Assembly: GCA_029964075.1 (NCBI GenBank)
Contig: CM057149.1
Location: 30,766,197 to 30,830,196, forward strand
Length of the DNA stretch: 64,000 nt
DNA from: Patiria pectinifera
Lineage: Eukaryota > Echinodermata > Asteroidea > Valvatida > Asterinidae
Direction of reading: 5' to 3'
Below, piece by piece: positions 1 through 64,000 of the stretch. A model generated the notes under the pieces. The model made no database searches, was not told the origin of the DNA, and saw nothing but the letters and a program-made list of their open reading frames with translations. The translations under genes and the position numbers were made by a program. How positions within the stretch are numbered: position 1 is the stretch's first letter; each line of letters starts with the position of its first letter.

Positions 1-138
1 AATTTTCTCAGAAAAAAATCGCTTTGAATCCTGCGTTTTTATTGACACACGCTGTATATTTGGTTTCGCCCTTCGCCGACGTATTTAATAAACACTGTAT
101 ACTAAGTGTGGTTTGACGGCTTGCTAGAAAAAAATTCA

Positions 139-205
139 CCAGCTTACTCGGGTGGGACTCGAACCCACGCCCTGCTTACTTGTCCAGATGTCTTACCATT
201 AACTT
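139..205 (-). repeat. tRNA-derived SINE head (degenerate)
   Basis: On the minus strand this reads like a tRNA with a B-box-like GGGTTCGAGTCCCACC segment. The plus strand shows gtgggactcgaaccc followed by a degenerate anticodon arm and D arm. A related sequence with the same wording lies at 47480-47578. It does not fold into an intact tRNA, so I read it as a tRNA-derived SINE. The remainder of 1-429 shows nothing I recognise. Confidence 0.45.
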
Positions 206-429
206 TGTAGTTTACTTTGAAAGTTGTGTAAGCACTTTTTGAAAAATTATTTCACCTTCTGAAGCTGTGTTCGCATTGCATTGGGACGCAGAAGTGCATG
301 TCAAAAATTCTATGGAGAAAAAAATCAGTTAAATGCTGTCATGCTTTTATGAGAAATACGTTCTTTCAAAACCAAATAAAGAATCTTTTTTCCTCTTGAT
401 TGACCTTGTTTTGCCTGTTTTGTGGGCAG

Positions 430-523
430 GGATTCGTTGATCCCGGAGGAGGCTAAACCCAAGAAGCGATTGAGCGCCAACTATCTGGACGCCATCTTCA
501 TGTTTGATGAAGAAAATCTGCAG
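430..523 (+). CDS. Unassigned internal coding exon
   Basis: The exon is bounded by an AG acceptor (tgtgggcag) and a strong GTGAGT donor. After one leading base it reads 31 codons without a stop (DSLIPEEAKPKK..., ending FMFDEENLQ) and leaves in phase 0. I do not recognise the protein. It could be an upstream exon of FBXL13: phase 0 would join in frame to a possible AG acceptor at 5465, inside the exon I start at ATG 5438. It could equally be an exon of a different gene lying to the left, although then its downstream exon should be in 524-5400, and I see none there. No start codon or signal is visible, so the exon is partial with respect to its gene. Confidence 0.5.
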
Positions 524-589
524 GTGAGTACAAAACAGATTGTTTACAAGTATTCCCTCCGCAGTTCCAATGAGAGACTGTGGGAGGGA

Positions 590-953
590 TGTTTTACATA
601 ACCGACATACAGGTCCTTGTCATTTGATTGGTGGAACTCACATCACGTGACATCCGTTATTGCTTCCATTCACGCAGCGGCTCAAAAAGTACTATCCGCC
701 CATGGGGAATGGGAAATACTAGGATTATTCTTGTTCCATTACGCGGTATTTGTGTGCAAATGCATGCTGGTGTGCGCATTCAGCGTTGCGCATAGCGCAT
801 ATTGTTCCAAAGAGCCAGCGCTACAGCGTTGGGTTCAAACATTTGCGTGAAGGGGTGGTTTGGAAGAGAGAAATACATTTTCCTCCAGTTTGGGTTGAAA
901 TAAAAGTTCACTATATCAAATGACAAGGATCTATATGTCAGTTATATAAAACA
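590..953. mobile_element. MITE-like TIR element, about 364 bp
   Basis: The two ends are inverted copies about 38 bp long, sharing the core tccttgtcatttgat (left 590-628, right 915-953). There is no transposase reading frame inside. The core resembles the ends of the shorter element at 1541-1712 (cctcgtcatctgattggt), so both probably belong to one family. Confidence 0.6.
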
Positions 954-1112
954 AATATTGAGTGACTTTAACTTGTGAAATGGGAGGAATATTATCGCTC
1001 GGTAAATCTGGACTTATCCAGTTCACCAGCTTCGCCTCGTGAAATGGAAAAGTCCAGATTTTACCTTGCGATAATATTCCTCCCATTCCACGCTGAGCCA
1101 CTCAATATTTGT
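951..1112. repeat. Long imperfect palindrome (about 62-bp arms)
   Basis: The left arm (951-1014) containing gggaggaatattatcgctcg is answered by its reverse complement at 1050-1112. A loop of about 35 bp separates them. It abuts the right end of the preceding TIR element. I read it as a foldback-type repeat; nothing coding is present. Confidence 0.6.
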
Positions 1113-1540
1113 ATACTATCACATTCCTGACAGCACCGCTCATGGACGTGAAGAGGCTGAATGAAATCGGTCGTGCGTACTTCACGCCATATGCACGCAA
1201 ACCAGTATGCGCACACGGTGTGTCCCTAAATAGCTCTCGAAAGAGCCATCTGCTGGTTGTGCACGGAGTTCATAGGAGAATTCTGAACAGAAACAGATAT
1301 GTTGAGTTTTTTTGAGAGTCGCCATTAGATTTGCTGCAGGGTGTTCACTGTAAGAGAATTTCATGTGGGAACACGTAGATGGCGTGGAAAGGAAGGATGC
1401 ATCCTGCTCATGTACTGGCCTACACCAGTAATGGCGCAGTGTATGTGACTTATATTTGAACTGAATGTGCACGAATCTGCCGAATGAAATTATTCTTTCC
1501 GTTGCACAAATGTTCATTATTTGTTTAAACAACATCTGAA

Positions 1541-1712
1541 TAAATCCTCGTCATCTGATTGGTCAGAGCCGCCAAAAGTGTGACCGTGGAATGGAACTTC
1601 CATTTAACGTGAAATGGAACTTCTATTTTGGCCGTGAGGCCGTGCCGTGTGTTTGGATGAAAAATTCAATGACACATGATTAACAAACCACCAATCAGAT
1701 GACGGGAATTTA
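1541..1712. mobile_element. Short MITE, 172 bp
   Basis: The ends are 23-bp inverted repeats with one or two mismatches (left contains cgtcatctgattggt, right accaatcagatgacg). No open reading frame is visible. The termini are related to those of the element at 590-953. Confidence 0.65.
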
Positions 1713-1832
1713 ATCAGGCATTGTATAATTCTGGATAGTTGGCTAGACTAGTCAAACTATTGTTGACTAGTGTGGGTTCGAGTGAAGTTAGTCAAACTAT
1801 GCTTTAACCACAGTTCTTGCTCGAACTTCCTT

Positions 1833-2530
1833 AAGGGCCTGTCACATTAAATGCGATCTCATAGGAGACCTTACGGCGACCAAAAATATTTCATAAATTT
1901 AACAATCGCAGCGAGGACGCAAGAAAATGACAACTTTCTGTCTCAAAGAAGCTCAAGCTACGCTCATACTGTGCTCTTCCCGGCTTACGATGCGCTCAAC
2001 TCGCTCTCTATGCGCCCTTGTCAAGCTCAATTACTCGATCTAGTCGCTGCCGCTGCGCTGTCGCTGTTGATACGTCCTAGTAGCTCGCGTCGCGCTCTCT
2101 ATTCGACCAAAATACGTTCATGTGACGTCACTTGCGCTGTATAAATACCAAGACAAAACGGTCAATACACAGTCCAGTTTCAAAATTATTCTACGAGTTC
2201 ATCGCAGTCGAGTTACTTTCTCATGGAGACTACATCGACTGTCTTGCGCCTAGGCTGCCTCAATGCCACTTCAATGTCGCACGATTCACGCTCGCACAGC
2301 GCCCGAGTTGCGTCATTGCGGCACCCTGGCCAGAGCGCAGAGGTGTTGTGATTGTTTTAAGCATGTTCAAAGACCTTGGCGCTCATCGGAGACCATTAAG
2401 ACCCTCTGGCGCCCATCTGGCGACCTATGTAGTTGTCGCTGTGATCTAGTAGTTGTTGTTGCGCCCCAGCTATTTTTCAAGGATGCAGTGAGAGCGCATA
2501 TAAGATCGCAGACAGTGTGACAGGGCCTTT
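1833..2530. mobile_element. TIR element, about 698 bp, GC-rich interior
   Basis: The left end (aagggcctgtcacat... with atgcgatct) and right end (agatcgcagacagtgtgacagggccttt region, 2503-2530) are imperfect inverted repeats of about 28 bp. The interior is more GC-rich than its surroundings. It contains a TATA-like tataaata at about 2140 followed by short open frames with no recognisable domains. No transposase is seen, so it is non-autonomous or a remnant. Confidence 0.55.
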
Positions 2531-5437
2531 AGCATAAACCTGGAAGTTGGGAACATGGTAGCAGTAGTACTCGAGATTTTTCCCACAACATCATTATCAA
2601 CTTTCATAATCATTTCCTTGAACATTTTGCTGCAGAGTGATCTCTGTATTGAGGCTAGTGAAGGGAGTGCATGGATGTTATGGTGTGAAGTTCTTATGCT
2701 TTGCTGTTTTGCTTTAAATTCCGCTTCATTGTTTCTTTTTCCGTTTTTTTTTACCGTAAACAGCCATGGGAATGGAGGGTAATTCTTGCAATTTTTCTTT
2801 TGCTTCTTTAAAGTTTGTTTTGTTTTGGTTTGCATGATTTAGTTGTGTATTAACATGATTAACATGTGCAGAATTTATGTCAAGATTTGATATTTTGTGG
2901 ATGTTGTGGTTCAGTGTAACAAAAGGTAGTGTATACATGTCAACATTATGGGTAGACATTGGCTTGTGTAACCTGGGGATTAAGTTTAAGATTTTTCTAA
3001 AAATGTAATTAATTCCGGACTTCCTGTGACGTTGAAGACATTAACATTTAAGGTGCAGAAGTGCATCTGTTCAGTTGGTACTTAGCCAGTTGGGAGTGAA
3101 CCTAAAGAGATTTAGTTATTCCACGATCTTGAGTTGAACACGGAATAATGCCACAGGGTCCGATATGCCAGAAGGTTGACGGCTTAGTGTCGTATGGGAC
3201 ACAGGGCAAGTGGGATAACAAATGTTAAAGCAGACTTGACGCATAGTAAAGATGGAACGAGCACACTGAACACAAACTTTTCAACGGTTGTCTTATTACA
3301 CGTGCATGCAGTACATGTAGGAATGCCGCTTGCGTCTTAGAGGAGCACAATAGGCGGAGTGCGATATGGACTGTGTTATACTGGGTAATATCACAGTTCC
3401 ATGGATTGACCAATCAGGAATGAGGATAATATAGATTATAAAGTTGAAATCAGTGATACACTGACTCAGATGCTCGGCAAGTTCAAGCTTAAGTTTCCAG
3501 ATGCCGGACATACCGGTATGGATCTCAATTCCCAGTGCCTAATATTGTTGGCACTTTGTAAGTTTTAACTCAAAACAATGGGATTCTAATCCAATTATCA
3601 TCATTTGGTTTTTGAAGGGGTAATTTAATTTTAATTGTTAAATTTATAATACTGACTTAAATACACATGGGGGAAGTGTCCTAATAGAGTTTGTAGGGCA
3701 TTTGGAAAGATTAACACAGTAAGGGTCATAGCTGGCCAAATTGTCATTTTAATTTACTCTCCCTGAGCTTTTCGATAGTCACCCCCCACAAAATCTATTT
3801 GATTTTTAAATCGCTGTTTTCCTGGCATTGCAAAAGTAATTCACTTTTGAAAGAAGACATCCAACGAAAAAATACACCCATGTTTCGGATATAAAATAAT
3901 TGCAGCTGTACACATTTGAATTACTTGTGCCCTGACAATAATTAAGTTCTTGCAGGCTAGACTGGTTCCCGCCACCCTATCAAGATTGATAATGTATATA
4001 GGGACTGGGACCAGTTTACTCGCATGGCCGATAGGTCTGTCTATTTTCAAATAATTTAGTATTCGGTTACTCGAAAGTGCGTTTGACCGAATATTTGGAT
4101 ATTCGAAACTGCAAACTTCAACTGCATACCGCGCTGCACACTGAGGGCGCCAGTTAAAAGTTGCGTGCGGCGATCGGTATGGGCCACTGGAGTGTTTTGC
4201 AGTAAGATTTTTTTTTATAAATGTAAAAGGGATTTAACCTGCTAAAAGGATGGGAACAATGAGCCGCCATCGACAAAAAAGTGACCGTTGACAAAAGACG
4301 TGGCTCCTGACAATTAAGTGCTACAACTTTACGATAAAAACAACCTCACAGTCGTGTGTGCATGTGTGCAGTTTTTTGGGTGTTAAATATTTAAACCGGC
4401 AAAAAGCTATTTGACTATTTGATTGATGATTGAATATTCGTTATAATCGGGACAGCCCTAATTGACGGATCTGTCTTTGCACAAAAGCAAACCAAAATTA
4501 AAATCTTGCTTCAAAGGGTTGCAGATGCCCAGAAAAGACAACAGGCAGTTAAAAAACAATCTGAGTTAAGAATTTGACAATAGAAAAAATAAAAGAATTT
4601 GTTGAAGAAAATGGGGAGAGCAACGTTAATAATAATGTGTTCCAGGCCCATGTGATTAATGAACGGAAAGAACAAATATTACTCTATCAATCAAGAGTGT
4701 CGGTTGCCACGACAACCATTGATCAGTGAATATGCTGTTGTTATAGACAATTTATCTTTGCACCTGTCTCATGTTTGCTTGCATCCTCCCCCCACCCTTG
4801 CACAAGTCATTTCCTGCGGTGATGTTATGCAAATTAACCTTAAAGGAACTGACAAGGACTTGATTATAAAATAGTAACTAGTCAGATGGAACTAAAATTT
4901 GCAGCTCATTTCAAGTTTTTGAATACCTCACAGTACATGGCTTCTTTTCTTTTAAAAAATGTTGTTTTACGAAAGATATCACAGTTTGCACATAAAAATG
5001 TGAGTAGATGTCGAGAAAACATCTGAAGGTCCTTCCGATTTTCTTTTTGTTTTTTACATAAAATACAAAGTTTTGAGGAATGGATTAGTGGGCACTGAAA
5101 AGTCTTTACAAAATAAGGAAAATAATTCCAGTCTTGAATAAAATCTACACAAATCTCTTGTTAATTAAATGGTTGAATTGTGAAAAAAGAAGCTCATACT
5201 GTAATCCCAAATGGTACAAACTCGTCAAGTTGAGGTCAGTTCCTTTAAGGTAAACGCCAGGTGAAATCACAAGTGTACCCACATGTACACACACCGGAGC
5301 GTGTTGAAGTGTGTGCTTCACATCTCTTGCAAGTGTTGTTGAGTGAGAAGCAAGTGTGTGTACGCACACTCCTTGTGAGATCCTTGCACAAGTGGTAGTG
5401 TATTGTATACTCGGCTTCGGACATTTCTTATCTAACC
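2531..5437. other. Non-coding stretch upstream of the FBXL13 start
   Basis: This 2.9-kb region is AT-rich with several T and A runs. I found no exon with convincing splice sites and codon use, and no structured repeat that I could delimit. It may be an intron if the exon at 430-523 belongs to FBXL13, or otherwise upstream flanking DNA that includes the promoter. Confidence 0.4.
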
Positions 5438-7530
5438 ATGGCTTCTTCATTCGATCATCACCAGCCGACTCCAGAAATGTACCAGAAGGCCTACCACAGC
5501 TACAACAACAAGCTGGTCACCATGACATTCAGGTAATTTCTGGTGTTTTAAAATTTTTTTTTTTTATATAGTTTTGATGGTGAAGTTTGAAGCTAAAAAT
5601 CTGTCTTCAATTAAAAAAAAGAGAGTAATGATCAGTGTTCACAATGATGAACTGTGCAGCTCTTTCCTCCTTGAACAATTTGTCAATTAGCATGTGTTAT
5701 TGTGACAGATGAACCTGCTTCATTTTTCTGCATTGGGTGTCTGCAACCTAATCCGGTTTGTTAGTGTGACGTCATCTCAATGCAACCATGCGTACTTCCC
5801 ACGGTGTAGCATTACACGAATGGAACCGGAAGTTAACGCACCTCGAGCGTTTGTCCAATGGACACAAGTTTAATTATCAGTGGTGCGCGCACGTGTATGA
5901 CGTTTTTACTAACGAACCGGATAGGCTTACATTTTTTGGTTGCTTTTGTGCCTGTAGCACACGAAAAAACATCTGCCTGAACTATTGTTGGTTTCCAATA
6001 ATTAAAACAAATGTCAAGTAAGTTTTTGGTTACACACCTTTGTTTCGACACCCCTTTGTTCCGACACCCCCATGTTCTGACTGCACATATTCCTATCCCT
6101 AACCCTAACATAGGGGTGTCGGAACATAGGGATGTCGAAACATAGAGCAGGCACCAAATGTTTCAACACAAAGCAGTTTTTCATTGATGTCTCATTCAAA
6201 AGCGATTAGCTTTTGTGAAGCTAGAAAAATAGCAATTTCAAAAAGAAAAACATAATTTTTTCGAATGCGAAACTCAAAAATAGCACGGGGAGATTAAGTT
6301 TAATGAATCCATTGAATCACATACCTCACTGAGCGGACTCTATTTTTTGCCTGGTACCCGTGCAGCGCCTGGCTCCTGTACCACGAGAGGAAGAAACGCC
6401 GTCGCCTGATGATGGCCCGCAAGATGGTGCAAGCCGCCGAGTACTACGACATGCGCAAGCAGCGGGTGCACCTGCAGCAATGGGTCAAGTGGTTCCGCTT
6501 CCGCCAAGACCGACAGGAACGTAAGAGACAGTGAGAAATCCATTAACACAGACAGGACATCCTTGTTGGGTTTAGATCTGGCAAGAGAGAGAGAGAGAGA
6601 GTGGCTGGCTTAGCTGGCATTGATGATAAATTGGCTTTTCAGATGTCAGGATGGGATTTTTACATTTGCCTGAGGGCATCCTTTTGTTATTCTTTGGTCT
6701 TCATTTCTGACTGACCCTATTTTTGGCTCCCAACCCGAGGAAAAAAATACTTGGCTCTTAATGTCGACCCTTCAGACAGGATATCCTTGTTTGGTTTAGA
6801 TCCTGGCGAGAGAGAGAGAGAGTGGCTGGCCCAGCTGGCATTGATGATAAATTGGCTTTTCAGATGTCAGGATGGGATTTTTACATTTGCCTGAGGGCAT
6901 CCTTTTGTTATTCTTTGGTCTTCATTTCTGACTGACCCTATTTTTGGCTCCCAACCCGAGGAAAAAAAAACTTGGCTCTTAATGCCGACCCTGTCTACAA
7001 CCCCCACTAACAAACAAATTAATTAATGAAAAAAATTGAATATCAATTTCAGGCAATCAGGCTCTGTATTTATGAAAAGCTATGGAAAATAATGTCTGAT
7101 CTCCCTCGAAAAATAAGTTGTACGTATTTCGCGCGCGAACCAGCACAGTGCGCACATGCGATGTCACGTCCAAGGGGCTCTCAAAAGTGGTAAAAACGCA
7201 CCCTCTTTTGTTGGCGCACGGACCCCATGGCAACTAATGCAATCAAGGAAGATGCAAGGATGTTGTCTCCATCATATCAGGGCTTTATAGTTCTAATATT
7301 TTGTGCATAGTGCTGCTAAAGTCAACTACTTCTTGCCAGAAATGGATTTGTTATTTTGTTAAGTGATATGCACTTGGCATAATTATTTAATTTAACATGA
7401 TTTCTTTCTCATGCGTGTAGGTGCCTATAACATCATCATTAATGTGTACAACATGTCCCTATCTCGTCTTGTCTTTGAGGCCTGGCACAATGTGATGCTG
7501 GAGGCACGGCGTACCAGGGAGTACTTTGAG
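5438..7530 (+). CDS. FBXL13: FBXL13 N-terminal exons 1-3 (basic helical region)
   Basis: These three exons encode about 120 residues before the F-box. They are rich in Trp, Tyr, Lys and Arg in repeated W-x-x-Y/R patterns (AWLLYHERKKRR, QQWVKWFRFRQDR, FEAWHNVMLEARR). This looks like consecutive amphipathic helices spaced by about 35 residues, such as are seen in axonemal scaffold proteins. Exon 1 ends in phase 2 and splices to C at 6366 (AG|C gives Ser); exon 2 ends in phase 1; exon 3 ends in phase 0. The intron between exons 2 and 3 holds a 224-bp tandem duplication. Confidence 0.85.
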
Positions 7531-10500
7531 GTAAGCAAACGGTCACCAGGGGCCATCTTGTGTTTTACAAGTGTGGCTTATGAGGTTTACAAAGAGAAAA
7601 CTGTCGTTTTATAAAGTCTACTGTTTTGGAAAAAAAATGGAACAAGAAAAAAAAAACACCCAGAAAGTCACAAATTTGCAAGCGAAACCCTCTATCCCAT
7701 AAGGACCATTCACACTATCCAAGTTGGACTTGGGGTCCAACCTTCAGATTTCGGGAACCCCGTTCACACATCCAAGAATCCAACCCTGGTTGCATTGGGA
7801 CCCGGGGTTGAGAGGCTCTTCCCAGGTACAAAATCAAAGCTCTACAGACGACCTGTGGACAACTCGGTTCAGTTTGACCGGTAGGTAGGCCTTGCTTGCA
7901 GGTGTGCCTAATAATTATTTTGAAAATAAATTAAACTGCTTTAAAGATATAGTCCATCATTTGTAATTTGTGCATTTTGTTCGTTTGAAGCAACAAAAGT
8001 ACTCAAAATCTAAAGAAGGGTACTGAACAACTAACCTGATGAAGTTTCAGCTCAGCTTCAGCTGTATATTTCGAGAAAAACAGCATTCTAAGATAACAGT
8101 CTCCTGACGATGACTAGAGCAGGCTAGTCGAAACGTTGAGACCAAAGACAAATTCGTTTAGAACTTACAGCAGGACTGTTCTTAACAGAACAAAAAACTA
8201 CTTAGCAAAGTTGATAATAAGCAGGACAAGTTCTTTTCAGAACTAATATCTTCTAAGCAGTAGTTATTACCACATGGTGTTACCGCAAACCGAAACGATA
8301 GCATTCTAAGATCTCAATTTCAAATCAAAAGAGATTGCAGCTACGTGATGTCGCGCACTGATCCGACGAATTATAGCAACCACGCGCACGTGTGCGTCGT
8401 GCCAATGCTTGCGCGCGCTTCCATGAATAACAAAACGAACTACTAATTTAAATTTCCTACGGTGTGCTTAAGAAGCACCATTGGAAAGGCCTTCTTTCGT
8501 TGATTACTTAAAAATGACAACTTGCCAGAAAGAATAATTTCACAGGGAGTTTAGTCCCCTTGCTATCTTTCAACCAAGTATGTTTTTCAACAATAATTAC
8601 GCCAGTTACTTTTCGGATAGCTGCAAATGATGGACTATAGCTTTAAACGGCTCACTGACTAGATTGACCTGAAATGTGGAAATCAAAAATTAAAATGGCC
8701 TTATATTTCAGCCTTAACAAGGCTGTCTTCAGAGGCAAAACAGAAAAAAAAGGCCTTGCTAAGGCTGAAATATCAGGCCCTTTTCATTTTTTGATTAATA
8801 ATAATTGTATTTTTTCCTTTGTTTCGTTCAGAGGTTAGAACGAGGCGAGATGGATGGCGAGGATGAGATGCTGTCGCCAAGAGGCGAGGCGAGGGATGAC
8901 ATCTCCCTGTTGCCACGGAAACTTGCCATCAAGGTCAGTCAAGGAGGATGAAGTACTATCTTCTGCCTCTAACATCGCATAAGATTAAGTTCAGGCTTTC
9001 GAGTATTCCTACTTTTTCTTCTTTTCCTAGGTTTTTTACCTTGCTCCTACTTGTCCCACTTTTTTCCTGAAATTCCTACTTTTTCTACTTTGTTTGTCCC
9101 ACAACTCCAAAATCTAAAAAGCTACGGGTTAGTGCACATGCGTGCATGGTGTCCAGATATGTCTTCACTATCCAGATATTGGAAAAAGTATTGACGCCAT
9201 AAAATAAGATTTGTTAGCAAGGATAATAAGATGTCTGTATTTTTTAACTCTACATATGTGATGGGATCAAGCTACATGAGTCGTTTGTCGACCCTGGTCA
9301 AATTTTTTTTATTACAGATTTGAAAAGAGCACAATCTCAGCATTACTGATGTGAAAACCGCATGCTGATACCATCTTTAGTTAAAAAATTATGGAAGTTG
9401 GAACACCAAGAGATGTGATGAAGTGATGTGATGAAGTGGCCCTGTGTTGGCCTGTATCTCCAAATGAAAATTCCCGACAAACAACTCATGTAGCTTGATT
9501 GCATCACATATGACCACCAAATCCACATCTCCAACACTTTTTTTTTTCTTCAGCATTTCGACAAATTTAGCACTGTATGGCTGTGTCTCTATTTTCAATC
9601 AATGTCACAGTTGTTGTTAGAGTGGCCGTGCAGCGTAATTTACACACTGGTCATTCTACATGTATAACTTTGGGGTCCACTTTTTTTCCTGTCTGTGTTA
9701 CATCTGACATCTATGATTTTATAATACTGATGCACTCCTTAATGCAGTCGTCCTCCAAGAGTGATTATGAATAGCAAAGAACCTACCCAACAAATAAAAA
9801 ATTGTCATCCTTAATTATACTTGAATAGAAAATTACAAAGTACCAAGGTAACAGGGACAGGAAAAATGTCAAAACTTGGACCTAAATTCATAGAATGACC
9901 CACATTCTAGCAAAGATACCATGAGTAGCGTTTTTTTTTCTCCAATAATAGTGTGCATAAATAATTGATTCTGTTCTGCACAACAGATCTTCAGTTATCT
10001 TGACCTGGCTGACGTTAGCCGATGTGCTCAGGTGTGCCGGCAGTGGAAGATGATCACGGGTACCAGTTCCCTGTGGAGCAGGGTAAGCACAAAGCAATCT
10101 AGGGACCTGTGAAAACTTTCCGATAGCCTTCAGAAAGGCTTTCAAATTGTTTTTCCTTTTCTTCTATTTTTTTTGCTCTACAAAAACTGAGATGTCAATT
10201 ACCAACATATATACTCTTGTGATTGCCTTTTCATAAGTTGTAGTTATGCATGCTCTGTATTTCTGGCAAAAATCTTGACATCAATTGAGTTACTTGTTTT
10301 TGGTTGTGTCTTTCAGGTCAATTTGTCTTCTATCAAAAACAGGTAATTACATATTTTTTTTATATTTGACTCTTTTTAGTATTGTAAGTTCATTTTGGTT
10401 TTGATTTTCAGTTGTATATTACTGCACAGTGTAGATCATGCCTTAGTTCAGTGTTTGATTGTAAAATGTTGTTTAGTTTGTTTAAAAAAAAGCATTTTAA

Positions 10501-13500
10501 TTTGGTAGCAGTAGGACTTCTGTATACCCTTATTCCACAATCTGCAATGCATGACACCAATAGACTGATCCATTGACCAATCAGAGCTGTGATACATTCT
10601 GTGCCAAGTTGTCCTTGCAGTCAAAATCAAACAAGTGACTGTTTTCAACCCGTAAGAATCCCCAGCCCACATAAAGCAGGATTGACTGCTTGGGACTTAA
10701 TAAGTAACTTGATACAGCTATGCTTTGGCTCCGGGTGATTGATAAAACAGCTGTGACCGTACAACTTGCCTGCTTTGTCTGTTGACCCAGTTTGACTTTC
10801 TAGTCACAGTGCTTGCTTGGCATGTGATCTGACTGCTGGTGACTAGCCTTTGTTAAAAGTATAGCAGGGGAAGTGGAAGTGAATTTTGAAATAGTAGGAG
10901 GGTTATAATGTCTTACATGTGTGCACAACAGTCCGACATACCTGTTTGCGAGATAAGGGGCACGGCTGGAACTAGTCCGAAAATTTGGGACTCTCAATAC
11001 TGTGTATGAGAGTTCCAAAACTTAAGGTATCCATATCGTGCAAATGTTTGTGCTGCATAATAAAACCAGTGTGAATCAAATTTGCAAGCTTCTTACTCAC
11101 TACTGTTTCTTCAATAATCCCCGAAACTTTTGCCTCGCAAAGTTGCTGTTGTGAGCATTGCATCACCAAAAATTCAGCTTTTAATTCTAATTTTGCAGAG
11201 AGTTATCGAAATCCATACGTGAGACATCACGTTGATGTGTACTGCAATGCATTGTGCAAAAAGACTCCTCAGCTATAACATTTTCATCGTGTAGATAAAA
11301 CAGCGCCCTCTTGTTGATCTGAGTGAATGCAAAATGTTTCATTTTTTAACAGAGGGCGCTATGTTCATTTGGCCATCGATTAAAAAACAAGTAAGCTGCA
11401 AGGCTCTACCTACACCTACCCAGAATACATTGGGAATCGCACACACATTTCCAGTGCATGGAGATGGTAATCCTTACTTTTAGGACACCTCTATTTTTTA
11501 CAAGTTCTGTTCAAAACTGACTTTTGCAGATAACTGTCCAGTACCACAGTGACTTTTGCAGGCTAAAGCAGTCTTTTTTCTTCATATAAACTCATGATAG
11601 TTGAAGTTTTGAAAGCACTTTCGAAGAAAATGTGACTTTCCTACCTTTTTTCGCAGTCAGACGTGCATGTTGTAGTTCTCACACGCGTGAAAGCTTTACA
11701 TAATGAAAGCCCGATGCTGATTGGCTGCTAAAAAAATTAATTAGTCTGGTTCCCAGACCAAAAGATTCTGACTACTCCTGAATCTTTTGGTCTGGGAACC
11801 AGACTAAAAATAAATAAGTTAGTCTGGTTCTCAGACCAAAAGATTCTGACTATTCCTGAATCTTTTTGGCTGGGAACCAGACTAAAAATAAATAAGATGT
11901 TTTTTTTATCAGCCAATCAGCATCGAGCTTTCATCGCATCGAGTTTTCACGTTTGCCATCTTGATTTTTGAGTCTGTTTTCTGATTGTCATCGTCGTCTT
12001 TTACCCCTGAATTTCCCTCATAAATCAAAGCCCTACCCTCTTTCCACAAAATTAAACCTGCTGATATTCAAGAAGGTGTCATTGCCAATTGTTCAGATGT
12101 GCCAAGAAGTATCAGAATGTCAATTTTGACTGTCATTTAGTCAACTGTTTTGGTGAGTCTTTCCCTTCCTATATAGGAACGGGGTCCTAAAAGTAAGGAT
12201 TACCCTTGAGATTGACGTGGATAGTTTTTGAACTGCCAAAAACTTGCCTTAAAATTGGATTTAAGGTCTCAAATTTGGCAGGTGACATGCTTGCAACTAT
12301 ATCATTTTGATGTATGTGTTGTGTGGGCATTAATTAGCCTAATGGTGAGTATAAAAAAAACGTCAGTAGTAATTTTGCACGTTTTTATGCACTCGCGGTC
12401 CCAGTCTGGGCTGGAACATGCAGTGTGGCATGTGAGTGGTGCACATGTAGCTGTCCATGCGCACCGTGGGCAGGGTCTAATGAATTAGTCTATTGTGCAC
12501 ACACTTTGCTTGCATGTCTTTTTAACTTGCATGTCTTCAGCCTTACTTTGTCTTTTGAATTGAATACCAACAGAGTGACGGACCGGTTTGTGTGTAAGCT
12601 CCTACAGACTTGCAGACCTTACCTGCTACATCTCAACCTGCGAGGGTGCAGTAGACTCACCAAGCCCAGCTATGTGGCTATAGGTAAGACACAAGTTTTC
12701 TTGTGACTGGTTTTCAGCTTTTTTTTTTTTACCTTGAATTGTGACGGAAGTTGCTACAACTTGGTCGAACCGAAGGCATGGAAAGGTTCCTTAGGCAGCA
12801 GCCATACCACTCATGTCTCATGACGGAGCACAGCCAGATGGACAATGTTGATGATTGCTGAGGGAGGGAAACTGGAGAACCTGTTGCCTGGAGAAAATCA
12901 ACAAACAACTGTACTCACATATGACCCGAGCTGGGAATCAAACCCAGGCCACAGCGTTGAGGCGAGTGCTGTACTCACTGCGCCTCCAATGCCACATGAA
13001 TATTTGCTTACTATAAACAAGTGGCCGAGTAGGATTTTCATCTATGCAGCACAATACAAATGGTCCAGGATTTTTGATACAAGGTTGTAGCTCGAGGGAT
13101 GTCCGGGTATCTTTTGGACAATGTTGCCTATTTTGGACAGTGTTTTACTGTATAAATGAATGTAAACGCATAAACAGTGAGCAGTTTCGTTGTGAAAATG
13201 TGTTAAGCAGACTACCACATGAACATGTGTGTACTTTTTATTTTGTGTAGCACAACACCTTTTTGTTCAGTACTCTCTGCCATGTATTTTGCAATGCTAA
13301 ATCAAATGAAATTACAATAAAGCAGATTGGGACAGGCAGGTTTAAGAATGCTGATTAACCCTGCTGAATCCAACAGGATCCAACTATGTCATATACCCGA
13401 TGGAGCCTGTTGGATTGAGCAGTAAACCCCTTGTGTACATTCCTGATGCAAAATGTTGGATTCAGCAGGCAACTGAACCGCATTATAACGCATTGTTGGA

Positions 13501-16500
13501 CTCCATTGGATTCAGCAGACAACTGAAAATTAGGCACAGCGGATTGAACAGGAAAACCCGGTTGGACTCTGTTGGATTTAGTAGGGTAGTCCTGAGGAAC
13601 TACTAGGGGGTTAGGGTTAAAGCCCTATTTGATGTGAATGTGTTACGTAAGCCAGTTTCAGCCTTGGTGTGGTAACGGAAGGATTTACCTGCTTTGTCTT
13701 TTTGTTTTGGTATTTTTTTGGGCCCTGGCAGGTCAGTGCAGGAATCTGCAGGATCTGAACCTGTCTGAATGTGAGGGAGTCAACGACGATGTGATGAAGG
13801 ACATAGCGGAGGGTTGTCAGATATTACTGTATCTCAACATTTCCCACACTAACATCACTGATGCGACGCTCAGGCTACTTGGAAGGTACTTGTTCAGCGC
13901 CTGATTTTATCAAACTCTTCGTAACTTACTATGCATCGCAGCGCTGCGACGCGTCCTGCGATCCATTTCACAAAACACGTCGTAAGTGCGACGTGTCATA
14001 TGTGTATTTATAGCACAACTCAGTGACTGTTTTATGTATTTAGTCAGCGTACAGTAAATAGTCGTCTGATATTCAACAAAGAGTCGTCGGATCTCGGCTC
14101 GAAATTTGTTAAAACGTAAAACAAAATGGCGGTCGTGCGATGCAATTTTGAAGGAAAACAAGCTCTCAGTGGACTGTATAGCTACTTTGAAATTTCAACT
14201 GCAGTATTCCAGTCTAATTCATAATTATTCAATAATTTTCTATTTACAACTTTATACACATTGCCTTGGTATTATAAACTTGTTAAATGTTTATGGCATT
14301 AAACTGGCTAAGAAAGGGACTCTTCTTATTTTGCGATGACCACTAGACACGTCGTAACTTGCGACGTGTTTTAAGCCATTGTCAAGGAACTTACGACGCG
14401 TTCAACACATCGCAAATTTCATGAAATGGATGATACCACGCGTCGCGAGTTGCGACGTATTACACGTCGTATCTCAAGTTGCGACACGTCGCAGCTCTTC
14501 ATGCATTTTGTTCATTTGCAATAATAACACCACTCGAAATCCAAAGAAGAATGTTCAACACCTAACCTGTTGAAGTTTCAGCTCAGTGGATATTACACTT
14601 TTCCAGAAAACCGTGCACAAACTTGTGATCATGAAGCACGATTCCATCAATAGCACTCTTTATTTCCAAAAGTCAGTCAGTTGACTGATCGTTGAAAATC
14701 ACCAGCAATATGACAGCAAGCCAGACGGAATAATTCCACGGGATGTTTAGTACCAGTACGATCTTTAATCCAAGTAAGCTTTTGGAAAAAAAATGTGGTA
14801 GGCTACTTTTGGGATAAATGCAAGTAATCCTACGGCTTCACCACTGGCAGTGGCAGTAGATAATTTTTAGGCCCCGACTTTGGGGAGAGTTGGACTCAAT
14901 ATGGTCTGTGAGCTGTTTCATGCGCATGAAATCTTATGATGTGATCCCAAAGATAAGGTTTGTTCCATTTTTGTTTGGAAAAAAAGGATACAAATGATCG
15001 TGAAGCAATACCTCTTCCCGAAAATGTAAATACTTGAATACCAGGGTTTGCTGGCCGAGAGTCTGTCTTACTTTTTTCAGCTTTCCAAACCCATGTTTGT
15101 TTTTGTTGTGAAAGGGCCTGCGCAAAACCCTGTACATGCCATGAAGCAAGGGACCACAACCAAAGTCTGAATTTTTTGCAACATCAAAGCATCTTTGTTT
15201 TTGATTTCGATTCTTGCAGATGTTCCCGTAACCTGCAGTACATGAGCTTAGCCTACTGCAGACGCTTCAGTGACAAAGGTCTGCAGTACTTGGCCAATGG
15301 CAGGGGCTGCCGCAAACTCATCTATCTGGATCTGTCTGGCTGTCCACAGGTACAGTACATCAATAAAACATGCATTCTGCAACCCCCCCCCCCCCGAGAA
15401 CTCGGGCGTGAAGTGACAAAATGGAATGAAATTTGACACACATGTACAGCAATTCTATCTGAACATATTCATAGAATTTCATTTTCGTAAGACAAAAATT
15501 GTTTTTTAATCAATGAATTTGCAAGTTAGCACACTTACCACAGCAAGCTGTACTATCCATGTATTTTATATGGGGAAATGCGATTTCTGTGGTGCTCAGC
15601 CTCAAATAATTTTGCGCAGCGCAGTGACCCTGAGGTCAATTATCGTAAATTTGGTATCAAAACATGTGCTAGACTTGAAGGTAGAAAGTGATGAAAGCGC
15701 ACGTCGTGAAACGCATATTTGGTGAAATTATTGCTACAAAAGTCCAGGGGGCGTAACCCCCCCCCCCCCCCCCGGCCCTTTTAGTGTTAATGAAGTTGAT
15801 GTCCGCAATGAGTGATTATGAAGAGCAAACTACCTACCAAACCAAGAAATCATTGAAAGTTGTTCTTTTAATGATATTTGAATGTCAAATTACAAAGTAC
15901 CATGGTAACAGGGACAGGAAAAATGTCACACTTTGGATCCTAAATTTATAGAATGACCCAAATATCATTTTCAACAGATCACAGTGACCGGCTACAAGAA
16001 CATCGCCAACGGCTGTTCCAACATCCAGTCTCTATGCGTCAATGACTGCTCCACGTTGAAGGACGACAGCATCGTGGCCATAGCCTCCAAGTGCCACAAC
16101 ATCCGTAGTATATCCTTCCTGTCCTCCCCTAACATCACGGATGTGTCCTTCAAGGCCATCGCGCAGCACCGACGACTGCAGAAAATACGCATTGAAGGTA
16201 CGTCAGATTTATAACTTTGATGACGTAATGCTTTGTTGTGTTTTGCTCAGGACATTTTCATGGTATCGGGTTTTGCCATTTACATTACATATTAGTGCTG
16301 CATGCTTTGTGCTTATCATTCTTTGCAATGAAATGGATTAGGGCTGTGCATTGGAACCAGGTACCTGACCGCCGATTGTCAGGAACCAGTTTCAGATTAT
16401 GGAATCGAGTACCCGTAACCAACTTTACAAATCGTCGCGTCAGATTCTGCAACAAAGTCGTATCTTGCGCAATTACGCTCCGTGCAACAAGGTGGTATCT

Positions 16501-19500
16501 CGACGTCCATTAACATCCGGGTTATTTTAAGTGAGATACGACCTTTTGACATTCTGAAACTTGCGTTTGTGCTTTTATGCCATTTTAGGAGCTATGACCT
16601 TGTTGCACTGACACGACGAAATTACTTAGTAACTTCTCAGACGAAATAAAAGAAAGGTTTGAATGCCATATTTGGGAAATTTTGTATATAAAAACCGGGC
16701 TACATGGAAAACCAAAGCAGATTTCACGTGTATGTGCATTTTAACGTGTGACAGATGACACTCGTGAAAGTCGTGGTTTACACTTAAAAGTTATATAGGT
16801 CTTTAGACATTAGCCAGGATTTGAATATTGGGTTTGGATTTCTTTTACAGGTAGCCGTGTTTTACTTCAATAGGGCACCCAGATCCTGTACTACCCATAA
16901 AAGCATGCCACTAAGATGGATACATGCCATATGTGCTGTATCTCAGAAACTATCTACTGGGACAACATAATGATCACTGACACTTTAAATCACAACTGCA
17001 ATATATGTACTTCATTAAAACTTACATTATATGCTGAGCGTCATTGCTTGCCAAAGTAACCAGTTTGTACGCCACAAGTCTTCAGAATCAAGTGTGAGTC
17101 ATGATAGTCAAATCTAAGTCTATTTTTAAGTCTGTAGCAAGTCTTGAAAAAACTTGTTACAGACTCAAGTCTGATTCCTGCAGCCAATCTCACTAAACAG
17201 TTCTTAACTATTATGCCATGCGTAGGATTTAAGCAACAAATTTGTTGCACAACTGCGCAATAACTTATGATTGATTTAATGAAACTTGGCGTACCTGTGC
17301 AACATTTTGATAATTTCAACATCTTGCATGAGGATAATAACGGCATTTACGACGGCTATTTGTGTATAATTTCTGTTTGGACACAAAACAGTCATTGAAT
17401 CACCTCCACCTGTCATAATTAGATTTGTCCAGCTCTCTTAGGAATCGTGTGGCAACTCTAAAACTGTCATGGGTAAAAGTTCATTTTCAGTGGCTACGCC
17501 ATAACTTGCACATACCTGAAATGATTGTGTAAGTTGTTGCTTATGTAGTGGATTTACGCACTATGAAACTTTCGTGGCAATGTGTCATAACTGAAATGTT
17601 GGGCAGCATAGTGTGTCGTGAGATCGGCTGCTTGACTCAAGTCCTAAACTCTGCACCTTGCTGGACATGGTAATATGATTGACCAGTGTTGCAACCGAAT
17701 TCCGGTCTAAATTTATCCACTAGACTAGTCAAATCATCATTGGCTAGAGTTCATTCAAATATTTATGATAAGCCATAGGTTTTCAGGATCAAACTTGAAG
17801 GCGGCATCATTCTGAAAAGTATTTAATGACAGGGTACTCTATTTTTTTCGTTCAGGGAATTCGAAGTTGAGTGATGCGTCTTTCAAGTACATCGGCAGGT
17901 ACTGCTCTGATCTCAGACATGTGTATGTGGTAGACTGCCCTCGTGTGACGGATGCGAGCCTGAAGTCGTTGGCGCAGTGTCGCAACATCAACGTGCTGAA
18001 CGTAGCTGACTGCATCAGGTATTCATGGCCATTAAGATGGTCCGCAGACAAAGTTGTTGGTTGCCGCATTTTTAATTTACACTTTGTTGCCCCGATATTG
18101 TCTAATCCAACATTTGATTTTGCATTATACTGATACATTTCAGGCTGTAGAGCCCTGGCACCAATGCTTTATGAAGGACATGATGATAACACATGTTTCA
18201 AAGGGAATGTGGTTTTTATTACTATGTAGTAATATCAACAAAAAGAAAAATCTCCTCTTATAAATATGTAGTAATAGTAGTGTCAAAAATAACAATGAAA
18301 TTTTGTAACTGAAGATGGATTCCCTGTGCTATTTTCAAGTTTCACCTCGAAAAATACATTTGTTTTTTTCAATTGCCATTTTCCTAGCAATATATAAGTT
18401 ATTCACTTTTGAATGAGACATTGAACAAACAAAAAATCGTTTAGTTATTGAATTGAAATAATTTCTTCGCAAAATTTGAATATTGGCTGTCAGACAATAC
18501 TTTGGCTCTTGCAGGGCGGGTTATTTGTGCGCAAAACGAACGCCCTTTTTTTAGAGGGCTGCAGATGTCCAAATTCGGAATAAATTTTTTTTTTTTAAAA
18601 ACAAAAAATACAAATTGAACAGGAATTAGAAGAAAAAAGTCCATCGTGTGAAGAGCTAAGGGTATGCATCTTTAAAGACCCTTTCTTTTTATGGAGAAAA
18701 CAAAAGCTTATCGCCACCAACAATACTTTTGCATACTGCAGGATCAGTGATAATGGAGTGCGCAGCCTGGTTGAGGGACCATCAGGACCTAAAATCAGGG
18801 AGATGAATCTGACCAACTGCGTGCGGGTCAGCGATGTCTCCATACTGAAAATCATGCAGAAGTGAGTGCTTACTGAAACAGACCTTGTGGCAGTATTGGA
18901 ACAAAGTTCCCACAGCCACCCTAGAATTTGGGAAATCAGGGAAAACCTTGGAAATGAGTATCCATTTTTTTTCCAGTCAGAGGAAACTCAGGGAATTTGG
19001 GGAAAAAAATACAAAAAATCAGGGGAAAACTCAAGGAATTTGGGGGAAACACCAAAAATCAGGGGAAAACTCAGGGAATTTGGGAAAAACACCCCCAAAA
19101 TCAGGGGGAAACTGATGTAATTTGGGAAAAACAACAAAACCAGGGAAAACTCTGGGAATTTGGAAAACCACCAAAATCAGGAAAACTCTTGGAATTTGGA
19201 AAAAACACCAAAAATGAGTGGAAACTCATGAGATATATGACAGTAAAATTCACCCCCCAACCCCCCCCCCCAAATACCAGCCCAGTGTTTTGCCAGTTTG
19301 GCGTATGTGCATTTTGTGCCATGTTGTCCAAGTTGTGTCCATGGACTGACTGACTATGGTGGCTTTTTAATGTTTATTCAGTGTGATTATTATCAGTATC
19401 TTAGTTGCTTTGCTACAACCACCTCTTGACTTCCCTGCAACCTCATTAAAGTAGAATATATTTTTCACAAGAATTTTGGAAATTTCTCCGGGAAATTTTC

Positions 19501-22500
19501 AAAGAAAACTCAGGGAATTTTGCTTTCATACAGTGCTGGGAACCCTGCTGTTGCAAATTGGGAACGGTACTGACTCTGGGAGGAAAGCATCACGAACACA
19601 TTTTGTTATTGCATTTGAAATTTTATTTTCAATTTTGCATTGGTCTGCCATTTCCTTCTGTTTGCAGGTGTTATAGTCTGGTGTACGGCACCTTCTGCTT
19701 CAGTGAGCACATCACCGACGGCGGGGCCGAGATGCTTGGCAATCTGCCAGCCCTCTCGTCCCTGGATGTGTCCGGATGCAGCATCACTGACACTGTGAGT
19801 AAAGTCTAAGGGAGGTCAGAGGTCAATGTTCCCAATCTGAAAGTCGCAAAGTTTTGCAATCCTCATGTTCCATGAGCTATACCTCACCTGCAGATTCTTC
19901 ACAATGTTAAAGATATAGTCCATCATTTGTAATTTGTGCATTTTGTTCGTTTGAAGCAACAAAAGTGCTCAAAATCTAATGAAGGATACTGAACAACTAA
20001 CCTGATAAAGTTTCAGCTCAGCTTCAGCTGAATATTCCGAGAAAAACAGCATTCTAGGATCTCAATTTCAAATCAAAAGTTGCTGAATCATGTTTTTAAT
20101 TGTTTTGAACTACTAATTTAAATTTCCTACGGTGCGTCTTAAGACGCACCGTTGGAAAGGCCTTCTTTCGATGTTTACTTCAAAATGACAGCTTGCCAGA
20201 AAGAATAATTTCACAGGGAGTTTAGTCCACTTACTATCTTTCAACCAAGTACGTTTTTCAACAATAATTACGCCAGTTACTTTGCAGATTGCTGCAAATG
20301 ATGGACTATAGCTTTAAAGATATCTAGTTTACCTTACCCATTAGCAACCTTACTACGTTGCATTGTACTTTGTTGAATCCATAAACAATAGTGTACTTCG
20401 GCAGTCTTGGATGGTACAGGGAATAACAGGCAGGGGGATACAGGGACATGGATAAATCAGTACAACTGTTATCAAACTTGAAATCGTTGAAAATTTCTCT
20501 TCCACTCTTTCAAACTACCTGTTGATGAAACGTCACTTATGGTACTTCGATTGCTTTGTGTATCTTTTTGAAACGGCTGGTGTGATGGAAAGTCTTTGCC
20601 AGTTTGGGAGAATTTATGACAAAATGGTAGAAGTATGGAATGTCACTTGACATGCTCTCAGCCCATCAAAATCAACACTTTCGATCTCTGGCTGTGCTCC
20701 ATGCTCACATATTGGTTCGCATGGCGGCTGCCTAAGGCGCCTTACATGCCTTCGGCTCGACCATGTTGAAGCTTTGTCTTTTGCAATTCAGCTTCTTAGC
20801 TGCGAGTCGGGATGATTAGCTCCCCCAAATTAATATTATTATTATTGAAATGTCAGTCTCTGTCAATCTCTGAGTGATAACATGCAGTGTGGCATTGCGG
20901 AGAGGTGCACCTGTTAGTTGCCCATGGTGCAGTGGGCGGGGCTAATTGAATCAGTCTATTGAGGAAACTCATGCAAGGAGTCCAAAGTTGGTTGACTATT
21001 GCAGTTTTGATAGAGCTTTCAAATTACAGAAGACAGATGATGCCCCTGGACTACAGGATGAATTGGTATCTTTTTGAGACAAATCATTTTGTGGCAGCAG
21101 CCACCACATATTATGCAGGGCTTGCCAGATAATGCTGTTGCGGTTGCCAGATAACTTGTGACGGTCACATTATTATGCAGTGGCCGCCAGATAATGCAAC
21201 AAAATATGTTGACTTCCGTCACCACCAGCCAGATTCTATGTGGCTGCCGCCAGATGTTGTGTTGGGGTTGCCAGATAATTCTGTTGCGGTTGTCACTCAA
21301 CCTATCGTGGTAGAATAAAATTAATGTAGCTTGTGAAATATTGTCCATTTCCATGATATACATGTACAAATGGAGGCGGAACGCACAGAATCTGAGACAA
21401 ACAAAACGTAACGTACAAAATTCCATAGGCTTGTCTGAGGGGCGTGGCTAACTTGCAAACCGACGATAGGTCAATTAAGTTGCAGTGGCCACATAATCCG
21501 GCAGTAGTAGCCGGGTAATTGCGTTGTGGCCGCCAGATAACGCAACAAAAATATATTTACCACTAGCTCGCAGAAATATAAATTCAACCTGTACTTCAGG
21601 AGCACTATCCGGCTTCAGTAATCATACCTCTAAACGTTACACCTGTTTATTGGTATGGCGCAGGGTCTGGGTGCCCTTGGCAATAACCCCCACCTGCGGG
21701 ACGTCACCCTCTCTGAGTGCTACCAGATTACGGACCTCGGGGTGCAGAAGTTTGCCCAGCAGTGCAAGGACTTGGAGAGGCTGGACCTGTCCCACTGCAC
21801 ACAGCTGACGGACGGGGCTATCAAGAACCTCGCCTTCTGCTGCCGGAGACTGACCGTGCTGAACATAGCGGGATGCAAACACGTAAGCAAGATATGGGAC
21901 TTTGCGTTTAATTTTGTAAACGTTTGGCAAAACAATTAAGCACCGTTTAAATGTTTAGCCACTTCACAAAGGCTGACGCCTGCTCTAGTATGTTCGAACC
22001 CGGGTGTGCTTAAAAAGCAAAATTATAAATTTATTCTTTACAGCGCAATCAGCGTCGATCATGGACAAGCATTACATTCACTGTTTGGACTTCCGAACAA
22101 AAGATGTCCACATAAACCAGTTTTCATATATGGTGTGTGGACTTGACCACGTCCACACAAGGTTTCCCCCTCTCTGGAAAACAGGTTGAGAGGCATATTT
22201 GGGTTAAGTTTATCTGTCACAAAATGAAGACAAACATTCAAGGGAATCATAGAAACAAATTTGGGTTAAAAGAGTTTTCACAGTTTGAGTTAAATAAGTT
22301 TCTTGACAGGTTTTTCTTAACGACATGAACACACAGGAATGTCCACACTAGGTATGTAACGTAAACGGGTCTGCGCCAGCGGCATGTTGTAAACATAAAA
22401 CAACAAATTGTATTACTTTACGAATGTATAACTGACAAAATAGAGAGCTGACAGTCACTGGAAAAACTGCCCAGAATGTGATTAAGTGCTGTGGTGCTTC

Positions 22501-23832
22501 CAATGCTTTGTAAATTAAGTTGGTTAATAAAGGGATCCTTGATTCTTTATAAAATGCATTTCCTTAAAAAAAATTAAGAGCCCACTAACATCCCTGTGTG
22601 TACCCACTGACATGGCTGCAGTAAGTGTGACACATTTCCTGATGGCTCATATTTGTATGTTTCCTGTCCCTTAGTTGACAGATCTGAGCATACAGTACCT
22701 GTCCGGGGTCTGCCACTATCTGATCAGTCTGGACATCTCGGGCTGCGTCAACGTCAGCGACAAGTCCATCAGGTACCTACGGAAAGGATGCAAGCGCATG
22801 CGGGTACTGGTCATGCTGTACTGCAAGCATATATCTAAGTAAGTGGAGACTAGAAACTTTGGAATAAACCACATAGGGAAACTGACTAGGTGCAATATAA
22901 TTAGTTAGTATTTTTCTCTTAATGTAAATTTGAACAAAGATATTGACTGGAGTAGGGTTTGAACCTGCGATCTCTGGATGGCTGTTCCAGTACTCTACCA
23001 ACTGAGCTATCCAGCCCTGTGTTGGCAGTTTCCCTGCTTGGTCAGTGTCTTTGTTCAAGGGGCGCTAGTCAGAAGCCATAAACCCCCATATGCCATGTAG
23101 CCAAGGATCACGCCCAAAGTCATGATACCAGCAACATTAGCAAATATTAATTGCACCTATAAGCTACACAGGTTTTTAAAATTTTCTGGTAAAAACTGTA
23201 GTTTTCTAAGTTCAGTTGATCCTGTTTCAACGACGAAAATCAAGATTTCACTCAGTCTATATAATTTTGTAATCCAGCACTACTCCATATCTCTTGTTTG
23301 TATAAATTGAAAAATATTTTATTTACTTTTTTTCAGAGCATCTTACACCAAGCTGGCCGCCAAAATTGAAAGGGTCAATTGGAGCGACGACCCCGTACCC
23401 AGCAGCTTCGGTCCCGGGTTCGACTACCTAGCCGCCCTCCAGAAGGCCGACGCCGACAAGAAAAGGAAGGAAAAGGAAAAAGAGAAAGAAAAAGAGAAAG
23501 AAAAGGAGATGGAAAAGGCCAAGGGTTCGGGGGAAGGAGACCTGAACGAGAAAAGCAAAGACGAGGACAAGATGAGTAAGATCTTTGAGTCGGAGTCCAA
23601 GGTGTCCGAGGCCGACCTGAAGGAGTACGAGAGGAGCGTCAGGATTTCTTACTCCACTACCAACGGGGAGGATAGGAGAAGGATTGAAGGGGAGGACTTG
23701 TGGGGCGGGGAGAAATCGGACGACGGGGACGGGACAGCTGACGAGGACAGACATGAGAAGGAAGATGGCGTGGATGATAAGAAAATGGAACCGCCCACTA
23801 CAGTTGAGGAAACTCCGCCCATTAGCCAGTGA
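5438..23832 (+). CDS. FBXL13: F-box/LRR protein 13, N-DRC subunit 6 (16 exons)
   Basis: The product is a structural subunit of the nexin-dynein regulatory complex, which links outer doublets in motile cilia and flagella. Exons: 5438-5532, 6366-6520, 7421-7530, 8832-8933, 9987-10082, 10317-10342, 12574-12683, 13732-13885, 15220-15349, 15978-16197, 17856-18018, 18742-18861, 19668-19794, 21664-21882, 22675-22838 and 23337-23832. Every boundary is GT/AG and all phases join, giving 828 residues. The F-box is at about residues 142-188, leucine-rich repeats run from about 196 to 664, and a charged tail follows. Close alignment with human FBXL13 (from memory) includes SLAYCRRF.DKGLQYL, KLIYLDLSGC and HYLISLDISGC. 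The start is the first ATG in the first exon with a favourable accATGg context; extra 5' exons (430-523) cannot be excluded. The human protein is 735 residues; the extra length lies mainly in the C-terminal tail. Confidence 0.95.
6041..6146. repeat. Palindromic repeat with 'cgacacccctatgttccg' motif
   Basis: A segment with tttcgacacccctttgttcc is followed, after a short centre containing cctatccctaaccctaac, by its inverted counterpart gtgtcggaacatagggatgtcg. A clearly related copy lies at 48086-48235 in a Wnt intron. It is non-coding and of unknown class. Confidence 0.6.
6549..6994. repeat. Tandem duplication, 224-bp period, with GA microsatellite
   Basis: Two nearly identical head-to-tail copies begin at 6549 and 6773 (both start cagacagg). 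They share long stretches such as the segment beginning ttggcttttcagatgtcagg. Each copy carries a (GA)n run of different length. The duplication lies in an FBXL13 intron and is recent, judging by its identity. Confidence 0.85.
7941..8646. mobile_element. TTAA-flanked TIR element (piggyBac-like MITE), copy A
   Basis: The element is bounded by TTAA at both ends (7941-7944 and 8643-8646). It has 23-bp inverted termini, left agatatagtccatcatttg and right caaatgatggactatagct. A second, uninterrupted copy is at 19907-20317. TTAA target duplication is the hallmark of piggyBac-type transposition; no transposase frame is present. Copy A is longer because another repeat is inserted in it (8082-8311). 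Confidence 0.8.
8082..8311 (+). mobile_element. Nested insertion with 12-bp target duplication
   Basis: A 206-bp sequence (8094-8299) interrupts the TTAA element. It is flanked on both sides by agcattctaaga. The homologous element at 19907-20317 has the undisturbed site (agcattctaggatc), which confirms insertion. The inserted sequence contains the motif ctagtcgaaacgttgag and ends ttaccgcaaaccgaaacg. It matches one half of the larger foldback at 62025-62345. Confidence 0.85.
8832..10342 (+). CDS. FBXL13: FBXL13 exons 4-6 (F-box)
   Basis: Exons 8832-8933, 9987-10082 and 10317-10342 together encode the F-box. It starts at ISLLPRKLAIKIFSYL and runs through DLADVSRCAQVCRQW to LWSRVNLSS. The Leu-Pro start, the VCRxW motif and the terminal LW are the F-box signature that contacts SKP1. 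The sixth exon is only 26 nt, unusually short, and is flanked by clear gtctttcag and gtaatt sites. Confidence 0.92.
10974..11027. repeat. Conserved short hairpin, copy 1
   Basis: A 54-bp segment contains the stem tttgggactctc / gagagttccaaa around a loop aatactgtgtat. The same segment recurs at 35800-35852 with a single internal difference. It lies in an FBXL13 intron. Its nature is unknown. Confidence 0.6.
11466..12205. mobile_element. Nested inverted-repeat element with tandem palindromes
   Basis: The outer ends are inverted copies of ggtaatccttacttttagga. Inside, a second inverted pair (cccgatgctgattggctg at 11711 and its complement near 11915) surrounds two tandem 67-bp palindromes. These lie at 11741-11807 and 11819-11885, and each reads agtctggttcccagacc and back. 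No coding capacity is seen. It lies in an FBXL13 intron. Confidence 0.75.
12574..22838 (+). CDS. FBXL13: FBXL13 exons 7-15 (leucine-rich repeats)
   Basis: Nine exons encode about 468 residues of cysteine-containing LRRs of the F-box/LRR type. Repeated L-x-x-L-x-L-S-x-C and (I/V)TDxx(L/V/I) patterns recur roughly every 24-27 residues. Examples are LQDLNLSECEGVNDDVM, LIYLDLSGC, LERLDLSHCTQLTDGAI and LISLDISGCVNVSDKSI. Splice phases are consistent across all nine. Introns here carry many TIR elements, a TTAA element and a minisatellite, but none interrupts an exon. Confidence 0.93.
12735..12995. repeat. SINE-like repeat with degenerate tRNA B box
   Basis: The 12735-12855 part recurs in opposite orientation at about 20670-20775 (shared ggtcgaaccgaaggcatg and ttaggcagc). 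The following part contains gggaatcaaacccaggccac, a B-box-like complement. This resembles the SINEs at 46770-46965 and 59165-59365. I read it as SINE debris in an FBXL13 intron. Confidence 0.55.
13913..14510. mobile_element. Foldback region rich in 'cgtcgtaagttgcgacgtg' motifs
   Basis: Both flanks contain several copies, in both orientations, of the palindromic-looking unit cgtcgtaagttgcgacgtg. The left flank (13913-14005) and right flank (14340-14510) are broadly inverted to each other around an AT-rich centre. Subterminal repeats of this type are typical of non-autonomous DNA transposons. The exact ends are unclear. Confidence 0.5.
18915..19235. repeat. Minisatellite, about 37-bp unit
   Basis: The unit reads approximately aaaatcaggggaaaactcag followed by ggaatttgggaaaaacacc. 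It is repeated about eight times with drift, immediately downstream of FBXL13 exon 12. Open frames through it arise from the repeat and are not genes. Related single units continue near 19500. Confidence 0.8.
19907..20317. mobile_element. TTAA-flanked TIR element, copy B (intact)
   Basis: This copy has the same 23-bp inverted ends as 7941-8646, sits between TTAA and TTAA, and has no internal insertion. It is 411 bp. More diverged relatives can be recognised at 14525-14835 and 26305-26698 by the shared gttgaagtttcagctcag segment. Confidence 0.8.
21070..21550. repeat. Cluster of 'gtggccgccagataatgc' short repeats
   Basis: Variants of ggttgccagataatgctg and gtggccgccagataatgc occur about ten times. 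Most of the cluster lies at 21110-21310, with a smaller one at 21480-21545. This looks like the subterminal repeat arrays of a DNA transposon or a decayed satellite. It lies in the intron before FBXL13 exon 14. Confidence 0.5.
22944..23018 (-). repeat. tRNA-like SINE head
   Basis: On the minus strand an almost complete cloverleaf can be read. It has acceptor arm GGCTGG...CCAGTC, A box TAGCTCAGTTGGTAGAG, a CTGGA/TCCAG anticodon stem and B box GGTTCAAACCC. The anticodon loop lacks the invariant T33, so it is not a convincing functional tRNA. I call it a tRNA-derived SINE or tRNA pseudogene, in the last FBXL13 intron. Confidence 0.6.
23337..23832 (+). CDS. FBXL13: FBXL13 last exon, charged C-terminal tail
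   Basis: The last exon finishes the LRR domain (ASYTKLAAKIERVNW, then a Pro-rich WSDDPVPSSFG segment that matches the human C-terminus). It then adds about 130 residues that human FBXL13 lacks. The addition begins with a Lys/Glu run at about residues 705-726 (DKKRKEKEKEKEKEKEKE) likely to form a single helix or coiled coil. An acidic region ending at TGA 23830-23832 follows. The opposite strand has a 146-residue open frame here, which is only a shadow of the purine-rich sequence. Confidence 0.9.
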
Positions 23833-23904
23833 AGCGAGTGATCGCGAGTTGTTGGGCCAAATGTACAACTTATCAACTTTGTGTGTATGACTATGATATT
23901 GTTT

Positions 23905-24358
23905 TCCTTTAAGACCGAGGACCTAAGCCAAGTCCTCGGAAGGTTTTCGTGTACAAACCTTATGGGAGATGTGAGAAAGTTGAAGTACAAACAATAGGGG
24001 AACAATAGGAGGTCCTCACAAGTATAGGATAACACGACTGTATGTGTGTATACCTGTATATAGAATCAAATCGTGGCCTTGAACAATAGAGGGCAATAGG
24101 GTCCTCGATTGACCGAAGGTCCACTTTTGAAGTGTGTGTACAAAACATATAGGAGGTCTTCCTAAAAAGTTAAAGTGATTTTGTAAACACCGGCAATCGT
24201 CGACCTAGGACAAAAGGGTTAGGGCACAAACAATAAGTCCACAATTGACCAAAAGACCACGATTGAAATTTGTATACAAAACCAATGAGAGCTGTTGCTA
24301 AAAAGGAATGAGGATTAGGGACAATAGGGGGTCCTCGATTACCGGTGTTTACAAAGAT
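23905..24358. repeat. Inverted-repeat element next to the FBXL13 stop
   Basis: The segment contains repeated gaggtcctc and gtacaaacaatagg motifs. At its right part it has inverted ends (ttttgtaaacaccggcaatcg at 24178 and ggtcctcgattaccggtgtttaca at 24335). It begins about 70 bp after the FBXL13 stop, so it probably lies in the 3' UTR. No canonical AATAAA is obvious within it. Confidence 0.45.
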
Positions 24359-24892
24359 GGGTGTGCATGTGTGGTATTAGCAATGAAAATATCGCAGTGT
24401 GTGTGTTTATATTCCTGTTCAGTAATTTGATTTTGGTCATGAAAAACACAGTGGCATATGAAGATACAGTCAGCATAGGGCTGCATAGCTTGGTTGGTAC
24501 AAAGCCAACAGGTCCCAATCGTTTAACGTCAGAGTACCATGCGACCATCTGGTTTCCAATAATCATTGGCCACTATTGCAGTTGGGTTGTCATGAATGTG
24601 CAGACCCAGCACCAGATGTTGGCTCTGCGTTTCTCTCGCAGTTTTTGCCATCCATTTCAGCTTTTAATGCTTGCCTACTACCTACTGTGCACGGCGCTAT
24701 ACGATCTTTGCCTACTACAATGGCAGCGTTGCCTTTCCTGTGGTCAGTGAGAATCCTCTATTTGTTAATCCAGAGGTTGGAGGTTGAAACCCTTCTTGTT
24801 GATTCATTCATGTCGGCGACTTTATTATTCTGGACTTGATTTCAGCGTTTGAAAAGTCTCGACGTGATTTTCAGTTCCTGAAATTGTTACTC

Positions 24893-25020
24893 TTAGGCTG
24901 CATCCGAATCAACTGTCTAGAGCTATGTCTAGGTCTGCGCCCATTGAAAATACGCGGGGACGTGCTGACAATAGACGTAGCCGTAGCTCTGGAAGCCCGT
25001 TTCGGACACGGCCTTAGTTT
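24893..25020. mobile_element. Short TIR element (hAT-like MITE)
   Basis: The ends ttaggctgcatccgaa and ttcggacacggcctta are inverted repeats about 15 bp long around a 95-bp centre. The terminal shape resembles small hAT-type MITEs, but that is inference. Confidence 0.45.
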
Positions 25021-26058
25021 GAGGTACGTTAGTGGCAGCATGAAATAATTTGCCTAAAAAAAAAAAATTAAAATGGAAAGCTTTCAACAACAGAAACTGC
25101 AAATATGGACACAGAAAAATCTACAACGTGACCAACGTTAAATATATTGGTTTGCAACATATAACTCCATTTCACCTTTTTTTTCCAAACACTTCTACTC
25201 ACTACTTTTCTTCACAACACTTAAATAAGAGGCAAAAGTACTTGATACCATCACTAGTTTGAATGCCCTTTTTTTACTCAGTAACTTGAAGTACACAATG
25301 ATTTCAAGCAGGTTACAAAATAGTGACATTTTTAGCCGAAAGTTGCATTTTAAAAAATTTGATCATCTACAACCAACTCAAGGAAGAAAACAAGAAAGAC
25401 AAAGTTGGTATTTAGCATCACCATTAATGCAACGACTTGTACATTTTTAACCACTGGAATTGATTTAGAAAAACGAAGTGGCTTCATTATTTTACAGTCA
25501 TTTCAATGGAATCGTTATCTAAAAAAATTTGGTCCGATAATCCCCCCCCCCCGACATTCCTGAAAATGTACGCATCTGCAAAACAAACCTCATATCCCTG
25601 TGATGCTTCAGAAAGGGGTAATAAATATTGAATTGTATTTGTCAGTGTGTTCGGAATGAACACATGCATGCTCGCACGATTGCAAAACTTGCTGTTTAGT
25701 TTTATAAACCAGTTTTGCGTTGTCACTGGAAAGGTTTCATTTAAAATGTAGTAAGTATGCATTTGCTGTGCATTTGCAATTTGACATTGTGTGGTGGTGT
25801 TTTGTTGCTATTCTATTGAAATAGTAATAAATTAAGTTTAATATATTAATTAAGGACAGAGCCACAGTCATACAACTACAACCCGTAGGACTACCCAGTA
25901 CATGGTATCCTCTGCACACACTCCACTATCCAAAATCCACCACATGGCCGTGCATTTGCATTTATAAAATTTCATATGTACAAATTGAATAACTATACCA
26001 TTCAGCTGCAACCCAGTAAAATGTGCCAATTTCTTTCTGAACAAAGTGAAATTAAATA

Positions 26059-26245
26059 CAGTCGACTCTCGTTAGTACAAACTCTGTTAATACAAAATTC
26101 TGGTTATAACAAACATAAAGCCTTGGTCCCGACTGTGCATTTATGTGCACAATGAATGGGACTGATGTTCCTCTTAATACACAATTCTGATATAACAAAC
26201 AATTTGGCTAGGTCCGAACGAGTTTGTTATAACGAGAGTCAACTG
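26059..26245. mobile_element. pogo/Tigger-type MITE
   Basis: The 187-bp element begins CAGTCGACTCTCGTTAGTAC and ends with the complement-type GTTATAACGAGAGTCAACTG. It is flanked by TA on both sides. This terminus plus TA target duplication is the standard pattern of pogo/Tigger elements of the Tc1/mariner superfamily. There is no transposase, so it is non-autonomous. Confidence 0.88.
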
Positions 26246-26304
26246 TACACTACTATACAACAGTCAATGCCCATGTGTAAACAGTGCCTACTCAAAACAG
26301 AAGT

Positions 26305-26698
26305 TTAAAGATATACAGGATCATTTGCTTTTTGTGATTTTTTTTTTGGAGCAACAAAATTGCTCAAATTGTAAGAAGTGTGTACATGTATAACAACTAA
26401 CTTGTTGAAGTTTCAGCTCAGTGGATACTATACATTTTGAGAAAACAGAGAAAACGTATGCACAATTTTTGGGGTCTCGTAAATGGATTCCATTGGTAAT
26501 ATGTAAAAAACTGCCCACCTAAACCACCTTAAATGGTTGTTTCTTCCGAATGGTACCATTTCAAGGCGGAGTGATTTCACAGGGTATTTGGTACCAGTCC
26601 TATCTCCACTTTTGAGCTAGGATTTTCTTGTTAAATCGGTAGGTACGTTTCCGGGTAAAAAAAAAATTGCAAATGTTCGTGTATACCTTTATAGACCT
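26305..26698. mobile_element. Diverged TTAA-family element
   Basis: The ends tttaaagatatacaggatcatttg and caaatgttcgtgtataccttta are inverted. The interior shares gttgaagtttcagctcag and tgatttcacaggg with the elements at 7941 and 19907. It is an older or different subfamily. Confidence 0.6.
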
Positions 26699-28079
26699 TT
26701 ATCATGCTGCCGCAATTTCAGTCATGTTACCTGTAACCAATAACAGTACTGATTGATACTGGGGTTTTTTTTTGCAGAAAGGAACCAGACTATTTTTCCT
26801 TCCAGCCTCGCGTTAGTGACGTTGATTTGAATGGGAAAAATAATCAAGATAGCCGCAAGATGATAATTGTCTACAGGTGGCACACACAGCTTGCAAAGTG
26901 GAATAATTCTGCCAAGCATAGATCTGTCCCAAGCCAAATTCAGCAGACGGCCGGTCCCAATCAATGCAAATGTACACTGACAAATGTTTGGCCGGCCTCC
27001 CAAGAAAAAATGGTGTCCTTTTTAATAGCAACTTAACATGATTGGTTAAAATTTGTTAAGGCGGTTTCACATTTAATCCATAGCTTTCTAACTAATAAGA
27101 TTAAAAGTATACTCCAGATTTACAAAAACACATTTGTATAAATCGAACATGAAAGTTTGTTTCCTAAATTTATAAAGATCTATTTTAAATTGTTCATAAA
27201 CACATTGTACTATAAATATGTATATATATCAGCTGTAAACGTTTGTTAAAGTATTTGTATAATTGTTTTATTTATATGCATTCAATAATTTGTTTAACAC
27301 AGTTTACTGGCCTTTTTATGAATAAATACAGCAATTTATAAAACGTCTACATGATTGAGCTGATTTTTAAGAATTTATCAAAATGTTTTCTTTATTTTTT
27401 AAGATTCTTTGGAACATCTTTAAAATGTGCTGCTGAAAGTTGACTTTATTGTATAGATTCCCTTCCGATGTAGTCATATGGCAAGGCCAGGTTGTAGTTC
27501 TTATTTTGTGTGCAAATGAACTGCAAAAACTGACCCCGAGGTTAAAAAAAATTCATCTAAGGCCAAAAAAAAAAATTAGTCGGTCTCTGGTCAGCATGCG
27601 CGTCGATCTTTTTTTTTTCCAAAATGTTCAGCGGTAGCTCCAACAGCGCCCTCTATTTCCGCACCTCCTCAAATTTTTTTTACCAAAGAGCACCAAGGAA
27701 TGGGAAATTGCAAATGATCGAAAGCACCCGAGGCAAATTATGGAGGACACTAGCCCTGGTGGACTCCCTTTCCTCCCTACGTTACGGAGGGAGTCGTATT
27801 GCAATGAAGAAAACTTCCAACCTGGGCTATGGAGGACACCAATGTACATGAGGACACCAAAAAAGCAAAATAGTACCCCACCTTGTCTGTACAATCCAAG
27901 CTTGGAAAAAAAAAAAAAAGAAAAAAAAAAAAAAAAAAAAAAAGCCGCGTGGCCACGTCAATTCCGGAACTTTGGTCTGACCAGAGAACGAATATTTGTT
28001 TTTTGTGGCCAAAGTTGGTAATTTTTCGGTGACCATACTGGATTCACAGTTTATCCCCTCACAATATTACATACATAAT
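26699..28079. other. Intergenic DNA, no gene recognised
   Basis: Short open frames here lack recognisable domains and splice context. A 40-nt A-rich tract (about 27905-27945) and short duplicated pieces (ggaggacac repeated near 27740 and 27832) are the only structure seen. A segment near 26785 (gactatttttccttccagcctcgc) recurs at 50935, marking a dispersed repeat. Confidence 0.4.
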
Positions 28080-28290
28080 AAGTAATAATTGTAGTGCTTA
28101 TATAGCGCTTCCCATCGTATCAACAATCTCAAAAGCGCTTTACAATTATTACCCCGTTCATCAGGCCATGGGACCACGCGACAGCTGATATCAGCGCTCA
28201 ATCGGTCCTCGACCCTCACAGGTACCCATTTATACTCCTGGGTGGAGAGAGGCAATTGTAGTTAAGTGTCTTGCCCAGGGGCACAAACAC
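28080..28290 (-). mobile_element. Widespread SINE-like repeat ('aaagcgctttac' type)
   Basis: The segment has the series tatatagcgcttcccatcg, aaaagcgctttacaattatt, ggccatgggaccacgcgac, tatcagcgctca, cccatttatactcctgggtg and aagtgtcttgcccaggggc. I recognise this as a repeat that is very common in marine invertebrate genomes. Strand assignment is uncertain. It ends about 470 bp before the ARMC10 stop. Confidence 0.65.
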
Positions 28291-28596
28291 CATAACCACT
28301 GGACCATGCCATTCTACATGCACACTGACAATAGGTTTGACAGATTTGTGACGGATTCGCGATAAAAACTAAATGAATAACTTTCAATAATGCACATTTT
28401 CATAAATTTCTGTTAAAAGGCAAAACATAATACCCCCTGATAAAAGTGACAAGTCACTGGTGTCGAGGTAAAATTTCATTAAACATTTTGGAGAAGGTAC
28501 GAAAGTTTTATCCGAGTCATCAACATTTGATTCCCCAAAACCGACACTGCAGTATTCCAATCACACATTCTTTGTACTTGAAATAATAATTATTAC

Positions 28597-28602
28597 TTTA
28601 TT
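28597..28602 (-). terminator. Candidate ARMC10 poly(A) signal
   Basis: AATAAA on the minus strand, 157 bp after the ARMC10 stop codon. It is the first canonical signal downstream, but lies in an AT-rich microsatellite-like run. Confidence 0.4.
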
Positions 28603-28758
28603 ATTATTACTTTTACATGGTCCTTGGTGTCAAAATTTTGTTTTTCCTAGCATAAAAGAATGTGTTATCGGACAGTGGTTGGTTTTGGCAGATCCAAGTT
28701 TCCCAGCAAGAGTGTAGGCTTAAGCAGCACCATCGAATTGACCCAAGCTTTCTCAGCT

Positions 28759-31700
28759 TCACGGTCCCGACAGCATCACCAGTAACCGTCCGGCCTGCTG
28801 TTCCACGTCGGCGTTCCCATGATGCATCAGTGTTTCCACGGCGACCCTCAACGCATGGTTGCCTCCGGCAAAAAGGCTTGAAAAGTCTTGTGAGGCACTC
28901 TCTGAGGTTGTTCTGACTGGTGTCGATAGAGACGCCCGTCTCAGGTTGACGAGAAACGAGAGTGTTCTGAGCAGTGACTCCGGCGGATGGTACGATGCCA
29001 GCAGGTTTGTAAAGTCTGTAGGAACCTGTAGATGAAAGGGTCCACGAAGTGAAATTTTTCTTCGGAACATATTTTGTGCAACTTTCTACTCTTCAATATT
29101 CGAAAACAACTTGAAATCCCTTTTCGGTTAATTTTATTGAAGAGTGCACTTCTTTAAACATTAAACACTTTCCATGCTGTTCTGGATAACTGAGGGCGCT
29201 ATAGTTGTGATGTCATTTTAGGGAGACACTGTTCAGTTTTGGGGTTTTCTGTTTAAATTGTGAATCGAACAAATTGCTCATTGAAATACATTTGTGATAA
29301 AAGTTTGCTCATTGGCTTACTGCCATGTACTGACATAGCAAAGAATCACCAAAGGAAAGAAAATTTACAACAGAAAAATGTTCAAAATTCTGGCAGGGTT
29401 TGGTGCTGAAATAGCTGTAACATTGAGGTCTCTGCCTGAAATGACGTCACACTTCTTCTCATGAATATGAACGTTTGCATTGGCATACAATCCAAACAGG
29501 CACCAAAAAAACCATGAAAATGGCACAACAAAATTGAAAATAGGGAGAAATGGGACACACAGGAGCATTTTCAAGGATTGCATTAATATGCATGAGCCCT
29601 TTTAAAGTGGGAAGAAAAACATTAACTAATGCGCCTATCACTGCATATTTCGAATGTATCCTAAGCTATTGGGGCGGGGATTAGTCTGGTAGACCATCGC
29701 AAGATGAATTCGAACCTATTTGCTTGCCGACATGCCTGACGCTCACGCAAAGATGCTGTGGCTAACGGCTTTGGCACATTCAGGAAGTTGTGTGTACTTT
29801 GCCCGCGAACAGTATGCAAACGCTGTGTTTCCCGTCCACGGGTGGACAAAACGCGCCCTCTTTTGTTGGCGCACGGAGCCCAAACTCTGTGAATCTGACT
29901 TTAACTGAAAAAAAAATATACCTCAAAGCTGAGCAGTGCTGGCACCACTGTTTCATCCGCGGACAGGTTGACCAACACGCGCAGAGCTTGCTGGCCGAGT
30001 GATGACGAACCATCCCCAAGGAGATCAAAGAGACTCTGGAGGGCTGACGACTGACTGAAGTACTCTCCACACCGACCGCTGACCGACAAGTTGACCAGGG
30101 CTTGAATGCTGGCTAGCCGGAGTCCCTTCGTGTGGAGGGGGTCTGTGCTAAGGCTGAGAAGTGTTGGAATACAGGCCTAGGGAATTAGAAAGGAAAAAAA
30201 ACCAAACAATAAATACAAGATACCTGTGGATGACGGCAATGCTACAGCCATCAATTATTTTCTGTATTTATCTGTAATGGTAACCATCCCTCTCTGGCTG
30301 GGAAATTCAGCTACGACATCAAAGCAGTTAAAATCCATCAATTGACTGTTTTTAACAGTTCAGAATTCCCTTGTTAAGAATTTGATAAAGCCATGCTATG
30401 ACTGGTGATTGATATGCCAGCTGTACCTACCAGTTACCTCCTTTGTGTACGGAATTTGACTAGTCACAGTGTTTACACAAATGTGGCCTGATCGTTGTTT
30501 TTTTTTACTAGTCTGTATACAAATGCATGGCAGGGGAAGTGGAAGAAATGTTCGACTGTCTATCACTGATCAAACAATAGGAGGGTTTCAAGTGGTCTAG
30601 AAACAGCAGGTTTCAATTTGTAAAGGCAACTTTGACAGTTATTTATGGGTAGACGTATGTAGTTACATCATTCACATGATGATGACACAGGATCAGATAC
30701 AGTTCGGCTACGGGATGCAGTTGCCATGCACAGGGAGCGGTTACCAATCAAAGGATGCAATTGTGGTGCAGAGGATGTTGTTGCTATGACGATGTTGTTG
30801 CTAGGGGGATACTGTTACTAGGCTCAGTCTGCTGTTGCCAAGCAGAAGATGCAACTGCCATGCAGCTGTTGCACTTGTCACACAGAGAATTTGGATGCTG
30901 TTGTTGAGAGGATGCAGATGTCATGCAGGAAATGTGGTTGCTAAGCAGAGGATGTGGTTTCAATGCAGTTGCCATGCAGATGACGCAACTGCTATGCAGA
31001 GGTTGCACTTGTCACACAGAGAACATGGACACCGTTGAGAGGATGCAAGTGTCATGCAGAGAATGTGGTTGCCCGGCAAAGGAAAGGGTTTTGATGCAGA
31101 GGATGCAGTTGCCATGTTGCCATGCTGATAATGTGGTTGCATCCCTCCCACGCCAACTGCGTGTTGCGAGATTCACCCTTCTACATGCAACTTGCCCCTA
31201 ATGTTTTACTCCATCCACTGAATTCCTGAGTGACAGTGTCTTACCTTGAGTACAGGCTGGTTGTGGCTGTTTAGGGAGAGGTTGGCGATGCAGCTGGCAG
31301 TACATGTCCTCACACGGTCAGAGTCTCTCCCGAGAAGTCTTATTATAACTGGTAGGCCGCCAGCAAACCACACTGCATTCTGTTCAAGGTAGAAAAGGAG
31401 TACGTACATGTACACTTACATTGAAAATAACTGCTCTTCTCTATCATCGGTGTGTGTTTGTGAAGACGTGGAAATGGACAAATCGTCACTTTGAAAACTA
31501 TTTACAAACATTACTATTGTGTTGCAGTGAAACACAATAGTCAAGTGTCTTGAGACTAGACTGTAGCAAAGGCATTCCTTTTTTTCAATGTTCATAATCA
31601 TCATGTTTATACTTGTGATTTGAAATGTCATTGATTCAGAAAGGTAGGAAAGATAAAGGAATATTCAGTCCACTTTACTCACCTGTCCTTCTGTGAATGC

Positions 31701-33795
31701 TGCTTTGTTAGCAATAGTCGTCAGCACTTTGCACAGCTGGCTCTCGTCATTGGTATCAAGCAGTTTAATCAAGCTGACTACTGAGATCTCTCTCTCAGTA
31801 TTTGGACTTCCTAATGCCCTCGATTTATCTTTTTGTTGTTCCAGTTCCTCTAATAAAAGTAAAAAAAAAAAATCAGTTAAAAATTTAAGACGAGAAACTT
31901 TGCTGTATACAGAAGTCAAACAATGCTCAAAGGCTGTCCCATCATATGGTGGTCTACACATAGGACATTTAATAATTTTATTCAAACAGTTTAAAATATT
32001 GTTTTTAATCTCAACATCGGAGGTCAAGCAGGGCAGTGGTCAATTTTTTAATTTTGAATGAGTTTGATACTTTCACTGAAAATCAAATGTTTGATAATGG
32101 ATTTAATAAAATATCAATCCAATAACAGGCAAATACTACCATTTTACTTGTGATTGTTGTTCAAATGGCTATTCTTGCATAATCATTTCTAATTTGTGAG
32201 AATGTTGATTTTCTATAAACTACAAACTTAGATTATATATCAATTTGGGCATCATGGCTTTTCTGATGAAGGGGTAACTGGGAGTGGAATTGGGAAATTA
32301 GTTGGGTCAAAAAAGGGCGATCGTGTAGTGTAGGGCTCCTGTTTTGTTTTGATGAAATTAGAGTCAAAGAATGTTTTTTATTGCTCAAAAATCACCTTTA
32401 CAATAAAAAGCAGACTTTTCTCAATTCTAATGACACCCGTTCTGCAATTTTGAACAGTTTCTTGGGGTAGTAATCACGATTTTCCTGCCTGGTTTATCAT
32501 TTGTCGTGTGCCTTGCAATTCAGCGCGCCGAACGTGCTCGCCGTACATGCTCACGGTACGTCGCACGGTGATCGCCATCGTTATTTTCGGGTTGCGTGTT
32601 GTCGGCGCACTGTCATCGTCATTTTACCCCCAAATTTCCCTCAAAAAATCAAAACCCTGCCCTCTATCAATGACATACCTGTTTATTGAGAATGTCGCCA
32701 ACTAAATGGTCGGTCTAATGATTTTAAAGTGGATTTTGTTCCCTTATGGGAACCTGGCCCAACACTACACGTTCGCCAAAAAAACAAAGGGGGGGGGGGG
32801 GGGGGCGCAGTGGGGTGGGGTACCCAAAGCATTGTATAAATTATAGATAGTGGATATTTTGCCGGAGGTAATGACGGCAAACTAACGTTTACTATAGGTT
32901 TGCCGGCGGCAATCCATATCAACAGAGGGCGCTGTACTCTTTAAGATAGGGCTGAATTATAAGATATATTATATGAATTATAAGATGTATTCCCACTAAA
33001 TGTTGTGCAGCACGTTTGGTGTAGTGGTTAAGCAAAAGCTCTAGTGAGTGGGATGACTCGGGTTCGAATCCGATCGCCGCCACATTTTCAAGTTTTTTTT
33101 CCCATCCCCAAATAAATAAGAATATTCTTCTTTTATTATTTTAATATGTCTCAAACATTTTATTGCAGAGTATTACATTTTCTTTTTCAGATTTGTGGCT
33201 CTGGAGGATTTTTTTTAAAAGGGAAATAAAGTCCGAAATTATAAAATGGTCTGAATCCCATCTTGTAAATACGAGGTTACAACGATAATATTGGCATGGA
33301 GCCAGACTAAAATTTGTCACCGGAAAATGTTTAAGTACAAAAAAACAGTAACTGCGCATGTTCAGTGCATATCCGGCAAACTAACGTTTACTAAAGGTTT
33401 GCCGTCTCCGGCAAAATATCCACTGCCTAAATTATAATATAATAACTTAAATTAAACATACATTAATAATAGGTGCTTTTGATTAAAAAACAATTCAATC
33501 ACAGCCTCTAGGTTGCCTTGCCCTTACTCCTTAGCTTTGCTTTTAGTTTTATTTCATATTTTGGCTGCTGGTACTAGGCATGTCCGGAAACTGGGCACTG
33601 CCGCAAAGACGCAAGTGTTATTATTTCACCTTTAGCAAGATGCTGTTCCGATGTAATTGCAGTCACTGTGTCTGATGGCTTTCTCTTGAAAATGTATCTC
33701 GATCTATAATACAGATACAAAGCCCCAGCAACCACAACGGTGAATGTTGTCGCTCCGATTATTATTCGCGGAAAAAAGCTCATGGGCGCCGCCAT
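28759..33795 (-). CDS. ARMC10: Armadillo-repeat protein, ARMC10-like (5 exons)
   Basis: Minus-strand exons in transcript order are 33795-33630, 31849-31683, 31379-31245, 30176-29922 and 29025-28759. Boundaries are GT/AG, phases join, and the product is 329 residues (human ARMC10 is 343). Residues 11-30 (IIIGATTFTVVVAGALYLYY) form an N-terminal membrane anchor followed by basic YRSRYIFKRK. This is the arrangement of mitochondrial outer-membrane armadillo proteins. From about residue 75 the sequence is helical armadillo repeats (SLIKLLDTNDESQLCKVL, GLPVIIRLLG, ASIQALVNLSVSG, QALRVLVNLSADE, RTLSFLVNLRR). Family members act in mitochondrial dynamics and trafficking. Human ARMC10 neighbours FBXL13, which supports orthology over other ARMC or ARMCX members. 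The weakest point is the distance of the match, because ARM repeats are generic. Confidence 0.85.
30700..31145. repeat. Minisatellite in ARMC10 intron 3
   Basis: About 445 bp consist of drifting units around gaggatgcagttgccatgcag and cacttgtcacacagagaa, with a basic period near 27 bp and some larger repeats. Both strands give open frames of apparent Cys/Met/Gln-rich protein, which are artefacts of the repeat. Confidence 0.8.
32835..33437. mobile_element. Foldback element, about 600 bp, in ARMC10 intron 1
   Basis: The left end (tagtggatattttgccgga then cggcaaactaacgtttac) is repeated in inverted order at 33366-33437. Within each arm cggcaaac and gtttgccg are themselves inverted. A tRNA-derived SINE (33003-33245) lies inside it. 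Confidence 0.7.
33003..33245 (+). mobile_element. tRNA-derived SINE, copy 1
   Basis: The head has an A-box-like tggtgtagtggttaag and a B-box gggttcgaatcc (33060-33071). The tail contains ggaggattttttttaaaagg and gaaataaagtccgaa. The tail is shared with 34424-34575, which establishes a family with RNA polymerase III-type promoters. Confidence 0.75.
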
Positions 33796-34097
33796 CTTGT
33801 AAATTGTCAGGCTCTTTGGATATGACTTTTTATTTTCAAAATGAAAATCGATGTAAATTGACAAACACGATATAATTTGATGTGATAAAAATATAATGAA
33901 ACTTTGTATTTTATTCGTATGGATTTTCATAAATTTAAGGATAATAACAAGTTTCATTTGCCAATCTCAGTACGATACAATATTAGCTGAATTGATTGAG
34001 CCTGCAATTTACGCCCTCAGCGTCAGAATATTTTAGTGTTGAGGGAGAACTTAGCACTCTGACATCAGCTTCAACTTGCTTGACAAATAACTTCAAA
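33796..34097. promoter_or_regulatory. Bidirectional promoter region ARMC10 / MRPS25
   Basis: Only 302 bp separate the divergent ATGs of ARMC10 (33795, minus) and MRPS25 (34098, plus), so both 5' UTRs and core promoters must fit here. The region is AT-rich. I see no well-placed TATA box, which suits a housekeeping-type promoter. Nuclear genes for mitochondrial proteins are often arranged in such head-to-head pairs. Confidence 0.7.
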
Positions 34098-37008
34098 ATG
34101 CCTATGAAAGGCCGCTTCCCGCTAAGGCGGACGTTACGGTACCTGGAACAAGGCCATGTACATTTAAAAGATACCGTCAAAATTGTGACAATCAATTATA
34201 AGACTCACGGAGACTTCAGCGAGGGAACAAGGTTTCTTATTTTTTATTTCAATTTCATTTATCATGTTCAATTTGTCATTATGACTATGTGAGTCTGACT
34301 TCATTCATCATTGAATTATATTACGAAGTGGCTATCGTTACGGCATTCGTTGTTTAGCGCCCTCAACGATACTTTTTCGATACGCACGCAGGTATATAAT
34401 TATTTGTTTTCCCATGTTTTGGTGAGCAGTGCGACAGCTCAGTCGATAGTGGGTAGGATTTTGCACTGCGAGGTTGCGGGTTCGCAACTCAGTTTTGCAC
34501 TCGGATTTTTTTCCTTTTCTAACCTTAGGCTTTTGAGGATTTTTTTAAAAAGGGAAATAAAGTCCGAATTTCATAACGTTCAAATTCACTTTTTTCCTTC
34601 TAATTTATATTTTCTTCTCATGTTTTTATAAAAGTAGGCCTACTACCGTAACGATAGAAAATGGGAAATGCGTTACGGCTGCCGTAACAATAGCCACTGC
34701 GATTATATTAATAAGTTTAAAATAGTTGTTTTTTATTTCGTAATTCGTATGTAGAACCTTGCAGAATTTTTAACATATTTAAAAGGACAAATATCCGAAT
34801 GAAGGTAATAACTATCAATATTGACCATTGATTTTTTTGTATTAACTATTAAACGTTTAGTGTTAAGTGTTTGTTTGTTCCCCAGTTTGTTTCTTTTCAA
34901 ATGTTACAGCCTGAATCATGTAAATCATCAATCATTCATAATCATATTATTAGTTATCATATATAGAAAAAAACAATATTGCAGATTTCATGTTGTGTGG
35001 GGATTACCCAGGTAAGCCTTAGTCTATGGCCCGCACTGGAGTAGACTCTTCTCAGTGCGGGTCATAGGGCTAATCCCAGGTTTGTTGTAAGTCTCTGGAC
35101 TAAAACTAGTAAAAGTTTAGTCCAGGGACTGGCCATAGCCCATAGATTGGGAATATTTGGGGAACTTTTAAGCCAGGCAAAAGGCAGAATTTGGCAGATT
35201 TCACTTTCAAGTTTAAGTACTAGTAGCCTTTAATTTTTGCAAGGTCTTTTAATGTATCTTCCTTTTTTATTTATTTCTTATCTTTATTTCTGTTTCTGCA
35301 GGATTCTGAAGAGTTTCATGTGTAAATCACCCAAAGTCTCATTGCTTTTCATCCGAAATGGTCAAATGGCCTGATAAAGATGGCAGCTATTAATATAAAT
35401 CTTACTTCCATTTCTATTTCAGAGACTTTGTCTTCTACAACTTGCCTCAGCTTCAATACAAGAATCCCACCGTTCAGATGAAGACCTTCCAGAATATTAC
35501 ACCGTCACCTTACATCAGATGTTTTTTGGGTAAATAATTACAGCAGCAGACTTTCGTGAGATAGCATGTTGCATTGAACACATATTGGAATTTTGTTAGG
35601 CTTCTTTTATTATTGTACACATAGAAAGACTGACTTTATAAAATTTGATATACAGTTGTATTTCACATGGTGTAGACTACAGTTTCCTCAGAAAATAGCA
35701 CTCAGTTTATTTTAATAAACACACTCAGTTTTTACATTTGGACCCTTCGTTTTTAGGATAAGACAGGTTTATTTAATGGTTGCAGACATGGGAAATGTTA
35801 GTCCGAAAATTTGGGACTCTCAATACTGTGTATGAGAGTCCCAAAACTTAAGTTACTGAAAACATGCAATGCAAGAAAATAGACTGGCACATGAAACAAC
35901 CAGTCAAACAACTCTTCAGTACTGCATCAATTAACTGTCAGCTGACTGTGCCAAAAGAAATATCTAGGATGTCGGGTACTAGGTCACTATTTCTGCACAT
36001 TTCTGCTTAGTCAGGCGCCAGACTAATGTCAGACTAAGTCAGTCTTGTCAAACATTTGGACCATGGATGGACATGTAGAAGTCTAGTCTTAAGCCTCATT
36101 TTGAAATCACTTGACTTCCCTCACTTGTGCAAGGCACTGCCAAATATTGAAGAAAAGTCTCCTTTAAAAATTGAATTGAGTCTTCAAACTTGGTTGGTGA
36201 AATACTGAGGACCTTTCATTTGCCCAGTGAATGTTTTGGAGAAATTTGCTGGCTAATGAGTGAGTAAAGCAGGCCTGATCTTCTTTTGCATCATTTTGAG
36301 CACTTAAGGTCCCAGTCTTGGGAAATGTGTGTATTCCTGTACCATATTTAAAAGAGAAAAATGAAATATATACGAACATTGTGGTTTCATCTGGTTTTTC
36401 CCCCACAGATGACGGGAATGACGTATTGATTGATACCGACAGTAAGAGCAATCTAGAAATCCTAGAACACCTCAACAAAGTGCTGGGCAAATCAGAGTAA
36501 GTCCAAATGCTGAAACCTTGAGAAAAACAATTGCAAAAAAAAAAACACCACTTGTGTAATTAAAACTGGTGCCTCCTCTGTTACCCTGGACAATCTCCCA
36601 AGTAAAACAGATCAACAGACAAACTTAACTTTCACATTTTCGTAATAACTTCCATCAACTGCCAGGAAGTATATTTAGTTTTAACAGAGAGTTCTTTTTT
36701 GGCCTTCAGTGCATTCGGTTGCCTTAAAGTTGCACGTGAAAATTGCTTTGTGTGATTTGGCCCTAACTGAAACCATTTTTTTTTTACCCCAACTCAGAGA
36801 GGTACTGGAGAGGGAACGCAAAGCCCAAGAGCGGCAGTCCAACCCGGCCCACTTTGGTTCCGGTCACCGTAGGAGGTGCATATGCGAGATCCCAGGCCAG
36901 GTCCCCTGCCCAGGAAAGGTTCCCCTGCCCAAGGAGCTGCGGGGCAAATACCGCGATTTGAAAGCGGACAGTCTCAAGCCGCCGCGGGGTGTGCGGCCTG
37001 ATTCATAG
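34098..37008 (+). CDS. MRPS25: Mitochondrial ribosomal protein mS25 (4 exons)
   Basis: Exons 34098-34231, 35423-35529, 36409-36496 and 36798-37008 join in phase to 179 residues (human 173). The N-terminus [20 protein letters not shown] is nearly the human sequence. VNYNTHGE, FVFFNIPQIQYKNP, TPSP and LGK-E motifs are also conserved, and [16 protein letters not shown] ends the domain. The protein is a component of the small mitoribosomal subunit with a thioredoxin-like fold. Cys137, Cys139 and Cys147 ([11 protein letters not shown]) correspond to the cysteines that take part in an iron-sulfur cluster in the human structure. The start is the ATG beginning MPMKGRF; the stop is TAG at 37006. A candidate AATAAA is at 37593. 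Nothing is broken. Confidence 0.96.
34424..34575 (+). mobile_element. tRNA-derived SINE, copy 2
   Basis: The head reads agctcagtcgatagtgggta and a B-box-like gttgcgggttcgcaactc. The tail repeats ttttgaggatttttttaaaaaggg and gaaataaagtccgaa from copy 1. It lies in MRPS25 intron 1. Confidence 0.75.
35800..35852. repeat. Conserved short hairpin, copy 2
   Basis: Same 54-bp segment as 10974-11027, here with a perfect 12-bp stem tttgggactctc / gagagtcccaaa. It lies in MRPS25 intron 2. Confidence 0.6.
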
Positions 37009-37784
37009 CACAAGGATATCTGTACAGGACCTGATGACAAGGAGGACTGTTCATGTTTGGCATTTTGATTGAGCTTCTTCCGTTGACTCAGTGTGTGATG
37101 TCGGCCTGTGATGGTCACAGTGATGCACCCAGAGGAGACATAGAGAAGGCAGGAGAGGATGGGGGAGGCTTGAGCCTCCAAGACCAAAAGGGGGGGGGGG
37201 GAAGAAGAAGCCCAAAGACAATTTGTACCCCTTTGACTTTAGTGTCAAGTTCACGATAGAAACTGCCAGTAGGAGGTCTAAAACGCAATATGTGTGTTAT
37301 CATATGAACATTACAAATGATTTCCATCACTTCCAACCTACTTTCAGATTTGCTTGTAAAGTACTACTTCTCCAATGTCAATACAGCATGTGCCTTTTGT
37401 GGTAAACCATCGCAAATGTACACATGCTTTTATATGTGTAGGTTGACTCTGGACATGGGTGGAAACATTTCAAATTAGTAGGCAAACAAGCTGGGTTCAT
37501 AAGCAGTAGGGGAAGTGTGGGATTGTTTCCGAGTTTCCAAGGCGGCACTTATCTTTCCTGAATTGTTTTAATAAGGTCCTATTGATCGATGGAATAAATT
37601 TTACCTTTTCTCTGATTCGTGCACATGGTTTGCTCAACAACTCATTCTCCTTATCATAGGATCATATCAGATCATATCAGTGGTTCTCTAGCACCCGGTT
37701 GTAATAAGCACACGCGGCATTTACTGCAATCATGTGGCACAGAGCATGAGCATGAACTGAAAAAAAACCTACAGTTTCTAATAA

Positions 37785-37985
37785 ATAAAATAAAAAAAAA
37801 ACACAAACAATACGTTCTGAATAAAAACATGAACTACACGTTCCAATAAAAACAAAAAACACATTCCAAATAAAAACACCAGTTACATGTTTTAGAAAAA
37901 ATTCACATGTACATCAACTACACGTACCAAATAAAAACAACAATTACACATTCTTAATAAAACTTCGATTATTTTAGAACGTGTA
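37785..37985. repeat. AT-rich minisatellite
   Basis: Units of about 30 bp resemble aactacacgttccaaataaa followed by aacac. They are repeated about six times, the last being inverted (gaacgtgtagttgatgg). Non-coding. Confidence 0.6.
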
Positions 37986-38295
37986 GTTGATGGTTTTTTG
38001 ATGTTTTTTAAAAATTTTATAAAGTGTAGATGATTTCATTTCTTTAGAATGTGTGGGTATTTTAACTTTAATTAACGACCGTTCAAATATCCTTGTTCAA
38101 AAATCTTGAGTCTGCTGATACGCTTCAAACGCTTCATAAATACGTTTTTATAAACCTCAGACTGCTGCTTTAAATGAAATTCAAAATGCAAAATTCTTAT
38201 TGTCAGACCTTTTTACTTCAAGGTTATATGCAGTATACACCATTTGCTTTTGCTATAATTTTCAGAAATGGATGGATTTGGGGTTAGCATAGGAT

Positions 38296-38400
38296 TTCCC
38301 GGCTGTTTTAAAAGATTTTTTTTCATTCAAATTCACCAACTCTATCATTTAATTTCGTACACGAAAAATTTCAAACGCTTTTAAACAAAACCAATTTAAT
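38296..38400. repeat. Dispersed direct repeat (second copy 39690-39790)
   Basis: The segment beginning cccggctgttttaaaa and running through cattcaaattcaccaa and cacgcttttaa-type sequence occurs again 1.4 kb downstream in the same orientation, with about 85-90% visible identity. Confidence 0.6.
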
Positions 38401-41400
38401 CACTTATTTTATACTTCGCATGCAGCTTATTAATAATCACGTACAATGTAGAAATTACTTATTAGGAGAAAGTGAATATTTACACCTATTTGTGTACTTA
38501 AGTCATTCCCCCGAGTTCAATTCCATATAAATGAAAACAAATGTTTGTTATACTTGGACATCATTTCCCTTTCCTTTAACCAGTACCATGATCCGCTGTA
38601 GCCCCGCAACTTCCTGGGTTGTGTAGATGTCTTTCACTTTCGTTTTGATCACATTGTCAACAATTGAACAGTTTTTTTCCCCAGTGGCACCCAACATAGT
38701 CACTGACTCAGAAAAATAAGTGATTCCAACACTGCACAAAAAAAAAAAAATATGTCTGGTTTCTTCTTCATTTAGATCAGGCCTTTTAGAGTCTGGCACT
38801 CCCCGCTTGAAACTCTGGCTTTCATTAAATGGTACTCCAAAGATTTTTCATTAAATATAAAAAAAAACCTGCTTCAAATGCAGAAAAGATTGCTCAAAAA
38901 TCACTTATGTACAGCAACTGGTGTTAGCTAATTGGCAAGTTAAATATAAAAAATCCATTTGTTTTTTAATCTTTGCTAAAAACTACCCTGTATACAGCCT
39001 TTGGTGGTTTGTTCGAACCCTCCTGTCATTTTGTTGTAATTATCCAGTTGTATTTTAATTCTTTCACTCAAAAGTAACACCTTCTTCCCGTTTGACAGCG
39101 TCATGGGTTGAATTTTATTTTGCAAATTCCTTGAACCTATCGGAAACTTGTTTTTGGTAATTCCCCCCCCCCCAAAAAAAAGGCTGCAAAACTGGCTTCC
39201 CTTGGCCACAATTAGGTAAACTACCTGATGTCCTATTAGACAGAACTAGTAGAGTTATCAGTACAAGTAATATGTGACCTGGCATCGCAAAATGAGCATG
39301 AAGTCGGACTTGAGATGTTTATATATTTTGATTCTGCAGAACAAAACAAGAGCTTTCTAATGGTACATACAATTTTGGGGTACTGAGTTAACTAACAGGA
39401 ATATAGACCGCCAACTTAAACGAACTTGTAACATTAATTTTTGAGAAAATGGCAATTAAAAATATTGCTGTTGTGTTACTGTAAATAACAAAGTCAACTT
39501 ATTTAAACAGATCCCCCTGCAACTAACACAAATTCGACAACCCCTTTAAATTTTGGGCTTTGTCCTACTGTATTTCAAAATGGCGATTTTCGACCTATAA
39601 GCTAATTTTTTTTGGTGACAAGGTCACATATGCAAGCGAGGAAATGTATAGTACGTGCAAGTTCAAAATACAAACTATTATATAGGCTTCCCGGCTGTTT
39701 TAAAACATTTTTCATTCAAATTCACCAAATCTAACATTCGATTTCGTACGAGAAAAATTTCACACGCTTTTAACAAAACCAATTTCGTAATTGACCATTC
39801 AATTTGGTCACCCTCTTTAGTCACCGGGTTGAGAATATTCGTCATTACAGATCAAATTCGTCTAAGCTGCTGCTGAATGGCAGCATTCAGAGATCGAATT
39901 TGTCTGATATCAATCAATTAGACGAATTTGATTTCTGTATAACAAAGTTTGGCGTAGACTGGACGAAATCGAATGCTCCGGGACGAAAACGTGTGTTCAT
40001 CGTTTGAATTTGCTTGAACTGAATTTGAAATTGTCTGACAAAAAAGACTAAATCAAACATTGGAAGTGCACTAAATCGATGTTGATGGACGAATTTGAAT
40101 ATAAAGAACAGTGAATTCTAATGATAAATGTTTTAAAAATAGCTGGGAAAACCTATTAACTGTAATACTAAAAACTAAGTCTACCTCTTATATTTTTCAA
40201 TGAACTTGTTTAAACATTTACATGCAGTTAGTTACCGGAAAACTATAACTTTTCCTCGCACTGTCTACAGATGTGCAAGTCAACAATTTTTTACTATTTT
40301 CCTTACCAATATGTACGAGTTAGAAAAATACATTATGATGATTGAGTTCTTATCTTTTACAATATTTACAACCCATAAACAGAATAATACATTCACTGGA
40401 ATGTCACTGTCCTGTTTCCTTCTCTATAAAAAAAACTGTTGTTATTCCTTTCATGTTTTTCTGGTGTCTAATTTGGAGCAACTTGCTTCAAATTTGCATA
40501 GTCAATTAAACCACTATGTGAACAATCTTTATTTTATTATTGTTAAAGTTTAAATTTGCTTTCTCATTTGGTTCTATTATAGAACTGTTCAGATTTTTGC
40601 CAAACACTCAAAAGCGCATATTTTCCCAAACTTTGCCTTTCTTTAAAAAAACCTGTAGTTTTTGAAATGTGATTTTTTGTAAATCTAAGAAAAGGGACAA
40701 GACAGTCGGTCCAGAAAATGACCAAAAACTCTTTAACACCGCATAAATAACTTGCAATCATATGCACGGTTATATTTATGCATTTTTCACATTCAAAGAC
40801 AAAGAGGTCTTCGTCCTCAATTTCAAAACCATCAGGCGAAAAAGTAATAATAACTGATACTTATACAACCACAAAATAATATAGGACATTTGGGAGACTT
40901 TTTAGCGTCATGAGTTATACCTTTGGGAGACGTGGAATTAGGGAGACATCTCAATGTCTCCCTATGCCTCAGCCCCAATTTAGAGGCAAAATTTTACCAT
41001 CGCAAACAGGCTCAATCGATTGCATGTGGTCCGATTAGTAAAAAATACCGAAATTCGTGGGGGTAGGTTAAGGTAAAATTGGGGTTAAGGGTCATTAAAA
41101 TTGGAGAAAAAAAAAACATCGCGCACAAGTCTACGGGAATGTTTCCCTAGTGACCCATTATAAAATGTTCAAAGTGCTAATCACTTAATAACCACGACAT
41201 ACCCAAACACTCAAACATTGTAACGAAAGCAACATTCGTACAACAAAATATTTAGTTTGCGCTGTACTCACATTTCATGAATATCATATTTTGTTCACAA
41301 ATGATATTCAGAATATCACAAAGAAAGCAAACAAACGAGAAATTGTATTTAAAAAAAATTTGCACCTAATTTTTAATATAACTTTCCAGTTTTATTTTCC

Positions 41401-41652
41401 CTTCCCTCAGCGTGTCCAATTTTTTGTAGAAGTTTGATTTTTTTCAAAAAAATGTTGCCCAAAATGTTTGGCAGCAGAAAAGATATATTTTGTGTGTGTG
41501 GTGGGGGAGGGGGGGACTATTTTGACGTTGGTGGCGACATTTACACCCCTATTATACTACTCGAAAATAGGCCACATACATTTCCCACGATCAAAAAAAA
41601 GCAAAAAAGTGAAGTTTGGCGTTGGATCAAATAAAACACACAAGTCAAACAT

Positions 41653-41658
41653 TTTATT
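41653..41658 (-). terminator. Candidate poly(A) signal of the Ig/ITIM gene
   Basis: AATAAA on the minus strand, 176 bp after the stop codon of the Ig receptor gene. It is the nearest canonical signal. Confidence 0.5.
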
Positions 41659-41833
41659 CATAGAAAAAAAAAAAGTCGAAGAGCACAGGGAACACAACAT
41701 TAATATTCCCCCCCCCCTTAAATTGTTGCTGCTAGCTTTGATGGCACTTCATACTCATGCAGATATGTCCTGCATAGGTCTTCTCGGGCTCTGCCTCTTT
41801 ATCTTGACAGGATGTGGAACAGTCAATTTTGCC

Positions 41834-43369
41834 TCAAGCAGTAGGATCGTTCTTGCACTCTGGGTAGGTAGCATACGCATACTCGAGGCTTTCCTTGCAC
41901 GCAGGAGAATCCTGCAGTTCCAGGTACTCCGAGGTGATAGGACCATTCTTTCCTCGATCGAGGGTTTCCTTGCACGCAGGAGAATCCTGCAGTCCCAGGT
42001 ACTCAGAGGTGATAGGACCATCCTTATCCTCTAGGCTTTCCTCGCACGCAGGAGAACCCTGCAGTTCCAGGTACTCCGAGGTGATAGGACCATCCTTTCC
42101 TCGATCGAGGCTTTCCTTGCACGCAGGAGAATCCTGCAGTTCCAGGTACTCGGAGGTGATAGGACCATCCTTATCCTCTAGGCTTTCCTTGCACGCAGGA
42201 GAACCCTGCAGTTCCAGGTACTCAGAGGTGATCGGACCATCCTCCTGGACTGCAGCATAAGCGTATTCTTGCATTTCTTGACCCTGCTCTCCCTCAACCG
42301 TTATGGCATAATACCTATGGTCTGCTTGCGTCATTCTCGGTCCTGCTGGGGGGCTTGTGGACTTCCGGGAATGTTTCCTTTTTTGCCGCACGAGCAAGAT
42401 GATGAGGACAATCACTGCTACTGCTAGGACCGCTGCCGCCATGATGAAAGCCACAGCGACTGGAGATAATTGGTCATTCGTTGGACAAGACGGGGGTTTG
42501 TCTGTGAGTGACCCTGTGGTGAACCTGCTACTCCTAGTTGTCTCTTCCCACTGCACCCATGTGGAACTGACACTCATTGTTGCCTGTTCCCGGTAGATTA
42601 CTTCAGCCCTCGCGGTGGTAGAAGTCCCCTCCTCAACCCTAGATGCTGCTGGCAGAATGGTGGCAGTCGGTAAGATTCCCAGCAGCATCGCAGAGCAGTT
42701 ACGCGGCTCATCCAAGGCGGGTGTAGTCATGATGCAAGTGAAAGTCACGCCATTGTCTTGAGCTTTTAACTGATATGGATGAAGAATTGAATCAGTCACT
42801 GGACCTACCAACTGTTCATTCCCTTTGTAATATGTGATGTTTGGAGCAGGTTTACCACCTTGAACATTACAACTAAGATTCACACTGTCTCCCACAGCCG
42901 CTGATGCAGGTTCTACACGGCACCATGGTGACTGTGGGCTTGGTGGAACCAAAACAGTAAGCTCAGCCGCGCCAGCAGTCTCCGGTGTTTCCGTGGCAGA
43001 ACCATACAGACACGAATATGTCCCTTCATCAGTTTCCTGTACATTTGTGATCCTCAAAGTAAACTCGTCTTTGCTCTCATCACCGATGATCGACAGACGT
43101 TGTTCCAGCTGTGGGGGTAGAGTGGGCGCTGAATATAGCCGTCTATCAACGCTAAGGTATAATGAGCTCTCCCAATGATTCCAGTAGACGGTAGAATCGC
43201 CTGCATTTGCCAAGTCACAAATGAACTCGACTGTGTCTCCTGCACGAACTACGGCATCCTGCGGGCCTCGTTCTACTGTGGGTTGTGCCTGAACACGACC
43301 ACAAGCAAAACTTACTAGGAAGAAATACAGCAGACCAGCGCGAAGTATAAATTTATCAATGGGAGACAT
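41834..43369 (-). CDS. Intronless two-Ig-domain receptor with ITIM array
   Basis: A single 511-codon frame encodes a type I membrane protein. Residues 1-28 are a signal peptide (FILRAGLLYFFLVSFACG core). Ig domain 1 is at about 30-141 (Cys51, Cys120 in DEGTYSC). Ig domain 2 is at about 143-232 (Cys167, Cys212, plus a possible extra pair Cys150/Cys225). A Ser/Thr-rich stalk runs to about 300, a transmembrane helix is at about 302-327, followed by basic RQKRKHSRK. The cytoplasmic tail has five copies of a 24/25-residue unit, each with ITSEYLEL (one is YLGL), tyrosines at 384, 408, 433, 457 and 482. SxYxxL fits the ITIM consensus that recruits SH2 phosphatases in inhibitory receptors. No family name can be assigned. 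The absence of introns contrasts with every other gene here and suggests retroposition or a lineage-specific origin. Confidence 0.85.
   Translation of the reverse strand: MSPIDKFILRAGLLYFFLVSFACGRVQAQPTVERGPQDAVVRAGDTVEFICDLANAGDSTVYWNHWESSLYLSVDRRLYSAPTLPPQLEQRLSIIGDESKDEFTLRITNVQETDEGTYSCLYGSATETPETAGAAELTVLVPPSPQSPWCRVEPASAAVGDSVNLSCNVQGGKPAPNITYYKGNEQLVGPVTDSILHPYQLKAQDNGVTFTCIMTTPALDEPRNCSAMLLGILPTATILPAASRVEEGTSTTARAEVIYREQATMSVSSTWVQWEETTRSSRFTTGSLTDKPPSCPTNDQLSPVAVAFIMAAAVLAVAVIVLIILLVRQKRKHSRKSTSPPAGPRMTQADHRYYAITVEGEQGQEMQEYAYAAVQEDGPITSEYLELQGSPACKESLEDKDGPITSEYLELQDSPACKESLDRGKDGPITSEYLELQGSPACEESLEDKDGPITSEYLGLQDSPACKETLDRGKNGPITSEYLELQDSPACKESLEYAYATYPECKNDPTA
41885..42244 (-). 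repeat. Coding minisatellite of ITIM-like units
   Basis: Five tandem units of alternating 72 and 75 bp form a 147-bp higher-order period. Each encodes DGPITSEYLELQ(G/D)SPAC(K/E)E(S/T)L plus either EDK or DRGK linkers. The array is flanked on both sides by an EYAYA sequence (residues 368-372 and 497 onward). Units are nearly identical at the DNA level, which implies recent expansion or homogenisation. Confidence 0.92.
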
Positions 43370-43510
43370 GTTGGTGGCTTCAAGCCTTCGGACACAGGTT
43401 ACCTCTCCACAAAGTTAACCCAACCAATGTTTTGTCAAACTGTTCCTGTTAGCAGAAAACTGTTTCGTGACGTGATTGTAACATTTTGAAATACCCATTT
43501 CCCCTTCTAC

Positions 43511-43519
43511 TTATATATA
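43511..43519 (-). promoter_or_regulatory. TATA box of the Ig/ITIM gene
   Basis: Minus-strand TATATATAA lies about 142 bp upstream of the ATG at 43369. This suits a TATA promoter with a 5' UTR of roughly 110 bp. An inducible-type promoter would match an immune-type receptor, but that is inference. Confidence 0.55.
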
Positions 43520-43740
43520 GTACGAGGAAACTACGCAGCCCCATTATCACACCATTTTCACTTTTATATTTTTAGATTTACTTCCTGTTTTCGTAACACA
43601 TCCTTTGAAGGACTCTTGTCATTGATACTATACTATAGGTATCAAACAGAAACAAAAAAAATCCTGTTTACAAAAGGACATTTATATTATCATACTGTTC
43701 CAAGTTCAAAAGTCATAATAAACGTAATTGTGGTAAACAT

Positions 43741-44394
43741 TTCGTCACCGACACCACGAAGTAACACTCATGTACATACCGGTAAAAACTAGCAATCGGA
43801 GAAAACGGCATCTAAAGTTGAACGCCTTCTAAAACAACACTTTGCGTCAAAACGACAGAGTATTTTCAGTTGGGTTTCTCGTTGTGGACACTTGATGAAT
43901 TGAATTTATTAAATCTACTGTTTTTCACCCGATTGTGTATTAAATAAACAAGAAATAAGAGAAAAAAAGATGAGTGTTAGTTCGTGAAACCGAAAAAGCT
44001 GCGAAACCGTGTTAATTTTCGTTTTCACGAAGTAACACTCTTCAATGTATACAGCACGAGGAAAGTGCAACTTCAGGTCAGCGTGCGCGCGCTCATACAA
44101 CTTATTACAAGAAGAGTGTTACTTCGTGAAAAGGTTTTTGCTCACTTGTACTTATGAGCAGAGTGTGCGCCATGCATTGCAATGGTAAATGGAACTTGAA
44201 AATTGTCACTTTTGCGCAAAAGTTGCCATGGATACTTAGCGTAATTATTAATAAAAGTAAAGCCCTTGAAGCTTTGAAACTTCGTGCAATGGTAGGCCTT
44301 GATGAATAATGTTTAAAACTCAAAAAAAACCTGAAAATCGAAAAAAAAAATGGTTTAACACGGTAGAGTGTTACTTCGTGGTGTCGGTGACGAA
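43741..44394. mobile_element. MITE with perfect 29-bp terminal inverted repeats
   Basis: The left end ttcgtcaccgacaccacgaa (29 bp in all, to 43769) is the exact reverse complement of 44366-44394. Internal partial copies of the same motif (cgaagtaacactctt at about 44027, gaagagtgttacttcgtg at about 44111) form a second inverted pair. There is no transposase. Perfect ends imply recent activity. It sits about 220 bp upstream of the Ig gene TATA box. Confidence 0.85.
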
Positions 44395-45388
44395 TCGTTG
44401 TCTGCTGTGATATAGTGTATGGTTTTTGTATGCGCTCATCAATTCGGGGTACCATATTGACGCTCGTTTCTCGTACAAAATACCATGGTTCCTAATTACC
44501 ATGTACTCTCAAAGAGGATATGGGTTTTCTGACTTTTCTCAGATTCAATCAGATCCAGTTGTTACTTTTGTGTTTACTTATAATTGTTTATATAAACATA
44601 GTATTTATTTTAATTGCATAGCAAGTGTACGCTTTGGTCATGGATATACCTGTATGTTATTGAGTACGAGTTCGATCCATAGTTCGACTAATTCTGATCG
44701 AACGCGGCACGCTAGTCGAGGATTGTTCTGGACTAGTCTAGTCGACTATTCATGACAGCATATACCGCGGTTGGTTTTGGTCGCGCAACGATTTATAGCT
44801 GGTTGTCAATAGCAATTTTCATAGTATAATGCAGAGGGGACAAACTACCGACAAAAATGGCGGAAAAACGAAAATGTGAGTGCTATATATAGTTATGTCA
44901 CTATAGGTTGCAGACCAGTAAATAAACTTCCATATTCATGTACCCAATCCGGCATCTTTGCAGGGTACACCGACAATAATTTAGTGGTTCATCACCAGAA
45001 AAACGTGTTTTGACCTAGTATTAATTCTTAAATTTCAAATTTTAAGAACACGTCCCCAAGTTAATCCGTTTTATAGTCAAGTGGCTCATAATAGTTTGGA
45101 CAAGGCCGCGACCGACTCACAGTGGTAACGTCAAAAGCACTCAACTTGGTAGATAGATCCCTATATATAGCCCTGGTGAAGTTACAGGGTGAGACACAAA
45201 AAGCGAAACCCCAACCTCAAAAATATATTCTATATTTAAAAATAAAGTAGCACCAAACATAATGATTGGAAAGCCACTTTCATAAGCTACTTTTAGATGA
45301 AAAAAATACTGGAATTGCCAAATCCATTTAAAGAATATCACCATTTAAACGCAACGACCCCAAAACCTGTTTTGTCCCCCCCAAAAGT

Positions 45389-46088
45389 AGCCTTGGTCAA
45401 TGCTCTCGTCGTTATTCGTCCCGTACGCGGTCAATCGTCGGCATATATCCTCACGCGCTATGCACATGCATGTAAAAATACAGCGCGAACAGCGACCTCA
45501 TGCGGCCACTATTTTTTTATGCAAATCAGTTGAGGACGATCTCGAGCCTTGGTTCAATCGTCGGCAAGCTTATGTTTTTCTTTATTTTGCGCTGGATTTC
45601 TGGCGCACGACGCTCGTATGCGAATACAGATAAGTGTAGGCGGGGCTAAAATGTGGAGTGTCCAATCACACCTTGGTAAACCCGGACGTCATCAAATTAT
45701 TTGCGGCTATTCGCCTTTTGCGGACGTGACAGGAACCACTGTTTTTGTGCATTGGTGCCGTGTGCAGAGACACACAACGTGCACGTGTATGGATTATGTA
45801 CGGTGCCACGTTTCACTATGCAAGTTTCCACGCAACGATCGACCAATAAGAAAACGACATTTAAGGTCAGCTAAAGCTATTAACATAATGAGCACCACCC
45901 CCAAAACCTCACATGGACGATTGAACCAAGGCTCTCGATCATCCCCAACTGATTTGCATATAAAAATAGTGGCCGCGTGAGATCGCTGTTCGCGCTGTAA
46001 TTTTACATGCATGTGCGTAGCGCGTGAGGATATATGCCAACGATTGACCGCGTACGGGACGAATAACGCCGAGAGCATTGACCAGGCT
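45389..46088. mobile_element. 700-bp foldback element with about 175-bp arms
   Basis: The left arm (45389-45562) beginning agccttggtcaatgctctcg is repeated inverted at 45913-46088, ending gagagcattgaccaggct. The arms share cgtacgcggtcaatcgt, catgcatgtaaaa and tgcaaatcagtt. The loop of about 350 bp has short open frames but nothing recognisable. It lies 350 bp upstream of the first visible Wnt exon. Confidence 0.85.
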
Positions 46089-46434
46089 AATGTTTTCCCG
46101 ACTCTTCGGTCGGTATTGTTTGACCGTCATCATCAGGAGGAAAGCTCCGAGGTATAAGTCCTCCTGTTTCTCAGAATCAACATGAACTCTATAACGATAT
46201 GAACATAATAATAGAAACATGATTTCAGAACCTGCTTTTTTGTCCGCAGATAACTGTCAGAAAATACATACAGGTCCTAAATGACGGTCAGGGCATACTG
46301 AATGCGACCATCGAGTCCACACACCTCGGTTCCTCAACCACCTACTTTTAGAGCTAGTCACTTCTCGCAGTATTCCCCCAAGTTGTGTTATCGACTATAA
46401 TAAGCATCTCAATTATGTTTCATTCACGTTCCAG

Positions 46435-46715
46435 AAGCCAGCAGGGAGGCTGCCTTCGTCTACGCCATCTCCTCAGCCGGCGTGGTGCACGAGATCACCC
46501 GGTCCTGCAGCAAAGGGGAGTTCCTGGACTGCGCCTGCGACCCGTCCAAGAAGGGCTCCAGCCGGGACGAGCACGGCGAGTTCGACTGGGGAGGCTGCAG
46601 CGATAACGTCAAGTTCGCCCACGACTTCGCCCGGCAGTTCGTGGACTCTCGGGAACGGAAGGACCGAGACCCGAGAGCGCTGATGAACCTTCACAACAAC
46701 AGGGCGGGACGGAGG
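46435..46715 (+). CDS. WNT2: Wnt exon ([13 protein letters not shown] to NNRAGRR)
   Basis: The acceptor is ttcattcacgttccag and the donor is agg|gtattt. The exon enters with two bases (AA) completing a codon and leaves in phase 0 after 93 codons. It holds six conserved cysteines' worth of the N-terminal domain, including [13 protein letters not shown] and WGGCSDN. A preceding exon must end in phase 1; none is visible within 43.4-46.4 kb. Confidence 0.93.
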
Positions 46716-49594
46716 GTATTTATTTATTTCTTGTTTAACTATAGGTATAGCCAATTCATGGGGCCCAGTATAAAGAGAAGACAAAGTGAAGAAACTACAG
46801 TTTTAGCGATGGGAGGAAAACCACAGAAGAATATACCGAGGAAATATATGGAATCAAGTAGGGACTGAAATCCCAATCCACATGAGGAGCAGGGCAGGAA
46901 TCGAACCCAGGTCACAGCGGTGGAAGGCGAGAAAAGAACCTCTACGCCAACCTAACTTCCCGAACCAGTATAGGTCCTTACAGCGCCCAACCTCTTCCTC
47001 TCTAAAAAGAAGAAACCAGTTTTGACTAGAAAACGGTTGAATTTTTCTCAGGCTGGTCGTGGAAAGTGCGCTCTTTGTGAGAGGAGGACCTTTTTTTTTT
47101 ATTAATGGCCAACATCCATTCCATTTTTTTTTCAGTGATGTCTCGCACAATCAAAATATTCCACATCAGCAAACCAATGAATAATGATTCGGTGAGGGTT
47201 AGCAACAGTCACCAACAAATATGTTGTGTGTTTTTTATTACAAATAAAAATGTTGTTACTGAGTCAATGACTAATCTGGTCAAAACATTGGATGAACTAT
47301 GTTAAAGGAAGAGCTCCGTGATTTGTCCATAGATTCTTTGTCAAAGTTCGATCGGATAACTTTTAACTTGACTTGAAACGTGATGACCTGTTTTTGCCTT
47401 CGATATTTTTTTGCCCTTCATAGAACCAACTTCAAACGCTCTCGGTAATGTCCAAAGGCATGCGAGAAAACAAATCACTAGCTAAAGCTATTAGGTGGGA
47501 CTCGAACCAACGACCTTCTGCAAACGTCGGAAGTATTACCATGTACGACATCTTTCCATGCAGATGTCTTACCATGACTTGTGATAACATTTGGTTGTTT
47601 TATACACACATTTGATAATGCTGGTTTGTGTATGCTCATCCCATCAATTCCAGGCAGTGATGAAGAACATGAAGTTGGAGTGCAAGTGCCACGGCGTCAG
47701 CGGGTCCTGCTCCATCCGCACCTGCTGGATGGCCATGCAGGACTTCCAAGAGGTGGGTGACTACTTATACGGGCCAAGTACGACGAGGCCTCGGAGGTGA
47801 CCATGGGACAGGACGGCACGGGACTCAGCGTGACCAGGAACCACCGCAGACCCAACCGGGCCAACCTGGTGTACTTCGGGCAGTCGCCGGACTACTGCAA
47901 GAGAGATCCTGAAACAGGTAGGCTGCTGCACTTGTGGTTGATTCGGTATAGATAAGGAGGCGAGATGTTTGAACTTCTGGGAGTCTGCAATATTAGAACA
48001 AGCAACGAGAGACGCGCAATATACCGTTTTTCCATGCATGATCCATGCACCCATGGGATGCTTAGTTGGTGGGTGACTGCTCTATGTTTCGACACCCCTA
48101 TGTTCCGACACCCCTATGTTCCGACTACCCGCACATTAGATTGTGTTACCCCCGGTTAGGGTTAGGGATAGGAATATGAGCAGTTGGAACATAGGGTTGT
48201 CCGAACATTGGTGTGTCGGAACATAGGTGTGTAACACTTGATGGGATACCCACTCTATAACAGGCAACTCCGGATCGATTTTTTTCCAGGGAGGGTATCA
48301 ATTTGGAACCCTGTTTCTAAACACCGATACCGTCCATAAACATGGACTAAGACATAGGCTACTACGTGTCAAAAAAACATGTCCTACTTTTGATCCTAAA
48401 TAGCTCTGTTGCTTACAAATTAAATGAAATCAAAGTTTCAGATCCCTTAGTGGTGCGGTCGGTTGGTCTGTCTATCTGTCTGTCTGTCTGTCCCCGAAAA
48501 TTGACCAAAGAATGGTGTGCCATAATAATTATGTGCCATCGGCGTCGCATTTTTCGGCATCGCATTTTTAAACTCTGGCAGGGTTCATTTTGATCGATTT
48601 CATGCCAGACTTCTTGCAACGCGGCTAGAGCTTATTGTGCACTTGCACTTGCGCTGTACAACATCTTCCTCGAACAAGGTGGACGCCATTTTGTGAAGTG
48701 GTTGGACGGTTTCCAGAAGGAGGAAATGTCCCCAAAAGGTGAGCGGGTGCAATGTTTAAGCTCTGGCAGAAGCATCTACATGTCACTTGGTGGTCGGTCG
48801 GTCGGTCGGTCGGTCGGATGGTCTGTCTGTAATGTTTGTCCCGAAAATTAATCATAAATATGGTGTTCCATAATATGTGCCGTCGGCGTCGCATTTTTCG
48901 TCTGAGCTTACTGTGCATTCGTACTTGGTTATTTTTGTTAATATGTATGACAACATTTGATTTATGAGCCGCTCATTAGGAGGACTCAGGTTCGGATTTT
49001 TCGGACTAGGACTCGGACAGGAGGACTCGGATGTTGTAGTCTCGACTACAACACTGAAACTAAGACCAGTCACGTTTACTCCAGCAGGAACCAGAAATTA
49101 TGATGTCATTCACTTTGTAATTACTAAACGTTCAAGTTCTCTTCTGCTCCCTTTAATTTTTAACAGGCTCCCTGGGCACGGCAGGCCGAGTTTGCAACAA
49201 GACTTCCAAGGGTACAGACAGCTGTGACGTCATGTGCTGTGGGCGGGGCTACAACACCACGCGTGTCCAGCGCACCAGCCAATGCGAGTGCAAGTTCCAC
49301 TGGTGCTGCTTCGTTCGCTGCAGCGAGTGCACCGAGACAGTTGACCAACACACCTGCAAAGGGGAGGCAAGCGTGGTAGGCATCTTGGCTGATGATGGTC
49401 TGATGTCTACCCAAACCCTGCAAGATGGCAGCGAGGCACCCACGGCGGCCGAGGTGACCACTAAACCTAGGAGGCAGGGAACTAGACCATCAAAGAGGCG
49501 GGACAGGAAACGCAGACGCGGCGGAGATGACCAATCAAGAAGCAGAGAAACACCTGTTGTGGCCAATGAGCCGGTCATTCATAGTTCAGTATAA
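46435..49594 (+). CDS. WNT2: Wnt2-type Wnt, 3' half only, with a frameshift
   Basis: Three exons encode the C-terminal two thirds of a secreted Wnt ligand: 46435-46715, 47654-47917 and 49167-49594. Motifs include [47 protein letters not shown] (its first Ser is the palmitoleoylation site), [23 protein letters not shown] and CKFHWCC. From recall the best fit is Wnt2: [15 protein letters not shown] and the [16 protein letters not shown] run match human WNT2. The exons for the signal peptide and first cysteines are not found upstream in this window. In the middle exon the frame breaks at about 47771-47774 (see that entry). After the last conserved Cys the protein continues 77 residues instead of the usual 10-15. 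An AATAAA follows at 49783. Confidence 0.92.
46770..46965 (-). mobile_element. SINE in Wnt intron
   Basis: On the minus strand it has a B-box-like GGTTCGATTCC near its start. It shares gactgaaatcccaatccac, aggtcacagcggtggaaggc and acagttttag with 59165-59365. The two copies define a SINE family of about 200 bp. Confidence 0.7.
47480..47578 (-). repeat. tRNA-like SINE fragment
   Basis: Plus strand ggtgggactcgaaccaacg and gatgtcttaccatgac match the fragment at 139-205, marking a dispersed tRNA-derived repeat. It is immediately upstream of a Wnt exon, in the intron. Confidence 0.45.
47654..47917 (+). CDS. WNT2: Wnt exon with internal frameshift
   Basis: The exon runs from [19 protein letters not shown] to [11 protein letters not shown] and has good splice sites (ccatcaattccag; g|gtaggc). 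The frame that holds from the start through FQEVGDYLY meets a stop at 47798. From 47774 onward a different frame continues the Wnt sequence ([17 protein letters not shown]). The exon is 264 nt, while phase 0 in and phase 1 out require 3n+1. Two extra G's (tacGGgccaag) or one missing base explain this. It is either a sequencing or assembly indel or a true disabling mutation. Confidence 0.88.
48086..48235. repeat. Palindromic 'cgacacccctatgttccg' repeat, copy 2
   Basis: Same family as 6041-6146: inverted copies of gacacccctatgttccgac around a centre with ggttagggttagggatagg. Lies in the last Wnt intron. Confidence 0.6.
48462..48836. repeat. Paired tetranucleotide microsatellites
   Basis: Runs of (TCTG)n at 48466-48492 and (GGTC)n at 48790-48817 lie in two related segments (both followed by tgtctg..tgtcccgaaaattaa/gacca and ccatcggcgtcgcatttttcg). 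This indicates a duplicated repeat unit of about 340 bp. Confidence 0.6.
49167..49594 (+). CDS. WNT2: Wnt terminal exon with basic C-terminal extension
   Basis: The exon encodes [47 protein letters not shown] and HTCK, the cysteine-rich C-terminal lobe that contacts Frizzled. After HTCK it continues 77 residues to TAA at 49592. The extension includes a highly basic segment ([20 protein letters not shown]) with paired-basic sites. Known Wnts usually end soon after HTCK. The extension has no recognisable domain. Confidence 0.92.
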
Positions 49595-49782
49595 ACAGCT
49601 CCTATATAAACTTCAATCGCGGTATTAAAACTTCGGGGAAGACTATTCAGGCAACGGCCCCCTTTATTTTTAGGCGTCATGTTTTATGGTGCATGCTGCC
49701 TTTGTGCTTTGTAAATAGTGTACAAATATATATATTATTATAAGCAACTGAGTATTTTGTTGATAATTTTATTAATGTTTGA

Positions 49783-49788
49783 AATAAA
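49783..49788 (+). terminator. Wnt poly(A) signal
   Basis: AATAAA 189 bp after the Wnt stop codon, in an AT-rich 3' UTR. Confidence 0.65.
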
Positions 49789-50183
49789 ATTACAACATTG
49801 GCGATTGTTGACACTTTCATTTGGGAGCTAGGATTTTGTACAAGTTGGGGATGTTGCAGTTGGTGGTGTGGACATGTTTGCTTGCCCTATGCATAGTCGG
49901 TTCAAGTTGGGACAGAAGATTTGTAGTCATATCGATCATTGTGTAGTTCACGACTCGAGTGTGACTTAATTACCACTGGAACATCAGTGTAAAATATCAC
50001 ATCAATACTACTGGCATATCAAGCGAATATTAACTGCAGTCCGTACACTACAGACGAACCGTGTGTGTTTGTGAAAAGCTGGGAGTGCGGCCTGACGCGG
50101 GAGAGTTTCACGGCTGCGGCTTTTGGGTGCCGTTGAAGCAGTGCGACAATCCGTCAAAAGCCATCGAAAGAAAAACCGCCCAC

Positions 50184-50459
50184 TTAAAGGGAATATACAT
50201 CATTGGCTTTTGCTGTAATTTTCAGAAATGAACTATTTAAGGGGTTAGTATAATAGATCAAATATTGTTACACTCACATGTTTGAAGTTTTGTGTTCGAA
50301 AATGCTGGAAAAACCAAGAAAAACAAAACTGTTCAAGCAGTCTGGTTCCCTGACTCCACACCAGGTGCCACTGTCATTTACCAACATCCTATTAAGGTAT
50401 TTCGCAAAAACTTGGTAGTTTTATTTTTCGATGTTTGCAAATGTTGTATATTCCTTTAA
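50184..50459. mobile_element. TTAA-flanked MITE, 276 bp
   Basis: TTAA at both ends, with inverted termini aagggaatatacatcatt (left) and the complement of aaggaatatacaacatttgc (right). An isolated left end of the same kind (ttaaagggaagatacaccatttgc) is at 58076, in the first intron of the CUB-LDLa gene. piggyBac-like by target site; no transposase. Confidence 0.7.
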
Positions 50460-52944
50460 GGCACACTCTCTAAAGCTGTTCTTTATACTGAGCTGATATA
50501 TCTGCCCAAATTATTTAAGGTCTTGCTAACTCATTGCCAGGGATGCTTTCCCGTGAGCGAAGGGGCCAGCTTGCCTGGTATGTCCCAAGAAAGTTTCCAT
50601 GAACATGTGGGAAGCTGCCAGTCATGAGATAAATTATTGCTCGGCCGTCTCTGTTTGAATGCACCCCTGGCAACGTGTCAAGGGCTAGGGCTAGACAGCA
50701 TTAGCAAGTGTGTTATTTTCCAGTCCTTTTTACCCATTGTCGATCTGTTGTTAAATTTCTATGAATTCGTTACATCTGTCAATTAATTGGACAGCTTAAT
50801 AAACCAAAACCAATACCAACGCTATTAACAAATTCCAGAAAGTATGCCTGCAGTCCTAATAAACCTTTATCATGCTTCCACCATTTTATTCATGTTCCCT
50901 GTATGATGTTTTTGTGCAAAGAGGAACCAGACTATTTTTCCTTCCAGCCTCGCTTTGGTTACATTGATCTGAATGAGAACAAAACAAATGGCTGCAACAT
51001 GATAATAGTCTATTAGCACAGATTTTCATCTCAATCAGAGGTCATTATTTTGATTTCACTGATTGTAAGGCCTAAATGGTCGAGTAAAATTACCACTAAA
51101 ATGATGTAGTACTTCTCCTCATACATGTATTCCCGGAAGACAACTTTTGAAGGCAAGCCTTCTAGTCAAAGAGCGCTCAAACATTTATTTAAATGATTAA
51201 GAATGAGAATCAGTGGCAGAAAGAGGGTATTTGGGGTTGAACTCACCCTCTCCCCACGTCATGACACCCCCCCACCGTTTCCCGAAAGCTAGATCCGCCC
51301 CTGGCTATCACCAAATGTCTTTTTTTTGTGCCAAACATATTATCATCCGAAAACCAGTCACGAGTGGTATACATCCCATGTAAGTTTGGCATATCTTCTG
51401 TACTTAGCTATTTTCTTTGTATATACAATGTATTGCAGGGGTATTCTTATAGGAAAAGCACTGTCCGCCTATCTTCAGCATTATACAGGGTTAGTCAAAA
51501 TGAAAGTAACCGAATAGCGGGCCCCGAAACCCACGCCGTAATCTTTTTTGGCCCCCCCCCCAAAAAAAAATGTGTGTTCTGGGTCCGCCCATGTTCTTTT
51601 AAGACATACTTCATTTGTGTATCAAATATAATTGCTTTTAAGGGAAAAAAATTAATCCTTTCTTTTTGACTCACCCTGCACAACCGCTCTCATGTACAGT
51701 ACTCGTAAGTGCAGTGAGGTAGTCAGTCTATCAGATCGGTACTAAGAGGGCGCTAGACTGACCCTCTGGGACCAGTAAAATGGGCAGTGTCTGAAGGCTT
51801 GCTGTACAGGTCGGTGGTTCAACTCCCGGCGCTGTACTGCCTCTGAACACATAATGTCTAATAGCCTAAATAAAGTAGAAATTCCCCGTTCATCATGTTA
51901 ATACACTTGAATTCGGGCGTTTCACAATGCAGTGAGCTACCAAGAGTTTGTCAAGGAGAGTTTATTTTTCTCAGTGCTTTGTGGGAGATGGTCGACAAAT
52001 TCGCAGCGTGGGCTATTTGAAATCATAGATTGTCCCGTCAGTAGTTTCGTAAGCGTATGATTCGAGTATATGTTTGCCTTTTTTCTCTTCTTTTTATCAA
52101 TGTGTTTTTTTTTGTAAGGCGGCAGAAGAGTTGTCTACTGATACTCGTTCAAATGGGCCGTGTTTTGTCGACCGTAAACTTGAAAAATGGTATCTTCGTG
52201 GCAAACTGTAGGTGGCGCAATGCATTGTGTAATATTGAATGGATATGTACTGTAATGAATAACTACTTTTTCTTTATAATCTATAACAATAGAAGGAAAA
52301 ACAATTTGTAATGTAATTAAGTAAATAAATACAAACGCCATGTATATATTCAAAAGGAACAAAATAAAACAATGCACTTTTATTTATTCTAAGAATAACT
52401 TTTGTCTCTTTTCGTTGCCAATGAAAGTTTGTATGGTCTTTCTAGAAAGATATAAACAAAATCACGATTTACATGCCCTCAAAGTTTCGGCTATTTCCAA
52501 CCGACCCTATTTTGGGCTCCAGACCCCAGATTTTTTTTATGACAACACCCTTCCTTGTCTGAAACCCCATGAACATAAAGGGGATAAAATAATGAAAATA
52601 AAATTTAGGCAATCAGGCTTTGTATTATCATTTTAACTAGCTGTTGAAAATGAATACCTATATTATTGCTATATATAATTATGGCTTCCACTACAGCCCA
52701 AACGTTAGTGAGCTATTTGGTGCAGATACGATGTAAGTCATGCAACTACATTTTGACAAACATGGTATTATCATTGTATTCAGTGATCATGTCAAGTCAT
52801 TATAATCTCATTGCGATGTACACAACTGTATAGAGACAATACGCACTCGGATTTATTTAATTTAGCCACCTTTGCGGGTACAACTGCAATGATAGAGTAC
52901 ACGGTACCCTGTGGAGACATGGGTATAATAGGGAACACATAATA
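50460..52944. other. Intergenic DNA with repeat fragments
   Basis: No gene is recognised. A poly-G-family repeat in reverse orientation (51524-51600, cgggccccgaaacccacgcc...gggtccgccc) matches 61733-61930. A tRNA-like B box (cggtggttcaactcccggcg, 51811-51830) marks a SINE fragment at 51785-51845. The segment near 50935 recurs at 26785. Confidence 0.4.
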
Positions 52945-53630
52945 GGTGTCCCCCCGGACACATTTACCGGCTCGTGACCCGGTAAATGTGTCCGGGGGGA
53001 CACTTTTACCTAGGTAAATTTGTCCCCCTCCAGGTAAAAATGTCCCCCTGCCCAACGGTGAAAGTGTCCCCCTGGTAAATGTGTCCCCATGCAGTATGTA
53101 CTGAGAGCAGCAGCGTGTCGCACGCGCCAGTACATGCTGCAAGATTTGAGGCAGTGATTATAACATGTGTACATATGCGTCTCCCTCTACAATGGAAATT
53201 CGTCCAATAGGAAATTTCGTTACGCGCTATGAGTGGAACACAGACCAATCCAAGGAGACGTTGTATCATATTATCAATGAGACGAGGGCCATCGCCATCG
53301 CCATGCATCGCCGCTGTGTTGACCTATCGCGGTAGAATCGCGATAGAGTTCACCGTACTCCGAATCGAAACATTGTGTTCACGTATCATCTAATAGACTA
53401 AATTAATTATTTTTTATATTCATGAAGGGCAGACTAAAAGTCCAAAATGTATACCTTGTAGAGTGAATTCATCAAAACAATAACCTTCCGGGTTTCAAAA
53501 GAGGGGGACAAAAAAACCTAGGGGACAGAATAACCTGGAGGGGGACAGAATTAACGGGCCAGGGAGGACACTTTTACCTAGGTAATTCTGTCCCCCCCCG
53601 GACATTTTTACCGGGGGACAGAATTACCTT
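52945..53630. repeat. Two inverted arrays of 'GGTAAANNTGTCCCC' units
   Basis: A near-perfect 58-bp palindrome (52946-53003) is followed by five further units of the form ggtaaa(n)tgtcccc up to about 53095. A second array at 53503-53630 carries the same units in the opposite orientation (ggggacagaattacc and variants). About 400 bp of ordinary sequence lies between. The units alternate direction within each array. I know no element with this structure; a foldback transposon with repeated subterminal motifs is the likeliest class. Confidence 0.65.
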
Positions 53631-53838
53631 CCACACCGGCATTAGCGGGGGAGCAACCTGCCGTGGAATTAGCATCCGATCCAGGGAGAATAGAATATAT
53701 TTTCAGTTGTTTCATGTAACTGAAACCGGAGATAGACGCCGGCCTAATGGGCCACATTGGCTCGTGACAGACTTTGCAAGCTCTGCAACCCCAGACAAAA
53801 ATGTTAGGATATCCATATTCATAGCGCCCTCTGATCTG

Positions 53839-54308
53839 TTAACCCTAAAGGGGCCGGGTTATTTTGACCATCTCTCAGCCGGGGGGGGGGGGGGGGCGAT
53901 TCCGCCCCCCCCTAAGATCTCGGCCATCGAGTGACGAACATTTTTGAAACTCGGCACATGCATAGAGCAACTCTTCCTAAACATACCCAAGAAATTTCAT
54001 GACCTTAGGTCAAAGGGTTTTTGAATTATGGCTAATTAATTATTCATATGTACGAATGGCAATTCTGCTCTGTGTACACGACGTATATGCGAAAATTCAG
54101 TTTTCACGGCGCGTATCGCCGGAAAATTTTTCGCTACGCGGCAACCCGTGGTCCGATTTTTATGTTTTTGGTATCAAAAGATGCGCAAAGCTCGAGGCTA
54201 AAAAGTCATAACAGCTCGGGTCGCGAATTTTTTTTTTTTTAGAGGCTATCACGGAAAATGTTGAGGGGGGGGGGCGGATTCCGCCCCCCCCGTCCACTTT
54301 AGGGTTAA
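53839..54308. mobile_element. TTAA-flanked poly-G/poly-C MITE, copy 1
   Basis: TTAA plus ccctaaagg at the left and cctttaggg-type ccactttaggg plus TTAA at the right bound a 470-bp element. It has gattccgccccccc blocks just inside both ends in opposite senses. No transposase. Copy 2 follows at 54574. Confidence 0.75.
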
Positions 54309-54573
54309 ATTGTAAAAGTATTGCGATGTCTGAAACCAAGAGGGCGTTCTTCAAGTAAATCGACGATTCAACAATTACTGTTCAGGTTTTCAGCCTACCA
54401 AGCAAGAAGGAGGGGGTGTGAGCTCATACTACAGTGTAGAAGACAATGATGAAATAAACCGAAACATTGAAAACTAGAAAATGGGAAATGTCTTCGTACA
54501 ATTCTTGCAATAAATGCGATTTTTGTCAAAACAGTAAACAAATATTAACGTTTAAGTCTAATACATAATTCCC

Positions 54574-54970
54574 TTAACCCTTTAAAGGACCGGGTTATTT
54601 TGACCATCTCTCAGCCGGGGGGGGGGGGGATTCCGCCCCCCCCTAAAATCTCGGACATCGAGTGATTTTTTTTTTGAAACTCGGTACATGCATAGAGCAA
54701 CTCTTCATAAACATACCCAAATTGGGTATACCCTTTGACTACCCAAATTGGGTATACCCTTTGATTATAGGTCAAAGGGTTTGGGAATTATGGCTAATTA
54801 ATTATTCATGTACGAATGGCAATTCTGCTCTGTGTACACGACGTATACGGGAAAATTCAGTTTTCACAGCGCGTAGCGCGGGAAAGATTTTCACTGCGTG
54901 GCAACCCGTGGTCCGATTTTTAATTTTTGGTATCAAAAGATGCGCAAGGCTCGAGGCTAAAAAGTCATAA
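54574..54970. mobile_element. Same element, copy 2, right end missing
   Basis: It starts at TTAA with ccctttaaaggaccgggtta and repeats the interior of copy 1 (tgtacgaatggcaattctgc, ggcaacccgtggtccg). It stops after aagtcataacag without the poly-C right end. A 20-bp segment (acccaaattgggtataccct) is duplicated near 54717-54755. Confidence 0.7.
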
Positions 54971-57898
54971 CAGAACGTTAATGATTCTTAACTACAATAT
55001 CGAAACAATTTTCACACAAAATTAAACTTATCAATTCATTATTTTTACGTGGAAGTATATGACATAAACCAAGAGGTTTACGGTGCGGCAGCTATCGAAT
55101 GCTAAGAGTTTTTTTTATCATTAATGCTGGAAAAATGGTTCCTAAAATTGTTTCCGTAATATTTCTTGCCAATAGTATAGAGGGTCAAAAGAGTCCGAAC
55201 ATTTTGCAATTCTTTGGCTAAAATGCAGCCTGACATGTAAGTTATCGTAAATTTTACAGGGAACTTTTCATTACAGTGATGTTAGTACATGTATCTCTAA
55301 TAATTAGGTTCATTTCTTTGTCTTTTTTTTTACACAGCAGTGTTTATTGATAAACATGGGTGTCGCGAGGGGGGGGGCAAGGGGGGCGCTTCCCCCCCCC
55401 CTTGGAAAAGCAAAAATAAAAATAATAAAAAAGGAAGGAAGGAAAAAAAAAAAAAAAAAAAGAGGTGCGAAGTCATAGTGGTGTAAATTCAATGAGTTTT
55501 TTGGGGGGCAAAATGTCCCCGCCCCCCTCTAAAACTGATAAATCGAGAGAAATGCAAGATTTTTTTTGGGAAAAATATGTTTTGCCCCCCTCTATGAAAA
55601 ATCCTGGCGACGTCCATGTTGATAAAGTCGTTGGGTGACGGATATTACGAAAGAAGTATCACTGATGCATGGGAAATGTCTTCGCTTAATTCTGGCCAAA
55701 ACAAATGCGTGTTTTGTTCTCGTCAAAACAGTCAAAAGATAATATTTGTGGGATTTTTCTACTTAAACGTAGTAGTTTTCGAGCTGAATACATCGAGGAT
55801 TGTGACTCGCCCTTTTTGAGAAAGAAATGGACTTTCTCCACTGAACAATTATTAATTTTAACAGAGAGACTCGGCCAGTTCTCCCGGACAGATCTGTGAA
55901 AGGAACTTGCTAACTCCGATGAGAATATTATTAGTTGTTTCAAGTAACCGAAACACCAAACTATCTTCCAAGTGGTTTTTTTTTCAACTTGGTCTTTAAC
56001 TTAAATTCCTTGAATGCATAAAAGTGCTTTTCACTAATTGGGATGGTTTTTGTGGGGGTTGTATTCATTGTTCTTGTATTTTTTTCTGTTTGTGTTAAAA
56101 TTATGCCTGGATAACTACTCGATAGTTATTGAGTTAACAGATCCTGCAGGGGTGCATTTATTATTTTGGGGGTTTCTTGTCCATTGGTCCACCTAATTGC
56201 CATAATTGTAGCTTATTGTTTATACATGTAGGCCTATGTTTTTTATACTTGCAAAATAATAAATGAAATGAAACAAAATGAAATGAAATGACTATTGAGC
56301 CTTGCAACCCTTCAAACTTTAAGCAGATTCTAACTAGGGGTCTCCATGTCCAAACAGTAGGCTATGCACTCCATCCACAAGTTGCACACCTAACAATGTG
56401 CCTCAGTCTTCCACAATTTGAAGTTTGCGCAGAACTTGGAAGAAGAAGACCCCTCGGTACATTTTCAATGGACCGCTTTCGCTTTGGGCCGCCAGGCCCA
56501 TTTTATGCGCATGCGTGCATAATTATGCATTTATTAGTAAAAAGGTCCATTCACTCGTACCCCCCGCCCTGCAAACAGGACGCTGGGATACTCTGATGAG
56601 CTTCACAGAATCTTGTAAAGGAAATGGCCTATGACCTATGTATAAAGCATCTTGCTGCAGCTGTTCAAGACCGCAGTTAGACAATGTGCGCAAAATAATG
56701 CTATCCAAAAAGATCCCATAGAATTGCGCATATTCCATACCGGATGTGATTTCTGTTTCATTGCGGACCATGTGGACGAAATTTTCAGCGTCGCATAATG
56801 CAATCCGACCGTTCGTGATTCGAAACGGAGTCTGAGCAAGTGGACGGGAATTGTAAATTTACAACACAGATAAGTTTTACAGAATTTCCTACATTATTAC
56901 GCTTTTTAACGAGAAAAAAGCATCTCTAAACTGGAATAAAAGAGTAATGAAACAGTCTTAACGGCCGTTTTAAACTTTGCAGAGTCACGACCTTGATGAC
57001 GCGCAGGTCACTGGTGTAACATATAGATTTGGCTATAGTCTTTGGTTGTTTGGCTATACTCTATATGTTCAGATAGGGTAGCTGTGGCTCAGAGCAGGAT
57101 GAACGTGACGACTCCGAAGACTATACAAAGACACACTGGTGATGACTAGGAGTTCAGCTATATGGAAAACTGGTTTATTTTCAAGAACTAAATATTCTAC
57201 CGGTATTGTGTATGTACAGAAAAAATAACCTCAGACCATACGGCTGAATCAGCTTATGGGTATGGCTAGGTACCAGAATACAGAAGTTGGAGACAGAAGA
57301 CAGAGGTTCTGAAGAGTTTTGTAGATGAAGACTGGCCAGAGCATAGGGCTGAATCAGCTTATGGCTATGCCTCTGGTTTCCCAGGGAGAAGAAGAAGAAG
57401 AACTCCATGAAAGTGGGAAAATGTGGACATTTTATACAGTTTCAGAGGGACCACTTGGAGTGAAAATAGGAGATGATGTCATATAAGGAAACCATAACTA
57501 TCATTTCTGAGTAAAGGTAGACTGACCATGGACTGACGTAATGGTCAGTCTGGGGGAGTACCCTTATGAGGTCACTTTCCCCTGTACACGGGTTAAATCA
57601 CAGTCTTGGTATGCTGTGTGTGTATTGCTTGGAAAAGAGTGACGTGAAGACCTTGGGTGTAATGTGGAACACCTGTTGTGAGAGTGGTATCAGGGATGTG
57701 TGCTCAGGGTCAGTCTAAATTTTGGTCTTACACTGGTCACGCAAAATCCAACCAATCAGAGCGCGAATTCATCAGAGTATCCCAGCGTCCTGTTTGCAGG
57801 GCGGGGGTACGAGCGAAAAAGGTCCATTGATAAGTGTCACGTGGCACGCACATGCGCAATGGTGGTGCAGGAAACAGGAAACATGTTTACCATTGGGG
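54971..57898. other. Repeat-rich intergenic DNA, no gene recognised
   Basis: Open frames here are short and lack splice context. Visible structure: poly-G/poly-A tracts at 55365-55460, ATGAA-type microsatellite near 56270-56290, and an inverted pair. In the pair, 56550-56600 (cgccctgcaaacaggacgctgggatactctgatg) has its reverse complement at 57768-57810, about 190 bp before the CUB-LDLa gene start. Confidence 0.4.
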
Positions 57899-57905
57899 TA
57901 TAAAT
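57899..57905 (+). promoter_or_regulatory. TATA box of the CUB-LDLa gene
   Basis: TATAAAT lies 98 bp upstream of the ATG at 57997. Expected initiation is near 57930, leaving a short 5' UTR. Confidence 0.55.
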
Positions 57906-57996
57906 GCTAATCCTAAATTCAACTTGGCTGCATAGTTCATCATCGGATCCTCGATGCAACCCGCCATTACTTCTGTAGCTAGATACAACTTCAACC

Positions 57997-60900
57997 ATGC
58001 TGATGACAAGATGTCTTTGCTCGCATATCATTTTGTTCTGCGTGTTGGCAAGTTCAAGCTACGGTAAGTAGTCAGTTAAAGGGAAGATACACCATTTGCA
58101 AACATCAAAAAACGAAATGATCAAATTATCACGAAATATTTTACTAGATTGTTAGGGAATGACACTAGTCTAAAGCATCATGTAAAGTTGTGGTGGGTGT
58201 TCTGACATTTTCAAGAAAAACTGTATTTTTCCAACGCTGTATTTTTCCGAACTGCGTTGGGTCACAGAGGTGGAATGCGAGGAAAGTATACCGCCACGCC
58301 AACCTGACTCCCATGTTTGCATCTCATAGTGGGAGTGTGATAGTGGGAGTACCCCCTTTTACCTTTTTTGGTGTTGTCCCTGTTTTTAGTGGGAGTGTTT
58401 TGTTGAGGATTCGATGGCACTAATTTTGCGCGGTAGAGAACACTGCTGATCTTCTAGAAGAAATTATTTAGAATACGGTCAAAGACGACAACTGCAGCAG
58501 CCAACTTCGTCCAGAAGCGGCAGGGAAAAGCCCGTAGCGTCTAGACCAGACCTTTTGTAATTAATAACATATACTAAATTTCATTTTGTAAAATTCGATC
58601 ATGCTGGTATGACGACAAGATGTCTTTGCTCGGATATCATTTTGTTCTGTATGTTGGCATGTTCAAGCCAAGTAGTCAGCTAAATCATTCACACATGAAT
58701 TTCTCTCATTGTGCACACTATGTATCCTATACCTTAGTACCTTAGTATCCTATTCCTTAGTCTGTCTCCTGGAAAAGACAAAAAAGCCACTGTTTTGCGA
58801 CATTTCCTGAGACGATTTCCGCCGTGATTGTTGTTGGTAGCTTATGTTGTTGTCCTCACGTTCAGTATGTGACACCACCTTCACCTTCTCAGTATCTACA
58901 GGAAATACACATCCGACCCGGATATTAGTTCTACTTGTTAATCTACATGTACATGACATGCCAGATGTCACCAAATCAATTGCCGAAAATAGCCCTGTTT
59001 GTCCACAAACACAAGTCTAGGTGTTTGTGTTACTTTTTGGTTTGTATATTTGAAACAATCAGTGACTTAGTGGTTGGGTGGGAGGGAGGCAGGCAGTTTT
59101 ACCCTTTTGATGTATCTGTATAATTATTGTAGTAAGCAAAGCATCCCAGCCAGGGGAAACATCACACCAACTTAGAGAGAAGACAGTGAGAAGAAATTAC
59201 AGTTTTAGAGGTGGGAGTAAAAGCCCAGAAAATATTCTGGGGAAAACCCACGGAATCAGGTAGGGACTGAAAACCCAATCCACATATTGACCCAGGCGGG
59301 ATTCGAACCCGGGTCACAGCGGTGGAAGGCGAGGAAAGTACCGCCACGCCCACCTGACCCCCATGTTGTCCCTCATATTGGGAGTGTTTTACCCATGGTT
59401 TTACCCCTTTTTACCGTTTTGGTGTTGTCCCTGTTTTTAGTGGGTGTGTTTTGTTGAGGCTTCGATGGCACTAATTTTGTGCGGTAGAGAACACTGCTGA
59501 TCTTCTAGAAGAAACTCTTCAGAGTACTGTCAAAGACGAAAAACTGCAGCAGCCAACAATATCGTCTAGAAGTGGCAGGGAAAAGCCCGTAGCGTCTAGA
59601 TTAGACCTTCTGTAATTAATAACACATAATAAGTTTCATTTTGTAAATTCGATCATGTTGGTATAGAGCCCTCAACTAGGGTACCAGTTGAGTTTTTGCG
59701 TCATGTTTTTAAAAAATATATTTCCTAGTTTGAAATTAGATCATTGTTGGTTAATTCCCTGCGTAAATTCGGACGTACATATCAGACAGTTTAACGAGCT
59801 TTTGTTGGTAGTGTGAATGTGATACATTAGTAATGTGTGACATCTAGTGAAGAGAAAAACAATTACAGGCCAAACAAAAGCAATGTACAACCAGCTTTAC
59901 GACCTTGTAAAATCATGTGGCCGGACGTACAAAAAGAGCTGGAATTTACGGAATTGCCCATAGAGATGAGTATGAATATCGCATCGAATGTTTCGTGATA
60001 TGTAATACGCTTCGCGTTCGTGTGAAGTAAAGAGCCGGGCTTTAGCCTGACTAACTCTTAAAAATCCCGGGTCAGATTCGACCAAAATCTGGGTCAAAAT
60101 GCCACTTGTTTGGGTCACATATAGCCTGGCCATTGACCAAGAAAATTGAAAAAATATTATTAATAATAAATATAATAAAAAAGAAATACGCGAAAAAAAT
60201 TATCATTTTGACCCCAAAGAGTGGCAGATCAGACCAGACCCTGATTTCGGTCGAGTGCACTATATCGACAACAGCTTCGTCGCTACCTAGTCGAATGCCG
60301 GCTTAGAGTCACTATTTTAGCCTTGTCAAAAAAGATCAGAGTCAACCCGTCATTAATGACATTTTTTTTCTTTTTTCTATTCTTGTCATGATTAGCTCAA
60401 ATTCCCGATGCACTTCATATTGTTTTATTGACCGAGGAGGCCCCCCAGTGGTCGTTCCAGTTCCCAAATTACACTCATGGCTTCTACCCAGATGAAGTAC
60501 TCAGTATCTGGCTGATCCGAGTCGACAGAGGCCGCAGAGTGACTTTCGATTTCGACGTGATAGAGATTGCGGGAAATGACGAGCTGCAGATCGGGAACGG
60601 GATCGATGCTTCGGACTTGGCCTCCGTCTTGCGTGACAACGTCATCGTTGATTTCACCGGGAATTTGACTGGGGTCGGCGGGGCTCGAGTCGCGTCTAAC
60701 GGTCACGAGGCCTGGATGAAGTTCCAAAGTTTTCATGTCTCCTCTTGCCGCGGGTTTTCGGTGACAGTGAGGCAAGAAGGAGCGCCATCATCGATCAAAG
60801 AAAACGGTGGGTGTTTGGCGGAGTCCAGCCATCAGAAGTCAACAGATTCCATACAAGTCTTTTAGTCTCAAGTAAAACTACTTAATTTTATATAACTGTG

Positions 60901-62609
60901 GCAAATGTACTTCATTGTCGGTTTTGCGACGTCATTGTGATTGGTCGTGTGACTGACTTATGATATGACTTGTGATGGACTTGTGTTGGACTTGACGCGG
61001 AGCATTAAACGAAACTAATGCCGCAATGAACGGATGAATATTGTATCCATTTGAAAGAAGTTAGATTTGTTTTAGCAAATCAGAAAATAGGGAATGAACT
61101 ATCTCAGCAAAGCAATACACTGCTACGCCCTGAGTGAATTTCACGGTAAAAAAATGCCTTCATTTTTTTTTTGTATAGGATGTTGCAGAAGAGATGATTT
61201 CCGATGTGTTGATGAAGTTGAGGGCGTGACTTGTTTGGGTAATGGTTCACGATGTGATGGATTTGAGCAGTGCAAGGATGCATCGGACGAGGCGAATTGT
61301 AAGTGAAAAAAGTATAGTTTAATAATTAGGCGCCACTGTATTTGTTAAAACACCGTTCTCGGTGATAACCTAAAAGTAACCGCACAATCTATTAAATATG
61401 CCTGTTTTCAAAACTTACTCAAGATTCTGTTGAAACTACAACCGCTGCCTTCTCCAATTTCACCTCGCCCATGATTTAGGGAAAAATGGTTCGTCCAAAC
61501 CCTAGGTATAACAGCAACCTGTAATTTATTGTTATTAAGTAATGTTTGTCAATTCACTCAAAATTATGACACTTTTCTCACCAATATCCAACTTTTTTGG
61601 CACAAATCGTTGCAGGCACTTCGCTACTTGACAGATTCGACGAATCTATGTGCAGGAAATGTCCGAGTAATCAGCAATATAACTATGGTAATACATTTTT
61701 CTTCGTTAAAAATGCAGACTTGTACAATTCAAGGGCGGATCCAGAACACAATTTTTTTTGGGGGGGGGGGAGGGGGGCCAAAAAAAATTTGGTCCCCCAA
61801 AAAGTGGGTCCCAAAATATAGGGCGTGGGGTTCGGGGCCCGTGGGGTGTGGAACACCATTGACCTGTTGTAGCCATCTTGTATACCTTGTGTGCCCCCCG
61901 TACTTCCCATCCCACGCTTTAAAGTGCAGTTAAATGAAACATCAGGAATCTAAACGTTTTTCATGTACACGTCACGAAAGTTCAACAGATTACTGTAAGA
62001 GTTTGTTATGTAGGAAATGGAATCGTTTCGGTTTGCGGTAACACCATGTCGTAATAACAACTGCTTAGAATATATTTAGTTCTGAAAAGAACTTGTCCTG
62101 CTTATTATCAACTTCGCTAAGTCGTATTTTTGTTCTGATAAGAACAGTCCTCCTTTTAGTTCTAAAAGAACTTGTCTTTGGTCTCAACGTTTCGACTAGC
62201 CTGCTCTAGTCATCGTCAGGAGACTTATCAGAACAAAAAACTACTTAGCCGAGAAGTTGATAATAAGCAGGACAAGTTCTTTTCAGAACTAAAATATCTT
62301 TTAAGCAGTAGTTATTACCACATGGTGTTACCGCAAACCGAAACGCTACCGATACTCCACCATGCAAAGCCTAAAAATCTTATAAGTAGGAATTAACACT
62401 GACCTTTTCTCTTTAATGTTGTGTGTCCATCAGAAACCCAGTCCTGCCCCGTACGTCGCAGCAGAAAGGACTGTGACGATCCAAACCCTTTTTGTGGCTG
62501 TGGCTTCAGAGGTGAAGATTTGGCAGTAATATGTGCATGGTTGCAGCCTTATACTTATTTGCTGGGGACACAGTTCGACACCACACACACCCTGTACGTT
62601 GCAACATAA
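57997..62609 (+). CDS. Secreted CUB-LDLa protein (5 exons)
   Basis: Exons 57997-58063 (signal peptide, MLMTRCLCSHIILFCVLASS), 60396-60806 (CUB), 61179-61298 (LDL-receptor class A), 61616-61687 (small Cys-containing linker, CRKCPSN) and 62434-62609 (Cys-rich end) join without a stop. Every intron is in phase 1, the usual pattern of shuffled extracellular modules. The CUB domain (WSFQFPNYTHGFYP, DFDVIEIAGNDELQIGNG) has only one Cys (SSCRGF), so the usual disulfides are absent. The LDLa domain is complete (DDFRC, RCDGFEQCKDASDEANC) with acidic calcium ligands; its last Cys codon is split by the intron (T|GC). Ending at TAA 62607, the protein is 281 residues. An alternative donor (gag|gtgaag, 62512) would carry it to exons beyond the window. 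I do not recognise a named orthologue. Confidence 0.8.
58259..58611. repeat. Tandem segmental duplication, copy 1 (copy 2: 59311-59664)
   Basis: Both copies run from gggtcacag(a/c)ggtggaa through gtgttgtccctgtttttagtggg and ctgatcttctagaagaaa to tcattttgtaaa(a)ttcgatcatg(c/t)tggtat. They are about 1.05 kb apart in the same orientation within the first intron of the CUB-LDLa gene. Confidence 0.8.
58600..58680 (+). pseudogene. Degenerate copy of the signal-peptide exon
   Basis: The sequence acaagatgtctttgctcg.atatcattttgttctg...gttggca.gttcaag matches exon 1 (57994-58080). It has an extra base after ATGCTGGT that shifts the frame at once (ATG CTG GTA TGA). The donor is lost, and part of the intron sequence (agtagtcag.taaa) is retained. 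It is a partial tandem duplicate of exon 1 that can no longer encode the signal peptide. Confidence 0.75.
59165..59365 (-). mobile_element. SINE with tRNA-like B box
   Basis: On the minus strand GGTTCGAATCCCGCC is a perfect B box, preceded by the complement of ggtcacagcggtggaaggcg. The body matches 46770-46965. It overlaps the start of duplication copy 2, and a fragment of it begins copy 1. Confidence 0.75.
61733..61930 (+). repeat. Poly-G dispersed repeat ('gggcggatcc' family)
   Basis: Begins aagggcggatccagaacac and runs into G11-AGGGGGG, then gtcccaaaatatagggcgtg. Relatives are at 51524-51600 (reverse), 63867-63990 and 63376 onward. Lies in the last intron of the CUB-LDLa gene. Confidence 0.6.
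62025..62345. mobile_element. Foldback element, 321 bp
   Basis: Begins cgtttcggtttgcggtaacaccatg and ends catggtgttaccgcaaaccgaaacg, with arms of about 150 bp that share gaacttgtcctgcttattatcaac. The centre holds caacgtttcgactagcctgc. Its right half is the sequence inserted at 8094-8299. Confidence 0.85.
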
Positions 62610-62649
62610 AAGACAATCTATAGGCCCGCTAACCTCATAAACTCTTCAA

Positions 62650-62655
62650 AATAAA
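62650..62655 (+). terminator. Candidate poly(A) signal of the CUB-LDLa gene
   Basis: AATAAA 41 bp after the TAA at 62607-62609, supporting this as the gene end. Confidence 0.5.
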
Positions 62656-62823
62656 TGAATGTACAATCACAGTTAGGCCTAATGCATGTTTTATCGATCC
62701 AATTGTAACTTGCCATTTATCCTTAATAATTATGTCTGTGCAAACCTCTTGACACATATTGGGCTGGGGTGAAATGGAGGCACAGCTTTTGGTTATCACA
62801 ATACCCCTTTTACAGGGTGGATA

Positions 62824-63290
62824 AAACCGAGATATTATTGCTGATTGGAACAGAAGTAGGGCACATGTCACTGAATCAAAGAGAGATATCCTCTGTTAGG
62901 GTTGAATCTCCTCTTTAAAATGACACCCTGATTGTGTCCTTACATTCACGGTTGACTGAGCAGGACCAATTTTATGAGAGGGTCTATTTAGAGACTTGCG
63001 CCACTTTTCATTTGAATTTTTTTTTCCCCCACCCGCCTTGACTTGGCAATCATATAGCCTTTCACTCTGTGAGGATTGACACAACAAAAACCACAATTAA
63101 AAAGTGGCGCGTCTCTTAATATACCCTTTCATAAAATTGGTCACTGCTCAGTCGACCGTCAATGTTATGACATGACCAGGGTGTCATTTTAAAGAGGAGA
63201 TTCAACCCTAACAGATGATATCTCCGGATAATCTTCCTTTGATTCGCATGTGGCCTACTTCTGTTCCAATTAGCAATAATATCTCGGTTT
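62824..63290. mobile_element. Foldback element, about 467 bp
   Basis: The left arm from aaaccgagatattattgctg through ggttgaatctcctctttaaaatg is repeated inverted at 63080-63290, ending taatatctcggttt. The centre near 63010-63050 is T- and C-rich. No coding content of its own. Confidence 0.8.
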
Positions 63291-63308
63291 CGGGTCTTTT
63301 AATCCAGG

Positions 63309-63374
63309 AGCTGATCGCCGACCCTGTACTGTTCGACTCCCTGGCATGGACCTTCCACTTGCGCAACCTCTGGG
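63309..63374 (+). other. Short open segment of coding-like character
   Basis: Directly after the foldback, ccag|gagctgatcgcc opens a frame reading ELIADPVLFDSLAWTFHLRN and then LW. It has GC-rich third positions like the real exons here. It then runs into a poly-G repeat at about 63376 with no visible donor. It may be an exon fragment truncated by a repeat. In the phase needed by the CUB-LDLa gene the same bases read differently, so I do not attach it to that gene. Confidence 0.3.
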
Positions 63375-63375
63375 C

Positions 63376-64000
63376 AGAGGCGGCGAACCGGGGGGGGGGG
63401 GCGGGGGAGCTTTCCCCCAGATTTTCCAAGGCCAACAAAAGTGCCCCTCTCACGGTTGTAAATGTGCCCCTCGAGATGAAAACAAAAATGCCCTCAAACG
63501 CACACGCATCATGAAAGCGTGTGATCGCGCTACAAATAAAATTGTCTTCTCTCTTGTAATGGAAAACTGCCCCCCCCCCCCAAAAAAAAGATGTTGGAAA
63601 ACTGCCCATCGTAAGCTCAAATACCCTGGCCTCTCGCCATAATAAAATTGTGCCCCTCTCCAGATGGAAAACTGCCCCGAAAGCACAATTTCATTAGTGC
63701 CCCGCTCTCAACATTACAATTGTGGCCCTCTCATGGAAAGCTGGCCTTTAGAAATAATAGTGCTCCTCCTCACGCGAATAAAATGGTCACTGAGCTGACC
63801 ATCAAAAGCAAAAGTGGCCCTCTCGCGATAAAAACAATGTCTATCTACATAACTAGTCAAATTCATGGGCGGACCCAGAGAGGTTATGGGGCAGAGGGTG
63901 TTCGGTGTGCCGAAGGCCCAAGGGCGGATCCGGGGGGGGGGGGGGGGCAACGGGGCCATGCCTCCCCCAAGAACAAAATCCCACTAACCCAATTTGGTTT
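63376..64000. repeat. Poly-G/C dispersed repeats to the window end
   Basis: Contains gaggcggcgaaccgggggg, repeated gtgcccctctc / aaaactgcccc phrases and a second gggcggatccgggggg unit at 63922. Several open frames on both strands are produced by the low-complexity sequence. No gene is seen. Confidence 0.55.

Follow-up and report, generated by a model that had tools for sequence, protein, structure and literature searches.

Vertebrate inhibitory receptors such as PD-1, BTLA, SIRPalpha, the Siglecs and PECAM-1 are single-pass membrane proteins with tails that fit the ITIM consensus, and to our knowledge such ITIM/ITSM tails are not DNA tandem repeats. The consensus, S/I/V/LxYxxI/V/L, is taken from PMC8631942, whose sections used here also place the tyrosines of PD-1 and BTLA 25 residues apart, a distance thought to allow 1:1 bivalent binding of the tandem-SH2 phosphatases SHP1/SHP2, name leucine at pY+1 among the residues sufficient for association of PD-1 with SHP1, and report an ITIM-then-ITSM order in all but one human ITIM/ITSM receptor. 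Among invertebrates, tails of the ITIM or ITAM type have been reported for the fester co-receptors (FcoR) of Botryllus and the candidate allorecognition receptors of Hydractinia (PMC12065747). Tails made of short repeats are found in the chicken BG receptors, Ig-type proteins of which some have an ITIM (PMC4046983), and tandemly duplicated docking segments occur in the Helicobacter protein CagA, where the number of SHP2-docking EPIYA-C segments has a strong effect, two or more of them binding more than a hundredfold better than a single one (PMC4623810).

The gene described here lies in a 64-kb window (the whole stretch of DNA analysed) and belongs, as judged from its sequence, to a known kind of receptor gene; it looks intact, and its tail is unusual. 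With the vertebrate receptors it shares the single-pass layout, the ITIM consensus, the 25-residue tyrosine spacing of PD-1/BTLA and the nonpolar pY+1 residue of several ITIM/ITSM receptors, but it differs in having five near-identical units, and the likeness is one of features, with no orthology implied. The ITIM-type tail is also shared with FcoR and the Hydractinia receptors, for which a tandem array is not described in the portion of PMC12065747 used here, whereas the ectodomains of FcoR are built differently (V Ig, sushi and two C2 Ig domains; PMC12065747). In chicken BG, the repeats are 21-nt exons encoding heptads, and the ITIM sits in unspliced intron sequence outside the repeat (PMC4046983). 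CagA, finally, is an injected bacterial effector with another motif and provides an analogy of mechanism only, by which duplication of docking segments can matter. Among the matches listed in a search of the open-licence literature (titles and the starts of abstracts), nothing dealt with ITIMs arranged in tandem or with ITIM-bearing receptors of sea stars.

The signal peptide, two Ig-like domains and transmembrane helix that the first-pass annotation had recognised were all recovered when the open reading frame (ORF) was analysed with Pfam and AlphaFold (Table 1). Pfam found two Ig-domain stretches in the translated ORF, with best matches to Ig_3 at residues 30-120 (E 8.7e-16) and to Ig_2 at residues 148-223. 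The AlphaFold model, for which 11 family sequences were used, had a mean pLDDT of 62 and showed helices at 3-22 and 303-333 and a confident Ig pair at about 30-235, while the tail was mostly below 50 and thus mostly disordered. The signal peptide is presumably cleaved after residue 28. The product is consequently predicted to be a single-pass Ig-type membrane protein with the S/I/V/LxYxxI/V/L motif on the cytoplasmic side.

Table 1. Positions of the receptor features and of further elements in the window
Feature	Position	Strand	Remarks
Receptor ORF, uninterrupted	41834..43369	-	511 aa; ectodomain homologous to Patiria miniata and Acanthaster planci proteins
TATA-like element TATATAA	43511..43517	-	148 bases upstream of ATG; pattern match only
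Signal peptide, aa 1-28	43286..43369	-	helix 3-22 in AlphaFold model; start aligns with Patiria relatives
Ig domain 1, V/I-set like, aa 30-141	42947..43282	-	Pfam Ig_3/I-set/V-set; model pLDDT mostly >85
Ig domain 2, aa 148-223	42701..42928	-	Pfam Ig_2; AlphaFold model
Junction of in-frame Ig3 loss (about 42620)	42614..42626	-	66 aa between the flanks in P0001 and P0002
Transmembrane helix, aa 303-333	42371..42463	-	AlphaFold model
Tandem array	41882-42243		TRF: period 75, 89% matches; period 147, 95% matches; five units at 42238-41873
ITIM unit 1, type A, SEYLEL, aa 378-401	42167..42238	-	
ITIM unit 2, type B, SEYLEL, aa 402-426	42092..42166	-	
ITIM unit 3, type A, SEYLEL, aa 427-450	42020..42091	-	
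ITIM unit 4, type B, SEYLGL, aa 451-475	41945..42019	-	
ITIM unit 5, terminal, SEYLEL, aa 476-499	41873..41944	-	continues into LEYAYA.YPECKNDPTA flank, as in P0002
Out-of-frame remnants of P0002/P0004 C-terminal extension	41727..41820	-	tblastn pieces, two other frames
AATAAA polyadenylation-signal-like hexamer	41653..41658	-	176 bases after stop; pattern match only
Antisense ORF, 121 aa, across repeat array	41895-42260	+	unit lengths are multiples of three; taken as a by-product
MITE-like element	43736-44399		about 370-1030 bases upstream of receptor ATG
tRNA-Ala (anticodon AGC)	22944-23016	-	ARAGORN; also Rfam tRNA match
CUB-domain open stretch	60428-60865	+	Pfam E 2.8e-6; likely exon of a different gene
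Tandem array	6549-6992		two 221-base units (95%; TRF)
Tandem array	18977-19228		42/82-base array (TRF)

The MITE-like element upstream of the receptor is flanked by terminal inverted repeats of 34 nt (94% complementary, with an exact 21-base core), of which the window holds just two copies at up to 3 mismatches; these enclose 596 bases with further internal inverted repeats.

The tail contains the five 24/25-residue units that had been reported at first pass; they lie on the minus strand, with lengths of 24/25/24/25/24 residues in order. SEYLEL is found in four units and SEYLGL in one, and all five fit the ITIM consensus (PMC8631942), as had been claimed. Consecutive tyrosines are 24, 25, 24 and 25 residues apart, and leucine occupies pY+1 in every unit. 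The description of the array as homogenised held only in part: the units are indeed near-identical and in tandem, but they differ pairwise by 1-6 of 60 bases and the two dimers by 7 of 147 bases (about 5%), the longest exact direct repeat within the array being 47 bases. This degree of divergence indicates that the array is not brand new and speaks against slippage having been very recent or very frequent. Moreover, the units follow an A-B-A-B-terminal order, one spacer type being common to units 1 and 3 and another to units 2 and 4, a pattern suggesting that blocks of two units were duplicated as well.

Relatives of the receptor were sought with the whole protein, and among the best 7,995 candidates scored, 11 matched at E <=0.001. 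Ten of these are sea star proteins (six from Patiria miniata and four from Acanthaster planci); the eleventh, a tick NCAM2-like protein (P0011, E 3.2e-4), was excluded from alignment and tree. None of the matches listed is identical to the window protein, and the DNA is therefore probably that of another asterinid sea star, or the gene a copy left unannotated. Within the window itself, no further family members were found by tblastn at E up to 1e-3. In the protein search, the identity to the window protein was 79% for P0001 and 67% for P0002, over 49% of the query, and across the ectodomain in alignment A1 it was 73% for P0001, 65% for P0002, 69% for P0003 and 55% for P0004. The Ig1-Ig2 ectodomain of the window protein is thus homologous to that of the sea star family, and the cysteines C51, C120, C150, C167 and C212 are common to the aligned proteins. 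A tree of Ig1-Ig2 from the window protein and nine relatives (P0001-P0009; P0010 was left out for want of most of Ig1) placed P0001 as sister of the window protein with support of 100/99 and 80% identity, and the next set added P0002, P0003 and P0005 (97/92). No Pfam family was detected in P0010 at E up to 0.001, and its Ig domains are therefore recognised from the alignment.

Exactly one unit (DGPITSEYLELQDSPTCKESL) is present in each of P0002, P0003 and P0004, which have the tail module DGPITSEYLELQDSP.CKESL in common, while the motif is absent from P0001 as annotated, an end that could be wrong. The two ITIM-like sites of P0002-P0004 are only 15 residues apart. Receptors sharing the unit, for which a protein search had been proposed at first pass, were indeed recovered with tail residues 338-511 as query: P0002, P0004 and P0003 were found among the best 7,993 candidates, and P0010 appeared with a non-significant E of 0.2. 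Conversely, residues 270-419 of P0010 retrieved P0010 itself and nothing else among 131 candidates, with the proviso that both searches depend on shared 5-residue words and on similar length and could have missed distant arrays. In P0010, from Acanthaster, there are three sites, two of them diverged SEYL[DE]L motifs separated by 40 residues, and P0006 has a related SEYLTL site. In all four of P0006-P0009, which fall on two branches of the tree, LVYADL is followed 27-28 residues on by T[VM]YA[TSM]I, and these tails read as an ITIM and then an ITSM by the consensus of PMC8631942. P0005 ends in TVYAMI and has no SEYLEL, though its ectodomain groups with that of the window protein (97/92). The TxYxxI ending, present in five relatives (P0005-P0009), is thus the more widespread, and SEYLEL is the module characteristic of the window protein and P0002-P0004.

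P0004 (Patiria miniata LOC119745057) is a chimera in its own right, combining an ectodomain of the P0008 type (77% identity in Ig1, 90% in Ig2 and 94% in Ig3) with a tail of the P0002 type (P0002 being LOC119745058; 97% identity, against 15% for P0008), the switch lying near the stalk. In the sea star family, one type of ectodomain can therefore apparently acquire the tail of another, and gene conversion has been discussed for the CEA-family paired receptors in PMC2832619.

The occurrence of the motif was evaluated by scoring [SIVLT]xYxx[ILV] (ITIM or ITSM) in the tails against shuffled versions. In the window tail (184 aa), five motifs were present against 0.41 expected, and none of 5000 shuffles reached five, although the copies do not count as independent observations; when the array was collapsed to one unit, the single motif was not significant (0.13 expected, P 0.125). 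The credibility of the motif rests consequently on the family, where at least one ITIM/ITSM-like motif was found in nine of ten relatives and the tails exceeded shuffles at P <0.05 in eight of ten, relatives which are themselves mutually non-independent. The two exceptions were P0005 (P 0.08) and P0001 (no site). On the strength of the eight tails, chance occurrence was set aside as an explanation, which the window motif taken singly (P 0.125) would not have allowed.

The distribution of the unit suggests that the window gene has expanded a single SEYLEL unit to five. Unit 5 continues into the same flank as the unit of P0002, and the four other units are best read as additions. At one position all five window units carry alanine and the three Patiria units threonine, a difference consistent with the array having expanded, or been homogenised, after the split. 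The copy number, proposed in the first-pass annotation to vary between alleles, has thus changed between genes, from 0 or 1 unit in the related genes to 5 here. The homologous Patiria proteins P0001-P0004 differ from the window protein in other respects too, as all retain a third Ig domain and P0002/P0004 have a longer C-terminus. Third-domain residues were aligned in all ten relatives and are missing from the window ORF; in P0002, the only relative modelled, this domain was confident (pLDDT mostly around 90). The third domain was accordingly treated as an ancestral and not a defining trait, which makes the window protein a derived family member by the homology of the rest.

The in-frame loss of Ig3 and the out-of-frame C-terminal extension could also be signs of a decaying or untranscribed copy, and the copy number, known from one assembly, could be an assembly artefact. 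We consider this reading quite unlikely, as the ORF spans 511 codons without an internal stop, Ig1-Ig2 align to the relatives with the shared cysteines kept, and TATA-like and AATAAA elements are present as pattern matches. A candidate explanation for the single-exon ORF is that the gene is a retrocopy of a spliced gene, although the sense-strand sequence inspected downstream has no poly-A tract after AATAAA.

What the array does can be approached through its geometry. The explanation that we favour, and to which we would give about an even chance of being correct, is an inhibitory-type receptor in which the multiplied SEYLEL units create overlapping bivalent docking sites for a phosphatase. 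Binding of ligand would lead a Src-family kinase to phosphorylate the array tyrosines, and any pair of adjacent units, with its spacing of 24 or 25 residues, would engage both SH2 domains of a SHP-type phosphatase at once. Five units would make four overlapping bivalent docking sites per chain; phosphatase recruitment would therefore exceed that of the one-unit relatives, and the receptor would be a strongly inhibiting one. Of the phosphatase link drawn at first pass, the structural part stands, in that the spacing (24, 25, 24, 25 against 25 in PD-1/BTLA) and the pY+1 leucine are compatible with SHP docking, and the expression, phosphorylation, phosphatase recruitment and inhibitory action of the window receptor are predictions. 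Since the sites of P0002-P0004 are 15 residues apart, tandem duplication may have created a bivalent distance that these relatives lack. Of the mechanistic arguments none is stronger, and the unit length could match the docking distance by chance. The egg transcriptome of Patiria miniata includes Src-family kinases, and phosphatases are treated there as a class of SH2 proteins (PMC11593052). The terms SHP, PTPN11 and PTPN6 have 0 occurrences in the main text of that paper, which counts against this explanation. Also against it are the lack of the motif in the nearest relative, P0001 (as annotated), by which the motif may be dispensable in the window gene, the TVYAMI end without SEYLEL in P0005, the array substitutions that match neutral simulation (see below) and the loss of Ig3 and of some C-terminal sequence, by which the gene could be in decay in spite of its open frame.

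The array tyrosines could alternatively serve as docking sites for another protein with SH2 domains, PLCgamma being the foremost candidate and Syk/STAT types further ones, turning the tail into an activating multivalent scaffold. pY-L-E-L fits the preference of the PLCgamma N-SH2 domain as well, and PLCgamma too has two SH2 domains. In sea stars, PLCgamma and Src-family kinases act in the calcium rise at fertilisation (PMC11593052), and their documentation in Patiria miniata keeps this activating alternative alive. It nevertheless appears unlikely to us: in P0006-P0009 an ITIM precedes an ITSM, as is classical, and pY+1 is alanine, and the spacing of 24/25 fits the tandem-SH2 phosphatases (PMC8631942). 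An ITAM receptor was considered separately and rejected. The ITAM is defined by two Yxx(L/I) separated by 6-8 residues (PMC2832619), and the YxxL tyrosines of the array are 24-25 residues apart.

The array may also be viewed as a sorting tail. YxxPhi signals are bound by AP-2, and if YLEL/YLGL were such endocytosis signals, the array would serve mainly for AP-2 binding and uptake. All five sites fit Yxx(L/M/V/I/F), a motif described in PMC2832619 as endocytic and ITAM-like. An endocytic signal would not need the S at -2 and the E at -1, however, and this SEYL is common to P0002-P0004, P0006 and P0010; P0005-P0009 have TxYxxI sites as well. We regard the endocytic role as improbable.

A further explanation is that the minisatellite expanded neutrally in a tail that tolerates it, so that one unit works and the number has no dosage meaning. 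In the 20-codon core of the array, 4 synonymous and 4 nonsynonymous substitutions were counted, and a neutral simulation gave no sign of selection inside the array (P of at most 4 nonsynonymous changes, 0.20); the S, Y and +3 L anchors were all intact in 45% of the neutral simulations (P 0.45). The disorder of the tail in the AlphaFold model and the abundance of tandem repeats in the 64-kb window (29 TRF rows, some overlapping) are likewise in line with neutrality. On the other hand, the unit lengths are all multiples of three and none of the units contains a stop codon, a weak argument with five units, and SEYLEL has been kept in P0002-P0004 and in Acanthaster P0010. Taken together, we judge neutral expansion to be somewhat unlikely.

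A broader proposal can be made, namely that a coding minisatellite gives its host receptor an evolvable phosphatase dosage. The 24-25-residue pitch of the units equals the SHP docking distance, so that each added unit would add a whole docking site; unit number varies between genes (0, 1, 5), perhaps also between alleles, and tails would be exchanged by gene conversion or recombination. We put this forward as a doubtful extension. The signal strength of inhibitory receptors has mostly been discussed in terms of motif identity, and here it is the motif number that was changed, through tandem duplication. The series of 0, 1 and 5 units among related genes offers a ready-made test of whether phosphatase recruitment climbs steeply with copy number, and bears on whether repeat length can tune an immune-type receptor. 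The sea star tails that read by sequence as ITIM-then-ITSM bear in turn on the age of this wiring, and the window gene may represent a natural example of an inhibitory receptor tuned by repeat number.
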